NCBI GenBank assembly: GCA_022791135.1
Contig: JAAVYM010000001.1
Span: 1-64,000 of the forward strand
DNA: 64,000 bases
DNA from: Oscillibacter sp.
GTDB lineage: Bacteria > Bacillota > Clostridia > Oscillospirales > Oscillospiraceae
Reading direction: 5' to 3'
Positions 1 through 64,000 of the stretch are shown piece after piece (position 1 is the stretch's first letter; the number at the start of each line of letters is the position of its first letter). The notes beneath the pieces were generated by a model. The model saw nothing but the letters and a program-made list of their open reading frames with translations. It did no database searches and had not been told where the DNA came from. The translations under genes and the position numbers were made by a program.

Positions 1-579
1 GCCCAGCTTGCTCTTATACTCGGCCTTGAACTGGGAGGCCAGCTCCTTCAGGTCCTCAGCGGTGAGGTCCACGTCCTGGGTGACGCCCTTTTTCTCCTTC
101 ATCTGGTCGATGAGCTGCTCAAAGTACTTCTTGCCCACCTCCATGACGACGTCCGAGTACATCTGGATAAAGCGGCGATAGCAGTCCCAAGCCCAGCGGG
201 GGTTGCCGGATTTGCGGATCAGCACCTCCACCACATCCTCATTGAGGCCCAGGTTGAGGATGGTATCCATCATGCCGGGCATGGAGGCCCGGGCGCCGGA
301 GCGGACAGAGACCAGCAGGGGATTTTCGAGATCGCCGAACTTCTTACCGGTGATCTCCTCCATCTTGGTGATATACTCCATGATCTCGGCGCAGATTTCG
401 TCGTTGATCTTCTGGCCATCTTCGTAATACTGGGTGCAAGCCTCGGTGGTGATGGTGAAGCCCTGGGGAACAGGCAGGCCGATGTTGGTCATTTCGGCCA
501 GGTTCGCGCCCTTGCCGCCCAGCAGCTCACGCATATTCGCGTTGCCTTCAGTGAACAGGTAGCAGTATTTTTTGCTCAT
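1..579 (-). CDS. ppdK: pyruvate, phosphate dikinase, N-terminal part (runs off window start)
   Basis: Minus-strand translation begins [48 protein letters not shown], the PPDK nucleotide-binding N-terminus; RBS GGAGG just upstream of ATG at 579. Confidence 0.93.
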
Positions 580-1077
580 TTTCATTCCTCCGTTTTCTTT
601 GCGTCCGCCGGGCGGCGCAGGCCGCCGTCCGCTTGGCAAACGTTTGCCCAAATGCCTTTTTATTATAATCGTTCGTTTTCTGGAAAGCAATACATAAATA
701 GCATAAGAAATAGACGGACATTTAAAACAATCTGCCCAAAATTTATAAGATTTCTTGTCCCGGAAAGACGGCAGGCGGTGAAATGCAGATTCCAGAGAGG
801 CAAAGAGGCCATAACGCGCGTTTCCTACTCAGATTTTCCGATTTAGAAGGACCTTTGGTGAATGAGCCGCTATTGCGTCCTTTATACCGTTCGTGCCGAT
901 AAAGGCCTATAATTCTTCCCTTCATCGGCATGATGGAGTTGCTTGCCATGAATTGCTTGGCAAATTTATCGCTCTGATTTTGCCGTTGAGTTCATATGTC
1001 TTCATAGCGCTTGCATCAAATTGACGGGGTTTTCAGGCGGCAACATGTTTTTCAAAAGGGATTTTCCAAATTTCCTC

Positions 1078-1106
1078 TTGACAATTGGCCGAGGTTCTTG
1101 TAAACT
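1078..1106 (+). promoter_or_regulatory. sigma-A promoter upstream of ylxM-ffh
   Basis: TTGACA (1078-1083), 17-bp spacer, TAAACT (1101-1106). Confidence 0.7.
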
Positions 1107-1157
1107 AAAATGCGTTGTAAAGCAATGGAGCTTTACATGGCGGAAGGGGGAGGTCCT

Positions 1158-1523
1158 TTGAAGAATCAGACCTATCGCATGACGATGCTCTTTGACTTCT
1201 ATGGAGAACTTCTCACCCCCCGGCAGAAGGAGTTCTTCGACCTCTATTATAATGAGGACTTCTCGCTGGCAGAGATCGCCGAGAACGCCGGTATCTCCCG
1301 CCAGGGCGTCCGGGATGTAATCGTCCGGGCGGAGTCCGCCATGCAGGAGGTGGAGGATAAAACCGGCATTATTAAACGTTTCCTCGCCCGAAACGCTCAC
1401 TTGGACGCCATTGACGAGGCCGCCGGGGAAATCGCCACGCTGAATTACCGGCAGTATGAGGACCGGCGCCTTGGGGAGCTGGCGGAGCGCATCCGCCGGG
1501 AAACCGCTGCCTTGAAGGAATGA
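1158..1523 (+). CDS. ylxM: YlxM/p13 family putative DNA-binding protein (UPF0122)
   Basis: Sigma-factor-like HTH (LTPRQKEFFDLYYNEDFSLAEIAENAGISRQGVRDVI) directly upstream of ffh. TTG start at 1158 chosen because GGGGGAGG precedes it and the predicted promoter lies too close to the ORF-track start 1110. Confidence 0.88.
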   Translation: MKNQTYRMTMLFDFYGELLTPRQKEFFDLYYNEDFSLAEIAENAGISRQGVRDVIVRAESAMQEVEDKTGIIKRFLARNAHLDAIDEAAGEIATLNYRQYEDRRLGELAERIRRETAALKE

Positions 1524-1526
1524 ATT

Positions 1527-2891
1527 ATGGCATTTGAAGGATTGACCGAAAAGTTAAACGCCGCCTTTAAGCGGCTCCGGGGCAAGGGCCGCCTGACGGA
1601 AAACGACGTCCGGGAGGCTATGCGGGAGGTCCGCCTGGCCCTTTTGGAGGCCGACGTCAGCTATAAGGTGGTCAAGGAGTTCGTGGCGGCCGTTACCGAG
1701 CGGGCGGTCGGCTCCGACGTGCTGGACAGCCTTACCCCGGCCCAGCAGGTGGTGAAGATCGTCAACGAGGAGCTGACGGGCCTGATGGGCGGCGCCAGCG
1801 CCCGGATCACGATGGCCAACAGCGGACCTACGGTGGTGATGATGGTGGGCCTCCAGGGCGCGGGCAAGACCACAACCACTGCCAAGCTGGGCGGTCTGAT
1901 GCGGCGGCAGTACCAGAAGCGCCCTCTGCTGGCCGCCTGCGATGTCTACCGCCCCGCCGCCATTGAGCAGCTGAAGGTCGTCGGCGGACAGATGGAGCTT
2001 CCGGTTTTCGAGGAGGGCCAGGGGGACCCGGTGGAAATCGCCACGAATGCAATCCGCCACGCCCGAGACCACGGGAACGACATGGTTTTCCTGGATACCG
2101 CCGGCCGGCTCCATGTGGATGAGAAGCTGATGGACGAGCTGAAGCGGATGAAGGCCGCCGTCCATCCAAACGAGATTTTGCTGGTGGTCGACGCCATGAC
2201 CGGCCAGGACGCGGTGAACGCTGCCTCCGCCTTTGATGAGGCGCTGGGCATCGACGGCGTCATCCTCACCAAGTTGGATGGCGACGCCCGGGGCGGCGCG
2301 GCCCTCTCCATCCGGGCAGCCACCGGAAAGCCTATCAAGTTTGCAGGCACCGGCGAAAAGCTGGATATGATTGAACCCTTCCATCCCGACCGCATGGCCT
2401 CCCGCATCCTGGGGATGGGCGATATGCTCTCCTTCATCGAGAAGGCGGAGCAGGCTTACGATGAAAAGCAGGCTGCCAAGCTGGAGGAGAAGCTGCGGAA
2501 GAACCGCTTTACCCTTCAGGATTACTACGACCAGCTTCAGCAGCTGAAAAATATGGGGGACTTGAGTCAGCTCTTGGGTATGATGCCCGGTAACCTGGGC
2601 AAGCAGATGCAGGGGGCCTCCATTGACGAAAAGGCCATGTCCCGGACTGAGGCTATCATCCTCTCCATGACCCCCCTGGAGCGGGAAAATCCTCAGATCC
2701 TCAACGCCAGCCGGAAAAAGCGCATCGCCGCCGGCTGCGGGCTGGAGGTGGTGGATGTGAACCGCCTCTTGAAGCAGTTTGACATGATGCAGCAGCTCAC
2801 AAAACAGATGAGCAAGGGATGGACGCCTAAGATGGGCGGCATGAAAAATCCCCGGCTCCATGGCTTCGGGCGAAAAAAGCGCTTTCGGTAG
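1527..2891 (+). CDS. ffh: signal recognition particle protein Ffh
   Basis: 454 aa; GLQGAGKTTTTAKL, DTAGRLHVDE, TKLDGDARGG GTPase motifs and Met-rich M domain. Confidence 0.98.
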   Translation: MAFEGLTEKLNAAFKRLRGKGRLTENDVREAMREVRLALLEADVSYKVVKEFVAAVTERAVGSDVLDSLTPAQQVVKIVNEELTGLMGGASARITMANSGPTVVMMVGLQGAGKTTTTAKLGGLMRRQYQKRPLLAACDVYRPAAIEQLKVVGGQMELPVFEEGQGDPVEIATNAIRHARDHGNDMVFLDTAGRLHVDEKLMDELKRMKAAVHPNEILLVVDAMTGQDAVNAASAFDEALGIDGVILTKLDGDARGGAALSIRAATGKPIKFAGTGEKLDMIEPFHPDRMASRILGMGDMLSFIEKAEQAYDEKQAAKLEEKLRKNRFTLQDYYDQLQQLKNMGDLSQLLGMMPGNLGKQMQGASIDEKAMSRTEAIILSMTPLERENPQILNASRKKRIAAGCGLEVVDVNRLLKQFDMMQQLTKQMSKGWTPKMGGMKNPRLHGFGRKKRFR

Positions 2892-2975
2892 AGTAGTTTC
2901 CTCAGATTTGGTGTGATTTCAACCTTTCCAGGTGAAATATAAATTAAAAATCAAAATATTTGGAGGTACAACAGC

Positions 2976-3215
2976 ATGGTTAAGATCAGACTGCGCCGCA
3001 TGGGCGCGAAGAAGGCGCCCTTTTACCGCGTCGTGGTGGCGGATTCCCGCTTCCCCCGTGACGGCCGTTTTATTGAGGAGATCGGTACGTACAACCCCTG
3101 TGTCTCCCCTGCCGCCATCAACATCGATGTCGAGCGCGCACAGACTTGGATCAAGTCCGGCGCTCAGCCCACCGATACCGTCCGGGTTCTGCTGAAAAAA
3201 GTGGACCTCCTCTGA
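2976..3215 (+). CDS. rpsP: 30S ribosomal protein S16
   Basis: [41 protein letters not shown]. Confidence 0.97.
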
Positions 3216-3230
3216 TCCGGGGGGCGGAGC

Positions 3231-3461
3231 ATGAAGGACTTGCTGCTCTACATTGCCAGAAACCTGGTCGACAACCCTGACCAGGTCTCCGTTACAGAGA
3301 CTCAGGGAAGTCAGGAGCTGACCCTGGAGCTGCGCGTGGCCCCCGAGGACATGGGGAAGGTCATCGGGCGGCAGGGCCGCATCGCCAAGGAGATCCGGAC
3401 TGTGATCCGTTCCCGCGCCCAGCGTGAGGGGATCAAGGTCTCTGTCGATATTGTCGATTAG
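3231..3461 (+). CDS. khpA: KH-domain RNA-binding protein (KhpA/YlqC)
   Basis: 76 aa with VIGRQGRIAKEIRTVIR KH motif, immediately after rpsP. Confidence 0.93.
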   Translation: MKDLLLYIARNLVDNPDQVSVTETQGSQELTLELRVAPEDMGKVIGRQGRIAKEIRTVIRSRAQREGIKVSVDIVD

Positions 3462-3559
3462 TTCCTTTTTTTTGAAAGGAAGGGAACTAAAAGGACGTTC
3501 GCTCGCTCTGATGGCCTGGCTGCACTCCGGGCCGGAGCGACGGCAACCAAGAAAAAGAA

Positions 3560-3596
3560 GGACTGGCTTGGAGCACCCAGGCCAGTCCCTTTTTTG
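3560..3596 (+). terminator. rho-independent terminator after khpA
   Basis: GGACTGGCTTGG-loop-CCAGGCCAGTCC followed by CTTTTTTG. Confidence 0.85.
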
Positions 3597-3751
3597 TTGG
3601 TCCCAATTCCTTTTCGTGTTCCCGCCCCTGTAGGAACGGGAATCACAAGGGTATTTTTGATATAAGGAACACAAAAGCGAAGTGGGGAGTTTTGTTATTC
3701 GCTGCTGCGGCTTCGGCCTGGGCATTGCCCGGGCGGGAAGGGCGGGTCCGC

Positions 3752-4966
3752 TTACGCTTCTTTGGAGAAAAGCGAGGAGGCCAGAGCGTCCGCCAGGGAT
3801 TCCAGGGCCTGGCGCTGGGCTTCTTTGACGGAGGATTTCAGGCTCACCGTGCAGTCCAGCACGGTGATGTCCTTCATGGAACCCAGAAGCTCGCCCATCT
3901 GTTTGCCGGACTGGGGCGCCCAAGTGCCGTTTTCGATCAGGGCCGCTGTCCGGTTCCGCAGGCCGTGGGACTTCAGGTCCCGGAGGAAGTTGTCCATAGG
4001 GGTGTAAATCTCGCCGTTGTACGTGGCGGCGGCAAACACCAGGTGGCTGCACCGGAAGGCCTCGGCCACCAGCTCTGAGACGTGGGTGTGGGACACGTCG
4101 TAGAGGCGCACGTCCTTCACGCCCTTATCCGCCAGGAGGGCGGCGAGGATTTCCGCGGCGTTTTCCGTGTTGCCGTAGATGGAGCCGCAGAAGATGGCCA
4201 CCGTCCGGTCTTCGGGGGTGTAAGTGCTCCAGCGCTGGTACTTCTCCACGAACCAGGCGATGTTCTCCCGCCAGATGGGGCCGTGGAGGGGGCAGATCAT
4301 GCGGATTTCCAGGCCTGCCGCCTTTTTCAGCAGGGTCTGGACCTGGGCGCCGTATTTGCCCACGATGTTGGTATAATACCGCCGGGCGTCGGGAAGCCAC
4401 TCCGTTTCAAAGGGTACCTCGTCGGCAAAGACGTTTCCGTCCAGCGCGCCGAAGGTGCCGAAGGCGTCGGCGGAGAACAGGACCTTGTCTGTTGTGTCAT
4501 AGGTGACCATGACCTCCGGCCAGTGGACCATGGGGGCCATGACAAAGGTGAAGGTATGACGGCCGGTGGAGAGAGTGTCTCCCTCCTTCACCGTCATACA
4601 GCGGCCGGAGATGTCCGCCTCAAAAAACTGGCCGATCATGGAGATGGCCTTGGCGCTGGCAACGACCTGGGCATCAGGATAGGTGCGAAGCACCGCGCCC
4701 AGGGTGGAGCAGTGGTCTGGCTCCATGTGATTGACGATGATATAGTCCAGAGGGCGGCCCTGGAGAGCATGCTCCAGGTTTTCATAAAAATGAGCACCCA
4801 CGGCGCTGTCCGCCGTGTCCAGCAGTACCGTCTTTTCATCCAGCACCAAGTAGGCGTTATAGCTGACGCCCCGGGGAACGGGAAAGACATTCTCAAACAG
4901 GGACAGGCGGCGGTCGGACCCGCCGATCAAACGGACATCCGAGGTAATATTACGTACACAATGCAT
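3752..4966 (-). CDS. FprA-family flavodiiron protein (metallo-beta-lactamase plus flavodoxin domains)
   Basis: VNHMEPDHCS, H/D-x-H metal ligands, C-terminal flavodoxin SIYGNTENAAEILA; ATG at 4966 with GGAGGAGAAG RBS. Confidence 0.93.
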   Translation of the reverse strand: MHCVRNITSDVRLIGGSDRRLSLFENVFPVPRGVSYNAYLVLDEKTVLLDTADSAVGAHFYENLEHALQGRPLDYIIVNHMEPDHCSTLGAVLRTYPDAQVVASAKAISMIGQFFEADISGRCMTVKEGDTLSTGRHTFTFVMAPMVHWPEVMVTYDTTDKVLFSADAFGTFGALDGNVFADEVPFETEWLPDARRYYTNIVGKYGAQVQTLLKKAAGLEIRMICPLHGPIWRENIAWFVEKYQRWSTYTPEDRTVAIFCGSIYGNTENAAEILAALLADKGVKDVRLYDVSHTHVSELVAEAFRCSHLVFAAATYNGEIYTPMDNFLRDLKSHGLRNRTAALIENGTWAPQSGKQMGELLGSMKDITVLDCTVSLKSSVKEAQRQALESLADALASSLFSKEA

Positions 4967-5006
4967 GTAGCTTCTCCTCCTTGGAAAGTAATCGTTTTGC
5001 AAGGCT

Positions 5007-5035
5007 AATCTACCGCAATTTCCACAGTTTGTCAA
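5007..5035 (-). promoter_or_regulatory. sigma-A promoter of the flavodiiron gene
   Basis: On minus: TTGACA-17 bp-TAGATT. Confidence 0.65.
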
Positions 5036-5085
5036 GAGTTTGACGGTGATAAGAAGGGCACGCCAAAGCGGCGCGCCCTTGTGAA

Positions 5086-5679
5086 TTATTCCAAAAACCG
5101 GCCCGGGTTCCGGAGGGCCTCCGCTGTCTCCGCCGGGACAGCCATGGTGAAGGTCAGGAAATCCCCCAAATCCACGTTCAGCAGAGAGGGAAGCTCCTCC
5201 AGAATCACCATGGTCACCACGTCCTCTTCGGCAGAGATGGTGAAGCGTATTAACTCTTCATACTCCCGGTCCTCGGGGTCCTGGCCCGCCTTTAAGGTCT
5301 CCTGCTGGCAGTAGACATAGCTGTAAGCAGGGTCACCGGGGTCCTCTACATGGCGCAGCTCCCAGCTGCCGTCGTCGCTGAGAAGATCATCCAGGGCCTT
5401 GACCTGTTCTTCGTCCGTGACGGTTCCGGCCTCTTGGACGGTTCCGGCCTCTTGATCCGATAGGTCTAAAATCTTCCAGTAGTGGTCTTTTTCAACGCCG
5501 TCGCTGTCCCGGTGGTCCCAGGCGCCCTTCAAATCCTCCATAGACTCCTCCCAGTCCTCCTGGAATTCCTTTTGAAATTCCTCGTCCTTTGGGGAGGACA
5601 CCACAATGCCGGGCATACAGCCAGACAGCAAAGATATACTCAAGGCCAAGGCGCAAAGTATTGCAAGTTGTTTCATCAT
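5086..5679 (-). CDS. hypothetical lipoprotein
   Basis: Signal peptide plus lipobox-like LLSGC; acidic soluble domain. Confidence 0.75.
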   Translation of the reverse strand: MMKQLAILCALALSISLLSGCMPGIVVSSPKDEEFQKEFQEDWEESMEDLKGAWDHRDSDGVEKDHYWKILDLSDQEAGTVQEAGTVTDEEQVKALDDLLSDDGSWELRHVEDPGDPAYSYVYCQQETLKAGQDPEDREYEELIRFTISAEEDVVTMVILEELPSLLNVDLGDFLTFTMAVPAETAEALRNPGRFLE

Positions 5680-5698
5680 GTACTCCTTATTATCATCA

Positions 5699-6184
5699 TC
5701 AAATCAGTAGGCCGAACAAGCCCAGCGTAATGGCTGTGGTAATCCCCGCGGCGATGATCAGCCCCAGAAAAATCGCAGGCAGCGCATGGCGCAGGCGGAT
5801 GTCCAGCAGGGAAGCCACCAGCGCCCCGGTCCAGGCCCCTGTCCCCGGTAGGGGAATCCCCACCAGGACTACCAGGCCCGCAAGGCGGTACTTTCGTACT
5901 AGGCGGCCCTTGAGATGGGCGCGGCGCTCCAGCCAGATAATCTTCGGACCGAAAAAGGGAGCACCCCGGAGCCAGTCAAAAATCCGGCGGGCCAGCAGCA
6001 TGATGAACGGCACGGGCAGTAGGTTGCCCGCAATGGCGGCGGCACAGGCAACAGCGGGCGGCAGTCCCGCGGCAATACCGGCGGGAATGGCTCCCCGAAG
6101 CTCAATGACCGGCACCATGGCCACCAGAAAGGTCATCAACAGGGCGTGAGCCTGATTTAAGAGAAGCGTATCGGCGATCAGCAT
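5699..6184 (-). CDS. small multidrug export family membrane protein (COG2426-like)
   Basis: 161 aa, VPVIELRGAIPAGIAAGLPP and GIPLPGTGAWTGAL typical of the family. Confidence 0.85.
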   Translation of the reverse strand: MLIADTLLLNQAHALLMTFLVAMVPVIELRGAIPAGIAAGLPPAVACAAAIAGNLLPVPFIMLLARRIFDWLRGAPFFGPKIIWLERRAHLKGRLVRKYRLAGLVVLVGIPLPGTGAWTGALVASLLDIRLRHALPAIFLGLIIAAGITTAITLGLFGLLI

Positions 6185-6220
6185 GGGGTACCTCCATAAT
6201 GAATTTCATTATGGAACAGT

Positions 6221-7042
6221 TTACTCCAGGTTCAGGTGCTTTTTCAAGAAGAATGTGGTGACGGCGTAAAAAATCGCACCATAGACGATTACGCACCCAA
6301 TGGCCATTAGCAGTCCTACGTGAATGGCCGCCGTCACCGAGGGGTTCCAATCGATGATGTTCAGGAAGTTGGAAACTCCCAGCTTATCCAGCATAACGAA
6401 AATCGAACTCATCGCCATCTGCAGCACAAACTGGAAGCCAAAGAACCAGACCACGGACCAGACCATCTTGTGATTGGCCCGGCTGTGCCCTGCCGCCAGG
6501 GCCGCGTAGAACTGAAGGGAGAAGGCCGCCAGGGACAAAAACATTAAGACGGCAAATTCCACCAGATAGACGGTGCCGTTAAGGGCCTCGCTGATTTTCA
6601 GCTTCTGGAGGCCCTCGAAGAAATAGCGGAAAAAGTCCAGCATTTCCCGCAGAAAACCCACGTCATAGGCTACAATCAAACTGGCGGCGATGATGGCCAG
6701 AATCGTGACCGCGAACCACACGGCGGCGACGATGAGCTTCGACCAGATGTGCTGGTGGACGGAGACGGGAAGGGTGAACATCAGGTATCCCTCGTCCTGG
6801 AGAAGGTTTTTGTAAAAGCGCTGGATCATCAGCGCAAAGGACATCAGTAGCACGCCGCAGATGGCGGAGGCAAAGGCTATGACGATCAGCACGGCCAGAA
6901 TGTTCAGGATCCTGGAGGGACGGTCCAGCATCCCCCGGCCCGCGAGATTGGAGCCGATGGCCGTCACCAGCAGCACCAGGTACATGGGCAGCATGATCCG
7001 CCCCGTGGCACGAAACTCGTGCTTCAGCAGTTTCCTCAGCAT
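6221..7042 (-). CDS. ABC transporter permease-like membrane protein
   Basis: Multiple TM segments, adjacent to and overlapping the ABC ATPase gene. Confidence 0.75.
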   Translation of the reverse strand: MLRKLLKHEFRATGRIMLPMYLVLLVTAIGSNLAGRGMLDRPSRILNILAVLIVIAFASAICGVLLMSFALMIQRFYKNLLQDEGYLMFTLPVSVHQHIWSKLIVAAVWFAVTILAIIAASLIVAYDVGFLREMLDFFRYFFEGLQKLKISEALNGTVYLVEFAVLMFLSLAAFSLQFYAALAAGHSRANHKMVWSVVWFFGFQFVLQMAMSSIFVMLDKLGVSNFLNIIDWNPSVTAAIHVGLLMAIGCVIVYGAIFYAVTTFFLKKHLNLE

Positions 7043-7731
7043 TTGAACACCTCCCGGAACAGGGCGTCCACACTCATGCCCTTTTCCTCCCGGATATCAT
7101 CCACGGTGGATTGCAGCATAACGCGGCCCTGATTGATGAAAATGACCTCGTCCAGCACCTTTTCCACGTCGGCAATCAGGTGGGTGGAGATCAACACCGC
7201 CGCCTCGGGGTTGTAGTTGCCGATAATGGTGGAGAGAATATAGTCCCGGGTGGCGGGGTCCACGCCGCCGATGGGTTCATCCAGCAGGTACAGCTTCGCC
7301 GCGCGGCTCATCACCATGATGAGCTGCACCTTTTCCCGGGTGCCCTTGGACATCTGCTTGATGGACTGGTGCGGGTGGATGTTCAGGTGGGCCAGCATCT
7401 CCTCCGCCGCGTCCCGGCGGAAGTCCCGATAAAAATCACAGTAAAAGTCCATCAGCTGCCTGGCCGTCATCCAGACGGGGATAGCCGTCCGCTCCGGAAG
7501 GTAACTCACCAGGGCGTGGCTCTCCCGCCCCGGGGCGAAGCCGCAGATGGCAATATACCCCCCGTCCGGGGTCAGCAGGCCGTTGGCCAGCTTGATCAGC
7601 GTGGTCTTCCCGCTGCCGTTAGGTCCCGGCAGGCCCACAATGCGGCCCGGCTCGATGGAAAAGGCTGCCTCGTCCAGGGCCGTGACCCGGCCGAAGCGTT
7701 TTGTCAGGCCCTTGCACTCAAGTACCGGCAT
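7036..7731 (-). CDS. ABC transporter ATP-binding protein (YtrB-like)
   Basis: GPNGSGKTTLIKL Walker A, MSKGTREKVQLIMVMSRAAKLYLLDEP signature/Walker B; start taken at MPVLECKGLTKRFG. Confidence 0.9.
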   Translation of the reverse strand: MPVLECKGLTKRFGRVTALDEAAFSIEPGRIVGLPGPNGSGKTTLIKLANGLLTPDGGYIAICGFAPGRESHALVSYLPERTAIPVWMTARQLMDFYCDFYRDFRRDAAEEMLAHLNIHPHQSIKQMSKGTREKVQLIMVMSRAAKLYLLDEPIGGVDPATRDYILSTIIGNYNPEAAVLISTHLIADVEKVLDEVIFINQGRVMLQSTVDDIREEKGMSVDALFREVFKC

Positions 7732-8104
7732 GGTTTGCTTCCTCCTCTCCCAATTCCTGCTCAATCAGGCTGATGATTTCCTCCCGCTGGAAGCCCAGCC
7801 GGAGCATGGCCTCCAAAAAGCTCTTCACGTGCCGTTTGGCAAGGCTTTTCTTCGCCGCGTTGATCATGGTGTTGTCCTCCGTCACAAATCTTCCCGCGGT
7901 CCGCTGGCTGTAGACCAGGCCATCCCGCTCCAGCTCGGCCAGCGCCCGCTGCATGGTGTTGGGGTTTACCCCGGCCTCCGTGGCCAGATCCCGCACCGAG
8001 GGCAATCGCTCCCCCGGAGGGAAGGCGCCGGTGACGATGCCCACCTTTACCTGCTGGATCAGCTGGGCGTAGATGGGGGCGTCGTTTGAAAATTGCCATT
8101 GCAT
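7718..8104 (-). CDS. GntR family transcriptional regulator (YtrA subfamily)
   Basis: GERLPSVRDLATEAGVNPNTMQRALAELERDGLVYSQRTAGRFV wHTH; ATG at 8104 preceded by AGGAGGTG. Confidence 0.93.
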   Translation of the reverse strand: MQWQFSNDAPIYAQLIQQVKVGIVTGAFPPGERLPSVRDLATEAGVNPNTMQRALAELERDGLVYSQRTAGRFVTEDNTMINAAKKSLAKRHVKSFLEAMLRLGFQREEIISLIEQELGEEEANHAGT

Positions 8105-8124
8105 GATGCGCACCTCCTGTGGCT

Positions 8125-8158
8125 GTGCTATTGTCTTATGCAATTAATACAATAGCAC
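8125..8158. promoter_or_regulatory. putative autoregulatory operator (perfect 10-bp inverted repeat)
   Basis: GTGCTATTGT-14 nt-ACAATAGCAC in the promoter region of the GntR/ABC operon. Confidence 0.7.
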
Positions 8159-8206
8159 ATTTTTCGAAAATGTCAAGACCTTTTTCAAAAATATATGGGC
8201 AAGGCA

Positions 8207-8236
8207 AAAAACAACGCCTGGGAATGTCCCAGGCAT
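8207..8236 (-). terminator. rho-independent terminator after the Sel1-repeat gene
   Basis: On minus: GCCTGGGACATTCCCAGGC then TTGTTTTTTG. Confidence 0.8.
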
Positions 8237-8246
8237 TGCTTGACAT

Positions 8247-10658
8247 TTATTTGAGGTGGTCGAACAGGCCCTTTAGGAAGCCGCCCTTTTCCGGGCGCTT
8301 CTTTTCCGGCGGCTTTTTTCCGCCCCGGCCGGGCTTGCCGGACTCCGGTCCAGGGCCGTTTTTCAGGCGCTCCAGCGCCTCGGCCGCATGTTTGTAATCC
8401 TGCTTGGCCGAGGCTTCGTAGAGCTGCTTTGCCTGCTCCACACTGGGGGGGACGCCCTTGCCGTGCTCATAGCACCAGCCCAGGAGGTACTGCCCTCTGG
8501 CCTCGCCCTGCTCCGCCGCCTGGCGGTACCAGGTGACGGCCTGGTCCCAACTCTGCTCCACGCCCTCGCCGGTTTCGTAAAGATAACCCAGGTTGCATGC
8601 GGCGGTCCGGTCCCCGGCCGCGGCGGCCTTGCGGTACCACTCCGCGGCGGCGGCCAGGTCTTTCCCTACGCCTCGGCCCGCTTCAAGGCAATAGCCGTAG
8701 TTGCACATGGCGCGGGGATAACCCGCATCAGCGGAGAGCCGGTAGAGCCGGGCAGCCTCTCCGTAGCTTTGTCCAACGCCCCGGCCTGTCTCATACATAT
8801 AGGCCAAATTACACTGGCCGACAGGGTCGTTTTGCTCCGCCGCACGGCGGTAGCAGTCCACTGCCTGCTCCAGGCTGATCTCCACGCCCTCGCCAAACTC
8901 GTAGCAGATGCCTAGGTTGCACAGCGCCCGGACATAGCCCGCGTCCACCGCCCGCTGATACCACTGGAACGCCTCCTTGTCGTCCTGCTCCACGCCTTTG
9001 CCGTACTTATAGCAGATGCCCAGGCAGAACATGCCCCGGGGTTCTTCTTGTTCGGCGGCTCTACGGTACCAGTGGGCGGCTCGGGCCGGATTGGCCTCCA
9101 CGCCCTTGCCGTTTTCATAGCACCAGGCCAGGTTGCACTGGGCCCGGGGGAAGCCCTGCTGGGCGGAGGCGCTGTACCACTTCACGGCTTCCTCCCAGCT
9201 TTGCTCCACGCCCCGGCCCAGCTCATACATATAGCCCAGGTTGCACTGCCCCGGGGCGTTGCCCATCTCGGCAGCCCTGCGGTAAAGCTCCACCGCCTTT
9301 TCAAAGCTCTGAGGCACGCCTTCCCCCCGCTCGTAGCACACGCCCAGGTCGCAGGCGGCCGGGGCGGAGCCGGCATCCGCCGCTTTTTGATACCAAGCGG
9401 CGGCGCTTTTGGCGTTTTGTTTCACGCCGATGCCGTAGTCATAGGCCCGGGCCACGCTGAACATACCCCGGACGTCTTCCAGATCTGCCGCCCGCTGATA
9501 CCAGGCGAAGGACTCCTCGGGGTTCTTCTCCAAGCCCTTGCCGTGCTCATAGCACCAGGCCAGATTGCACATGCCCCGGGGAAGCCCCGCTTCTGCGGAT
9601 TTTCGGTACCACGCCACGGCTTCTTCCCAGCTCTGCTCCACACCCTCCCCGGTCTCATAGAGAAAGCCCAGGCAGCACATGCCGTCCTCGTCACCCTGTT
9701 CGGCTGCCTTGCGGTACCATTCCGCGGCGGCGTTCTTGTCCAGGGGAACGCCCCGGCCCCGCTCGCAGCAAAGGCCCATGCAAAGCTGGCCACGGGGGTA
9801 CTCCTGATCCGCCGCGGCCTGATAGAGCTGGACGGCGGCGGCGAAGTCCCGCTTCACCCCCTGCCCGTTCTCATAGCACCAGGCCAGGTTGCACTGGGCC
9901 CGGGGATAGCCTTTTTCAGCTGCCTTGCGGTACCACTCCACCGCCTGCTCCCAGCTCTGCTCCACGCCCCGGCCGGACTCGTACATGAAGCCCAGGCAGC
10001 ACATGCCGGGGGCGTTGCCCTGCTCGGCGGCGGCGGAGTACCATTTCACGGCCTGCTCCAAGTCCTGTTCCACCCCTGCGCCGAATTCCAGACAGCGGCC
10101 CAGCTCCGTCTGGGCGCCGGGATAGCCCAGCCAGGCCGCAGACTGATACCACTTCGCGGCCTCCTCTTCGTTTTGCTCAGCGCCGTACCCCCGGCGGTAA
10201 GCCTCGGCCAGGAGGAACTGCGCCCGGGGAAACCCCTGCTCCGCACCCCGGCGAAAGCACTTCAAGGCCTTGCCGTAGTCGGTTTCCACGCCGATGCCGT
10301 ATGTATAGCAATAGCCCAAATTCGTCAGCGCGGGCATGTACTCCTGCTCCGCCGCCTGGGCGTAAAGCATCACGGCCTGGGTCGGATCTGCCTGGACGCC
10401 GATGCCGGCCTCCAGGCACCAGCCTAAGTTCGTCAGCCCCAGGGGGTCTCCCTGGGCAGCTGCCCGCTGATAGCTGGCCAAGGCGTCCATATTCCGCCTT
10501 TCATCCACAGCCTGGTTGCCAAGGCTGACCCAGTCTCCGGCGCTCATCTCCTCCTCCGCCAGGGAAACGAAGAAGGTTCCCCCGCAGCGGGGGCAGACAT
10601 CCGGCTCTTCCTCGGCCACAAAGCCGCAGTCCGGATTTTCACAGCGATAGAAATCCAT
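8247..10658 (-). CDS. Sel1-repeat (TPR-like) protein with N-terminal zinc ribbon
   Basis: Array of 36-aa Sel1 repeats (AAxWYRKAAEQGxxxAxCNLGxxYExGxGVEQ) after CENPDCGFVAEEEPDVCPRCGG rubredoxin-like zinc ribbon. Confidence 0.93.
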   Translation of the reverse strand: MDFYRCENPDCGFVAEEEPDVCPRCGGTFFVSLAEEEMSAGDWVSLGNQAVDERRNMDALASYQRAAAQGDPLGLTNLGWCLEAGIGVQADPTQAVMLYAQAAEQEYMPALTNLGYCYTYGIGVETDYGKALKCFRRGAEQGFPRAQFLLAEAYRRGYGAEQNEEEAAKWYQSAAWLGYPGAQTELGRCLEFGAGVEQDLEQAVKWYSAAAEQGNAPGMCCLGFMYESGRGVEQSWEQAVEWYRKAAEKGYPRAQCNLAWCYENGQGVKRDFAAAVQLYQAAADQEYPRGQLCMGLCCERGRGVPLDKNAAAEWYRKAAEQGDEDGMCCLGFLYETGEGVEQSWEEAVAWYRKSAEAGLPRGMCNLAWCYEHGKGLEKNPEESFAWYQRAADLEDVRGMFSVARAYDYGIGVKQNAKSAAAWYQKAADAGSAPAACDLGVCYERGEGVPQSFEKAVELYRRAAEMGNAPGQCNLGYMYELGRGVEQSWEEAVKWYSASAQQGFPRAQCNLAWCYENGKGVEANPARAAHWYRRAAEQEEPRGMFCLGICYKYGKGVEQDDKEAFQWYQRAVDAGYVRALCNLGICYEFGEGVEISLEQAVDCYRRAAEQNDPVGQCNLAYMYETGRGVGQSYGEAARLYRLSADAGYPRAMCNYGYCLEAGRGVGKDLAAAAEWYRKAAAAGDRTAACNLGYLYETGEGVEQSWDQAVTWYRQAAEQGEARGQYLLGWCYEHGKGVPPSVEQAKQLYEASAKQDYKHAAEALERLKNGPGPESGKPGRGGKKPPEKKRPEKGGFLKGLFDHLK

Positions 10659-10672
10659 GTGGTGTTCCTCCC

Positions 10673-11542
10673 TTACGCATCCGCTCCGCCGGAAAACGGG
10701 GAGCTATTGTATAGATCGGTAAAATGATAGGCCGATCCCCGATACTTGAAACCGGGGAAGGTGTCCAGCTGAACACCGTGGATGGCCCGGAAAATGCTTT
10801 TTTCAATGTTGGGATTGCCCTTTTTCAGCTCCCGCAGAAGGAGCTTGACTTCCTGGCGCTTGCTCTCGCCCACACCGTCGCCGGAGGCGTCCCGGGCCTC
10901 GGTGAAGCGGCAGGCGCACTGAAGAAAACGGAGGCCGTTATAGTCCCGCCAGCGGATAATAGCGTCCTCGTGGACGCAGTAGAGGGGGCGGATCAGTTCC
11001 ATGCCGGGGAAGTTCTTGCTGCGGAGCTTGGGGGGCATGGCCTGGAGCTGTGCACCATAAAACAGGCCCAGAAGAGTGGTCTCAACGACATCGGAGAAGT
11101 GGTGCCCCAGGGCAATTTTCGTGCAGCCCAGCTCCTGAGCCTTAGCATAGAGACAGCCCCGCCGCATCCGGGCGCAGAGGTAGCAGGGGTTCTTGTCCAC
11201 CTGGACGGTGACATCAAAGATGTCGCTGCAAAAGACGGTGATGGGGATGCCCAGCCGCCGGGCGTTGTCCTCAATGAGATGGCGGTTGGCGGGATTGTAG
11301 CCAGGGTCCATGACGAGAAAGGTCAGATCAAAGGGACGGTCCGTGTGCCTTTGCAGCTCCTGCATCAGTTTGGCCAGGACCATGGAGTCCTTTCCGCCGG
11401 AGATGCAGACGGCGATATGATCCCCGGGGGACACCAGTTCATAGCGCTTTACGGCGGCAATGAAGGGATTCCAGAGGGATTTTCGGTAAGTTTTGATGAG
11501 GCTGCGCTCGGCAGCCTCCTGGGGAGTGAGGTCACGGGACAT
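10673..11542 (-). CDS. ttcA: TtcA-family tRNA 2-thiolation PP-loop ATPase
   Basis: SGGKDSMVLA PP-loop, CYLCARMRRG CxxC, GHHFSDVVET. Confidence 0.8.
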   Translation of the reverse strand: MSRDLTPQEAAERSLIKTYRKSLWNPFIAAVKRYELVSPGDHIAVCISGGKDSMVLAKLMQELQRHTDRPFDLTFLVMDPGYNPANRHLIEDNARRLGIPITVFCSDIFDVTVQVDKNPCYLCARMRRGCLYAKAQELGCTKIALGHHFSDVVETTLLGLFYGAQLQAMPPKLRSKNFPGMELIRPLYCVHEDAIIRWRDYNGLRFLQCACRFTEARDASGDGVGESKRQEVKLLLRELKKGNPNIEKSIFRAIHGVQLDTFPGFKYRGSAYHFTDLYNSSPFSGGADA

Positions 11543-11691
11543 GGGAAGCCTCCGGGAGAGTGATTTTTTGATTGCGCCGGATTCCGGGGAGTCCGTTCAA
11601 ACGCCCGAAAACGCCGGGCGGGACGCGCTCCGGAAACACGAAAGCCGGGGCCTGATTAGACTCTGCTGCTTGGTGGTTTTTCACAGCACCA

Positions 11692-13266
11692 TTACAGCCA
11701 GATTGCCCCCAATTTAAATACCGAGGCGCACATTTTCCGGAACCAGGACCGCCGGCTCCAATCCTCCAGGGTGTATGGCGCGCTCTGGGCCAGGATGCCG
11801 TCCAGGTCCTCCAGCAGCTCCTCCACCATCGGCATGTGGTACAGCAGCACGCCGCACTCGTAGTGAAGCTGGAAGGTGCGGTAGTCCATATTCGTGCTGC
11901 CGACCAGGGCCACCTCCCGGTCTGCCATGACGCTCTTGGCGTGGAGGAAGCCGGGGGTGTACTTGTAGATCTTCACGCCGTGGCTCAGCAATTCTCCCCA
12001 ATAGGTTTCCGCCACCATATAGGTAAATTTGTGGTGGTCTGGTATGCCGGGGATGAACAGCCGCACGTCCACCCCCGCGTCGGCGGCGATGCACAGGGCC
12101 TTTTGCATGGACTCCTCCACAGCGTAATAGGGTGTGGTGAGGTACAGCATCTTCTGAGCCGAGGCGATGAGCTGCAAATAGACCTCTTCAATGGGGTTGT
12201 CCGGGTTGTTCAGCGGCCCGTCGGTGAAGGGCTGGCACCAGCCGGGGGCATTTTCCACCTCGTGGCGGGGACGGTAATAGTCGTCTTCGTTGTGGAACGT
12301 GCCGCCCATCATTTTCCACATCTGCATGAACTGGGTGGCAAAGCCCCAGACGCCCTCCCCCTCAATGCGCACGGCGCTGTCCTTCCAGTGGCCGAAGCGG
12401 ACGATGAGGTTCGCGTACTCGTCGGCAATGTTGATGCCGCCGGTATAGGCGTACTGCCCGTCGATGACGGCGATTTTCCGGTGGTCCCGGTAATTGAAAT
12501 AGATGCGGTTGATATAGCGGTGGACGGGGTTGAATGCCTTTACCTCGATTCCCGCGTTCTGGAGGGCCTGGAGAGTTTCGTCGGAAAAGCGGGTGAGGTT
12601 GCCGAAATCGTCGAAAGTGATGTGAATCTCCACCCCGGCGGCGGCGCGCTCTTTCAGTACGGCAAAAATCCGGTCCCAGAGTTGGCCCTCCGCCAGAATG
12701 TAGTACTCCATGAAAATATAAATCTCGGCCTTTTCCAAATGCTGAATCAGATCCTCGAAAAAGTCTGCGCCCTCCTTAAAATAAACGGCGCTGGTGTTCC
12801 GGTAGAGCAGGAAGCCCCGTTTTTCCAGGTACGCCGCCAGGCGGCCCCAGGCCGGAGATTGCCGCCGGAGGCGGGCCAGGTTGGTCTCGCTGGACATGCG
12901 CTGACTGTCCCGGCAGGGGATGGGGGGGACCTTTCGAAGGCTGAGCTGCTTGGCCTGATGGGTTCCGCCCCAGAGGCAAAAGAGAATCATGCCGGACACC
13001 GGCATTGCCAGCAGCAGGCACATCCACACCAGCTTATAAGTGGGGCTGCCGGGGCGCTGATAGACCCGGATGGCCAGCAGCGCGCCCATGATCAGCAGCA
13101 GCGCGTAGACAAAGCTGGAGTACTCCTTGAGAAAATGGGAGATCAGCAGGGAAGTGGCGATTTGCGCAATCACGGTTAGAGCGCACATAGAAAGGCTGGC
13201 TGCAGCGGAGATCTTCCGCTCGACCCGTTCCTCTACGGGGGGAATGCAGGGGATATTTTTGCGCAT
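11692..13266 (-). CDS. cls: cardiolipin synthase (phospholipase D family)
   Basis: Two HKD-type motifs (DHRKIAVIDGQYAYTGGINIADEY; HAKSVMADREVALVGSTNMDYRTF); start at 13266 with AGGAGG RBS. Confidence 0.95.
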   Translation of the reverse strand: MRKNIPCIPPVEERVERKISAAASLSMCALTVIAQIATSLLISHFLKEYSSFVYALLLIMGALLAIRVYQRPGSPTYKLVWMCLLLAMPVSGMILFCLWGGTHQAKQLSLRKVPPIPCRDSQRMSSETNLARLRRQSPAWGRLAAYLEKRGFLLYRNTSAVYFKEGADFFEDLIQHLEKAEIYIFMEYYILAEGQLWDRIFAVLKERAAAGVEIHITFDDFGNLTRFSDETLQALQNAGIEVKAFNPVHRYINRIYFNYRDHRKIAVIDGQYAYTGGINIADEYANLIVRFGHWKDSAVRIEGEGVWGFATQFMQMWKMMGGTFHNEDDYYRPRHEVENAPGWCQPFTDGPLNNPDNPIEEVYLQLIASAQKMLYLTTPYYAVEESMQKALCIAADAGVDVRLFIPGIPDHHKFTYMVAETYWGELLSHGVKIYKYTPGFLHAKSVMADREVALVGSTNMDYRTFQLHYECGVLLYHMPMVEELLEDLDGILAQSAPYTLEDWSRRSWFRKMCASVFKLGAIWL

Positions 13267-13507
13267 AAAACTTCGCCTCCTGTTGTTCAGTCTCAACGCT
13301 TGACCTTTCTATTATACAAAAAGACCGCGCTGGGTTCAACAGGTAAATATGAATAAAAGATAAAATTCCGTCGCCCGGCAGACTTGGCCTCTATGCGGCG
13401 GGGAAGTCATAAACTCCTTTGAAAGCCCGTTCTTTCCACATCTAGAAACATATCCGCTTCCCACGGCGCATAGGATGGACCAACAAGAGGCAGGGAGTGA
13501 GGGTGTT

Positions 13508-13756
13508 TTGAAGGGTAACATGGAGGAACGGGCGGAGCGCCTGGCCCTTTACATTATAGAAAACCGGTCCACAGTCCGGGCCGCCGCGCAGAAGTTCGGC
13601 ATCAGCAAAAGTACGGTCCACAAGGACATCTCCGAACGGCTGCCCCTGTTTAACCGTCCGCTGTATTTGCAGGTGAAAGAGGTGCTGGACGTCAACAAAG
13701 CCCAGCGGCATATCCGGGGCGGCATCGCCACCCGTAAAAAATACCGCGGCAGCTGA
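13508..13756 (+). CDS. spoIIID: sporulation transcriptional regulator SpoIIID
   Basis: TVRAAAQKFGISKSTVHKDISERLPLFN ... VLDVNKAQRHIRGGIATRKKY. TTG 13508 gives a SpoIIID-like N-terminal length; ATG 13520 is the alternative. Confidence 0.93.
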   Translation: MKGNMEERAERLALYIIENRSTVRAAAQKFGISKSTVHKDISERLPLFNRPLYLQVKEVLDVNKAQRHIRGGIATRKKYRGS

Positions 13757-13781
13757 GGCCGCGCGAGGAGGGAACCCCATC

Positions 13782-14144
13782 ATGGCAAATCGTCAATACG
13801 GCAGAGGCCGGAGTCCGGCGGGCGGCCGGAACCCGGCGGATGGGAGGCCGGCCCGGGCCGTGCCCGTCTCCCGGCGGCCGGCGGCCGAACGGAATTCCGG
13901 CGCGGCTTGGACCGCGCCCCGGCCGGGCACACCGGGCTGCTGGGAGCCAGAGGTTCGCCGCTGGAGCCATCCGGTGACGGAGAGCGGCTCTTCTACTGGA
14001 CCGGAGCCAGCGATGCACTATATCCGCTGTGCCCTGTCCTATCAAAACCAGCTGCTGGCGGATATGAAATCCCTGCTGGAGCGAATAGCGGCAGGGGAGG
14101 AGGTTCCGGCGGAGCCGGCGGAAGACGGCGGAACCAAGTTGTGA
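13782..14144 (+). CDS. hypothetical protein, low-complexity Arg/Pro-rich N-terminus
   Basis: ORF with GAGGAGGG RBS downstream of spoIIID; competing +1 frame ORF overlaps it. Confidence 0.45.
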   Translation: MANRQYGRGRSPAGGRNPADGRPARAVPVSRRPAAERNSGAAWTAPRPGTPGCWEPEVRRWSHPVTESGSSTGPEPAMHYIRCALSYQNQLLADMKSLLERIAAGEEVPAEPAEDGGTKL

Positions 14145-14218
14145 ACTCGCTGTGAATTTTCTGAAAATATTTTTAACAGCTTGTAGGAAATGACAGAAAT
14201 GGCTTCATTTTGACAGGA

Positions 14219-14248
14219 AAAATAGCGGCTCCGCCGCTATTTTTTCTC
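14219..14248 (+). terminator. rho-independent terminator
   Basis: AATAGCGG-CTCCG-CCGCTATT followed by TTTTCTC. Confidence 0.8.
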
Positions 14249-14378
14249 TTGTCTTTTTTTCGCTCCGGTTTTATAATGAAACGGATGTTATGTCAATCGG
14301 ACTCGTTTTTTGGACAAGCCCAGTCCCCGCGAATTCACTTGAAAGACAGCGCCGCGCTGCGGCGCGCTGGAGGTTTCC

Positions 14379-15377
14379 ATGGCATCACGACTTCGCCGCC
14401 GGAAGCGCAGCCCCTGGGGAGTTACCCTGCTGCTGCTTCTGGTGTTGATTGCGCTGACCTACGCCACTGTCCGGGTTTATTTCCGGCCCCCGGAGGTGAA
14501 AACAGACGAACCCGTCATGAGCCAGAGGACGGATACCTCCGTCCCTACCGAGGACCTCTCCGACGAGGAGGCCGAGGCTCTGCGCTCCCACTATGAGCGA
14601 AAGCCCGGCTTTTATACCATTCTGGTCTCCGGTGTGGACGACGGGAACGGCGGCAGCGACACCAACATCCTGGTGGCCGTGGACGCGGAAAACGACCATA
14701 TTTACGGCGTCAGCATCCCCCGGGATTCCAAGGCCATCATCAACGGCAAGAACCGGAAGATCAACTTTGCCTACAACTCCGGCGGCATGGAGCTGATGGC
14801 CCAGACGGTCTCCGAACAGCTGGGCATCCCTGTGGATTACACCATTTTGGTGAACCTCCGGGCCTTTCAGGCGCTGGTGGACGCCATTGGCGGCGTGGAC
14901 TTCTACATCCCGGTGAACATGGACTACGACGACCCCTATCAGAACCTGTCCATCCATTTTTCCAAGGGCATGCGGCACCTTAACGGCGCGGAGGCATTGA
15001 AGGTGGTCCGCTTCCGCCACAACAACGACGGCTCCGGCTACGGCAGCGAGGACATCGGCCGGATGCAGACCCAGCAGGACTTCTTGAAGGCCGTGGCCAA
15101 GCAGACTCTCACTGTGGGGAACCTGACGAAGCTGGACAGCTTTATGAAAATTTTCCAGCAGTACGTGGAGACAGATTTGAACGTGGGAAACCTGGTCTGG
15201 CTGGGAAGCGAGGCCATCGGCATGGGGGCGGAGAACATCGATTTTGCCACCCTGCCCGGCGATTGGAAGTCCCCCTACATCTACCTGAACCAGGCGGAGG
15301 TCCTGGCCATGGTAAACGAACACCTGAACCCCTATGTGGAGGACCGCACGACGGAGGATTTGAATATCCCCTCCTGA
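14379..15377 (+). CDS. LytR-CpsA-Psr (LCP) family cell-wall protein
   Basis: TM N-terminus; SGVDDGNGGSDTNILVAVD..., VSIPRDSKA, GGVDFYIPVNMDYDDP, RFRHNNDGSGYGSEDIGRMQTQQDFLKAV. Confidence 0.95.
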   Translation: MASRLRRRKRSPWGVTLLLLLVLIALTYATVRVYFRPPEVKTDEPVMSQRTDTSVPTEDLSDEEAEALRSHYERKPGFYTILVSGVDDGNGGSDTNILVAVDAENDHIYGVSIPRDSKAIINGKNRKINFAYNSGGMELMAQTVSEQLGIPVDYTILVNLRAFQALVDAIGGVDFYIPVNMDYDDPYQNLSIHFSKGMRHLNGAEALKVVRFRHNNDGSGYGSEDIGRMQTQQDFLKAVAKQTLTVGNLTKLDSFMKIFQQYVETDLNVGNLVWLGSEAIGMGAENIDFATLPGDWKSPYIYLNQAEVLAMVNEHLNPYVEDRTTEDLNIPS

Positions 15378-15461
15378 CGGCCTGCCTCTATCCCAACCAT
15401 CACAAACCGGCCCCGGGATGCTATGAAAGCCCGTTCCGTGGGACGGAGCGAAAGGAAGCTT

Positions 15462-16892
15462 ATGAAGAAGAAAATCCCTGCCCTGCTGCTGGCGCTGAGC
15501 CTGCTGCTGACCATTCCCGCCCAGGCCGTCCTGGAAGCCGGCTTCTCCCGCCAGAGGAGCTACGCCGGGGAGTTTTCCGATTTGAAGGCCGATTCTCCCT
15601 TTTATGACAATGTCATCGCCCTCTACGAGTACGGCCTGGCCAATGGAAAGGCCAATGGGACCTTCGGACTTCAGGACCCCCTGACCGTGGGGCAGGTGGT
15701 CATCTTCGCCGGGCGCATCCGGGGGTCGTACCGGACCGGAAACCCGGAGGAGGCCGCCGCTTACCGCCAAGAGGGCGCGCCGGAGGCTCAGGCCCATCTG
15801 CGCTATCTCCAGGCGGAGGGTGTTCTGGGTGCGGAGCTGGACGGCATCCTCAGCCAGGCCGCCTCTCGCGCCCAGGTGGCCCATGTGCTGGCCCGGGTCT
15901 TGCCGGAGGAGGCGCTGCCCAGCGTCCACAGCGAATTGGTGGACGCGGCCTACGCCACCGGCCGCTATATCGCCGACGTCACGGGGGACACCCCCTATGC
16001 CCAGGATATCTTGGATCTTTACCGCAAGGGCGTCTGCGTGGGCAGCGACGCCGCCGGAACCTTCCTGCCCGGCGAACCCATTACCCGGGGCGCTGCTGCC
16101 GCCATGATCACCCGTATGGTAGACCCCGCGCTGCGCCTCCAGCCCCAGTGGGATGCCACCAGGCTTTACAGCGCCGCCGGCGCCACGCTGGCGAGCCTGG
16201 TGGAGCCAGGGACCTACGCCGTCTCTCCCTCCACGGAGAAGGAGCTGGAGGAGTCCATCCGCTACATGCTGTCCCGGGGGGAGAATCAGCTGGTGTTTTA
16301 CTACCCCAGCGTCTCCGACGACGAGGCCCGGCAGCTGATGAATCAGGCGCTGTCCATCGTGAAGGACTACTGCGAGCAGAGCTATAACGAAGTGCACTGC
16401 ACCAGGAGTGCGGGGATTGTGACGTTGAGCTTCACCGCTGCGGGGGCGGGAGGGAACCTGGAGTCCTACCGCACCGCCACTATGGAGGCCGCCATCGCCG
16501 TTCACGACCAACTCTGGGAGAATGGGACCATCCACGAGGGCATGACGGAGATGGAAAAGGCCCGGGTGTACTTTGGCTGGATTTGCGACAACTGCACCTA
16601 TGATTACCAGGCCGGGAACAACTCCCTCAGCCACATCCCCTATACCCTTTTTACCAAGGGAACCGCTGTGTGTGACGGCTACACCGGGGCGTACAACCTG
16701 CTGCTGAAGCTGGAGGGCATCGCCTGCTCCTCCTATATCAGCGGGGACCACATCTGGACTGTGGCCACGCTGGACGGCGTGGAGTACCACATCGACACCA
16801 CCTGGGGCGACAGCGGCAGACCGGCCGACTATCAATACTTTGCCATGACTCCCCAGCAGTCTCTGGACATCCACGCCAGGCGGGCTGGATGA
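15462..16892 (+). CDS. secreted SLH-domain / transglutaminase-like protein
   Basis: Signal peptide MKKKIPALLLALSLLLTIPAQA; SLH-like repeats (FYDNVIALYEYGLANGKANGTFGLQDPLTVGQ; PITRGAAAAMITRMV); C-terminal AVCDGYTGAYNLLLKLEGI...DHIWTVATLDGVEYHIDTTWGD. Confidence 0.9.
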   Translation: MKKKIPALLLALSLLLTIPAQAVLEAGFSRQRSYAGEFSDLKADSPFYDNVIALYEYGLANGKANGTFGLQDPLTVGQVVIFAGRIRGSYRTGNPEEAAAYRQEGAPEAQAHLRYLQAEGVLGAELDGILSQAASRAQVAHVLARVLPEEALPSVHSELVDAAYATGRYIADVTGDTPYAQDILDLYRKGVCVGSDAAGTFLPGEPITRGAAAAMITRMVDPALRLQPQWDATRLYSAAGATLASLVEPGTYAVSPSTEKELEESIRYMLSRGENQLVFYYPSVSDDEARQLMNQALSIVKDYCEQSYNEVHCTRSAGIVTLSFTAAGAGGNLESYRTATMEAAIAVHDQLWENGTIHEGMTEMEKARVYFGWICDNCTYDYQAGNNSLSHIPYTLFTKGTAVCDGYTGAYNLLLKLEGIACSSYISGDHIWTVATLDGVEYHIDTTWGDSGRPADYQYFAMTPQQSLDIHARRAG

Positions 16893-16897
16893 GGGAG

Positions 16898-16932
16898 GAA
16901 ACGGCTCCGCCGCTTGCGGCCGGGGCCGTTTC
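16898..16932. other. GC-rich hairpin after the SLH gene (weak terminator candidate)
   Basis: GAAACGGCTCCGCCGC-TTGC-GGCCGGGGCCGTTTC, no clear T tract. Confidence 0.4.
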
Positions 16933-17128
16933 GTACTATATTCGGAAGAAAGACGGGACATAGCGGGCCGGATTTCCGCCCAAAATAAAGGGCGGCATCG
17001 CAAGCGGAGGGCGGGAAAAAGAGGCCCGGGCTATGACTGCATTTGCTGCCACCTGAGGTGATCTCCCGCCACAGAGCTGAAAAATCAGAAGGATTTTTAC
17101 CTGATGCAACAACAAAGGAGGAATTTTC

Positions 17129-18007
17129 ATGCCCAACAACCGGAAAAAAGAAGAAAAACGCGCCAAGCGGCGGAAAAAACAAAATTTCAAACAGGCCATG
17201 GAAAAGGAGCTGCGGGAGCACAAAAGCTCCTTCCTCGTTTTCTACACGCTGCGGCTGCTGGTGATCGTGGTCTTCGTCCGCCAGCTTTTCCGGGGTGGCT
17301 ATGAGAGTGCGTTCTACTGTGCCTTAGCCTACCTGCTGCTCTATGTGCCCAGCTGGATTCAGGTGAAGCTGCACATTGAGCTGCCCCCCGCGCTGGAGAT
17401 CACTGTGCTGTGCTTTATCTTCGCGGCGGAGGTCCTGGGGGAGGTGGCGGCGTTCTACGTAGTGGTCCCGCACTGGGACACCATGCTCCACACGCTCAAC
17501 GGCTTTCTGGCGGCGGCTGTGGGCTTCTCCCTTGTGATCCTGCTGAACGACGACGAGCGGCTGACCTTCGACCTCTCGCCGCTGTTTTTGGCCCTGGTGG
17601 CCTTCTGTTTCTCCATGACCATCGGCGTGCTGTGGGAGTTTTTTGAGTTTGGCATGGACTGGTTCTTCCATATGGATATGCAGCGGGATACCGTCGTGAA
17701 CGCCATTTACTCCGCCAGCTTGGATGTCACCCGCTCCAATAAGGTGGTGGCCGTCCCCGGTATCCGGGACGTGCTGGTTAACGGCGAAAGCCTGGGCCTG
17801 GGCGGGTATCTGGACATCGGGCTGATCGACACCATGAAGGACCTGTTCGTGAATTTTATTGGCGCGGTGGTCTTTTCTGTCACCGGGTTTTTCTATGCCA
17901 AGAGCAAGGGAAAGAAAAAGTCCGCGGCCCAGGGCTTCGTACCCAGCCGGAAAAAGGAGGGCTGCGACTATCTCAAACAGGCTCAGGAGGAAAACGGAGA
18001 GGCGTGA
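17129..18007 (+). CDS. multi-pass membrane protein, DUF2238/YjdF(E. coli)-like
   Basis: Lys-rich N-term then TMs; HTLNGFLAAAVGFSLVILLND, GVLWEFFEFGMDWFF, DTMKDLFVNFIGAVVFSVTGF. Confidence 0.7.
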   Translation: MPNNRKKEEKRAKRRKKQNFKQAMEKELREHKSSFLVFYTLRLLVIVVFVRQLFRGGYESAFYCALAYLLLYVPSWIQVKLHIELPPALEITVLCFIFAAEVLGEVAAFYVVVPHWDTMLHTLNGFLAAAVGFSLVILLNDDERLTFDLSPLFLALVAFCFSMTIGVLWEFFEFGMDWFFHMDMQRDTVVNAIYSASLDVTRSNKVVAVPGIRDVLVNGESLGLGGYLDIGLIDTMKDLFVNFIGAVVFSVTGFFYAKSKGKKKSAAQGFVPSRKKEGCDYLKQAQEENGEA

Positions 18008-18106
18008 GAGCGCATGGATTTGTTAAATTTTTGCATTCTTGTTGCTTTTTTTAAATAGAGTGGTATGATATGTGCGAATGAATTTGAAAGTAAAGGACTT
18101 GATGCT

Positions 18107-19234
18107 ATGACCAAAATTGACATTATTTCCGGGTTCCTGGGCGCGGGCAAGACCACGCTCATCAAAAAACTGCTGGCTGAGGCCTATCCGGGAGAGAAGC
18201 TGGTGCTGATCGAAAACGAGTTTGGCGAGATCAGCATCGACGGCGGCTTCCTCAAGGAGTCCGGCGTCCAGATCTCCGAGATGTCTTCCGGCTGCATCTG
18301 CTGCTCCCTGGTGGGGGATTTCAACCAAGCGCTGAAGGACGTGGCGGCCCAGTTCCATCCCGACCGCATCCTGATCGAACCCTCCGGCGTGGGGAAGCTG
18401 TCCGACGTTATCGTCGCCGTGGAAAACACCGCGGAGGAGGCCCCGGAGCTGAAGCTGAACAGCTTCGTCACCGTGGCCGACGCCAGCAAGGTCAAGGTTT
18501 ACATGAAGAACTTCGGCGAGTTCTACAACAACCAGATTGAAAGCGCCGGGACCATCGTCCTCTCCCGGACTCAGAAGCTGAGTCAGGAAAAGCTGGAGGC
18601 TGCCGTCGCCATGCTGCGGGAGAAGAACCCCGACGCCGCGATCCTCACCACCCCCTGGGACCAGCTGGACGGCAAAACCATCCTCTCCGCCATTGAGAAA
18701 GTCTCCCTGGCGGAGGAGCTGCTGGCGAAGATGCGGGCTGAGCACGAAGCCGAGGAGGCGGAGCACGCTCACCATCATCATAATCATGAGCATGAGCACC
18801 ATCACGAGCATGAGCACCATCACGAGCATGAGCACCATCACGAGCATGAGCACGGCCACGACCACGATCATCATCATGATCACGAGCATGACCACCACCA
18901 TGATCATGAATGCGATGACCCCAATTGCTCCTGCCACCACCATCACCACCACGCTGACGAGGTCTTTACCTCCTGGGGCAAGGAGACGCCCAAGACATTT
19001 ACCCCGGCAGGAATCGAGAGCATTCTGGCCGCGCTGGACTCCGGGGAGTACGGCAGCATCCTCCGGGCCAAGGGTATCGTGGCCGGCGAGGACGGCGGCT
19101 GGATTGAATTTGATTATGTACCTGAGGAGCACGAGGTCCGGGAGGGCCATCCGGATTACACGGGGCGCCTGTGCGTCATCGGCGCGGATTTGAAGGAGGA
19201 TAAGCTGGCGCAGCTCTTCGGACTCCAAGCCTGA
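18107..19234 (+). CDS. COG0523 (CobW/YeiR/YciC) GTPase metallochaperone with His-rich segment
   Basis: GFLGAGKTTLIKK, ENEFGEISID, GCICCSL motif, long His/Glu/Asp-rich insert HEHEHHHEHEHHH...HHHHHH. Confidence 0.95.
   Translation: MTKIDIISGFLGAGKTTLIKKLLAEAYPGEKLVLIENEFGEISIDGGFLKESGVQISEMSSGCICCSLVGDFNQALKDVAAQFHPDRILIEPSGVGKLSDVIVAVENTAEEAPELKLNSFVTVADASKVKVYMKNFGEFYNNQIESAGTIVLSRTQKLSQEKLEAAVAMLREKNPDAAILTTPWDQLDGKTILSAIEKVSLAEELLAKMRAEHEAEEAEHAHHHHNHEHEHHHEHEHHHEHEHHHEHEHGHDHDHHHDHEHDHHHDHECDDPNCSCHHHHHHADEVFTSWGKETPKTFTPAGIESILAALDSGEYGSILRAKGIVAGEDGGWIEFDYVPEEHEVREGHPDYTGRLCVIGADLKEDKLAQLFGLQA
18788..18853 (+). repeat. 18-bp tandem repeat encoding EHEHHH
   Basis: GAGCATGAGCACCATCAC three perfect copies (18788-18841) plus a 12-bp partial copy. 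Confidence 0.95.
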
Positions 19235-19270
19235 AAAGGAAGTTTACTTTACAAAGGAAGTTTGCTTTAC
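19235..19270 (+). repeat. 18-bp near-perfect tandem repeat spanning intergenic RBS
   Basis: AAAGGAAGTTTACTTTAC / AAAGGAAGTTTGCTTTAC (1 mismatch) directly before ATG 19272. Confidence 0.95.
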
Positions 19271-19271
19271 A

Positions 19272-20201
19272 ATGGATATTCCCGTTTATTTGGTGGCCGG
19301 GTTTTTGGACTCCGGCAAGACCAATTTCATCAACGGTGTCCTGGAGGACGGCTTTGCCCGGAAGGAGCGGACCCTCCTCCTCCGCTGTGAGGAGGGGGAG
19401 GAGGAGTACAATCCCAAGGCCCTGGACAACGTCACGGTCGTGGACATTGAGGACGAAGAGGAACTGACCTGCTCCCGCATGAAGGCCCTGGAGAAGCAGT
19501 ACCGGCCCAGGCAGGTGCTGATTGAGTACAACGGCATGTGGCAAATGGAACGCCTTTACAGGGAAGTCCTCCCAGCTAATTGGGTGTTGTATCAGATTAT
19601 GACGTTCGTGGAAGCGTCCACTTTCGAGCTGTACGCCAAGAACATGGGGCAGCTGATGATGGAGAAAATAACAAATGCGGATCTACTGGTGTTCAACCGG
19701 GCTACGCCGGAGCTGCGGGAGGCCCTGCGGAAGCGGAACCTCCGGATGGTGAACCGTCGGGCGGACATCTATTTTGAAAACGTGGACGGTTCCAGCGAGG
19801 ACTACCTCACCGGGGATGAATGCCCCTTTGACCTGAATCAGCCTGTGATCGACATCCCGGACGACGATTTCGGCGTCTGGTATGTAGACGTCATGGACCA
19901 TCCGGACCGCTATGCCGGGAAGGAAGTCCATATGAGGCTCATCATGTGCCACTCTAAAAACTACCCCGGCGTACACTGTCCCGGGCGTTTTGCCATGGTC
20001 TGCTGCGAGAATGACATCCAGTTCCTGGGCCTGGTCGCCAAGGGCGTGGGTCTGAAGGATTTTAAGAACCGGGACTGGGTGGAGGTCACCGCCCGAATGG
20101 CTGTGGAGAACCACGACGCCTATAAGGGAAAGGGTCCAGTGATGCACGTTTTGACCATCGCGCCCTGCCAAAAGCCCGCCCAGGACGTGGTGTCATTTTG
20201 A
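19272..20201 (+). CDS. second COG0523-like GTPase fused to a C-terminal TIGR03943/DUF1980-like domain
   Basis: YLVAGFLDSGKTNFINGVL Walker A; C-terminal part VHMRLIMCHSKNYPGVHCPGRFAMVCCENDIQFLGLVAKG. Confidence 0.8.
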   Translation: MDIPVYLVAGFLDSGKTNFINGVLEDGFARKERTLLLRCEEGEEEYNPKALDNVTVVDIEDEEELTCSRMKALEKQYRPRQVLIEYNGMWQMERLYREVLPANWVLYQIMTFVEASTFELYAKNMGQLMMEKITNADLLVFNRATPELREALRKRNLRMVNRRADIYFENVDGSSEDYLTGDECPFDLNQPVIDIPDDDFGVWYVDVMDHPDRYAGKEVHMRLIMCHSKNYPGVHCPGRFAMVCCENDIQFLGLVAKGVGLKDFKNRDWVEVTARMAVENHDAYKGKGPVMHVLTIAPCQKPAQDVVSF

Positions 20202-20223
20202 TACGCTTTGTTATACGATTCCT

Positions 20224-20260
20224 AAAAACTCCCCTCCGTTGTGGTACGGAGGGGAGTTTT
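20224..20260. terminator. bidirectional rho-independent terminator
   Basis: AAAACTCCCCTCCGT-TGTGGT-ACGGAGGGGAGTTTT between convergent genes. Confidence 0.88.
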
Positions 20261-20263
20261 CGG

Positions 20264-21196
20264 TCATTTTAAGTTCCGGGGAAGATAGGCCCCATTGCTA
20301 TCGCAGAGTTCGATCCTGGGAGAGGACACCTGTTTTTGGCCCATGGGCAGGGCCGGTATGGAGATGTCCAGCGCGGCTTTGAGACCGGTGTTCACCCAGC
20401 CCCGAAAAAGGCGGCCGTCTCCTTCCCATTCATAGAAGCATGCCTCTTCCGGCAGATCCACGCCCGAGATCACGATGACAGGCTGCTCCTGGGTGCCGAA
20501 GTTCCACTGCGCCAGCCCCTTGAATCCCGGGGAGATTCTGGACCGGCCTCCGAGGATGCAGTAGCGCTCCGGATATACCGCGTCCTTGCACCAAAAGCTC
20601 ATGCACCATTCCCCCTTCCGGTCCGAGAGGAGGACGGCCATATAGTCCGTTAAAAATACCGTTTCCCGGACCTTCAGGCTTTTGGGATTAAAGCGGATGT
20701 GCATGCCCTGGCTTTCGAAATAGTCCGCCGTGGCCTCCGCGATGTCCGCTTCCTCATTGGGATTGACGGAGTTGATGTAGTGAGTGTAGCGCTCCCAGCG
20801 CTCCTGTTCCGCCTGTTCCTGTGCCGCCCGCTCCTGCTGGGCTTGGATGTAGAATACGGCGGCGCTCCAGGCCGCCAGCAGCGTCACTGCCGCCATAGCC
20901 AGCCACGCCAGCAGTTTCCAAAGGTGCTCCCGCTTCATACTCTCCATGATTTGTCCTCCCGCCGTTTTCGGTAGCTCCGCCTGGGTCAGCTCTTTTCCGC
21001 TGAGCAGCTCGCTGACCGACAAGCCCAGCACCTCGGAGAGAGGCTCCAGACTTTCCAGTCCGGGCATGCCCCGGCCGGTCTCCCAGCGGCTGACGGCCTT
21101 ATCCGTCACGTGAAGCCGCTCCGCCAGCTCCGCCTGGCTGAGGTCCAGGCTCTTTCGGCGGGCGGCGATCAGCGCGCCAGTGGCTCTTGCATCCAT
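20264..21196 (-). CDS. XRE-family HTH membrane-anchored regulator
   Basis: LSQAELAERLHVTDKAVSRWETGRGMPGLESLEPLSEVLGLSVSELLSG plus a TM segment; start taken at MDARATG. Confidence 0.88.
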   Translation of the reverse strand: MDARATGALIAARRKSLDLSQAELAERLHVTDKAVSRWETGRGMPGLESLEPLSEVLGLSVSELLSGKELTQAELPKTAGGQIMESMKREHLWKLLAWLAMAAVTLLAAWSAAVFYIQAQQERAAQEQAEQERWERYTHYINSVNPNEEADIAEATADYFESQGMHIRFNPKSLKVRETVFLTDYMAVLLSDRKGEWCMSFWCKDAVYPERYCILGGRSRISPGFKGLAQWNFGTQEQPVIVISGVDLPEEACFYEWEGDGRLFRGWVNTGLKAALDISIPALPMGQKQVSSPRIELCDSNGAYLPRNLK

Positions 21197-21348
21197 AGCA
21201 ATCAACTCCTTTGCCCACAGTATCCCATACCGGCGGGAAAATGTCACCCTATGCTTCGTAGAATCTGGGGATTTTCCGGTTTTGCCGCCGCTTTTACCCG
21301 CACCGCCGGTGCTTCCTCTTTTGCGGCTGTCCATTTCGCTGCCAGCAC

Positions 21349-21377
21349 TTGTCTTTTTCAGTGAAAACTGCTATACT
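21349..21377 (+). promoter_or_regulatory. sigma-A promoter of gdpP
   Basis: TTGTCT-17 bp-TATACT. Confidence 0.65.
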
Positions 21378-21426
21378 ATATAAAATCCGTTGCTATGCGT
21401 ACTTCTTTACAATAAGGAGCGGCGAT

Positions 21427-23421
21427 ATGAACAATAAAAAACTCTCCCGCTTGTTGGAGCCGAATTTGCAGCTGTACTTCCTCTGCCTCCTGGCCTTTAC
21501 CCTGGCTGCCGTGACGGTCAGCCCTTTGCTGGCCCTGACGGAGGGGGTGGCCACTGTGGCGCTGTACGCTTACTTTGTCCGCAGCAACAAAAAGCGGCGG
21601 CAGAGTGTCTTGCAGTATATCGACAACGTCACCGGCAACGTGGACACCGCCAGCAAATCCACGCTGATCAACTCCCCCCTGCCCATCATGGTTTTCCGCC
21701 CCGACACTGGCGAGGTGATCTGGAGCAATGAGAATTTCCTCCAGCTGGCCGGCGTCCGGGAACACCTCTTCGAAATGAAGGTGGAGGATGCCGCTCCGGA
21801 ATTCCCTGTCCAGTGGCTGCTGGAGGGACGGCGGGAGTGCCCCGACCGGGTGCGGATGAACAACCGCCAGTTCCGGGTTTACGGCAGCCTGGTCCGGGCA
21901 AAGGGCCGCAGTGGGGAGCAGAATCTGGTCGCCACCACCTATTGGGTGGACACCACGGAGATGGACCGGCTCCGGGCGGATTACGACGCCACCCGCCTGG
22001 TGATGGGCATCGTGATGGTGGACAATTACGAGGACCTGATGAATGCCTGCGCGGATACCCAGCGCAGCGCCGTCCTGGCCCAGATTGACGAAAAGCTGAG
22101 CAGCTGGGCTGCCGTGGGCCGGGGACTGCTGATCAAGACCGAGCGGGACCACTACCTCTTTTTGTTTGAGGAGCAGTATTACGCCCACTATGTGGAGGAG
22201 AAATTTTCCGTCCTGGACGCCATTCGGGATATCCGGGTGGGGGAGGGGACCCACCCCACCCTCTCCATCGGCCTGGGCCGGGAGGCGGACAGCATCCCGG
22301 CGCTGTATAAGAACGCCGCCCTCTCCTTGGAAATGGCCCTGAGCCGGGGCGGCGACCAGGCGGTAGTCCGAGGGAAGACGGACTTCACCTTTTACGGAGG
22401 ACGGGCCAAGACCACGGAAAAGCGCACCAAGGTCAAGTCCCGGGTTATGGCCAACGCCCTGCGGGAGCTGCTGGCGGACTCGGCGGAGATCTATATCATG
22501 GGCCATAGCTTCGCCGACATGGACGCCGTGGGCGCGGCGGCAGGTGTGTGCTGTGCCGCCCGGAAGCTGGGGCGGAAGGCCCAGATCGTCATCGACCTGG
22601 AGAAAAACGCCGCCCAGTCTGTGTTGTCCATGCTGCGCAAGTTGCCGGAGTATGAGGGCGTGTTTGTCAACCCGGCGGACGCCTTTGTGAAGATGCGTTC
22701 CGGCGCGCTGCTGGTGGTGGTGGACACCAACCGGCCGGATCTGGTGGAAAGTCCTCAGATTCTGGAGTCCAGCAGCCGCGTGGCGGTCATCGACCACCAC
22801 CGCCGGGCCGCCAGCTATATTGAAAACGCCGCCTTCAGCTTCCATGAACCCTACGCCTCCTCCGCCTCGGAGCTGGTGACGGAGCTGCTGCAATACCTGA
22901 TTGAACCCAGCAGCCTCCTGCGGGAGGAGGCGGAGGCGCTGCTGGCCGGCATCGTGCTGGATACGAAGCACTTCGTCCTCCGCACCGGGGGCCGGACCTT
23001 TGAGGCGGCGGCGTTCCTCCGGCGGGCCGGAGCGGACACGTCGGATGTCCAGCGCTTGTTCCAAGGGGATCTGGAGGGCATGGTTTCCAAATACGACGTC
23101 ATCCGCCAGGCAGAGCTGTACCGCCCGGACGTGGCCCTGGCGGTGGTCAACCAGGACGGCATCGATCGGGTGGCCGCTGCTCAGGCGGCGGACGAGCTGC
23201 TGACGCTGAAGGGAGTCAAGGCATCCTTCGTGGTTTACCGCAGCGGGTCGGCCATCCAGATGAGCGGCCGCTCCCTGGGGGAGATCAACGTCCAGGTGAT
23301 CCTGGAGGCTCTGGGCGGCGGCGGCAACTCCGCCACCGCCGGGGGGCGCATTGAAAACGGCGATATTCTGGATGTGCGGGAAAGGCTGACTCAGGCCATC
23401 GACGCATATTTTGAGAAATAG
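21427..23421 (+). CDS. gdpP: GdpP c-di-AMP phosphodiesterase (PAS, degenerate GGDEF, DHH/DHHA1)
   Basis: N-terminal TMs; IMGHSFADMDAVGAAAGV, VVVDTNRPD, VIDHHRR DHH motifs; GGGGNSATAGGRI DHHA1; start MNNKKLSRLLEP. Confidence 0.94.
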   Translation: MNNKKLSRLLEPNLQLYFLCLLAFTLAAVTVSPLLALTEGVATVALYAYFVRSNKKRRQSVLQYIDNVTGNVDTASKSTLINSPLPIMVFRPDTGEVIWSNENFLQLAGVREHLFEMKVEDAAPEFPVQWLLEGRRECPDRVRMNNRQFRVYGSLVRAKGRSGEQNLVATTYWVDTTEMDRLRADYDATRLVMGIVMVDNYEDLMNACADTQRSAVLAQIDEKLSSWAAVGRGLLIKTERDHYLFLFEEQYYAHYVEEKFSVLDAIRDIRVGEGTHPTLSIGLGREADSIPALYKNAALSLEMALSRGGDQAVVRGKTDFTFYGGRAKTTEKRTKVKSRVMANALRELLADSAEIYIMGHSFADMDAVGAAAGVCCAARKLGRKAQIVIDLEKNAAQSVLSMLRKLPEYEGVFVNPADAFVKMRSGALLVVVDTNRPDLVESPQILESSSRVAVIDHHRRAASYIENAAFSFHEPYASSASELVTELLQYLIEPSSLLREEAEALLAGIVLDTKHFVLRTGGRTFEAAAFLRRAGADTSDVQRLFQGDLEGMVSKYDVIRQAELYRPDVALAVVNQDGIDRVAAAQAADELLTLKGVKASFVVYRSGSAIQMSGRSLGEINVQVILEALGGGGNSATAGGRIENGDILDVRERLTQAIDAYFEK

Positions 23422-23578
23422 GAAGAAGCGAACGAAACGGCAGTGCGCCGCTTATGCGGGGACCGCCTGCCGGATGGGACGCTTTTTTATGGGGCTGCCA
23501 GGAGATTTCCGTGGAAGCTCAAAATGGAAAGAGAATTGATTCCATGATGAAATAAACGAGAAAAGGGAGTTTGTTGCA

Positions 23579-24028
23579 ATGAAAGTCATTTTACAGCAGG
23601 ACGTCAAGGGCCAGGGCAAGAAGGGCCAGATGGTGGAGGTCTCCGAGGGCTATGCCCGGAATTTCCTCCTGCCCCGGAAGATCGCCGTCCCCGCTACGGC
23701 GGACGCCATCAACACCATGAATCTCAAGGAGAAGGCCAAACGGGCCGAGGAGGCCCGCCAGAAGGCCCTGGCCGAGGAGACCGCCGAAAAGCTGAAGGGT
23801 TGCATGGTCAAGCTCACCGCCCGGGCGGGCAGCGGCGGCAAACTCTTCGGTGCCGTCACCAACAAGGAGATTTCCGAGGGGCTTCAAAAGCAGTTCGGCA
23901 TTGACATCCCCAAGCAGAAGCTGGTGTTAGAGGAGCCGATCAAATCCTTCGGCAATTACGAAATCAAGGCCCGGCTGGGCTTTGAAGTGGTTGCCACGGT
24001 CTACGTCTCCGTTTTCGAGGAGACGTGA
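23579..24028 (+). CDS. rplI: 50S ribosomal protein L9
   Basis: MKVILQQDVKGQGKKGQMVEVSEGYARNFLLPRKIA. Confidence 0.98.
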   Translation: MKVILQQDVKGQGKKGQMVEVSEGYARNFLLPRKIAVPATADAINTMNLKEKAKRAEEARQKALAEETAEKLKGCMVKLTARAGSGGKLFGAVTNKEISEGLQKQFGIDIPKQKLVLEEPIKSFGNYEIKARLGFEVVATVYVSVFEET

Positions 24029-24274
24029 GAAAATTCGAGAAGCCCTTCCGCCTTCTCCCGCTATGCGGAGGGGCCGGCCGCTTGCATAAGCTGTGCCTAT
24101 CGGGGAAGGCACATTTTGTCGGGTAATTTTTCCTTTGAACGGCGATAGGAAAGATGGAAACCCGCCGGGGTTCTGGGCATTTTCTTATCGGGTGAAAAAT
24201 TTCTTTGCCGGTTCACGCACCTTTCCCGGTTGCCGCAGCTTCTATAATTCCCAAGAAGGGGGGTGCACGCCCTT

Positions 24275-25624
24275 ATGGCCAACGAGGACCTTTTGCTCCG
24301 TCAGATGCCCCACAGCCTGGAGGGGGAACAGGCCGTTCTGGGTTCTATGCTCATTGACCCGGACTGCGTAAAGGAGGTCATGGACAAGCTCCGGCCGGAG
24401 GACTTCTACCTCCGGCAGAACCGGGAGATCTTCGAGACCATTTACACCATGTTCGCCTATGCCCGGCCGATCGACGGCATCACTGTCTTTGAGGAGCTGC
24501 AAAAGGCCGGGGTTTCCGACGAGAATACCCGTTCCTATCTGGCCCAGCTGATGGAGATCACCCCCACCAGCGCCAATGCCATGGAGTACGCCGCCATCGT
24601 CCGGGACAAAGCGCTGCTTCGCTCCGTGGCCCAGGCGGCGGGAGAGATCACCGCCCTGGTCCAGGAGGGCGTGGGGGAGGCTGCGGTCATTTTGGAGGCT
24701 GCGGAACAGAAAATTTATGCAATCCGCCGGGGACAAAGCGCCCAGGAGATGGTCTCCTTGCGGCAGGTCCTGCCCGATGTGCTGGACCGGCTGGGCGAGA
24801 TGAGCGAGCACGAAAATCATCTCCCGGGCCTGTCCACCGGCCTGTCCGCCATCGACAATAAAATTACCGGATTGAACAAGTCGGACCTGATCCTCCTGGC
24901 CGCCCGGCCCGGCATGGGCAAGACCTCCCTGGCGCTGAATTTGGCGCTGAACGTGGCCAAGGGGGAGGGGAAAACCGTGGCGGTGTTCTCCCTGGAGATG
25001 TCCCGGGAGCAGCTGGCCACCCGGCTGCTCTCCTCCGAGGCCCTGGTAGAAAATAACCGCCTGCGCACCGGGATGCTCCGGGAGACGGATTGGGAGAAAA
25101 TCGCCGGGGCCGCCACCGTGCTGAACCGGCTGGATATCCGTATCGATGATAACCCGCTGCTGTCTGTGGCGGATATGAACGCCAAGTGCCGGAGGTTGGA
25201 CAACCTGGCCCTGGTGGTGGTGGACTACCTCCAGCTGATGAGTTCGGCCGGGGGAAACAGCCGGGGCGGCGAGAACCGCCAGCAGGTGGTTTCCGATATG
25301 TCCCGGATGCTGAAAATCATGGCCAAGGAGCTGGACGTCCCGGTGATCTGCCTCAGTCAGCTCAGCCGCGCCAATGAAAAGCGGGATGACAAACGGCCCA
25401 TGCTCTCGGACCTCCGGGAGTCCGGCGCCATCGAGCAGGATGCGGACATCGTCTTGTTCCTGTACCGGGATGACTACTACAACGAGGATTCTGAAAAGCA
25501 CAATATTGCAGAATGTATTGTGGCCAAGAACCGCCACGGCGAAACCGGAAAGGTGGAGCTGCGCTGGATGCCGGAATACACCCAGTTCTCCACCTTGGAC
25601 AAGCGCTATGACGACGAAGACTGA
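24275..25624 (+). CDS. dnaB: replicative DNA helicase DnaB
   Basis: MPHSLEGEQAVLGSMLIDPDCV...; GRPGMGKTSLALN-like Walker A (AARPGMGKTSLALNLAL), FSLEMSREQLATR, SDLRESGAIEQDADIVLFLYR. Confidence 0.97.
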   Translation: MANEDLLLRQMPHSLEGEQAVLGSMLIDPDCVKEVMDKLRPEDFYLRQNREIFETIYTMFAYARPIDGITVFEELQKAGVSDENTRSYLAQLMEITPTSANAMEYAAIVRDKALLRSVAQAAGEITALVQEGVGEAAVILEAAEQKIYAIRRGQSAQEMVSLRQVLPDVLDRLGEMSEHENHLPGLSTGLSAIDNKITGLNKSDLILLAARPGMGKTSLALNLALNVAKGEGKTVAVFSLEMSREQLATRLLSSEALVENNRLRTGMLRETDWEKIAGAATVLNRLDIRIDDNPLLSVADMNAKCRRLDNLALVVVDYLQLMSSAGGNSRGGENRQQVVSDMSRMLKIMAKELDVPVICLSQLSRANEKRDDKRPMLSDLRESGAIEQDADIVLFLYRDDYYNEDSEKHNIAECIVAKNRHGETGKVELRWMPEYTQFSTLDKRYDDED

Positions 25625-27074
25625 GCTGCGGGACGCGTGGCGGTTCATGCTGCGGTTGGCGGACGGGAGCGGCGCGCCCCAGCGGCTGTTGGCGGCGGTA
25701 TCCGGAGGGCTGGATTCCATGTGCCTGCTCCAGTTCCTGCTGGACTGGACAGCGGAAATGGGCGGAGAGGTATTCGCCGCCCACTTCAACCACCGCCTCC
25801 GGGGAGAGGCGGCGGACTGGGACGAGTCCTTTGTCCGGAATTGGTGCAGGGAGCGCGGCATCCCCTTCCTTCGGGGAGAGGGGGAGGTTCGGGCTTACGC
25901 AAAGCAAGCGGGACTGACCTTGGAGGAGGCTGCCCGGCAGATGCGCTACGGCTTTTTGGAGAGGACGGCGGCGGAACGGCGCTGCGGCTGGATTCTGACT
26001 GCCCACCACGCCGACGATAACGCTGAGACCATGCTGCTGAATCTTATCCGGGGAGCCGGGAGCCGGGGCCTGGCGGGTATTCCGGCGGTGCGGGGGAGAA
26101 TCGCCAGGCCCTTCCTCCGGCTGGAAAGGGCGGAGCTGGAGCGCTACGCCGCTGCCCGGGGTATTCCCCATGTGGAGGACGAGACCAATCGGGACCCGGA
26201 CGCCGCCGCTCGGAACCGTCTGCGTCAGAAGGTGATGCCGGTCCTGCGGGAGCTGAATCCCCGGGCCGCCCAGAACATGGGCCGTACCGCCGCCATTTTG
26301 AGCCGGGAAAACGCATTTTTGGATCAGCAGGCCAAGGCCCTGGCGGCAAAGGCGCGGATAGAGGACGGCGCGCTGTGCATGCCGCGGCGGGAACTGAACG
26401 AGGCCCCGCCAGCCCTGGCGGCGGCGGCGGTTTTGGAGCTGCTGGAGCGGGCCTGCGGAGGGCGGAAAAACCTGACGGCCGTGGACGCGGAAACCGTTTT
26501 GGATTTCTGCCGGAACCGGCCAGGTCGGTGGGAGCTGCGGCTCTCTTACAACCTGGTGGTTCGAGGAGAGGGGGAGGAGCTGGTTATCTCGGTCCCGCCC
26601 CTTCCGCCGGGACCCGCCGCAATTTGGCCGGGGCGGACGGTGACGTTTGGCGAGTGGGATGTGACGCTGGGAGTGGAGCCGGGACCGGCTTACACGTACC
26701 GAATCGCTCTGCCGGGAGGCGTACCCTTGTCGGTGACGGCCTGGCAGAAGGGGGACCGTATGACCCTTCCCGGCGCCCGGGGGTCCCGGACGTTGAAACG
26801 GCTTTGCGCCGACGCGGGGGTTCGCCCCTGGCAGCGGGATGCCCTCCCGGTGCTGCGGGTGGGGGAGGCTGCCGCCGCCGTGCCGGGAGTGGGCCTGGCC
26901 GAGGGTTTTGTGCCGGGGCCGGATGAAAAAGCCTGGTTTGTGACATTTTATAAAAATAGAGACAAGGAGGAAGCAGAGAATGAGAAGCGAAATGGAGCAG
27001 GATATTCTGAAGGTATTGGTGACGGAGGAACAGCTCAAGGCCCGGGTGGCCGAGCTGGGGGAGGAGCTGTATGA
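25608..27074 (+). CDS. tilS: tRNA(Ile)-lysidine synthase TilS
   Basis: AVSGGLDSMCLLQFLLDW PP-loop, AHFNHRLRGEAADWDE, TAHHADDNAETMLLNLIRG; ATG overlaps the dnaB end; the frame stays open into hpt. Confidence 0.92.
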   Translation: MTTKTELRDAWRFMLRLADGSGAPQRLLAAVSGGLDSMCLLQFLLDWTAEMGGEVFAAHFNHRLRGEAADWDESFVRNWCRERGIPFLRGEGEVRAYAKQAGLTLEEAARQMRYGFLERTAAERRCGWILTAHHADDNAETMLLNLIRGAGSRGLAGIPAVRGRIARPFLRLERAELERYAAARGIPHVEDETNRDPDAAARNRLRQKVMPVLRELNPRAAQNMGRTAAILSRENAFLDQQAKALAAKARIEDGALCMPRRELNEAPPALAAAAVLELLERACGGRKNLTAVDAETVLDFCRNRPGRWELRLSYNLVVRGEGEELVISVPPLPPGPAAIWPGRTVTFGEWDVTLGVEPGPAYTYRIALPGGVPLSVTAWQKGDRMTLPGARGSRTLKRLCADAGVRPWQRDALPVLRVGEAAAAVPGVGLAEGFVPGPDEKAWFVTFYKNRDKEEAENEKRNGAGYSEGIGDGGTAQGPGGRAGGGAV

Positions 27075-27534
27075 GAAGTTCCAGGGGAAAAAGCCCTTGT
27101 TCTTAGGCGTGCTGAAGGGGAGCTTTGTGTTTATGACCGATCTGGTCCGGGCTTGCCAGCTCAAAAGCGACGTGGAATTCATTGCCGTCAGCTCCTATGG
27201 AAATGCGACGTCTTCTTCCGGGCGGGTGCAGATCGACCACGACCTCCGGCAGGATATCACCGGGCGGCATCTGATCATCGTGGAGGATATCTTGGATTCC
27301 GGGACGACGCTGGCTTTTTTAAAGGAGTACTTTCTGACCAAAGGGGCGGCTTCCATCACCATCGTGACGCTGCTGGATAAGCCCGCCCGGCGGGAAAAAG
27401 CCGTCACCGCCGATCTCTCCGGCTTCACGGTTCCGGATGAGTTCGTGGTGGGCTACGGGCTGGACTATGCCCAGCTGTATCGAAATATCCCTTATATCGG
27501 CGTGCTGAAGCCGGAGGTCTACGCCGGAAAGTAA
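26980..27534 (+). CDS. hpt: hypoxanthine phosphoribosyltransferase
   Basis: LFLGVLKGSFVFMTDL, LIIVEDILDSGTTLAFL PRPP loop; GGAGG RBS. Confidence 0.97.
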   Translation: MRSEMEQDILKVLVTEEQLKARVAELGEELYEKFQGKKPLFLGVLKGSFVFMTDLVRACQLKSDVEFIAVSSYGNATSSSGRVQIDHDLRQDITGRHLIIVEDILDSGTTLAFLKEYFLTKGAASITIVTLLDKPARREKAVTADLSGFTVPDEFVVGYGLDYAQLYRNIPYIGVLKPEVYAGK

Positions 27535-27579
27535 CAAGCGCCCTGCTGTCATGGGACGGCGCAAAGGAGGAATGCCATC

Positions 27580-29442
27580 GTGTCCAAACAAAACCGCAGC
27601 TCGAGCCTCAGCTTTGTCATGCTGGGACTGGTGATCCTGCTGTGCCTGAGCTGGATTTGGCAGCTGAACGGCCGGGATGAGCGGGTGAGCTTCTCTCAGG
27701 TGGAGCAGCTCTTCCGGCAGGAGAAAGTGGAGTCCTTCGTCATCCGGGACAACACCCTGGTGATGACGCTGCGGGGGGAGCCGGAGAGGCGGGATACCCT
27801 GCGCTATGAACTCTACGATTTTGATTTGTTCTATGACAGCCTGGGACAGCTGGTGGAGGAGCAGACGGCCAAGGGGGTCATCACTTCCTACGACTATCAG
27901 CAGGACCACTCCACCAACTGGCTGGAGATTCTGCTGCCCTGGGTCCTGATGGCGCTGCTGGTGGGGGGCATGTGGTATTTTTTCATGCTTCGCAACCAGG
28001 GCGGCGGCATGGGCGCGGACCGCATGGCACGGTTTGGCTCCGCCCGGACCAGGACCCTCTCGGAAAAGGACAAGAAGGTCCGCTTCGAGGATGTGGCCGG
28101 AGCAGACGAGGAAAAGGAGGAGCTGCAGGAGATCGTGGAGTTCCTCCGGGACCCCCGGCGCTTCATCTCTCTGGGGGCCAGAATCCCCAAGGGCGTGCTG
28201 CTGGTGGGGCCTCCGGGTACGGGTAAGACTCTGCTGGCCAAGGCTGTGGCCGGGGAAGCCGGGGTGGGCTTCCTCTCCATCTCCGGGTCTGACTTCGTGG
28301 AACTCTATGTGGGCGTTGGCGCCAGCCGGGTGCGGGATTTGTTTGACCAGGCGAAGAAGACCTCCCCCGCCATCGTGTTCATTGACGAGATCGACGCCGT
28401 TGGCCGCCAGCGGGGCACCGGCGTGGGCGGAGGGCACGACGAGCGGGAACAGACGCTGAACCAGCTCCTGGTGGAAATGGACGGCTTCGCCGCCAACGAG
28501 GGCGTGGTGGTCCTGGCGGCGACGAACCGGGCGGACGTGCTGGACCCGGCGCTGCTGCGGCCGGGGCGGTTTGACCGGCAGATTTACGTGGGACTCCCGG
28601 ATATCAAGGGACGGGAGGACATTTTGAAGATCCACGTCAAGGGCAAGCCCCTGGCGGAGGATGTGGATTTGCGAACCCTGGCCCGGGGGACCGCCGGTTT
28701 TACCGGGGCGGATTTGGAAAACCTGGTGAACGAGGGAGCCTTGCTGGCCGCCCGGAAGGACCGGGATTTTATCACCATGGAGGACCTTCACGAGGCGGAG
28801 ATCAAGGTCATCGCCGGCCCGGAGAAGCGCAGCCGCGTGATCTCCCAGCACGAGCGGGAGCTGACCGCCTGGCACGAGGCGGGTCACGCCGTGGTGATGG
28901 AGACCCTGCCCGAGCATGACGCGGTGAACCAGATCACCATCGTCCCCAGGGGGCAGGCGGGAGGCATGACCATCGCCCTGCCGGAGGAGGACCGCTCTTA
29001 CCTCTCCAAGCGCTATATGGAGGACCAGATTGTGGCGCTGCTGGGCGGCCGGGTGGCGGAAAAGCTGTGCCTGGGGGATATCTCCACCGGGGCCAGCAAC
29101 GACATCCAGCGGGCCACGGGCATCGCCAGAAAGATGGTGGCAGTTTACGGCATGAGCGAGACCATCGGTACCGTTGCCTTCGAAGGGGGACACGACGAGG
29201 TATTCATCGGCCGGACTATGAGCCAGGGACGAAGCTATTCTGAGGCCGTGGCCGCCCAGATCGACGAGGAGGTCCGCCGGGTGGTGGACGAGGCGTACCG
29301 CCGGTGCGAGGAGATCCTCGTGGAACGGAGGAAGATCCTGGACGCCGTGGCGCAGTATCTTCTGGAGAACGAGACTATGGAGCGGGAGGCCTTTTTGAAG
29401 GTTTTTTCCCAAGAAGTGCCAAAGAGCCAGGAAACGGAATAA
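27580..29442 (+). CDS. ftsH: ATP-dependent zinc metalloprotease FtsH
   Basis: [21 protein letters not shown] region, HEAGH zinc motif; GTG start with AAAGGAGG RBS. Confidence 0.98.
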
Positions 29443-29448
29443 GCGGCA

Positions 29449-29485
29449 AGGACCGGGAGCGTTGTGCCCCGGTCCTTTCTGTTTG
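29449..29485 (+). terminator. rho-independent terminator after ftsH
   Basis: GGACCGGG-loop-CCCCGGTCC-TTTCTGTTT. Confidence 0.8.
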
Positions 29486-29594
29486 GGCGGCAGTTCGGCT
29501 TTTTTCGCGTTTTTTACAAAACTGCCCATATGTCCTTTTCTTCCAGCTTTCGCCAGGGTATCCTATCCTTATCAACGACAAAGGAGTGGACCCC

Positions 29595-30446
29595 ATGAAA
29601 AAGGCTGAACGCGTATACGCCTCCCTGAAAGAGAGAGTCCGGACGGAATGGATTCTCTACCTCCTGGCCTTCGTCTTCATCTTCATCGCGGACTCCATCG
29701 GGCAGATCAAAATTCCCGTCTGGAAGGGTACCTTCATCATCTTCCCCATTTTCTACGCGCTGTTCCTGGGAATCCTCACCGGACCCAATGTCTTCAAAAT
29801 CCTGGACGACAAGAAGGTGAAGGCCGCTTCCGGTCTGGTGGGCGTGGCCATCCTTCCCTTTGTGGCAAAGCTTGGCATCAACGCCGGGGCCAACATCTCC
29901 ATTGTCATCTCCGCCGGACCGGCCCTGCTGCTCCAGGAGTTCGGGAACCTGTGCACCATCTTCCTGGCGATGCCCATCGCCTTGATGCTGGGCTTGAAGC
30001 GGGAGGCCATTGGAGCCACTCACTCCATTAACCGGGAGACCAACCTGGCCTTGATGCAGGATATGTTCGGCGCGGATTCTCCGGAGGCCCAGGGCAGCCT
30101 CTCAGTGTACATCGTCGGTGGCATGGTGGGCACCATCTATTTCGGCTTCATGGCCTCCATGGCTGCGGCCACCGGTCTCTTCCACCCCTACTCCCTGGGC
30201 ATGGCCTCCGGCGTGGGCGCGGGCATTCTGATGAGTTCTGCTGTTGCGGCGCTGTCCGAGGTTATGCCCGCCTATGCCGACCAGATCGCCGCCATGGCCT
30301 CCGCCAGCGAGACGATTTCCGGTATCGACGGCATTTACATGGCGATTTTCCTGGGTGTGCCTTTGTGCAATTTCCTCTACCGCAAGCTGGAACCCACCCT
30401 GGGGCGGCTCACCAAGTCCGGCCGAGAGGCCGCGGAAAAGAATTGA
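29595..30446 (+). CDS. DUF3100-like membrane protein (putative transporter subunit)
   Basis: KAERVYASLKERVRTEWILYLLAFVFIFIADSIGQIKIPVWKGTFIIFPIFYALFLGILTGP; multiple TMs; ATG 29595 with AAGGAGTGG RBS. Confidence 0.75.
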   Translation: MKKAERVYASLKERVRTEWILYLLAFVFIFIADSIGQIKIPVWKGTFIIFPIFYALFLGILTGPNVFKILDDKKVKAASGLVGVAILPFVAKLGINAGANISIVISAGPALLLQEFGNLCTIFLAMPIALMLGLKREAIGATHSINRETNLALMQDMFGADSPEAQGSLSVYIVGGMVGTIYFGFMASMAAATGLFHPYSLGMASGVGAGILMSSAVAALSEVMPAYADQIAAMASASETISGIDGIYMAIFLGVPLCNFLYRKLEPTLGRLTKSGREAAEKN

Positions 30447-30459
30447 GGAGGAACCGGCT

Positions 30460-30906
30460 ATGACTATCAAGGATTGGATTTTCGTCCTCGCCATCTCCGG
30501 CCTGGGCATGATGACCGCCAACTTCATCGGCTTCGACGTGGCTTTCACCGACTCCCTGCCGGGCGTGCTGGTGCTGCTGCTCATCGCCCTGTGCGCCGCA
30601 GGTCTGGCCCGCGTTATCCCGCTGAAGCTTCCCACTGTGGCCTACTGCTCGATTTTGGGTCTGCTGTGCGCCTGTCCCTTGTCTCCGGTGTCTCAGTTTG
30701 TGATTGAATCCGCCGGAAAGATCAACTTCACCGCACCCCTGACCATGGTGGGGGCCTTTGCCGGCATGTCCATCAGCAACCAGCTGAAGATGTTCTTCAA
30801 GCAGGGCTGGAAGCTGATTATCATTACCATCCTGGTTATGACCGGCACCTTCTTTGGCTCCTTGGTGGTGGCCCAGGTGGTGCTCCAGCTGACCCATGCC
30901 ATCTGA
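30460..30906 (+). CDS. small membrane protein, probable partner of the DUF3100-like protein
   Basis: 148 aa, several TMs, GAGGAGG RBS, 13 bp after the DUF3100-like gene. Confidence 0.7.
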   Translation: MTIKDWIFVLAISGLGMMTANFIGFDVAFTDSLPGVLVLLLIALCAAGLARVIPLKLPTVAYCSILGLLCACPLSPVSQFVIESAGKINFTAPLTMVGAFAGMSISNQLKMFFKQGWKLIIITILVMTGTFFGSLVVAQVVLQLTHAI

Positions 30907-31645
30907 GCTGATTCTGGCGGCCCTGGGGAGCTGCACCGTGGGGCTGTTCATTGGCTGGTGCGGCGTGGCGGGCTTCCTGCTGCCCATCCTGTTTGTAAAC
31001 GCCTGCGGCCTCTCCGTGACGGAGTCCCTCCTGGCCAGCTTTCTCTGCTTTGCCGTCTCCGGGGCCATCGGCTCTTTGAACTACCGCCGCCGGGGCGAGC
31101 TGCCCCTCCGCCCCGCCCTGACCCTCTCCGCCGGAAGCCTGGCGGGAGGATTGCTGGGGGCGGCCCTGGGGGGACTGCTGGAGCCGGCGACCGTGAAAAC
31201 CGTGCTGTACGTGGTGGTCCTCCTCTCCGGCGCCGCCATCGCTGTCCGGGAGCTTCGTCCCCAGAAGGGGCGGGAGGGCCAGGTGTTTCCAAAGCCCTTG
31301 CCGCTGCTGGTCCTGGGCTTTGCCACAGCTCTGCTGTGCGCCCTGTCCGGGGCGGGAGGGCCGGTGCTGGTGATGCCGCTGCTGGTGGCCATGGGCGTTC
31401 CCGCCAAGATGGCGGTGGGTACGGCCCTGCTGGATTCTGTCTCCATTGCCCTGCCGGCCATCGCTGTGTATGCCGCCCGCTGCCGGCCTCTGGCGATTCT
31501 GCCGGTTTTGCTGTTGGCGGCGCTGGGGCATGCCGCCGGGGTCTTTGTGGGCAGCGTCACCGCAGCCCGCGTGCCTCAAACGCTTCTCAAGCGGGGCGTC
31601 GCCGTGTTTTCCATCTGCTTCGCTCTGTTTATGCTGTTGAAATAG
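30896..31645 (+). CDS. TauE/SafE family sulfite/anion exporter-like permease
   Basis: Two homologous halves (GWCGVAGFLLPILF; SGAGGPVLVMPLLVAMGVPAKMAVGTALLDS). Confidence 0.88.
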   Translation: MPSELILAALGSCTVGLFIGWCGVAGFLLPILFVNACGLSVTESLLASFLCFAVSGAIGSLNYRRRGELPLRPALTLSAGSLAGGLLGAALGGLLEPATVKTVLYVVVLLSGAAIAVRELRPQKGREGQVFPKPLPLLVLGFATALLCALSGAGGPVLVMPLLVAMGVPAKMAVGTALLDSVSIALPAIAVYAARCRPLAILPVLLLAALGHAAGVFVGSVTAARVPQTLLKRGVAVFSICFALFMLLK

Positions 31646-31657
31646 GAGGATTTTTTC

Positions 31658-32986
31658 ATGTCTGACGATCTCCATTGCGACTTGCTGCTCACGAACTGCC
31701 GCTATCTCGCCCCGGACATGACCATTGTCTCCGGTAAGGCCATCGCCGTTAAGAACGGCGTTATCCTGGACATCACAGATCAGGATTCGTGTGCCTACCA
31801 GACGGAGACCGTTCTCTCCGGGAGCCGGCTTTTGTGGATGCCTGGCCTGGTGGACGGCCACCTTCACACCAGTCAGCAGCTCCTCCGGGGGCGGCTGCTG
31901 GATGAGAAGCCCGTGATATGGAAGAGGGTCAACGTCCCCTTCGAAAGCCGCCTGGACGAGGACAGCTCCCGCCTCAGCGCCCAGCTGGCGGCGATGGAGA
32001 TGATCGCCTGCGGTACCACGGGTTTTGTGGATGCCGGCGGCAAATACCCCGAGATCTACGCCGGGGTCTATCAGGCCGCAGGCCTCCGGGGCCGCCTCAG
32101 CGTTATGACCAACGACAACCCCTTTTGCCCTGAGAGCCTGCGGGCCGCCTCGGTTCCGGCGGCAGTGGAGCGGCTGCGGGCCATGAAGGCTGCCCTCTCC
32201 GGTCTTCTGAAACCCATTTACTCCGTCACCACCCCTACCGCTGTCAGCGAGGAGCTGCTTCGGGCGGTGTTCCGGGCGGCGGAGGAGGACGGCGTGCCTG
32301 TGGAGACCCATATGAACGAGTACGCCAGCGAAGTGACGGATTTTCTGGAACGCTATGGCAAACGCCCCTTTGTTTGGATGGAGGACGAGGGCCTTCTGGA
32401 GGCCCCCATGACTGCCCCTCACTGCATCTTTCTCAGTCAGGAGGAGATGGAGATTCTGGCCCGGCGGAAAGTACGGGCAGTCCATTGTCCCTTCTCCAAC
32501 TGCGGCAAGGGGATGCCGCCCACACCCCAGCTCCTCCGGGCCGGGGTCCCCGTGGGCCTGGGCACCGACGGCTCCGCCCATGGCGGACTGGATTTGTTCC
32601 GGGAGATGCGCTTGTTCCGGGGCGTGATGAACGTCACCCGGGGCGTGGGGACGGCGGACTCTGCCATCATGCCCGCCGAGACCTTGCTGTCTATGGCTAC
32701 ACAGGGCGGCGCCGCGGCGCTGATGGAGCCGGGATTGGGTGTCATCCGGCCCGGCGCGCCGGCGGACCTTATCGCCATCGGCACCGACGCCCCCCACCTC
32801 TGGCCCACCCAGAACCTGGTTCATACCCTGGTGGAGAGCGCCAGCGGGGCCGACGTGCGTCACTCCATCGTAAATGGGAAGCTCCTGATGAAGGACCGGG
32901 AACTTTTGACCGTCGACCGGGAGCGGATCTGCCGGGAGGCGGAGCTGTTGTTTGAAAAACAGCCTTGGCTCTCCAGCTGGAAATAG
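31658..32986 (+). CDS. amidohydrolase / deaminase of the chlorohydrolase-cytosine deaminase (TrzN/SAH deaminase-like) group
   Basis: MPGLVDGHLHTSQQLLRG, HMNEYASEV, VHCPFSNC, LGTDGSAHGGLDLFREMR. Confidence 0.88.
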   Translation: MSDDLHCDLLLTNCRYLAPDMTIVSGKAIAVKNGVILDITDQDSCAYQTETVLSGSRLLWMPGLVDGHLHTSQQLLRGRLLDEKPVIWKRVNVPFESRLDEDSSRLSAQLAAMEMIACGTTGFVDAGGKYPEIYAGVYQAAGLRGRLSVMTNDNPFCPESLRAASVPAAVERLRAMKAALSGLLKPIYSVTTPTAVSEELLRAVFRAAEEDGVPVETHMNEYASEVTDFLERYGKRPFVWMEDEGLLEAPMTAPHCIFLSQEEMEILARRKVRAVHCPFSNCGKGMPPTPQLLRAGVPVGLGTDGSAHGGLDLFREMRLFRGVMNVTRGVGTADSAIMPAETLLSMATQGGAAALMEPGLGVIRPGAPADLIAIGTDAPHLWPTQNLVHTLVESASGADVRHSIVNGKLLMKDRELLTVDRERICREAELLFEKQPWLSSWK

Positions 32987-33000
32987 AAAACGCCCTTGTG

Positions 33001-33053
33001 CGCCCCTTGAAATCATGCTATCATGACTTCGAGGGGCGTTTTCGCCTGCGAAA
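33001..33053. terminator. hairpin/terminator between amidohydrolase and Crp genes
   Basis: CGCCCCTTGAAATCATG-CTAT-CATGACTTCGAGGGGCG followed by TTTTCGC. Confidence 0.65.
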
Positions 33054-33069
33054 AGGGAGGTGCACCCAG

Positions 33070-33789
33070 ATGCGTTATGCAGAGCTGCTGGAGCTGACGC
33101 CGGAGCTGCGGGACTTTACCCCGCAGATTCCTCAGGAGCTGGACGGACAGTTCCTTTTGCGGACCTATCCCGCCCACAGCCTCATCCACCAGAAGGACAG
33201 CCCCCTGGAACGGATCGGCATCCTCCTCCGGGGATCTTTCCGGGTGGTGAACGAGTTTGAAAATGGCAACGTTTTCATGATCGAGCTGAATGAGCCAGTG
33301 TCCTTTATCGGGGAAGTGACCCTGCTGGCCGGTGCGGCCACCACCTCCGTCACCATCGAGACCGTGACGGACTGCCTGGTGGCCACAGTGCCGGTGGAAA
33401 CCTTTGACCAATGGCTGCGGCGGGATATCCGGCTCCTCCGGGCCGTCAGCCAGCATGTGGCGGCCAAGCTGTATTGCTCCAGCTACAACCGGGGAGAGCG
33501 GCTGTTTCACTCGGCGAAATACGTCTTGCTGAAATATTTGGCACGGCAGGCGGAAGAGCAAAATGTTCGTGCTGCCGGACAGGCAGTCATCCAAAAGACC
33601 CGCCAGCAAATTAGCGAGGAGGTGGGCCTGACGGTGAAGACCATCAACCGCACCCTCACCCAGTTTGCAAAGGACGGCCTGCTCTCCATCCGCCGGGGCA
33701 AGGCGGTCCTCAGTGCCGAGCAGTACCGTCTTGCCCAGAGGGAGCTGCGGGTTTACGTGTCCCAGAGCAAGAACGGGACGTTTTCCTGA
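33070..33789 (+). CDS. Crp/Fnr family transcriptional regulator
   Basis: cNMP-binding-like domain plus KTRQQISEEVGLTVKTINRTLTQFAKDGLLSI HTH_Crp; start MRYAELLEL with GGAGG RBS. Confidence 0.9.
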   Translation: MRYAELLELTPELRDFTPQIPQELDGQFLLRTYPAHSLIHQKDSPLERIGILLRGSFRVVNEFENGNVFMIELNEPVSFIGEVTLLAGAATTSVTIETVTDCLVATVPVETFDQWLRRDIRLLRAVSQHVAAKLYCSSYNRGERLFHSAKYVLLKYLARQAEEQNVRAAGQAVIQKTRQQISEEVGLTVKTINRTLTQFAKDGLLSIRRGKAVLSAEQYRLAQRELRVYVSQSKNGTFS

Positions 33790-33866
33790 GCGTGCCCCGG
33801 GGTCTGGAATGGAACCGCTGGCGGAGGGCTTTGACAGGCTGCACGATGCAAGGGGAATTCGAGGGA

Positions 33867-33906
33867 TTGAAAATTGGATAATTTTGTGATAAAATTACTT
33901 TTATCA
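33867..33906 (+). promoter_or_regulatory. sigma-A promoter overlapped by a palindromic operator
   Basis: TTGAAA-17 bp-TAAAAT (33867-33895); TGATAAAA-TTAC-TTTTATCA perfect 8-bp inverted repeat (33887-33906) over the -10/+1. Confidence 0.7.
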
Positions 33907-33953
33907 TTGCCCTTCCCGCCTGCAAATTTATTGTATGGAAAAGGAGTATCGCT

Positions 33954-35336
33954 ATGGAACGATTTGGAATTCACGTGGAGCTGAAGCATGCGCCGTCCCT
34001 GGACCCGGACTTTATCCCCCTGATGCGGTTCAACCGCGCCTTCCTGGCCTCGGCCAAAAAGCCTGTGGGCATTGCCGTGGAGCGCGCCGATGGCCAGATG
34101 GCCTCCTGCCGGACCTTTATCCACGGGACTCCGGAGATGGAGGCTGCCGACCACTACTACATTGAGCGGCTGGTGAAGACCATCCTCTGGATGAAGGGCG
34201 GTTTTAAAATCTACGTCAGCGGCGACGAGGGCGTGTGTGAGTACCTGAAATCTGTGTACTGTGCCGGCGGGCAGCAGGAATTCGACTGGGACTATATGGC
34301 CAGCGTGTTCGAGCACCCCTTCGAGGTGGTGCTGGTGGACGATATCCCCACTGCCAAGGACGCACCCAAGGCTATTGGCGGCCACATGGAAGGCTGCCGC
34401 ATCGGTTTCGATGCCGGCGGGAGCGACCGGAAGGTCTCTGCCGTCGTCGACGGGGAAACCGTCTACTCCGAGGAGGTTGTCTGGTTCCCTAAGACCAACT
34501 CCGACCCGGATTATCACTACGACGGCATCGTCGCCGCCCTGAAGTCCGCCGCGGAGCATATGCCCCGGGTGGACGCCGTGGGCGTCAGCTCTGCCGGCGT
34601 GTTCATCAACAACCGGACCATGAATGCCTCCCTCTTCCTCAAGGTGCCCAAGGAGCTTTATGACAAGAAGGTCAAGGACATCTATATCCGCGCCATCCGG
34701 GATACCTTTGGCAGCGTGCCCTACTGCGTCATCAACGACGGCGACGTCTCTGCCCTGGCCGGGGCCATGAGCCTCAATGACAACAGCGTCCTGGGCATTG
34801 CCATGGGTACCAGCGAGGCTGTGGGCTACGTGGACGAGGAGGGTCGGATTACTGGCTGGCTCAACGAGTTGGCCTTCGTCCCCGTGGACGCCCAGCCGGA
34901 CGCTATGCGGGACGAGTGGAGCGGCGACATCGGCTGCGGCGTGAAGTACTTCTCCCAGGACGGCGTCATCAAGCTGGCTCCCCGGGCGGGCATTGAGCTG
35001 GATGAAAATGCCTCCCCTGCTGAGAAGCTGAAGGCCGTCCAAAAGCTGATGGCAGAAGACGACCCCCGGGCTGCCAAGGTTTACGAGTCCATCGGCGTGT
35101 ACCTGGGCCATACGCTGGCATACTACTTCGACCTCTATGGCTGCCGCCACGTGCTGCTGCTGGGCCGGGTCATGAGCGGCAAGGGCGGCGATCTCATTCT
35201 AGAAACCGCTAAAAACGTGCTGGCCGCCGAGTATCCGGAGCTGGAGGGAAAGATGGTCCCTGAGCTGCCGGACGAGAAATTCCGCCGGGTGGGGCAGTCC
35301 ATGGCCGCAGCCAGCCTGCCGGAGATCAAAGCGTAA
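33954..35336 (+). CDS. ROK/ASKHA-fold sugar kinase-like protein with N-terminal extension
   Basis: GCRIGFDAGGSDRKVSAVVDGE, YCVINDGDVSALAGAM, LGIAMGTSEAVGYVD; ~140-aa extension before the ATPase fold. Confidence 0.82.
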   Translation: MERFGIHVELKHAPSLDPDFIPLMRFNRAFLASAKKPVGIAVERADGQMASCRTFIHGTPEMEAADHYYIERLVKTILWMKGGFKIYVSGDEGVCEYLKSVYCAGGQQEFDWDYMASVFEHPFEVVLVDDIPTAKDAPKAIGGHMEGCRIGFDAGGSDRKVSAVVDGETVYSEEVVWFPKTNSDPDYHYDGIVAALKSAAEHMPRVDAVGVSSAGVFINNRTMNASLFLKVPKELYDKKVKDIYIRAIRDTFGSVPYCVINDGDVSALAGAMSLNDNSVLGIAMGTSEAVGYVDEEGRITGWLNELAFVPVDAQPDAMRDEWSGDIGCGVKYFSQDGVIKLAPRAGIELDENASPAEKLKAVQKLMAEDDPRAAKVYESIGVYLGHTLAYYFDLYGCRHVLLLGRVMSGKGGDLILETAKNVLAAEYPELEGKMVPELPDEKFRRVGQSMAAASLPEIKA

Positions 35337-35349
35337 GGGAGGGAAGTGT

Positions 35350-36552
35350 ATGGACCGGCAAAAACTGCAAGAGGCCCGGACCTGGGTCCGGGGAGAGCTG
35401 GAGCGCTCCGCTGACTTTTGGCTGGAGCACGGCATGGATTCGGAGCACGGCGGTGTCTATACCTGCTTGGACCGTAAGGGCGAGATTTACTCCACCGACA
35501 AGAGCGTGTGGATGCAGGGCCGCTGCGGCTGGATCTTTGCCTTCCTATGCCACAGCTACGGCGTGAAGCAGGCGTGGCTGGACGCGTCCAGAAGCTGCCT
35601 GGACTTTATGGAGGCCCACTGCTTCAACCATGCTTGCGGCGATCGGATGTACTTCACCGTCACCGCCGAGGGTAAGCCTCTGCGCCAGAGGAGGTACTAT
35701 TTTTCCGAGGCCTTCTGTGCCATTGCCAACGCCGAGTATTACGGTGTCACGGGGGACAAGGCCCGGCTGGAGCGGGCGCGGCAGTGCTATGACCTCTACT
35801 GGGATTTGAGCCGGGGAAAGCCGGACCCGGTGGGCATGGGACCCAAGACCATCCCGGAGACCCGGGCGGGCCGGGCCTTCGGCACGCCCATGATCATCCT
35901 GAACGTCACCGGCGTGCTGCTGCGGACGGACCCGGAGCGCAAGAACTTGTATGAGGAGCGGGCGCAGCAGTGTGTGGACGATATCTTCCGCTACCATGTG
36001 AAGCCGGAATTGAAGTGCACCTTGGAGAACGTGGATGTGGATGGAACACCCCGGCTTTACTACACCGAGGGCCGCACAGTGAACCCTGGGCACGACATCG
36101 AGGGCGTTTGGTTTTTGCTGGAACACGCCCAGCGGACGGGAGACAAGGATTTGGTGGTCAAGGCGGCGCAGATGTTTGACTGGGCCATTGAGGCCGGGTG
36201 GGATAAGGAGTACGGCGGGCTGCTGTACTTCACCGATTGCCTGGGCAAGCCTCCGGAGGCATATGAACACGATATGAAGCTCTGGTGGCCCCACAACGAG
36301 ATCCTCATTGCCTCTGTCATGCTCTACCGGGACACCGGGGAGGAGCGCTACCTGGAGTGGTTCTATAAGACGCTGGATTACTGCAAGGCCCACTTTGCCG
36401 ATCCTGAGTTTGGCGAGTGGTACGGCTATTTGCGCCGGGACGGCCTGCCTACCCAGCCCAGCACGAAGGGCAGTACCTTCAAGGGGCCGTTCCACCTGCC
36501 CCGGAGCATGATCCTGGTGGATAAGCTGATCGGCGAGATTTTGGGCGAGTAA
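35350..36552 (+). CDS. AGE family epimerase/isomerase (N-acylglucosamine 2-epimerase-like)
   Basis: alpha/alpha-barrel AGE motifs: FWLEHGMDSEHGGVYTCLDRKGE, VWMQGRCGWIF, NPGHDIEGVWFLLEHA, LWWPHNEILIA. Confidence 0.93.
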   Translation: MDRQKLQEARTWVRGELERSADFWLEHGMDSEHGGVYTCLDRKGEIYSTDKSVWMQGRCGWIFAFLCHSYGVKQAWLDASRSCLDFMEAHCFNHACGDRMYFTVTAEGKPLRQRRYYFSEAFCAIANAEYYGVTGDKARLERARQCYDLYWDLSRGKPDPVGMGPKTIPETRAGRAFGTPMIILNVTGVLLRTDPERKNLYEERAQQCVDDIFRYHVKPELKCTLENVDVDGTPRLYYTEGRTVNPGHDIEGVWFLLEHAQRTGDKDLVVKAAQMFDWAIEAGWDKEYGGLLYFTDCLGKPPEAYEHDMKLWWPHNEILIASVMLYRDTGEERYLEWFYKTLDYCKAHFADPEFGEWYGYLRRDGLPTQPSTKGSTFKGPFHLPRSMILVDKLIGEILGE

Positions 36553-36585
36553 ACCCCTGCGGACCTCGCGGAAGAAGGGATACCG

Positions 36586-37440
36586 GTGGGAAAGGATATT
36601 ATTGCGATGATGCTCCAGGATTACGAGCGCTTCACCCGCTCGGAGCGGAAGATCGTGGACTACGTGCTGGAGCACCAGGAGGAGACCCAGTATATCAGCA
36701 TCACCGACCTGAGCAGCCAGTGCGGCGTGGCGGTGTCCACGGTGTCCCTGTTCTGCCGGAAGCTGGAGCTGGCGGGGTTCAACGACTTCAAGCTGGAGCT
36801 GGCCCGGGCGGCGTTGCCCGCCCGGGCGGTTTTGGGAGAGCCGGGAGGCGAAATCACGGCGAAGGATCCCCCCGCCACCGTGATGGGTAAGGTGCTGGCC
36901 TCCGCTCAGGACGCGCTGAACAGCGCCTATCACATGTTGTCGGAGCGGGAGGTGGCCCGGGCGGCAGATTTGCTGCGGGGGGCGGGACAGGTGCTTTGCC
37001 TGGGTCAGGGGAACCACTCCGTGGTGGCCCTGGCCGCCTGGGCGCAGTTCTCCACCACGTCCCCCAAATTTAAGACAATTGCGGATTCCCATATGCAAAC
37101 CGTTGCCCTATCCACCCTGGCGAAGGGGGACGCGGTGCTCTACTTCTCCTACTCCGGCGCTACCCATGAGCTGCTAGAGGCCGTGGAGGTCATCCGGAGC
37201 CGGCAGGCCCGGCTGATTCTGGTGACCCGCTACCCCAACTCTCCCGCCAGCGCTTACGCCGATGCGATGCTGCTGTGCGGACCGAATGAGCAGCCCTTTC
37301 AATTTGGGTCCACCTCCGCCATCGTGGCTCAGCTCTACGTGCTGGAGGTGCTGCTCAGCGAGTTTATCCGGCGGAACCCGGAGGAGGCGGAAAATTGCCG
37401 CCAGTCTGTAGGCAAGGCGCTGACTCAAAAATGCGTATGA
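36586..37440 (+). CDS. MurR/RpiR family transcriptional regulator
   Basis: RSERKIVDYVLEHQEETQYISITDLSSQCGVAVSTVSLFCRKLELAGFNDFK and SIS domain; GTG start. Confidence 0.93.
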   Translation: MGKDIIAMMLQDYERFTRSERKIVDYVLEHQEETQYISITDLSSQCGVAVSTVSLFCRKLELAGFNDFKLELARAALPARAVLGEPGGEITAKDPPATVMGKVLASAQDALNSAYHMLSEREVARAADLLRGAGQVLCLGQGNHSVVALAAWAQFSTTSPKFKTIADSHMQTVALSTLAKGDAVLYFSYSGATHELLEAVEVIRSRQARLILVTRYPNSPASAYADAMLLCGPNEQPFQFGSTSAIVAQLYVLEVLLSEFIRRNPEEAENCRQSVGKALTQKCV

Positions 37441-37542
37441 GACGTTTTACGGGAGCGGCGGCGAAAAAGGACTTCCGTACGGTTGGACTGTCCGGCGGTT
37501 ATTCGGAGTTAGAGCATCGGCGCGGAGGGGAGTGTTGAGGAC

Positions 37543-38187
37543 GTGGGCGAGTTTTTTAACCCGGAGAAGGGAATCTGGGCCTGGCTGAGCACGCTGGTGG
37601 ATATCTGCGGACTGTCGATTCTCTGGACGCTTCTCTGCCTGCCGGCCGTCACCGCCGGGCCGGCTACGGCGGCGCTGTATTACGCGGTGGTCAAGTGCGT
37701 CCGGCGGCGGGAGAGCGGGGCCTTTGGGTGCTTTTTCCGGTCCTTCCGGACCAACTTCAAGGTGGGGCTGCTGGCGGGGTTGATTGTGATTCCCTTGGGG
37801 CTGGCGCTGCTGGGCGGATACGCCGTCGTCCGCTGGTATGGGACACGGCTGGGGGGCGGGGCCTATGTGCTTTATGTGGCCTATTACTTCGCGCTGGCGC
37901 TTCCAGCGGGGGTCTTGTGCTGGCTCTTTCCCCTGCTGGGGCGGTTCGACTACCGCGTTGGCGGTCTTTTCCGCACGGCCCTTCAGCTGACGGCTGCCCA
38001 TCTGCCCAGCACGGTGGTGATGGTGCTGCTGACGTTTCAGACCGCTGTATTTTGCATCGAGCGGTGGTGGCCGACGGTGTTTATGCCGGTAACGGCTATG
38101 CTGCTGGTGTCCCTGTTTTCGGAGCGCATTTTCCAAAAGCATTCCCCGGAGCTGGCTGAGGAGGATGCCCAGGAGGAATCAGGCTGA
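37543..38187 (+). CDS. YesL/DUF624 family membrane protein
   Basis: FFNPEKGIWAWLSTLVDICGLSILWTLLCLPAVTAGPATAALYYAVVK; GTG start. Confidence 0.88.
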   Translation: MGEFFNPEKGIWAWLSTLVDICGLSILWTLLCLPAVTAGPATAALYYAVVKCVRRRESGAFGCFFRSFRTNFKVGLLAGLIVIPLGLALLGGYAVVRWYGTRLGGGAYVLYVAYYFALALPAGVLCWLFPLLGRFDYRVGGLFRTALQLTAAHLPSTVVMVLLTFQTAVFCIERWWPTVFMPVTAMLLVSLFSERIFQKHSPELAEEDAQEESG

Positions 38188-38291
38188 GGGATTTTTTGTC
38201 TTATGGGCTGGGGCGTACCGCCCCGATATTGGCATGGCCAGCGACACAATCTGTGGAAGCTTAGCGGGCCTGCCATGCCGGAGGGACAGTG

Positions 38292-38333
38292 AAAGCGGGG
38301 GCAATGGTTCATTGCCCGCTTTTTCTTTTCTGG
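38292..38333 (+). terminator. rho-independent terminator
   Basis: AAGCGGGGGCAATG-GTT-CATTGCCCGCTT-TTTCTTTT. Confidence 0.85.
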
Positions 38334-38425
38334 TCTTGAAAGGCACGGTCTTGTTTGACAGTTTTTGCTGGAGGGACGGTTTTTCTGGGGCCTGTTTTGC
38401 TGCGCTGCGCGCGGAGGAAGGAAAT

Positions 38426-38887
38426 ATGGAGCTAAGAGACTACAAATCCTCGGATTGCCCGGCATTGGCGGAATTGTTCTATCACACCGTGCATACGGTG
38501 AATGCCGGGGATTATTCGGAGGAGCAGCGAAACGCCTGGGCAGACGGCCAAGTGGACCTGGCGGAATGGGACCGCTCTCTCTGCGCTCATATCGCCGTTG
38601 TGGCTGAGGAGAACGGACAGATCGTGGGCTTTGGGGACGCCGATCCCACCGGCTACTTGGACCGGCTGTACGTTCACAAGGACTTCCAGGGGCGGGGCGT
38701 TGCCTCTGCAATCTGCGCCGCTTTGGAAAGCGCTGTGGATGCCGGACGGATCGTCACCCACGCGTCCATCACGGCCCGGCCGTTTTTTGAGGGCCGGGGG
38801 TATCAGGTGGTCCGGGAACAGCAGGTTCTGCGGCACGGAGTTTTCTTGAAAAATTACGTCATGGAAAAGCGCCTTGCGCCGCCCTGA
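38426..38887 (+). CDS. GNAT family N-acetyltransferase
   Basis: LDRLYVHKDFQGRGVASAICAALE acetyl-CoA motif. Confidence 0.93.
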   Translation: MELRDYKSSDCPALAELFYHTVHTVNAGDYSEEQRNAWADGQVDLAEWDRSLCAHIAVVAEENGQIVGFGDADPTGYLDRLYVHKDFQGRGVASAICAALESAVDAGRIVTHASITARPFFEGRGYQVVREQQVLRHGVFLKNYVMEKRLAPP

Positions 38888-39002
38888 CGGATTCCGCAGG
38901 GAAGTACACCTCACAAAATGCCTGTTATTGGGCAGAAAATGCCGTTGCTCCGGCAGGAAAAAAGGAGTAAGATACCGGCATCAGCTTTATGGGAGGGATT
39001 TT

Positions 39003-40178
39003 ATGAATGCCGTCTTGGACGCCCACTGCTGGGCGGAGATCGACTTGGATGCCCTGGTACACAATTTTCGCCTTATCCAGCAGCGGGCAGGGACTGCTGC
39101 CGTCTGCGCTGTGGTGAAGGCCGACGCCTATGGGCACGGGGACAGTATCACGGCCAGGACGCTGGCAGAGGCGGGCGCCGCGTGGTTCGCAGTGTCCTCC
39201 CTGGCGGAGGCCAGGCATCTGCGCAGGGGCGGTATCGTGCAGCCGATCCTGATCCTGGGCATGACCCGTCCGGAGTGCGCGGCGGAGCTGGCAGGGGAGG
39301 GCGTTGTTCAGGCCATCTACAGCCCGGAGTATGCCAGGGCCTTGTCCATGTCGGCGGAGTCCGCTGGGGTGGTTGTGGAGGGCCACCTGAAAATCGACAC
39401 AGGCATGGGCCGCATTGGCTTCGGCGCCCGCCGGGACCCGGAGTCCGCCGCTGCCGCGGCGCTGGAGTGCCGGAGGCTGAAAGGGCTGAACATTACCGGT
39501 GCGTTTCAGCACTTTTCCGTGGCGGACTCCCTGTCGGCGGAGGATGTCCTCTACACTGAGGAGCAATATACCCTGTTTCGCTGGGTGGTGGAGCGGCTGG
39601 AGTCGGCGGGACCGCTGAAAACCCTGCACTGCTCCAACTCCGCCGGGCTGGCCGGGCATCCGGAGTGGAGCTGCGGCATGGTCCGGGCGGGCGTGATCCT
39701 CTATGGCCAGGACCCCAGCGACGAGGTGCGCTTTCCGGGATTGCGGCCTGTGATGACCGTGAAGTCTGTGGTCAGCCAGGTGAAGGACCTGGCTCCCGGA
39801 GACTGCGTGGGCTATGGCCGGACCTATACGGCGGAGCGGCCTCTGCGGGCGGCGACCCTTTGCTGCGGCTACGCCGACGGGTATCCCAGGCTGTTGTCCA
39901 ACCTGGGCACGGCTGCGATCTGCGGCAAGGCTGCGCCGGTGATTGGCCGGGTGAGCATGGACCAAGTCGTGGTGGACGCCTCCGCCATCCCCGAGGCTGC
40001 CGCCGGAGACGAGGCGGTGCTCCTGGGCGAGGCCCCGGCGGACAGCTTTGCCCAGGCGGCGGCGAAGTCGGGGACCATCTCCTATGAGCTGCTTTGCGCT
40101 GTGGCCCGTCGGGTGCCCCGGGTCTACTTCCGGGGCGGCAAGGTAGTTGGGGTTCTGGATTATCTGGCACAGGAGTAA
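39003..40178 (+). CDS. alr: alanine racemase
   Basis: AVVKADAYGHG PLP-Lys motif; VGYGRTYTAERPLRAATLCCGYADGYPR; RVSMDQVVVD. Confidence 0.96.
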   Translation: MNAVLDAHCWAEIDLDALVHNFRLIQQRAGTAAVCAVVKADAYGHGDSITARTLAEAGAAWFAVSSLAEARHLRRGGIVQPILILGMTRPECAAELAGEGVVQAIYSPEYARALSMSAESAGVVVEGHLKIDTGMGRIGFGARRDPESAAAAALECRRLKGLNITGAFQHFSVADSLSAEDVLYTEEQYTLFRWVVERLESAGPLKTLHCSNSAGLAGHPEWSCGMVRAGVILYGQDPSDEVRFPGLRPVMTVKSVVSQVKDLAPGDCVGYGRTYTAERPLRAATLCCGYADGYPRLLSNLGTAAICGKAAPVIGRVSMDQVVVDASAIPEAAAGDEAVLLGEAPADSFAQAAAKSGTISYELLCAVARRVPRVYFRGGKVVGVLDYLAQE

Positions 40179-40186
40179 AAAGGGCC

Positions 40187-40215
40187 TTGACGGATGGTGG
40201 TTTCCGTGCTATCAT
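40187..40215 (+). promoter_or_regulatory. sigma-A promoter of TM1266-like/ABC operon
   Basis: TTGACG-17 bp-TATCAT. Confidence 0.75.
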
Positions 40216-40221
40216 CCTTTT

Positions 40222-40410
40222 CAGCAAGCTTGTCCCCGGGAAGTATTTCTGACCGGAGGACTCAATGTCATCCATCGATCTGGCGGCAAGGTATTTCCGC
40301 GCCGTAAGAGGAGAGCGGGACACGGAAATGGATTTCCGGGTCTTATCCAGCTGTGGCTTTACGGCCCCTCTGCCGCCAGGCAGGGGGGCTTTACTTTGCT
40401 TAAAAGGAGG
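40222..40410 (+). ncRNA. structured 5' leader, candidate riboswitch of unassigned class
   Basis: CTGGCGGCA (40280-40288) complementary to TGCCGCCAG (40371-40379); nested GCCGTAA:TTACGGC and CGGAAA-TGGA-TTTCCG; competing hairpin GCCCCTCTGCC-GCCA-GGCAGGGGGGC (40364-40389) before the RBS. Confidence 0.5.
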
Positions 40411-40420
40411 GAAGACTCTT

Positions 40421-40675
40421 ATGGAGACTCGCGTTGCCGTCCTGGCGGTCATCGTCCGGGAGGCAGATTCTGTGGCGGCGTTGAACGCGCTGCTGCACCA
40501 GTATGAGAGCGCTGTTATTGGCCGGATGGGCGTTCCCTGCCGGGAGAGGGGAATCCGCCTGATCAGTGTGGCCCTGGATGCCCCGGCGGATGTTATCTCC
40601 GCCCTGTCCGGGAAGATTGGGCGGCTGCCCGGCGTAACGGCGAAAACGGTTTACGCGCCCCCAACTTTCTCATAA
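40421..40675 (+). CDS. TM1266-like putative regulator of the iron-only hydrogenase system
   Basis: METRVAVLAVIVREADSVAALNALLHQYESAVIGRMGVPCRERGIRLISVALDAPADVISALSGKIGRLPGVTAKTVYA; AAAGGAGGG RBS. Confidence 0.8.
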   Translation: METRVAVLAVIVREADSVAALNALLHQYESAVIGRMGVPCRERGIRLISVALDAPADVISALSGKIGRLPGVTAKTVYAPPTFS

Positions 40676-40765
40676 AAAATAGGCAAAAAACGTTCGCGCG
40701 CCCTGGCAGTCTGGTGAACAACCGGACCGGAGCGACAGAAACGAAACAACTGTTTGGAGGAAACG

Positions 40766-41845
40766 ATGATGAAAGTTTTGAAGACCCTGGCACTGGTTCT
40801 GGCGCTGCTGCTGACCCTATCTGCATGTGGTGTAATCCGCGGCAACGATGGCTCCACAGAGCCGGTGGGCGGCTCCGCCCCGGCGGAGGAGGCAGATGGG
40901 CAGACAGCGCAGGCGCCTTTGGATACTTCCGCGGATGAGATGCATGAGGAGTTCCCCCTTCTGATTGGGGCGCTGAAAGGCCCCACGGCGATGGGAATGG
41001 TGAAGATGATGGAGTGGAAGTCGGTGCTGGCGTCCGTTGGCGTGTGGTATTTCCAATTGGCGGGTTCCGCCGATGAGCTGACCCCCAAGCTCATCAAGGG
41101 GGAATTGGACATCATCTGTGTTCCCGCGAATTTGGCTGCGGTGCTGTACAACAAAACGGAGGGCCAGATTGTCACCCTGGCTGTCAACACCCTGGGCGTT
41201 CTCTACGTCATGGAAAACGGCGGGGAAAGTGTTCAGTCCATGGCGGACCTGAAGGGCAAGACCCTCGTCGCCGCTGGGAAGGGGTCTACGCCGGAGTTTA
41301 GCCTCCGCTATCTGCTGGAACAAAACGGGTTGGATCTGGACAAGGATGTGACAGTCGAGTGGAAGTCCGAGCATGCCGAATGCGTCGCCGCCCTGGCGGC
41401 GGGAACGGCGGATTTGGCCCTGCTGCCGCAGCCCTTCGTCACCGTGGCTCAGGGGAAGCTGGAAAATCTCCGGGTGGCCCTGGATCTGACGGCAGAATGG
41501 GATGCGCTGGACAATGGCTCCGCCATGATTACCGGCGTGGCGGTGGCCCGGCGGGATTATGTGGAGAAGAACCCGGAGTTGATCGAGGAATTTCTGACGG
41601 AGTATGCCAAGTCTGTCGAGTGGGTGAATGAGAACGTCGCTGAGGCGGCGGAGCTGGTGGTGCAGAATGGCATCGTGGAAAGCTCCGCCGTCGCGGAAAA
41701 GGCCCTGCCCCAGTGCAACATCGTTTGCCTCACCGGGCAGGAGATGTTCGAAAAGCTCTCCGGCTATCTCCAGGTGCTGGCGCAAGCAAATCCGGAGTCC
41801 GTGGGCGGCGAGCTGCCAAGAGACGACTTTTTCTATGGAATTTAA
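40766..41845 (+). CDS. ABC transporter substrate-binding lipoprotein (SsuA/NMT1-like)
   Basis: Lipobox LTLSAC; LKGPTAMGMVKMMEW, LKGKTLVAAGKGSTPEFSLRYLL. Confidence 0.88.
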   Translation: MMKVLKTLALVLALLLTLSACGVIRGNDGSTEPVGGSAPAEEADGQTAQAPLDTSADEMHEEFPLLIGALKGPTAMGMVKMMEWKSVLASVGVWYFQLAGSADELTPKLIKGELDIICVPANLAAVLYNKTEGQIVTLAVNTLGVLYVMENGGESVQSMADLKGKTLVAAGKGSTPEFSLRYLLEQNGLDLDKDVTVEWKSEHAECVAALAAGTADLALLPQPFVTVAQGKLENLRVALDLTAEWDALDNGSAMITGVAVARRDYVEKNPELIEEFLTEYAKSVEWVNENVAEAAELVVQNGIVESSAVAEKALPQCNIVCLTGQEMFEKLSGYLQVLAQANPESVGGELPRDDFFYGI

Positions 41846-42584
41846 GATCCGGCCGGTTTTGTTCTGGCTTTTGATCTGGCAAGGGGGGAGCATGGCTCTG
41901 GCGGTGGCGCACTCCGGTGGAAAGCTGCTGCTGGCCTCTCCGGTCCAGGCGTCCCTCCGGCTCTTGGAGTTGCTGCCCACCCCGGCCTTCTGGCGGGCGG
42001 TGGGAAATTCCTCCGCGCGCATCCTGGGCGGGTTCCTGATTTCCTGCGCCCTGGCCGTTTTATTTGCGGCCCTGGCGGCGGGACGGCCTTGGCTTCGGGA
42101 TTTGCTGGCCCCACCGGTGGCGGTGGTGAAGGCTGTGCCGGTGGCCTCCTTTATCATTCTGGCTCTGGTCTGGCTGGAGGGCCGGTCCTTGTCGCTGTTC
42201 ATCTCCGGGCTGATGGTCTTTCCACCGGTGTATCTCAACGTGCTGGAGGGACTTGGACGGACGGACAGGAAGCTGCTGGAGCTGGCCCGGGTCTATCGAA
42301 TTCCCCGGTCACGGCGGCTTTGGGGAATCTACCTGCCTCAGGTGCTGCCTTATTTCCGCTCCGCCGCCTCCTTGGCCCTGGGACTTTGCTGGAAGGCCGG
42401 TACGGCGGCGGAGGTCATCGGACTGCCGGCGGGAACCATCGGCGAGCGGCTGTACACCGCAAAGGTTTACCTGGAGACGCCGGACCTCTTTGCCTGGACC
42501 GCCGTGATTTTGGGCCTGGCAGCGGCATTTGAGCGGCTGTTTCTGGCAGCGGTGGACACGCTGGCAGAAAGGGTGGGAGGATAA
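41835..42584 (+). CDS. ABC transporter permease (SsuC/TauC-like)
   Basis: AVGNSSARILGGFLISCALAV, VKAVPVASFIILALVWLEG, LGLCWKAGTAAEVIG (EAA-like). Confidence 0.9.
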   Translation: MEFKIRPVLFWLLIWQGGSMALAVAHSGGKLLLASPVQASLRLLELLPTPAFWRAVGNSSARILGGFLISCALAVLFAALAAGRPWLRDLLAPPVAVVKAVPVASFIILALVWLEGRSLSLFISGLMVFPPVYLNVLEGLGRTDRKLLELARVYRIPRSRRLWGIYLPQVLPYFRSAASLALGLCWKAGTAAEVIGLPAGTIGERLYTAKVYLETPDLFAWTAVILGLAAAFERLFLAAVDTLAERVGG

Positions 42585-43141
42585 TGGAAATTCGTGTGGA
42601 GGGGCTTTGCAAATCCTACGGTGGCAAGCAGGTGCTGACGGACCTGAGCGCCGTGTTCCTCCCGGGGATCACCTGCATCAGCGCGCCCTCCGGGACGGGG
42701 AAGACCACCTTGCTCCGGCTGCTGCTAGGGCTGGAGGAGGGCGACGGCGGGGCCATATATGGAGCGGACTGCCGCTGGGCTGCGGTCTTTCAAGAGGACC
42801 GCCTGCTGGAGAATCTGTCCCCTGCCGCCAATCTGCGCTTTGCCTTGGGGGAGATCCCGGAGGCGGCAGGAGCGATGCTGGAGGACCTGGGGCTGGAACT
42901 GGCGGACGCCAGGCCCGTCTGCAAATGGTCCGGAGGCATGCGGAGGCGGCTGGCCCTGGCCCGGGCGTTGCTGGCCCCGGCGGAGGCGTTGGCCCTGGAC
43001 GAGCCCTTTGCCGGGCTGGACCGGGAGAGCCGGGAGCGCTGTCTGGCCTGGATCCGCAGGGCGGCGTCGGAGAAACCGGTGCTGCTGGCTACCCACGAGC
43101 TGGCGGGGCTGGAGAATGTGCCGGTTCTCAGGCTGGCGTGA
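42584..43141 (+). CDS. ABC transporter ATP-binding protein
   Basis: SAPSGTGKTTLLRLLLGL, WSGGMRRRLALARALLAPAEALALDEPF. Confidence 0.93.
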   Translation: MEIRVEGLCKSYGGKQVLTDLSAVFLPGITCISAPSGTGKTTLLRLLLGLEEGDGGAIYGADCRWAAVFQEDRLLENLSPAANLRFALGEIPEAAGAMLEDLGLELADARPVCKWSGGMRRRLALARALLAPAEALALDEPFAGLDRESRERCLAWIRRAASEKPVLLATHELAGLENVPVLRLA

Positions 43142-43151
43142 CGGAAAGAGG

Positions 43152-43195
43152 AACCGCCCCTTCGGAGTGCGTCTCCGGAGGGGCGGTTTTTCTTT
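43152..43195. terminator. rho-independent terminator between convergent genes
   Basis: AACCGCCCCTTCGGAG-TGCG-TCTCCGGAGGGGCGGTT-TTTCTTT. Confidence 0.85.
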
Positions 43196-43198
43196 GGT

Positions 43199-43816
43199 TC
43201 AGCAGTTTACCGGGATACCGGCGTCGCGAAGCTGGCGGCGCAGATGAGCAACGTCACCGCCGAAAACCGCGCCGTCCATGCCTGCGTCCCGGGCGCCTTG
43301 AATGTTGGCGGGCAGGTCATCGATGAAGAAGCATTCCTCCGGCTTCAGGCCGTATTCCCGAAACAGCACTTCGTAAATTTCCCGCTGGGGCTTGAGCAGC
43401 TTCCAGAGGGCAGAGATGATTTTTCCGTCAAAGCACTCGCTGCCCGGAATCAGGCCGAAGTACCGGTCATTGTCCGCACCGGCGTTGGAGAGCAGGTAGA
43501 TGCCGTATTGCATGCCCTTCAGCTCGCGGATCAGTTCTGCCATGCCCACTACCGGGATGGGTGCGGGCTTCCACCAATTCAGGGTCAGCTCTCGGGCTAC
43601 GCCGTGGAGGCGCTCCGGCAGACGGCGGCACATGGCTGCGATTGCCTCCTCGGACTCGATCATTCCCTGATCCAGCAGCGTCCACTCCTCCCGGCCATAA
43701 ACCTCCTGCTTCAGCTGCTGCTGGTCCTCCTCCGGAAGCTCCAGCCGTTCCACAAAGATGTCCGGATACCAGTGTATCAGCACATTGCCCATGTCAAACA
43801 CGATGTTTCGAATCAT
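43199..43816 (-). CDS. HAD-IA family hydrolase (phosphatase)
   Basis: MIRNIVFDMGNVLIHWYPD; ECFFIDDLPANIQGARDAGMDGAVF. Confidence 0.93.
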   Translation of the reverse strand: MIRNIVFDMGNVLIHWYPDIFVERLELPEEDQQQLKQEVYGREEWTLLDQGMIESEEAIAAMCRRLPERLHGVARELTLNWWKPAPIPVVGMAELIRELKGMQYGIYLLSNAGADNDRYFGLIPGSECFDGKIISALWKLLKPQREIYEVLFREYGLKPEECFFIDDLPANIQGARDAGMDGAVFGGDVAHLRRQLRDAGIPVNC

Positions 43817-43853
43817 GACTGCCTCCTTATATTTTACGCTTTTCGCCGCCATA

Positions 43854-45743
43854 TCAGGACTGCTTGGAGAACTTGGCCTTCAACCGCTCCAGGCGCTTGC
43901 GGCGTTTATCCTTCAGTTCCAGGCGCTCACCCAGATCCCGGGAGCCTACGCCATAGACCAAATACAAGATGACGCCGGAGACAAGCATGATGAACACTGT
44001 AGACGCGCAGCGGCGGCCCGAGGCGTTGACATTGTAGCCATACAGCCCCTCTTCGGCGCACATGGACTGGATGACCATGGCGTAGGACGTGCCATAGGAG
44101 CTGGCGAAGGTGGCGGACATGTCGTACTCGGTGAAGAGGGCGTTGAAGTTCAGGGCGAAGACCGCCAGCACTGAGGGCAGGATGATGGGCAGCTTCACCT
44201 TGAAAAAGGTGAAGGCGCTGCTGGCCCCCAGATTCCGGGCGGCGTCTTCCAGCTCCTCGTCGATGGCGTAGAAGGCCGCCTTGATCATCCGCAGGGAAAA
44301 GGGCAGCTTCACCACCGTGTAGGCGATGATGATGAGGAGGCGGACGTTTTCGGCGTAGTAGAGATTCGTATTGCCCACATACCAGACGCTCTCACTGTTG
44401 AAATAGGTCCGGTAGGAATAGCAGATTAAAATGGTGGGCAGCAGCCAGGGGAAGAGCAGGGCGTATTCCAGGACGGTGCCGGATTTTTTGTTCCGGTTTT
44501 TGAAGATGTAGCTGCACGCCGCCACCACGATGACGCAGGCCAGGGCCGCCGCGATGGCGGACATGATGAAGCTGGTGCGGATGCCGCCCAGAGTTGCCTC
44601 GTTGGCAAAGAGGCCGGAGATGGAACCCTTTCGGGTTTTATAGGTGCCCCGGCTGGTGAGGTACTGGTAGTCTTGGGAGCCGAAGAAGTTCACCAGTGTC
44701 CAGTTAGAAAGGTCCAGCTTCTTCATCCTGATGGCCCCGTAGGTTTGGAAGGAAAAGACGATGATCATCACCACGGGGATCATGTAGATGATAAAAAGCA
44801 CATAGGCGTAAATGTGGGCCAGGACATTGGCCGCGGGGTTGTCGATCTTCTGCTTTTGCAGCTTGGCCTTGGTCTTGGACACAGAGAGGTAGTGACCCTT
44901 GCGCTCGTAAGAGGACAGCACCGTCAGCAGCACGATGGTGAACATGGCCAAAATGACGCTGAGCAGCGCCGCCCGGGCCTGGGGGAACGCCTCGTCGGCC
45001 ACGGAGGAACCCGCCAGGCGGACAATCTCCGGGTTGATGGAGTCGTAGCCCAGGAGCGTCGGCGCGGACATGGCGCAAAGGCCCGTGATGAAGGTCATCA
45101 CTGTCAGGGAGAACATGGTGGGGACCAGGGTGGGAAAGACCACCTTCCACAAGACCTTGAAGGGCTTGGCACCCATGTTCCGGGCAGCCTCCACGGTGTT
45201 GTAGTCGATGCCCCGGATAGCGTTTCGGAGGAAGAGGGCGTGGTTGCTGGTGCAGGCGAAGGTCATGGTGAACCACACCGCGTTAAAGCCGGAGAACCAA
45301 TCCGGATTCATGCCCGGGAAAGCGTTGACCAGCATGGTGGTGATGATGCCGTCGCTGTCGTAGAGAAAGAGGTAGCCGGTGACCAGGGCCACGCCGCTGT
45401 AAATCAGCGTGGTCATGTAGCCCAGGCGGAGGATCTTCGCGCCCTTGATGTCGAAATACTCCGTCAGCAGCACGATGGACACGCCCACCACGTTTACCGT
45501 CACCACCAGGCCCACGGCCAGCTTCAGGGAATTCCAGACGAAGGAACGCATGTTTCCCGCGAAGAAGAAGCGGATGACCGCCAGGGGGTCCCGCTCCCCG
45601 GCGGCGTTGACGGTGCCGAAGATGCTGGTCAGGGTGTTCAGGCAGGGCAGCAGCATAAAGCCGAAAAACAGATAGGCAAAAAAGGCCGCGCCGAAAACCT
45701 TTGCCAAAAGCGCGGGATGGAAGCGGCTGGAACGCGCGTTCAT
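43854..45743 (-). CDS. ABC transporter permease, fused double BPD domain (FbpB/AfuB type)
   Basis: 629 aa; two EAA loops (TVEAARNMGAKPFKVLWKVVFP; ELEDAARNLGASSAFTFFKVKLPII). Confidence 0.92.
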   Translation of the reverse strand: MNARSSRFHPALLAKVFGAAFFAYLFFGFMLLPCLNTLTSIFGTVNAAGERDPLAVIRFFFAGNMRSFVWNSLKLAVGLVVTVNVVGVSIVLLTEYFDIKGAKILRLGYMTTLIYSGVALVTGYLFLYDSDGIITTMLVNAFPGMNPDWFSGFNAVWFTMTFACTSNHALFLRNAIRGIDYNTVEAARNMGAKPFKVLWKVVFPTLVPTMFSLTVMTFITGLCAMSAPTLLGYDSINPEIVRLAGSSVADEAFPQARAALLSVILAMFTIVLLTVLSSYERKGHYLSVSKTKAKLQKQKIDNPAANVLAHIYAYVLFIIYMIPVVMIIVFSFQTYGAIRMKKLDLSNWTLVNFFGSQDYQYLTSRGTYKTRKGSISGLFANEATLGGIRTSFIMSAIAAALACVIVVAACSYIFKNRNKKSGTVLEYALLFPWLLPTILICYSYRTYFNSESVWYVGNTNLYYAENVRLLIIIAYTVVKLPFSLRMIKAAFYAIDEELEDAARNLGASSAFTFFKVKLPIILPSVLAVFALNFNALFTEYDMSATFASSYGTSYAMVIQSMCAEEGLYGYNVNASGRRCASTVFIMLVSGVILYLVYGVGSRDLGERLELKDKRRKRLERLKAKFSKQS

Positions 45744-45755
45744 GCAGCCACCCCC

Positions 45756-46778
45756 TTACGCCCCGGCGGCGGGGTAGGCCATCACGTCCCGGGGGTCCAT
45801 GACAACCTTGACCTTCTGGCCCGCCTCATAGATGTTGACGCCGTCGTTTTTCTCGATAACCTTGATAATTTGACCGTCCACGGCGATGGAGTACTTGATG
45901 TAAAGCCCGTAGTACTCCCGACTGTCCACCACGCCCTCCAGCACGGCGCAGCCGGGTTTGGGGTCCGCGTTGACGTGGATGCGCTCCAGGCGGATGTAGT
46001 TGTGGGCCGCGGGGTCGACGCCGCCCCCGGCCCGGTTCAGCTCCTGGACCACGGCGGGAGTGAGCGGGTTGATGTCGCCGATGAAGTTGCAGACAAACTC
46101 GGTGGCGGAGTGGTTATAGACTTCGTTGGGGGTGCCGATCTGTTCCACCACGCCCTTGTTGAAAACGGCGATGCGGTCTGAGAGGGTCAGCGCCTCCTCC
46201 TGGTCGTGGGTAACATAGATTGTGGTGATGCCGAAATCCTTCTGCATGTTTTTCAGCTCGTTGCGCAGCTGGACCCGGAGCTTGGCGTCCAGGTTGCTCA
46301 GCGGCTCGTCCATGCAGATGATGGCGGGTCCCGTCACCAAAGCCCGGGCGATGGCCACCCGCTGCTGCTGCCCGCCGGAGAGCTGGGAGACGGCCTTGGC
46401 CAGCTGCTCGTCGCTGAGGTCCACCTTTTTGGCGATGTCTCGGACCTTTTGATCGATCTCCGCCTTCTTGTTCTTTTTCACCTTCAGGCCGAAAGCGATG
46501 TTGTCGTATACGGTCATGGTGGGGAAGAGGGCGTAGCTTTGAAAGACGATGCCGATGTTGCGGTTTTCGATGGGGACATGGGTGATGTCCCTGCCCTTGA
46601 CCTCCACGGTGCCGGAAACCGGCTCAATGAACCCGGTGATGGTCCGCAGGGTGGTCGTTTTCCCGCAGCCCGAGGGGCCGAGGAAGGTGAAGAACTCCCC
46701 CTCCTTCACGTGGATGCTGATATCATGAAGGGCGGTGAAGTCGCCGAACTTGACGACGATATCATTGAGCCGGATCAT
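45756..46778 (-). CDS. ABC transporter ATP-binding protein (FbpC/AfuC type)
   Basis: GPSGCGKTTTLRTITGF, LSGGQQQRVAIARALVTGPAIICMDEPLSNLDAKLR; start MIRLNDIVVKFG at 46778, not the 47189 ORF start. Confidence 0.95.
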   Translation of the reverse strand: MIRLNDIVVKFGDFTALHDISIHVKEGEFFTFLGPSGCGKTTTLRTITGFIEPVSGTVEVKGRDITHVPIENRNIGIVFQSYALFPTMTVYDNIAFGLKVKKNKKAEIDQKVRDIAKKVDLSDEQLAKAVSQLSGGQQQRVAIARALVTGPAIICMDEPLSNLDAKLRVQLRNELKNMQKDFGITTIYVTHDQEEALTLSDRIAVFNKGVVEQIGTPNEVYNHSATEFVCNFIGDINPLTPAVVQELNRAGGGVDPAAHNYIRLERIHVNADPKPGCAVLEGVVDSREYYGLYIKYSIAVDGQIIKVIEKNDGVNIYEAGQKVKVVMDPRDVMAYPAAGA

Positions 46779-46818
46779 GGCGCGAATCTCCCCTTTTTTC
46801 TGATTTTTGGTCTGAAAC

Positions 46819-46849
46819 CTATGGCGGGCCGAATTTCGGCCCGCCATAG
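46819..46849 (-). promoter_or_regulatory. intercistronic perfect hairpin (mRNA-stabilising/attenuating element)
   Basis: CTATGGCGGGCCGAA-T-TTCGGCCCGCCATAG, 15-bp perfect arms; no T tract. Confidence 0.75.
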
Positions 46850-46879
46850 ATGAAAGCTGCCTGGCGCGGGCGGCGGCGG

Positions 46880-48172
46880 TCAGGCCGCGGCCTCTTGGGT
46901 CAGGGTGGCCCAGTCCAGATTGTCCCAATCGGGAGTGGGGGCGGGCTTGCTGGCGTCGGCCCAGTAGAAGCCCAGGTTGGTCATGATGTTGGTCCACTCG
47001 CTGGAGTGAGCGGCCACATACTCGGCGTAGGTCATGTTGGCGCCCTCTACCTGGCTCAGGGCGAAGTTCTTCAGCGTGTAGATGCTGGGGACTCCGCCGG
47101 GATAGAGGATGTCGGCGGCCTCGGTGTTGCAGGGATAGGAGTCGAATTCCTCGCCCCAGGCGGCCTGCACGTCGGCGGAGCCGAACCACTCGGCAAACGC
47201 CTTCACCGCTTCGGTCTCCTCTTCGGAGCGGCCGGCCTTATCCAGGATGCCGATGTACTCGGCAATGTAGTAGGTGCCGTCGGCAATATCCACCAGCGCC
47301 CAGTTCTCCGGCTCCATGGTGCCCGTCAGGGGCTTGTCGGAGCTTTCCGCCGCGGCGTCGATCTTGCCGTACAGGGAGGAGGAGTAGAAGGTGGAGACCT
47401 GGACGTCGCCCTTGTTGAGAGGATCGAAGCCGTACTTATAGTCGTCGCCGCCGCTCTTACCCTCGGCGCAGTACTTCCACAGGGTCTTCCAGCCGTCTAC
47501 GCTGATGCCGCCCGCCGGGGAGGAGGGGTCGACAAAGGCATAGAGCATGGCGGAGTTGATGTTGGCGTTGGTGGTGCCGCCCACTTTGTTCTGACGGTAC
47601 CAGGTGTAGCCGCAGTCTACAATGTCGGCCCAGTGGTCAAACTTCAGCTCCGCGCCATTGGTGCCCAGCTCGTCGTTGCGGTAGAGCATCAGGACGTTTT
47701 GGATGACCAGACCGTAAGCCTGACCGGGATAGACGTATTCACCCACATCGCCAGACCAGGAGGGCGTCCAGTCCACCAGCTTCAGGTTTTCATACTGACC
47801 GTTGATGACCTGGCTCCAGCGGGTTTCGTTCAGGCCGAAGAGGATATCGCCGTCCTTGTTCTCGTTGGCGGCCTGGATGGCGGCCGTGTCGCCGGAGATG
47901 ACGCTGTTGTCGTCAATGCTGATGGTGAAGCCCGCGTCCTTGGCCTCGTTGATCAGCCAGGTGGTGCGCTCGGTGGAGTTGGAGTTGGAGTAGATGCGGA
48001 TCGTGTAGCCGGAGTAGTCCTTGTCCTCGCCGCCGCTGTCGGCGGGAGTCGTGGAGTCGCTGGGTTGCTGGCTGTCCGCGGGCGGCTGCTCGCCGCCGCC
48101 GTCCTTGCCGCCGCAGGCGGCAAGGGAAAGAACCATGGCCAAGGCCAGCAGAGTCGCAAGAATCTTTTTCAT
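46880..48172 (-). CDS. extracellular solute-binding lipoprotein of the Fbp/Afu-type ABC transporter
   Basis: MKKILATLLALAMVLSLAACGGKDGGG lipobox; YTIRIYSNSNSTERTTWLINEAKDAG. Confidence 0.92.
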   Translation of the reverse strand: MKKILATLLALAMVLSLAACGGKDGGGEQPPADSQQPSDSTTPADSGGEDKDYSGYTIRIYSNSNSTERTTWLINEAKDAGFTISIDDNSVISGDTAAIQAANENKDGDILFGLNETRWSQVINGQYENLKLVDWTPSWSGDVGEYVYPGQAYGLVIQNVLMLYRNDELGTNGAELKFDHWADIVDCGYTWYRQNKVGGTTNANINSAMLYAFVDPSSPAGGISVDGWKTLWKYCAEGKSGGDDYKYGFDPLNKGDVQVSTFYSSSLYGKIDAAAESSDKPLTGTMEPENWALVDIADGTYYIAEYIGILDKAGRSEEETEAVKAFAEWFGSADVQAAWGEEFDSYPCNTEAADILYPGGVPSIYTLKNFALSQVEGANMTYAEYVAAHSSEWTNIMTNLGFYWADASKPAPTPDWDNLDWATLTQEAAA

Positions 48173-48336
48173 TTCATCGTCTCCTTGTCTAAAAATCTGC
48201 GGGGAAACCAATGCTTCCATGGTTATAGTATACAAGGAGAGCGGGCGGAAAAAAACCGGGCAGAACTGCGATTGTTCGGCCAATCCTGTCGAAAAGACAG
48301 CGGCTGCCAAAAGACAGCCGCCGTTTTTGTATATTT

Positions 48337-49092
48337 TTACAGCTCCGTCCGGCAGCGATCCTGGTACTCCGAGGGGGACATACCCACGAGTTTTTTAAAC
48401 GTACTGCCGAAATAGGTTACATCCCGATAACCGACCGCGCCGGCGACCTCGTAGACCTTCCGGCGGCAGTCCTTTAAAAGCTCCATGGCCTGGTGGATCC
48501 GGTACTGTGTCAGGTAATTGATGACGGTGTAGCCGGTCTCCCTTTTGAAGACGTGGCTCAGGTGGCCCTCGCTGACCTGAAGGTGCTGGGCAATGGTGGT
48601 GATGCTGATGTTCTCGTCGGCATAGTGCCCGGCGATGTACTGGAGGGCCTGAAGGACGTACTTGCTTTTGTCCCCCTTGCTCAGGGGCATCACGTCCGCC
48701 GGGGCCAGGGAGGTTAGCTCCCGCTCTTTTTGGCGGACCTTATCGATGGCGGCGATCAACTCCTCATTCCGGAAGGGCTTGAGCAGGTAATCGTCTGCCC
48801 CCAGCTTCAGGGCGCTTCGGGCGTAGGTAAAATCGCTGTAGGCGGTAAGGAGAATGACGTGGGCCTTACAGCCTTGAGCGCGCAGCTCCGTCAGCATCTC
48901 GATGCCGTCCAGCCGGGGCATGCGCACATCGGTGATGATCAGGTTGGGGCTGTACTGCTCCACGGCGGCCAGGCCCTCTTCTCCGTTGGAGGCCTCCCCC
49001 ACCAGGACGCAGCCCCGGGCTGCCCAGTCCATGCCCAGCTGTATCCCCCGGCGAACGACCGCCTCATCGTCAACGACCAGAACCTTCAGCAT
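48337..49092 (-). CDS. AraC-type response regulator (YesN/HptR-like)
   Basis: MLKVLVVDDEAVVRRGIQLGM...IITDVRMPRLDGIEML receiver; C-terminal AraC HTH GYRDVTYFGSTFKKLVGMSPSEYQDR. Confidence 0.95.
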   Translation of the reverse strand: MLKVLVVDDEAVVRRGIQLGMDWAARGCVLVGEASNGEEGLAAVEQYSPNLIITDVRMPRLDGIEMLTELRAQGCKAHVILLTAYSDFTYARSALKLGADDYLLKPFRNEELIAAIDKVRQKERELTSLAPADVMPLSKGDKSKYVLQALQYIAGHYADENISITTIAQHLQVSEGHLSHVFKRETGYTVINYLTQYRIHQAMELLKDCRRKVYEVAGAVGYRDVTYFGSTFKKLVGMSPSEYQDRCRTEL

Positions 49093-50776
49093 AGAAATCC
49101 TCCTTTCGCCCCATGGGCAGGCGCAGCCGGACCTGGCTTCCCTCCCCAGACAGGACCGCGGCGGAAAGGCCGTAACCCGGGCCGTAGTGCAGGCGGATGA
49201 TGCTGTCGACGTTGAAAAGCCCCAGGTGCCCGCCGGGGGCCTGCTTGTCCGGGCAGTTGACCGCGTCCAGAATTTCCCGGGGAATGCCGGGGCCGTTGTC
49301 GGAAACGGTCAAAATCAGGTCCCCGTCCGCCTCCTCTGCCCAGAGCTTGATATAGCCCTCCTCCAAATCGGCCACGCCGTGAAGGATGGCATTTTCCACC
49401 AAGGGTTGGAGGGCCAGCTTGGGAACCAGACAACTGCGGTAGCGCTCCTGCACGTCGATTTCGCAGGTGAAACGGTCCCCAAAGCGGATGGATTGGATGG
49501 ACAGATACCGCTCCACCAGATCCAGTTCCCGGTCCAGGGTGACGATTTCGTTCCCGGAAATGGCGGCCCGCAGAATGGCGGCGAGGTTGGTGGCCAGATC
49601 CGCCACCTGGGGGACGTGGTGAGCTACGCCCAGCCATTTCACGGTATCCAGGGTGTTGTAGAGGAAATGGGGATTCAGCTGAGCCTGCATCATGCGGAGC
49701 TTGGTTTCATTCAGCTCCCGCTGACGGCGGAGATTCCGCTCCAGATTGGCCCGATACTCTTCCGTCATACGGTTAAAGCTTCCCGCCAGGCGGCCCAGCT
49801 CATCTTCCCGCCCGGTCTCCAGGCGGACGTCCAGCCGGCCCCGTTCCACCTCACCCATGGCCTGGTCCAGCTGGTGAACGGGCTGGGAGAGGTAACGGCT
49901 GAGAAGCCAGGTGCACAGCAGACTCAAAAGCACGCACAGCGTGCCCACAAAGGCGCTGACAACATAGATGGCGTCCATGACCCGGCCGGTGAAGGTCCGG
50001 GGCTGTTGAAGAATCAAGGTAAAGCCCGTAGCCTCGTGCCGGGCGGCATAGAAGCGGTACTCCCCGTCTGCCCCAGTAAGAGGCGCGCCGGAGAGAAGCT
50101 GGGTGCGGAGGGCGCTCACCGTCTCGGCAGCCTGCGCTGGGCGGGAGTAATACACCGTCCGCCATTGCCGGTCCAGCAGCAGCACCTCGCATGTGGCGTT
50201 GTACCGTTCGCCGAAGAGACGGAGGAAACCAGTTTGGTCCATAGAGGCGGTAATATAACCCAGCAGCTCGCCCCCGTGCCCCCGGACGGCCCGGGCGGCA
50301 GAAAGGCCCCCGTCGGGTTCGGAACGGAAGATGAGTCCCGGTTCCCCGCCGGCAGCGAGAAGCAGCCCCCAATGGGTGTCCATCGCCTGAGCGGGCAGGG
50401 CCGCGCCGGTGGTGTAGCAGCAGAGTCCGCTGCTATCGGCAATGTCGAAGCGCATATAGTCCCGTAGCGGTTCCGTGGTCCGGTAGAGGACCTGATAGAG
50501 CGTCCTGGAGCCGCCTCCACCCCTGTGGAAGGCACTGTGAACCACTGTGCTGCCGGCCAGATCTTCCGTTATGCGGCCGCAGGCGGCGCACAGCTCGTCC
50601 AGAGCGGACTCCAGGTCCTCTAATTGCAGCTCTGCCTGGCGGGCCAGCCCGCTTTCGGTCCGCTGCACCTGAAGGCGGAGCATCAGCGCTCCGCCCAGCA
50701 GCAGGGGGGCCAGGGCTGTAAGCAGCATAGCGGCAAACATCCGGTTGCGGAAGGAGCCGCGAAGCCATTTCCTCAT
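49070..50776 (-). CDS. sensor histidine kinase (YesM/HptS-like, His_kinase family)
   Basis: Cache-like sensor, HAMP, QAQLNPHFLYNTLDTVKWLG, SDNGPGIPREILD. Confidence 0.95.
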   Translation of the reverse strand: MRKWLRGSFRNRMFAAMLLTALAPLLLGGALMLRLQVQRTESGLARQAELQLEDLESALDELCAACGRITEDLAGSTVVHSAFHRGGGGSRTLYQVLYRTTEPLRDYMRFDIADSSGLCCYTTGAALPAQAMDTHWGLLLAAGGEPGLIFRSEPDGGLSAARAVRGHGGELLGYITASMDQTGFLRLFGERYNATCEVLLLDRQWRTVYYSRPAQAAETVSALRTQLLSGAPLTGADGEYRFYAARHEATGFTLILQQPRTFTGRVMDAIYVVSAFVGTLCVLLSLLCTWLLSRYLSQPVHQLDQAMGEVERGRLDVRLETGREDELGRLAGSFNRMTEEYRANLERNLRRQRELNETKLRMMQAQLNPHFLYNTLDTVKWLGVAHHVPQVADLATNLAAILRAAISGNEIVTLDRELDLVERYLSIQSIRFGDRFTCEIDVQERYRSCLVPKLALQPLVENAILHGVADLEEGYIKLWAEEADGDLILTVSDNGPGIPREILDAVNCPDKQAPGGHLGLFNVDSIIRLHYGPGYGLSAAVLSGEGSQVRLRLPMGRKEDFYAEGSGR

Positions 50777-50777
50777 C

Positions 50778-51773
50778 CTATGCCTCCCCTTGTTCTATCA
50801 GAGCCTGCCATTGCTCCAGTAGGGACTCCCGATGGATTCCGGCCCAGGTCGCGTCGTAATCAAAGGAGAGAAACGCCGTCTCCTCCCGCTGCAGATCCGC
50901 CCGTACCGAGCGGCGGAAGCAATGTTCCCCCAAATAGCGCTGGACGTCCTTGCTCAAGGCAAAGTCGATGAAGCGCCGGGCGTTGGCCCCATGGGCGCAG
51001 CCGGAGATCACAGCCATGCCGTCCGGCAGGGTACAGGTTCCCTCCTTGGGGCAAAGAAGGGCCACGTCCCGCCCGTCCTCAATGGCCTGGAGGGCGATGT
51101 CTTCGGGGATTACGCCAATGTAGCACGAGCCGCCGGCTATAGCTTGGGCCACCTGGATGGGGGTTTCCAAAGTCCGGCCCTCTAAATTCTGGGCGAAGGA
51201 GGCGAGGAGAGTCCCATCCTCCTCCGGCAGGACCTGGAGCAGGGCGGCCAGGGCAGTGTAGCTGGAGCTGGAAAGGGAGGGAGAGGCAAAGGCGATTTTT
51301 CCCTGCCAGGCGGGGTCCAAAAGACTCCGCCAGCTGTCCGGCGGATTCGAGCGGATGAGTACCGGGTTGTAAACCAACACCACCGGGAGGGAGGAGAAGG
51401 CCGTCCAAGTCCCGTCCGGGCAACGGAAGGCAGGGGAAAGCTCCTCCTGAAGGGGGCTGACATAGGGTTCAAAGAGGCAGGAGAAGGCCTGGAGGGTGTC
51501 CACTCCGCCGCCGAGGAACAAATCGCAGACGGGGTCCTCTGCCTCCTCCGCGGCGCGACTCAGCAGGGCACCGCTGCCGCCGGTCTCCACCTGGACCCAG
51601 ACGCCAGTCCGTTCCTCGAACTCCTTGACCAAGGGGCTGTAGACCTCCTCCCTATGGGAGGTGTAAATTATCAAGCGGTCCGCCTCCGCCGGGGCGAAAG
51701 GGAGCGGGGCGGAAGTCTGGCCGCAGGCGGTCAGAAGCAGCACGAGGGCGCAGAGGCCCCAGAGCCGGCGCAT
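50778..51773 (-). CDS. substrate-binding lipoprotein, probable sensor accessory (HptA/PgtC-like)
   Basis: Lipobox LLLTAC; LIIYTSHREEVYSPLVKEFEERTGVWVQVETGGSGALLSR. Confidence 0.85.
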   Translation of the reverse strand: MRRLWGLCALVLLLTACGQTSAPLPFAPAEADRLIIYTSHREEVYSPLVKEFEERTGVWVQVETGGSGALLSRAAEEAEDPVCDLFLGGGVDTLQAFSCLFEPYVSPLQEELSPAFRCPDGTWTAFSSLPVVLVYNPVLIRSNPPDSWRSLLDPAWQGKIAFASPSLSSSSYTALAALLQVLPEEDGTLLASFAQNLEGRTLETPIQVAQAIAGGSCYIGVIPEDIALQAIEDGRDVALLCPKEGTCTLPDGMAVISGCAHGANARRFIDFALSKDVQRYLGEHCFRRSVRADLQREETAFLSFDYDATWAGIHRESLLEQWQALIEQGEA

Positions 51774-51978
51774 ACTGGACTCCCCCCTTCCCGTTTTTTA
51801 CATTTTATCACAAGATTTGCCCAGATTGCAAGGGCGGAAACGCCGCGCCCCGGAATAAGACGGCGCCCCAAGCCGTCCGGCTGCCACGGGGAGGTCCATT
51901 GACAGCGGGGAGACTGGGGCGCCGGGCGCTTCTTTCCGGAAGGAGGCGGCACGCCGTCTCCTTCGAGGAAGAGCATGT

Positions 51979-53487
<1,509 letters not shown>

Positions 53488-53528
53488 CTAAAATGCAAAT
53501 CAAAATCATAGTTTTTTTCACGCATTTA

Positions 53529-53564
53529 TCACAAAAATGGGCCGCCCCTTGAGGGGTGGCCCAT
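53529..53564 (-). terminator. rho-independent terminator after the cell-wall hydrolase gene
   Basis: On minus: ATGGGCCACCCC-TCAA-GGGGCGGCCCAT-TTTTGTG. Confidence 0.82.
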
Positions 53565-53632
53565 ATCGATGGACTTTTCTAATGAATTTGTCCACTAAGG
53601 AAGGACGCGCGGGAATTCGGACCAGACGCTGC

Positions 53633-54415
53633 TCAGGCATAAAAGCGGTGACAGCCGATAGTTTGGCGGTAGGTCCGGCTGGAATCAATCCAACTTCCCT
53701 GAGACAGAGCGGGGGCAAAGAAATAGAGGGACTCGCCTGCGGTGTTTTCCCCCTCTAGTACCCGGCGGGCCGCCTCCTGAGACAACTCCGAGGGTTCCTG
53801 GGTGAGGCTGCCGTTGGAGACCGGTTCGAACTGGACGCCGTGTTCCTGATCGAAAATGACCTCTGGGATGCTGTCCGGAAAGTCCGAACTGGCGACCCGG
53901 TTCAGCACCACGTTGCCCACGGCGATCTGTCCCTCCAGGGTCTCGCCGCCGCTCTCGGCGTGGATGATTCGGGACAACCAGAAATAGTCGACGGCATTGT
54001 GCTCCGCCCCGGGGGAGGTCACTGCTGCCCCGTCCAACCAAGGATCCCACTGGACGCTGCCGCCCAAGGCCTCTGCCGTCAGGCGGAGGGGGACGTAGGT
54101 CCGGCCCTCCACCATGTCTACCGTGCAGGCGTGGCGCTGGCCGTTTACGGTCAGGATATTTGCATCTGGGTCCGCCGAAAGGGACATTTCGTCCGAGACG
54201 GCCCGAGCCGCTCCGGCGGCGCTGTCCCACCAAAGGCTCCAGCCCCCCAGGGACTCCAGCAGCTCCCGCAAGGGCACATAGGCGGTCCCTTCTCTTACAT
54301 AGGCGGCGCTTTCCAGTGTTTGGCCGTCCACCTGGACGATGACAGGACGAGCCGCCTTTGCCGGAAGGGAGAGGGCGGCGGCGGCCAACAGCCCGCATAA
54401 AAGCTTACGCTTCAT
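53633..54415 (-). CDS. SleB-type cell wall hydrolase with N-terminal copper-amine-oxidase-like domains
   Basis: Signal peptide; YVPLRELLESLGG and YVPLRLTAEALGGSVQWDP repeats; C-terminal RIIHAESGGETLEGQIAVGNVVLNRVASSDFPDSIPEVIFD. Confidence 0.93.
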   Translation of the reverse strand: MKRKLLCGLLAAAALSLPAKAARPVIVQVDGQTLESAAYVREGTAYVPLRELLESLGGWSLWWDSAAGAARAVSDEMSLSADPDANILTVNGQRHACTVDMVEGRTYVPLRLTAEALGGSVQWDPWLDGAAVTSPGAEHNAVDYFWLSRIIHAESGGETLEGQIAVGNVVLNRVASSDFPDSIPEVIFDQEHGVQFEPVSNGSLTQEPSELSQEAARRVLEGENTAGESLYFFAPALSQGSWIDSSRTYRQTIGCHRFYA

Positions 54416-54545
54416 ATCGTTTCCTTTCCTGTGTGGATTTCCGGGTTTTGTGCTGGATTTCACAGTTTAGGATACCGAAAAATGAGGCCGGAAGCAAGGC
54501 TTAAAATCTGGCAGGGAAGGGAGAAGATGGAAAGACGCTCCGCCG

Positions 54546-55106
54546 TCAGAGACGGGGGAACTGCCGGCGGACCGCAGTGCTGCGCCGGAGGGCCATCGCC
54601 AACAGGGTGGATGCCGCCGCGCCGAACACGGCCTGAACCAGGTTGCTGGGGATTCCGGCTGCGCTGCCTGCCAGGCACAGCGGCAGGGCTGCGCCGCTGG
54701 AGAGGGAGACCAGCAGCGCGTCGAACAGCCAATAGCCCGCCACCATGGGAATCTCCGCCGCCGCCGCACAGAGGATCAATCCCCGCTTTCCCAGGGCCTG
54801 ATACAGCCCCGCTGCCGTGACGGCCATCAGCGCTTTGATGATCAGCGTGGCGGGAACATAGGCGGCGTAGCCGGACAGCAGGTCCGCCATGGCGGGGCCA
54901 ATCCCGCCGGCCACGGCGCCATATGCCGGGCCCAGCAGCCAGGCCCCCAGAATGACCACGGCGTCGCCTAAATTTAAATAGCCGCCGGTGGGAGAGGGGA
55001 CTTGCAGGGCCAGTGTCCCCGCGCAGCTCAGGGCGGCAAACAGCCCCGTTAGGGCCAGCGCTTTGGCAGGCGCCTGACTGGTAAGCGTCTCGTGTGTGTT
55101 CTCCAT
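54546..55106 (-). CDS. ECF transporter S component (PdxU/HmpT-like group)
   Basis: GYLNLGDAVVILGAWLLGPAYGAVAGGIGPAMADLLSGY, six-TM-like profile. Confidence 0.85.
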   Translation of the reverse strand: MENTHETLTSQAPAKALALTGLFAALSCAGTLALQVPSPTGGYLNLGDAVVILGAWLLGPAYGAVAGGIGPAMADLLSGYAAYVPATLIIKALMAVTAAGLYQALGKRGLILCAAAAEIPMVAGYWLFDALLVSLSSGAALPLCLAGSAAGIPSNLVQAVFGAAASTLLAMALRRSTAVRRQFPRL

Positions 55107-55140
55107 GATGCTTCGCTCCTTTTCTATGGTGGTTGTTGCC

Positions 55141-55172
55141 ATGATATCGCAATTATGATATGATGAAAATAT
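55141..55172. promoter_or_regulatory. putative MocR operator (direct repeats) in divergent intergenic region
   Basis: ATGATAT (55141-55147) and ATGATAT (55155-55161) followed by related ATGAAAATAT. Confidence 0.45.
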
Positions 55173-55215
55173 CCAAAAACTATTTTTTTTATAAGGTCAG
55201 AAGAAAGGAGCATCC

Positions 55216-56583
55216 ATGCTGACATACGATCTGGAGAACCGGGGTGGGCTGCCCCTTTACGAATACCTCTACCGCTGCCTTCGAGACGATATTTTGAGCG
55301 GCGCGGTGGCAGCGGGGACGCGGCTTCCCTCCAAGCGGGCGCTGGCGGAGCATCTGCGGATTTCCATCATCACGGTGGAGGGGGCCTATCAGCAGTTGGC
55401 AGCAGAGGGCTACGTGATCGCTCGGCCCCGGCGGGGCTTTTACGCCGCCCCAGTGGACCACCCCCCTGCCGCCCCAGCTTTGGTGGAGGTCCCGGCGGAA
55501 GAATCATCGCCCCGCTGGCGGCTGGATTTGAAAAGCGGGCGGGTGGACTCGTTCCCCTCCGCCGTCTGGGCCAGGCTGACCCGCCAGGCCCTCTCCGAGG
55601 GGGGGCACCTGCTTCCCACGCCTCACCAGGGCCTTCCCGCCCTGCGGCGGGCCATCGCCGGGGACCTTCGAGACTTTAAGGGCATGGTGGTCTCCCCGGA
55701 GCAGATTGTGGTGGGAGCGGGAGCGGAGTATCTATACCTGCTCCTGGCCCAGCTTCTGGGCCGGGAGCAGGTATTCGCCCTGGAGGACCCCGGCTATCCG
55801 AAAATCCGACAGGTTTACGCTAAATGGGGGGCGGTCTGCCGTCCCATTCCGCTGGACGGCCAGGGCATGGCCCTGGAATCCCTCCGGGCCTCCGGAGCCG
55901 GGGTGGCCCATATCTCCCCCGCGCACCACTACCCCACGGGCATCGTGATGCCCATCCCTCGGCGGCAGGCCCTCCTCCGCTGGGCAGAGGAGGCAGACGG
56001 CTGGATCATCGAGGACGACTATGACAGTGAGTTTCGCTTTACAGGCCGTCCCATTCCAACGTTACAGAGCATTGATGCCCGGGGACGGGTGATTTATGTC
56101 AACAGCTTTTCCCAGACGATTTCGCCGTCCATGCGGGTGGGCTTTATGGTGCTGCCGCCCCGGCTGCTGGAGCGGTACCGCCGGGAGCTGGGGTTCTATG
56201 CCTCCACCGTCCCGGCCCTGGAGCAGCAGGTGCTGGGCCGCTTTTTGGACGGAGGCTGGTACGAGCAGCACCTCTCCCGGACCCGGAAGAAGTACCGCCT
56301 CCGGCGAGAGGCGGTTCTGGAGGCGTTTGCCGCCTGCCCCTTCACTGCTGGACTTACTGACCGGGGGGCGGGGCTGCACTTTCTCCTGCGGCTGAACACA
56401 AGGAGCGACGACGAGGCCCTCCGCCGTCGGGCGGAGGGCCTGGGGGTGCGCCTTGGCTTTTTGTCGGAGTATGCCGCCGTGCCGGACCCCGCCTACGCCC
56501 ACACGCTGGTGGTGAACTACGCGGGATTGGACGTGGAACGGCTGGGAGAGACGGCGGCGCTGCTGTCGGAGGTCTTCTTCTAG
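55216..56583 (+). CDS. pdxR: MocR/PdxR-type GntR-aminotransferase fusion regulator
   Basis: GTRLPSKRALAEHLRISIITVEGAYQQLAAEGYV wHTH and aminotransferase fold (DDYDSEFRFTGRPIPTLQSID; YVNSFSQTISPSMRVGFMVLP). Symbol is by analogy. Confidence 0.85.
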   Translation: MLTYDLENRGGLPLYEYLYRCLRDDILSGAVAAGTRLPSKRALAEHLRISIITVEGAYQQLAAEGYVIARPRRGFYAAPVDHPPAAPALVEVPAEESSPRWRLDLKSGRVDSFPSAVWARLTRQALSEGGHLLPTPHQGLPALRRAIAGDLRDFKGMVVSPEQIVVGAGAEYLYLLLAQLLGREQVFALEDPGYPKIRQVYAKWGAVCRPIPLDGQGMALESLRASGAGVAHISPAHHYPTGIVMPIPRRQALLRWAEEADGWIIEDDYDSEFRFTGRPIPTLQSIDARGRVIYVNSFSQTISPSMRVGFMVLPPRLLERYRRELGFYASTVPALEQQVLGRFLDGGWYEQHLSRTRKKYRLRREAVLEAFAACPFTAGLTDRGAGLHFLLRLNTRSDDEALRRRAEGLGVRLGFLSEYAAVPDPAYAHTLVVNYAGLDVERLGETAALLSEVFF

Positions 56584-57149
56584 GCGGCCGGAGCCGCCTC
56601 GCCGCCCCGGCGGAAGCGGACCAGACCTGTCCGGTCCAGGGCCACCATCACCACTGGGATAAAGACCAATTGCAGGATAATGCCCGGAATGGCGGTGAGG
56701 AACCCCTCCGTGAGGAATATCTGCCAGGTGAAGGCCTGGCCGGAAACGCCGGAGAGGATCACGCGGGCCGCGGCCCAGACGGCGCGCCCGCCCAGCATGG
56801 CGGCGATCAGGCAGCGGTAGAGGGCCATGACGCACTGCCAGCGGGAGCGGGCGTAGAGAAAGCCCGTGAGAAAGCCGTAGGCCGCCAGCTCAAAGGCCAT
56901 AGCGATTCCCGTGGGAAAGGGGGGCGGCATGTGGAACAGCACGAACCGCAGCGGTGGCAGGATAAGGCCCACCGCCAGGCCGTACTTCCACCCGCAGAGA
57001 AGGCCGCACAGCAGCACCGGCAGGTGCATGGGACAGAGCATCCGCCCAATTTGCGGGATCTGTCCGGTGAAGAAGGGCAGGACCAGGCCCAGGGCCAGCA
57101 GCATGGCGGCGGTAGCCAGGGTTTGGAGAGGTCTTTGGGTCTTGCTCAT
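56580..57149 (-). CDS. ECF transporter S component
   Basis: FFTGQIPQIGRMLCPMHLPVLLCGLLCGWKYGLAVGLILPPLRFVLFHMPP. Confidence 0.85.
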   Translation of the reverse strand: MSKTQRPLQTLATAAMLLALGLVLPFFTGQIPQIGRMLCPMHLPVLLCGLLCGWKYGLAVGLILPPLRFVLFHMPPPFPTGIAMAFELAAYGFLTGFLYARSRWQCVMALYRCLIAAMLGGRAVWAAARVILSGVSGQAFTWQIFLTEGFLTAIPGIILQLVFIPVVMVALDRTGLVRFRRGGEAAPAA

Positions 57150-57226
57150 GGGAAAAACTCCTTCCGAAAAGTTTTTCCGTCTTCTGACAGTCCGCCGCCT
57201 TCCTGGCGGCGATTGTTCCTGGAATG

Positions 57227-57256
57227 ATGATACCACGAAGGACCGGCTTCTGCCAA
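57227..57256 (-). promoter_or_regulatory. sigma-A promoter of the ECF S component
   Basis: On minus: TTGGCA-18 bp-TATCAT. Confidence 0.5.
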
Positions 57257-57266
57257 GTCCCATTTC

Positions 57267-58331
57267 TCAGGTGAAAAATCCGGTAGTGTCCACTACCAGA
57301 TCTGCTGCCTTCTCTGTGCCGCAGGCGGCGAAATACCGCTCCTCCAGCGTCCGCCATACCTGGTCGAAGGTGGGGTAGTAGTCTCCCTCCCGGGCCTGAA
57401 GGCGGCGGGTCTGCTCCTCCTTTTCACAGGAGAGGAAAAGCTTATAGTCGTAGTAGCCCGCCAGGTCCGGGTGCTGGGAGTAGGTGCCCTCCACCAGGAT
57501 CAGGCCCTCCCGAATCTCCAGCTCCCGCCGCTCCAGGAGGACGCCATTGTGATAGAGTTCCGCCGTTTCCCGCTTTTGCGCAGGCTTTAAGGCGGGTAGC
57601 AGCACCTCCTTCCGGAACCGCTCCAGATCCATGTTCCCGGCGGGAATCTCCATCCAGTTCGAAACCCGGTGCTCCCAGGGAAGGTAGTAGTCGTCCATAT
57701 GGAGCACCCGGCAGGGGATCAGCTCCGCCGCCAGGGAGGCAAAGCCTGTCTTTCCGCTGCCGCAGCGGCCGTCTACCGCCGCCGCAGCGGGCTTTGCCCG
57801 CCGGGCTTTCACGTCCCGCTCCAGCTTCTCCAACGGCACCAGTGCCGGGAGAAATCCCGCCAGCTTTGTTTGCAGGACCCGGTAATGGGGGCGGTAAGCG
57901 TTCCGGTATGCCTCGCTGTGATGGACCGGGGGGCAGCCCTCCCGCCGCCAGGACTCCAAATACAAGTTCAGGCCGGGGACGGGGAGGGCGGACAGATGCT
58001 CCAGCTTTTCTGTCAGGCCTTCCCGGCTTCCCGCCGCTTCCGCCATAGTTCTGGTGAACATCCGCCCAATCAGCGGCAGCTCCCACAGGGTCGAGAGCGC
58101 TTGGGTGATGGGAAAGCGGCACAGGCCGTTCCCAATGGGTTCCGGGGGCATGGGCTGTGTTCCCGCCTCTTTTCGCTCCATCAAGAGGGACGATAGGACT
58201 TTGTCCGGGCTTTGCACCATATGAGCGGGGCCGAACTCGCTCTGATAGGCCAGCTTGGCGAAATCCTGGGGTTCCATCCGGGGATAGCGTGTCCAGTGCT
58301 CCCGGGCAATCGCCAGGAAATTCCCGCTCAT
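57267..58331 (-). CDS. two-domain protein: uncharacterised N-terminus plus uridine kinase-like P-loop C-terminus
   Basis: AAAVDGRCGSGKTGFASLAAEL, VLHMDDYYLPWEHRVSNWMEIPAGNMDLERFRKEVLLP, LILVEGTYSQHPDL resemble the Udk/PanK fold. Confidence 0.8.
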   Translation of the reverse strand: MSGNFLAIAREHWTRYPRMEPQDFAKLAYQSEFGPAHMVQSPDKVLSSLLMERKEAGTQPMPPEPIGNGLCRFPITQALSTLWELPLIGRMFTRTMAEAAGSREGLTEKLEHLSALPVPGLNLYLESWRREGCPPVHHSEAYRNAYRPHYRVLQTKLAGFLPALVPLEKLERDVKARRAKPAAAAVDGRCGSGKTGFASLAAELIPCRVLHMDDYYLPWEHRVSNWMEIPAGNMDLERFRKEVLLPALKPAQKRETAELYHNGVLLERRELEIREGLILVEGTYSQHPDLAGYYDYKLFLSCEKEEQTRRLQAREGDYYPTFDQVWRTLEERYFAACGTEKAADLVVDTTGFFT

Positions 58332-58747
58332 AGCCCCAGCTCCCTTATCGCCAAGTCCGCGGCGTTGCGCAGATACTCCTCTAGGCGGCGTTCCTCCGTC
58401 CCTGCTACCAGAACGCCGCAGGAGGCGGAGGGAATCAGGATCTTCACCGCCTCCGCCCCGGAGACGGCAGCGGCCATTCTGGGGGAGACCTCCCCCAGAA
58501 TACCGTTGGCCAGGATCACGCCGATGGGACCTAGGATCAGGTCCGCCCGGGCGGCATTGCAGGCCACGGCGTTTTCCCCTGTGGCCCCCTGGAACGCACC
58601 CGCCTTCAGCATGGCGGCAGTGGCCGCCACGTTGGTTCCAACGCAGAGAAGACGGCAGTCCTCGGGCAGACGGGGCTTCAGCAGGCGCACCAGCTGGCTC
58701 CCCACGCCGCCGCCCTGGCCGTCCAAGATCAAGACCGTGCGGGCCAC
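58328..58747 (-). CDS. DUF3842 family protein
   Basis: VLILDGQGGGVGSQLVRLLK...VGTNVAATAAMLKAGA. Confidence 0.82.
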   Translation of the reverse strand: MARTVLILDGQGGGVGSQLVRLLKPRLPEDCRLLCVGTNVAATAAMLKAGAFQGATGENAVACNAARADLILGPIGVILANGILGEVSPRMAAAVSGAEAVKILIPSASCGVLVAGTEERRLEEYLRNAADLAIRELGL

Positions 58748-58751
58748 GCCG

Positions 58752-59900
58752 TCACCTCCCGAACAGCTCCGCCGCCCTGCGCATATTCTCCATTACAGGC
58801 ACGGCGAAGGGGCAGCGCTTCTCACAGGCTCCGCAGGAAATGCACTCCCCCGCTCCGTGGGGCAGGGCGGCATAATGTTCCCGCACGGTCTCCGGGACCG
58901 TGCCCTGGGCCAGGGAGAGATTTAAAAATTTTGTGACGCTTGCCACGTCGATTCCCGCGGGGCAGGGGACGCAGTGACCGCAGTACATACAGTGACCCTT
59001 CCAGCTGATTTTCGGCAGAGAGGCCAGAGCAGAGGCATAGTCCCGCTCCGACTCCGGAGCCTCTTCAAAGGCGATACTCCGTTTCAGATCTTCCAGATTT
59101 CGGGCGCCGGACATGACGCAGGCCACGCCCGGACGGTCCAGGGCGTATTGGAGGCATTGGAAATCCGTCAGAGCCTTCCCCGCTGGGGAAAGGCGGTCGC
59201 TGAGCAGGTCCCCGCCGCCGAAGGCCTTCATTACCGTGATGCCCACCCCCAGCCGCTGGCAGGTCTCATACAGCTCCTGCCGCTCCGGGTCCATGTTCAA
59301 AAGCGGCGCTTCGTAGTTTTGGGGCGCCCACAGCTGCTCTACGTCCTCCCCGGCGGGCTGAAGGTCATAGCAGGGATTGACGCTGAACATCAGCACGTCG
59401 ATCAGCCCGGTATTTACCGCTGCCAGGGCGACCTGGGGATTGTGGCTGGACAGGCCGATGCAGCCGATGGTCCCGGCCGTCTTCTGCTCCCGGGCATACT
59501 CCATGACTGGGCCGCGGAGCACTTGCTCCCAGTCGGACAGGGAGTCCACATAGTGAATCATGCCGATTTCCACATAGCCGGTCTCCAGCCGCCGGAGCTG
59601 GTCCTCAAAGCCCTCCCGGACCTCGGCGATGTCCCGGGTCCGTTTGTATTGGCCGTCCTTCCAAATGGTGCAGAGGTGGGCCTGGAGGACAAAACGGTCC
59701 CGACGCCCCCGGAGGGCGCGGCCCAGATTGGAGCGGAAATCCGGATTAGGAGTGTAGAGGTCGATGCAGCGGACGCCGCCGGCCTCCATAACGTCTACCA
59801 GTTTCCGGACTTCCTCATAGGGCTTGTCTAAAAAGCCCTCGCAGCCCATGCCGATTTCGCTCACGGAGATGCCGGTTCTGCCCAACGCGCGGTATCGCAT
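58752..59900 (-). CDS. aldo/keto reductase with C-terminal 4Fe-4S binding domain
   Basis: YRALGRTGISVSEIGMGCEG; CMYCGHCVPCPAGIDV; CISCGACEKRCPFAVPV. Confidence 0.93.
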   Translation of the reverse strand: MRYRALGRTGISVSEIGMGCEGFLDKPYEEVRKLVDVMEAGGVRCIDLYTPNPDFRSNLGRALRGRRDRFVLQAHLCTIWKDGQYKRTRDIAEVREGFEDQLRRLETGYVEIGMIHYVDSLSDWEQVLRGPVMEYAREQKTAGTIGCIGLSSHNPQVALAAVNTGLIDVLMFSVNPCYDLQPAGEDVEQLWAPQNYEAPLLNMDPERQELYETCQRLGVGITVMKAFGGGDLLSDRLSPAGKALTDFQCLQYALDRPGVACVMSGARNLEDLKRSIAFEEAPESERDYASALASLPKISWKGHCMYCGHCVPCPAGIDVASVTKFLNLSLAQGTVPETVREHYAALPHGAGECISCGACEKRCPFAVPVMENMRRAAELFGR

Positions 59901-59994
59901 AGTGATACGCCTCCTTGTCTTCCAAAATCATGTATGCGGAACGAGTTCAGCATACCATCTGGAGTTCACTCCATGTCAAGGCTTTTTTTGCCGC

Positions 59995-61443
59995 CTACTC
60001 CCGCTCCCGCAGCAGGGTCTGCTTGATGTCCCACAGCCGCTGGCTCAGGTCCACATAATAAGTGTGGGGGTTTTCAAAGCGCTTTACCTCGTTCCAGAGC
60101 GTGTCCACCTGCTCTTTGCAGTAGGATTGAATTTCCTGGAGGCTGGGCCGCCGGTAAACCAGCTCGCCGCCCAGGAAAATGGGTTGCTGAAGGGGCCTGA
60201 CAGTAAAATTGGTGTAGGTTTTCCGCTTCCAGGTGGCCCGGGGGTCGAACAGCTCCAAACTTCGGTTCTCGTCCACCTTCTCGTCCCAGACGGTGATATA
60301 GTCCGCCTCAGCCTTGCCGGTGTCCTTGTCGAAAATGCGGTAGACCTTTTTAAAATGGGGATTGGTGATCTTCTCCACATTTTCGCTGACTTTGATTTTG
60401 GGGGTGATGACCCCTGCGGCGTCTTCCACAGCCACCAGCTTATATACACCGCCGAAAACGGGCTGGCTGCTGGCGGTGATCATCCGCTCTCCTACGCCGA
60501 ACATGTCCACCTGAGCGCCCTGGATCAGCAAGTCCCGGATGATATACTCGTCCAAGGAGTTGGAGGCGGAGATTTTGCACTCCGTCCAGCCCGCGTCATC
60601 CAGCATTTTCCGGGCCTTCTGGGTGAGGTAGGCGATATCGCCGGAGTCCAGCCGTATGCCGCACGCCTGGATGCCCAGGGGCTTGAGCACCGCGTCGAAG
60701 GCCCGGATGGCGTCGGGGATGCCGGATTTCAGGGTGTTATAGGTGTCCACCAGGAGCGTGGCGTTGTGGGGATAGAGCTTGCAGTAGGTCTCAAAGGCCT
60801 CGTACTGAGTGTCGAACATCTGGACCCAGGCATGGGCCATGGTTCCCCCGGCGGGAACGCCGTAGAGCTGGTCGGAGATGGTGCAGGCGGTCCCGGCGCA
60901 GCCGCCGATATAGGCAGCCCGAGCGCCGGTAATAGCCCCGTCGATGCCTTGGGCCCGGCGGGAGCCGAACTCCAGCACCGTCCGCCCCTGAGCCGCCCGA
61001 ACGATGCGGTTGGCCTTGGTAGCGATGAGGCTTTGGTGGTTGACGGCCAGCAGGGTGAAGGTCTCGATGAGCTGGGCCTGAACGGCGGGAGCGCGGACGG
61101 TGATCACCGGCTCCTGGGGGAAGATGGGCGTCCCTTCGGGGATGGCCCAGATGTCGCCGGTGAAGCGGAAATCTTTCAGGTAGGCCAGGAATTCCTCGGG
61201 AAACAAATTCCGCCCCCGGAGGTAGGCGATGTCCTCATCGTCGAAGTGCAGATCTAGGATATACTCAATGAGCTGGTCCAACCCGGCGCAGATGGCAAAG
61301 CCGCCCCGGTCCGGCACGTCCCGGAAGAAGACATCAAAATAGGTAATCCGGTCCTGGAAACCCGCTTGGAAATAACCGTTGCTCATGGTCAGCTCGTAGA
61401 AATCGCAAAGCATGGTCAAGTTCAACTTTTGCTCGGTGTGCAT
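59995..61443 (-). CDS. pncB: nicotinate phosphoribosyltransferase
   Basis: MLCDFYELTMSNGYFQAG, FGSRRAQGIDGAITGARAAYIGGCAGTAC, ACGIRLDSGDIAYL. Confidence 0.96.
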   Translation of the reverse strand: MHTEQKLNLTMLCDFYELTMSNGYFQAGFQDRITYFDVFFRDVPDRGGFAICAGLDQLIEYILDLHFDDEDIAYLRGRNLFPEEFLAYLKDFRFTGDIWAIPEGTPIFPQEPVITVRAPAVQAQLIETFTLLAVNHQSLIATKANRIVRAAQGRTVLEFGSRRAQGIDGAITGARAAYIGGCAGTACTISDQLYGVPAGGTMAHAWVQMFDTQYEAFETYCKLYPHNATLLVDTYNTLKSGIPDAIRAFDAVLKPLGIQACGIRLDSGDIAYLTQKARKMLDDAGWTECKISASNSLDEYIIRDLLIQGAQVDMFGVGERMITASSQPVFGGVYKLVAVEDAAGVITPKIKVSENVEKITNPHFKKVYRIFDKDTGKAEADYITVWDEKVDENRSLELFDPRATWKRKTYTNFTVRPLQQPIFLGGELVYRRPSLQEIQSYCKEQVDTLWNEVKRFENPHTYYVDLSQRLWDIKQTLLRERE

Positions 61444-61688
61444 GGAAACACCCTCTTTTCAAGTAGTTCCCTTGATTATAAGCAAAGCGCTGGGGAATTG
61501 CAATCTCTTTTTTGCGCTTCTCCGCAAAAGGCATGGAGGAGCGAAGCAGCAGAGACAAAAATCCGGGAACATCCTCCCAAATTGCGCTTTCGTGTGCATT
61601 TCAGTGCGCCCTTTGGGTGGAACCTCTTGTAAATCGGCGCAGCTTGTGGTAAAATCAAAAAGCATATTTATGAGAAAGCGGTGGCGGC

Positions 61689-62486
61689 ATGGAAAACTAT
61701 TCCTTTAAAACTGTGGCCTTCGGCGGATTTGACAAGCAGGATGTGGCGCGGTATTTAGAGCAGTCTTCGGAAAAAGCTGCTGCTGAGCAGCGGGAACTGG
61801 AAAGGGAGATTGAGGAGCTTCGCCGGCAGGCGGCGGAACAGGCGGAAAAGGTGGAGCAGCTTGAAAGTGAGGTGGGCCGGCTGAATGTGCAGCGGGACTG
61901 GCTGCAGTCCCAGCTGGACACGGAGACCGCCACCCGGAAGGATTTAGAGTCTCTGCGATCTCTGGAGCAGGATATTGCCCGGGTGAGCGCGGAGGCCGAT
62001 GCCCTGCGCCCGGACGCCGAGGCTTACGCCCGATTTCGGGAGCGGCTGGGGTCCATTGAGTGCGAAGCCAGGAATCGGGCCGACGATCTGGAGGATGCCG
62101 CCGCCGAGCGGACCCGCCGGACGATGGAGATGTTTCAGAGCCAATATCAGGATTTGATGGGGCTTTTTCACGCTGCCACCAGCCGCATAACCCGGGAACT
62201 TCAGGAAATCGAGGCGGCACTGACGCAACTGCCCCGGAACATGGACGAGACGGAGACTGCGCTGAATGCGTTGGCCGCCAGCCTCCAAAAGGGACCGGAC
62301 GGCCGAGCGCTCTTCCTGTCCGGGGAAAAACAGGAAACTGCCCCAACGGCTCAAGAACCTGCTTTCAAGAGCGAGCCGGAGGAGCATACGGCTGTGGAGG
62401 CGGACATAGAAGCGGACTGTTCGCCGGAGGGAGATCCTCCAGTGGAAAAGGACCCTATGAAGGCAGAGGAGCCTGGAGGATTATAA
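61689..62486 (+). CDS. DivIVA-like coiled-coil protein
   Basis: FKTVAFGGFDKQDVARYLEQSSEKA N-terminus followed by long coiled coil. Confidence 0.7.
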   Translation: MENYSFKTVAFGGFDKQDVARYLEQSSEKAAAEQRELEREIEELRRQAAEQAEKVEQLESEVGRLNVQRDWLQSQLDTETATRKDLESLRSLEQDIARVSAEADALRPDAEAYARFRERLGSIECEARNRADDLEDAAAERTRRTMEMFQSQYQDLMGLFHAATSRITRELQEIEAALTQLPRNMDETETALNALAASLQKGPDGRALFLSGEKQETAPTAQEPAFKSEPEEHTAVEADIEADCSPEGDPPVEKDPMKAEEPGGL

Positions 62487-62592
62487 GAAAAAAAGAGGAT
62501 TCATGGAAACGGGCGGTAGGAATGAAAATCCGCAGTTTGGGAAAGCTACTCCGGAAGATTTGACAATCGTCAAAGAAAAAGGAGAGACTTTT

Positions 62593-62811
62593 ATGGCCCG
62601 TTTGAGCACTTATTTTTCCCTGGAGAACGCCGGAGACCGGCATGATGAGAAGCTTTTGAAGCAGGGACTGGATTCCCTGCCCGGCGTGACCTCCGTCAGC
62701 CTCAGCGACCGGGGTTGCGTTGCGGTGGACTATGACTCCACCGGCGTCCGGCAGGATCAGATTCGCCAGAAGGTCCAGGAGCTGGGCTACCAGCTCCGAA
62801 GCGAGGATTAA
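62593..62811 (+). CDS. small HMA-like (heavy-metal-associated fold) protein lacking CxxC
   Basis: KLLKQGLDSLPGVTSVSLSDRGCVAVDYDSTGVRQDQIRQKVQELGYQL; RBS GGAGAG. Confidence 0.65.
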   Translation: MARLSTYFSLENAGDRHDEKLLKQGLDSLPGVTSVSLSDRGCVAVDYDSTGVRQDQIRQKVQELGYQLRSED

Positions 62812-62941
62812 GCCGCTTTTTCAAGAGACGGAGGATCACGGCTTTGCCGCAAAGGTCCTCCTGCCCCTGGCAAGGAGCAGACGAGGGGGCATTTTGGAAG
62901 GTGAATGCCTGGGGATATTTTTTGAGATTTTTCCCGGATGC

Positions 62942-62970
62942 TTGACACGCCAGACAAAGCTTGCTAATAT
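62942..62970 (+). promoter_or_regulatory. sigma-A promoter of T-box-cysE-cysS
   Basis: TTGACA-17 bp-TAATAT. Confidence 0.85.
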
Positions 62971-62976
62971 ACTGAG

Positions 62977-63220
62977 AGAGTCAAGTGAATACCACGGTGA
63001 TCGGGAAGAGTAACCGCCTATCCAACGGGCAGAGAGGGTGTGCCATCGGCTGCAAGCGCACCTGCGGAGGGGGCTGCGAAGTGCGCCCGGGAGTGGGAGG
63101 GTCAGTCCCTCCGCATGGCCCCCGTCAAGGGCTTCCTTGAGTGATAAATGAGAGTGGAACCGCGATCCGTCGCCTCTCGTACTTCGGTACGGGGGGCGAT
63201 GTTCCGTCTCCCGGCCTGAC
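62977..63220 (+). ncRNA. T-box leader, cysteine-specific (UGC specifier)
   Basis: GGGAAGAGTA and CAGAGAGGG Stem I features, GCGAAGTGC specifier region (TGC 63082-63084), T-box AGAGTGGAACCGCG (63151-63164), terminator-like CGCCTCTCGTAC-TTCG-GTACGGGGGGCG. Confidence 0.92.
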
Positions 63221-63237
63221 AAGGAGTGTACCGCGCA

Positions 63238-63822
63238 ATGTATTTGACTCAACTCAGCGGCCTTCTGGCCGCTTACCAGCGCCGGGACCCGGCTGCCCGG
63301 AGCAAACTGGAGGTTTTCCTGCTCTACCCCGGCGTCCATGCCCTGCTGTGGCACCGGGTGTCCCATTGGCTCTACTGCCACCGCCGGTATTTTCTCGCCC
63401 GCTGGATTTCCCAGCATGCCCGGAGCCGGACGGGAATCGAAATCCACCCCGGCGCGATTATTGGCCGGCGGTTGGTCATCGACCACGGCTGCGGCGTCGT
63501 CATCGGCGAGACCGCCGTGATCGGGGACGACTGCCAGCTCTACCAGGGCGTGACTCTGGGAGGCACCGGCAAAGACCAGGGAAAACGACATCCAACCTTG
63601 GGCAATGGCGTGTTGGTGGGATGCGGTGCAAAGATCCTGGGTCCCTTCACCGTGGGAGATCATGCCCGCATTGCGGCGGGGGCTGTGGTATTGGGTCCTG
63701 TGCCGCCGGGCTGCACCGCCGCAGGCGTCCCTGCCCGGATCGTCCGGGAGAGAGACCCGGAAGGGGAAGCATTCGTTCAAAAGCTGGAAGGCCAGCACCA
63801 CGATAAAGAGAGGACGGCATGA
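63238..63822 (+). CDS. cysE: serine O-acetyltransferase
   Basis: Left-handed beta-helix hexapeptides: [58 protein letters not shown]. Confidence 0.97.
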
Positions 63823-63823
63823 C

Positions 63824-64000
63824 ATGTATCTGTATAATTCCGCGACGCACAAGAAAGAGGAGTTTCAAACCCACACGCCCGGCCGGGTAGAAATGTACAC
63901 CTGCGGCCCTACGGTGTATCACTTCGCCCATATCGGCAACCTCCGGAGCTACATTATGGAGGATGTGCTGGAGAAGTACCTTCGTTTCGCCGGGTACGAC
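63824..64000 (+). CDS. cysS: cysteinyl-tRNA synthetase, N-terminal part (runs off window end)
   Basis: MYLYNSATHKKEEFQTHTPGRVEMYTCGPTVYHFAHIGNLRSYIMEDVLEKYLRF, class I HIGH-type region. Confidence 0.95.
   Translation, partial: MYLYNSATHKKEEFQTHTPGRVEMYTCGPTVYHFAHIGNLRSYIMEDVLEKYLRFAGYD

Follow-up and report, generated by a model that had tools for sequence, protein, structure and literature searches.

A conserved hairpin RNA upstream of TM1266 and [FeFe]-hydrogenase maturation genes in Clostridia: a candidate riboswitch class

The leader and the genes downstream

The window, i.e., the whole 64,000-nucleotide stretch of Oscillibacter sp. DNA analysed here, contains a TM1266-family gene followed by the three genes of an ABC transporter. 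The leader upstream of these genes (40187-40420) consists of two hairpins, P1 (40232-40261) and P2 (40280-40308), and an intrinsic terminator (40363-40390). An original prediction, made from the letters of this region, had proposed an orphan riboswitch or attenuator. The promoter, the stems, the CGGAAA-TGGA-TTTCCG hairpin, the terminator hairpin and the RBS on which it was built are all present, and they are included in the following list.

40187-40215, + strand: sigma-70-type promoter TTGACG-17-TATCAT with an extended -10 TG (10/12 matches)
40227-40330, + strand: whole element, match of the two-hairpin covariance model R1 (82.6 bits)
40232-40261, + strand: P1 hairpin GUCC-CCGG-GAAG-loop-CUGA-CCGG-a-GGAC, with the CU-GA/GA-AG internal loop in permuted order (alignment, covariation, folding)
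40280-40308, + strand: P2 hairpin with the conserved core CUGG-CGGC-AA-GG-UAUUU-CC-GC-GCCG-UAAG (alignment, covariation, match of model R2)
40301-40307, + strand: P2 3' strand GCCGTAA, antiterminator partner of 40359-40365 (own versus swapped pairing test)
40317-40343, + strand: P3, variable hairpin between P2 and the terminator, core CGGAAA-TGGA-TTTCCG at 40323-40338 (folding, relatives)
40359-40379, + strand: antiterminator partner TTACGGC...TGCCGCCAG, which overlaps with the 5' arm of the terminator (complementarity, pairing test)
40363-40390, + strand: intrinsic terminator hairpin, then TTTACTTTGCTT (terminator search; with a T-tract in relatives)
40403-40411, + strand: Shine-Dalgarno AAAGGAGGG upstream of ATG 40421 (sequence)
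40421-40675, + strand: TM1266-family gene (TIGR03959), stand-alone NikR-C/ACT-like domain (100.5 bits, cut-off 60.8; fold)
40766-41845, + strand: ABC transporter substrate-binding lipoprotein, SsuA/NMT1-like (profile match, fold)
41842-42584, + strand: ABC permease, SsuC/SaoP-like, start approximate (profile match)
42584-43141, + strand: ABC ATPase (profile match)

Among 149 related genomes, 105 encode this substrate-binding protein, its gene usually following TM1266. Its fold was uninformative with respect to the ligand, SsuA, PqqT, TauA and Thi5-like proteins being about equally similar.

Two promoter-like sites were found in the 1.2-kb region, against 0.2 expected, and relatives carry similar promoters upstream of the same RNA element. 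As in attenuators with an intrinsic terminator, a hairpin and a T tract lie between the promoter and the first gene, together with an antiterminator. Compared with shuffled sequences, the leader has a folding z of -2.9, and 0 of 200 shuffles are as good. The single-sequence evidence is nevertheless modest, because the single terminator-like site equals the number expected by chance at such composition, and the case therefore rests on comparative data. Among 62 relatives, the position of the terminator and both the P1 and P2 hairpins are conserved; P3 keeps its position and varies in sequence. An in-frame ATG at 40265 would lengthen the TM1266 frame by 52 codons, crossing P2 and the terminator (window 40265-40420). 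This reading frame is probably fortuitous, since the leaders of relatives differ by indels.

Conservation and covariation of the hairpins

Leaders recognisable by DNA similarity occur in 12 genomes of the same genus besides the window's own. They share two conserved blocks, GUCCCCGGGAAG..CUGACCGGMGGAC and UCUGUCGNUCUGGCGGCRAGG..CCGAGCCGNAAGAGG, after which come a variable hairpin, the terminator and the RBS. In the window's own genome, the R1 match listed above is the only significant copy, the next best reaching 18.1 bits.

For the wider comparison, the 62 related leaders were gathered by a sequence-only profile and then aligned. Over P1 and P2, 92.5% of the pair cells are formed compared with 87.1% after shuffling, with 56 double-change cells against 14.5, and pairing is lost once the partners are slid. 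Changes on both sides were detected in 11 of 18 pairs, and in 7 of the 10 pairs of P1, a hairpin with a folding energy of -15.3 kcal/mol (z -3.5). The consensus of P2 is CUGA-NNNN-RA-RRN..YY-GA-NNNN-NAAG, arranged in the order CU-GA-helix-RA-helix-loop-helix-GA-helix-NA-AG. Several of the internal-loop letters that remain unpaired are conserved to the same degree as the invariant pairs.

In the window's genus, P1 contains the CU-GA / GA-AG element with its strands swapped and closed by a terminal loop, and can be read as a copy of the P2 loop in permuted order. This permuted first hairpin was seen in the window's genus and in L106, unlike the arrangement in other Clostridia, in which two P2-like hairpins of normal order (CUGA..GAAG) stand in tandem, e.g., in L116, L126, L133, and L178. 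Tandem copies are missing from many leaders.

A class-wide P2 alignment of 25 sequences, some of which came from a scanner demanding pairing, is 98.2% paired compared with 74.9% after shuffling, with double changes in 7 of 9 pairs. Two fairer tests were added, using 80 named loci fetched afterwards with the TM1266 protein alone. A pattern of the unpaired letters only was present in 12 of the 80 leaders and in none of the 142 control windows. Helix 1 of these matches is 95.8% paired compared with 74.9% after shuffling (maximum 87.5% in 1000). The 48 model matches in the named loci, fitted to the model and drawn from independently fetched loci, are 97.2% paired compared with 71.9%, with 100 double-change cells against 30. 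The RNA has, as is required of a riboswitch, a conserved secondary structure supported by covariation. The original prediction had named covariation across homologous leaders and a search of Rfam as its checks, and the covariation is present in the 62 related leaders, in the class-wide alignment, and in the named loci.

Alternative pairings and expression platform

Two complementarities connect P2 with the terminator region. The first is between CTGGCGGCA (40280-40288) and TGCCGCCAG (40371-40379), the second between GCCGTAA (40301-40307) and TTACGGC (40359-40365). The original prediction had combined them, the second nested within the first. The 9-bp stem exists as a complementarity, but all of its nine pairs were seen in the window alone among 50 related leaders; as judged from sequence, it is a window-specific antiterminator conformer and not a conserved aptamer. 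The nested pairing turned out to represent the generally conserved alternative, that of the P2 3' strand, and the conserved P1 hairpin had been missing from the proposed structure.

In 33 class-level leaders, the P2 3' strand and its own terminator 5' arm pair with an average of -11.9 kcal/mol compared with -10.0 kcal/mol for swapped partners, a difference reached in 0 of 200 permutations, and in L130 and L163 at least 10 pairs connect the two. Within the window's genus and among its nearest relatives, own pairing of the P2 3' strand is also better, and the effect is weaker, 2 of 300 permutations reaching it; there, the P2 5' strand pairs no better than swapped (not significant). Because the own-versus-swapped tests favour the P2 3' strand, the 9-bp stem is considered an unusually strong local addition to the general GCCGTAA:TTACGGC antiterminator.

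A second layout was found in the leaders of hydG and hydF, where the hairpin ends at the Shine-Dalgarno (ACUAACGGGGAAG..CUGACCCGAAAGAAGGG..AUG) and leaves no space for a terminator. At the sequence level, the leaders thus contain mutually exclusive structures like those of expression platforms, with the P2 3' strand set against the terminator 5' arm, or with the hairpin overlapping the Shine-Dalgarno. The pairing tests lend support to the pair of exclusive structures originally proposed, both class-wide and in the genus. The two layouts both suggest an OFF switch: in either of them a stabilised hairpin would turn the gene off, a direction that is read from the base pairing.

Distribution and gene context

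Within the class, 175 of 291 genomes carry TM1266. A pattern of conserved letters detects the hairpin in 42 class-level leaders, about half of the TM1266 leaders, and their helices are unlike in sequence yet paired (CGTC/GACG, CGCC/GGCG, CACC/GGTG, CATC/GGTG, and CCGC/GCGG). The RNA recurs across Clostridia as a single or tandem hairpin. R1, which covers both hairpins and is genus-specific, was too narrow as a class-wide model; it added one TM1266 leader (L106) and one match in a coding region. Model R2 (41 positions, P2 alone), which matches the window at 40275-40314 with an E of 2e-7, was searched against 40 whole genomes. All 24 matches at E<=0.02 precede H-cluster genes or an ABC transporter of the window's type. 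The gene downstream is TM1266 in 19 cases, hydG in two, hydF in one, an aspA-hydF operon in one, and the binding-protein gene of the transporter in one; among the 19 is a second TM1266 gene that precedes the transporter. The model had been built without any of the non-TM1266 sites. In the 80 named loci, all 31 matches at E<=0.01 lie on the coding strand, and the gene that follows is TM1266 in 21 cases, hydG in 9, and that of a FecCD permease in 1.

When 20 TM1266-less genomes were scanned, one credible match was obtained, upstream of hydG in G162, and the remaining inspected matches were in coding sequence or outside a hydrogenase-gene context. TM1266 was not detectable in G162; this genome is a draft (97% complete), and its sister species have the gene. 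The other HydG-bearing TM1266-less genome, G166, has no such hairpin before hydG; the RNA is therefore present in one of two HydG-positive, TM1266-negative genomes, the positive one being the draft.

The genes downstream form a coherent set from one pathway, as expected for a riboswitch regulon from gene position. The RNA family is widespread and apparently undescribed, and sits before nearly every gene with which Clostridia build the iron-containing active site of their [FeFe]-hydrogenases. Read from the position of the RNA, the regulon in Clostridia would comprise TM1266, HydE, HydG, HydF, AspA, and two kinds of importer. In two genomes that are more distant, the RNA was also observed before the same ABC transporter at loci apart from the hyd maturase genes (L235:7700-8400 and L237:8120-8360), and at one of these loci a second TM1266 paralogue separates the RNA from the transporter.

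Hydrogenase bearers without HydG

Catalytic subunits of [FeFe]-hydrogenases are encoded in eight genomes of the window's genus (G000, G007, G014, G038, G045, G063, G078, and G084), and most of these subunits have the TSCCPxW and MPCxxK signatures. HydG was found in none of these eight genomes, several of which are 97-100% complete. The HydG-less genomes of the genus still have TM1266, the RNA, and the ABC importer. Hydrogenase-bearing genomes without an identified hydG are also discussed in a report on acetogenic Clostridium (PMC9431212).

Other loci place the RNA close to hydrogenase genes. In another genus of the same family, an operon of the RNA, TM1266, substrate-binding protein, permease, and ATPase is directly convergent with hydA (L397:6284-10817). 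In Loigolactobacillus rennini (L327:3026-9768), TM1266, a FecCD permease, an ATPase with a TM1266-like C-terminal domain, HydE, and a NifH-like gene follow the same RNA; this locus adjoins a group A6 [FeFe] hydrogenase and does not include HydG. Similar cores occur in L261, L263, L271, L275, and L337, and genes resembling nitrogenase components continue in L261, L263, L271, and L275.

According to the original prediction, the leader controls the import of a cofactor or precursor tied to [FeFe]-hydrogenase function. The hydrogenase link proved strong, with the same RNA before hydG, hydF, and aspA in other genomes. Control of import is something we still infer, and the idea is strengthened because the same transporter with the same RNA adjoins hydA in another genus and because HydG is absent from the window's genus.

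Comparison with known RNAs

At the gathering threshold, a cmscan of the window and of 40 relatives with Rfam 15 detected no family apart from one tRNA. At laxer thresholds, which included 15 diverse members, weak sub-threshold chance matches were obtained, none of them credible. Like the riboswitch families of Rfam 15, the RNA has a leader position, aptamer-like conserved loops, and a terminator or Shine-Dalgarno platform, but none of these families matches it. The orphan status originally proposed is thus borne out, together with the covariation and the mutually exclusive structures.

Guanidine-II (mini-ykkC) RNAs consist of two small hairpins that have a conserved loop motif in common and often lie close to a terminator or Shine-Dalgarno. 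The layout is similar here; however, the conserved letters of guanidine-II lie in terminal loops and its genes are guanidine exporters, whereas the present RNA has the internal loops CUGA/GAAG, hydrogenase genes, and no Rfam match. With Moco/Wco RNAs, the new element shares the concept of metal-cofactor sensing, as metal-cofactor genes lie downstream of both, but it has no Moco-family match, and its structure and downstream genes differ. Tandem Wco copies occur upstream of hydrogenase genes (PMC9481103).

The TM1266 gene product of the window is a clear member of the TIGR03959 family (structure 2NZC), and the tie of this family to an RNA element is new here. No published function of the family was found in the literature search. 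The search, outside which lay subscription journals, preprints, and supplements, returned no paper joining a riboswitch with TM1266 or describing such an RNA for HydG, and the main text of two motif-discovery papers makes no mention of hydrogenase, hydG, or TM1266. As far as this search reaches, the RNA apparently represents a new, undescribed class of structured leader RNA.

Proposed mechanism and alternative explanations

The leader is most readily explained, with a probability of about 0.62, as a member of a new class of cis-regulatory RNA for building or importing H-cluster material in Clostridia, acting as an OFF-type riboswitch with a small molecule as the most likely signal. What is observed is the conservation and covariation of the RNA, its lack of an Rfam match, its gene context, and the complementarity between the 3' strand of the hairpin and the terminator. 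The core is a hairpin of ~30 nt, CUGA-helix-(RA/GA)-helix-loop-GAAG, often present in two copies. A signal might bind and stabilise this hairpin, whose 3' strand would then no longer hold the 5' arm of the terminator, so that the terminator would form and the operon would be switched off. In the hydG and hydF leaders, the same hairpin at the Shine-Dalgarno would block translation. The signal could be a small molecule reporting H-cluster supply, e.g., an assembly intermediate, iron, or an imported precursor.

It is also possible, although the odds are against it, that the leader is a protein-binding autoregulatory RNA, in which ligand-loaded TM1266 would bind the hairpin and repress the gene that encodes it together with the rest of the H-cluster genes. 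A protein partner has to be considered because TM1266 accompanies most copies of the RNA. As the commonest gene downstream, TM1266 also lies where the gene of the binder is expected in such leaders, and TIGR03959 is annotated as a putative regulator with the fold of a lone NikR C-domain/ACT sensor without the DNA-binding part. Tandem G-A internal loops in small hairpins are typical protein sites. Many TM1266 genes are, however, found without the RNA, and G162 carries the RNA before hydG with TM1266 not found (in the 97%-complete draft; sister species have it). A small molecule is preferred over TM1266 because of this last case, the small and highly conserved double internal loop, and the use of two different platforms. 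A more specific form of the riboswitch reading, by which the signal would be an H-cluster building block (an iron carbonyl/cyanide intermediate or the 2Fe cofactor) that the importers let HydG-less bearers such as the window's genus salvage from their neighbours, is regarded as unlikely.

The remaining explanations are less easily reconciled with the comparative data. A plain attenuator, in which transcription speed or a leader peptide would set the balance between terminator and antiterminator with no dedicated sensor, could draw on the frame that runs from ATG 40265 into TM1266; it is very unlikely, given that this frame is not common to the relatives, that conservation at several unpaired positions of the internal loops equals that of the invariant pairs, and that the same hairpin occurs at Shine-Dalgarno sites without a terminator. 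Membership in a known riboswitch class as a distant relative, e.g., of Moco/Wco, guanidine-II, or xanthine NMT1, would agree with the context of a transporter and a metal cofactor and with the two-hairpin layout; the Rfam 15 scans gave no match even at permissive thresholds on 15 diverse members, which makes it extremely improbable. Finally, a GC-rich leader could contain such structures by chance, as it is expected to contain one terminator-like site, and this explanation is already refuted by the covariation and the gene-specific recurrence of the hairpin.

Significance

To our knowledge, the riboswitch proposed here would be the first RNA class for [FeFe]-hydrogenase maturation. The uncharacterised TM1266 family would gain a testable role, and a so far unassigned ABC importer would be tied to the supply of the H-cluster. 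The hydrogenase bearers that lack HydG raise a sharp question on the source of their CO and CN ligands. With this RNA, the signal that controls the H-cluster pathway becomes directly searchable, and the search for the ligand is tractable because both the genes and a small hairpin are known.
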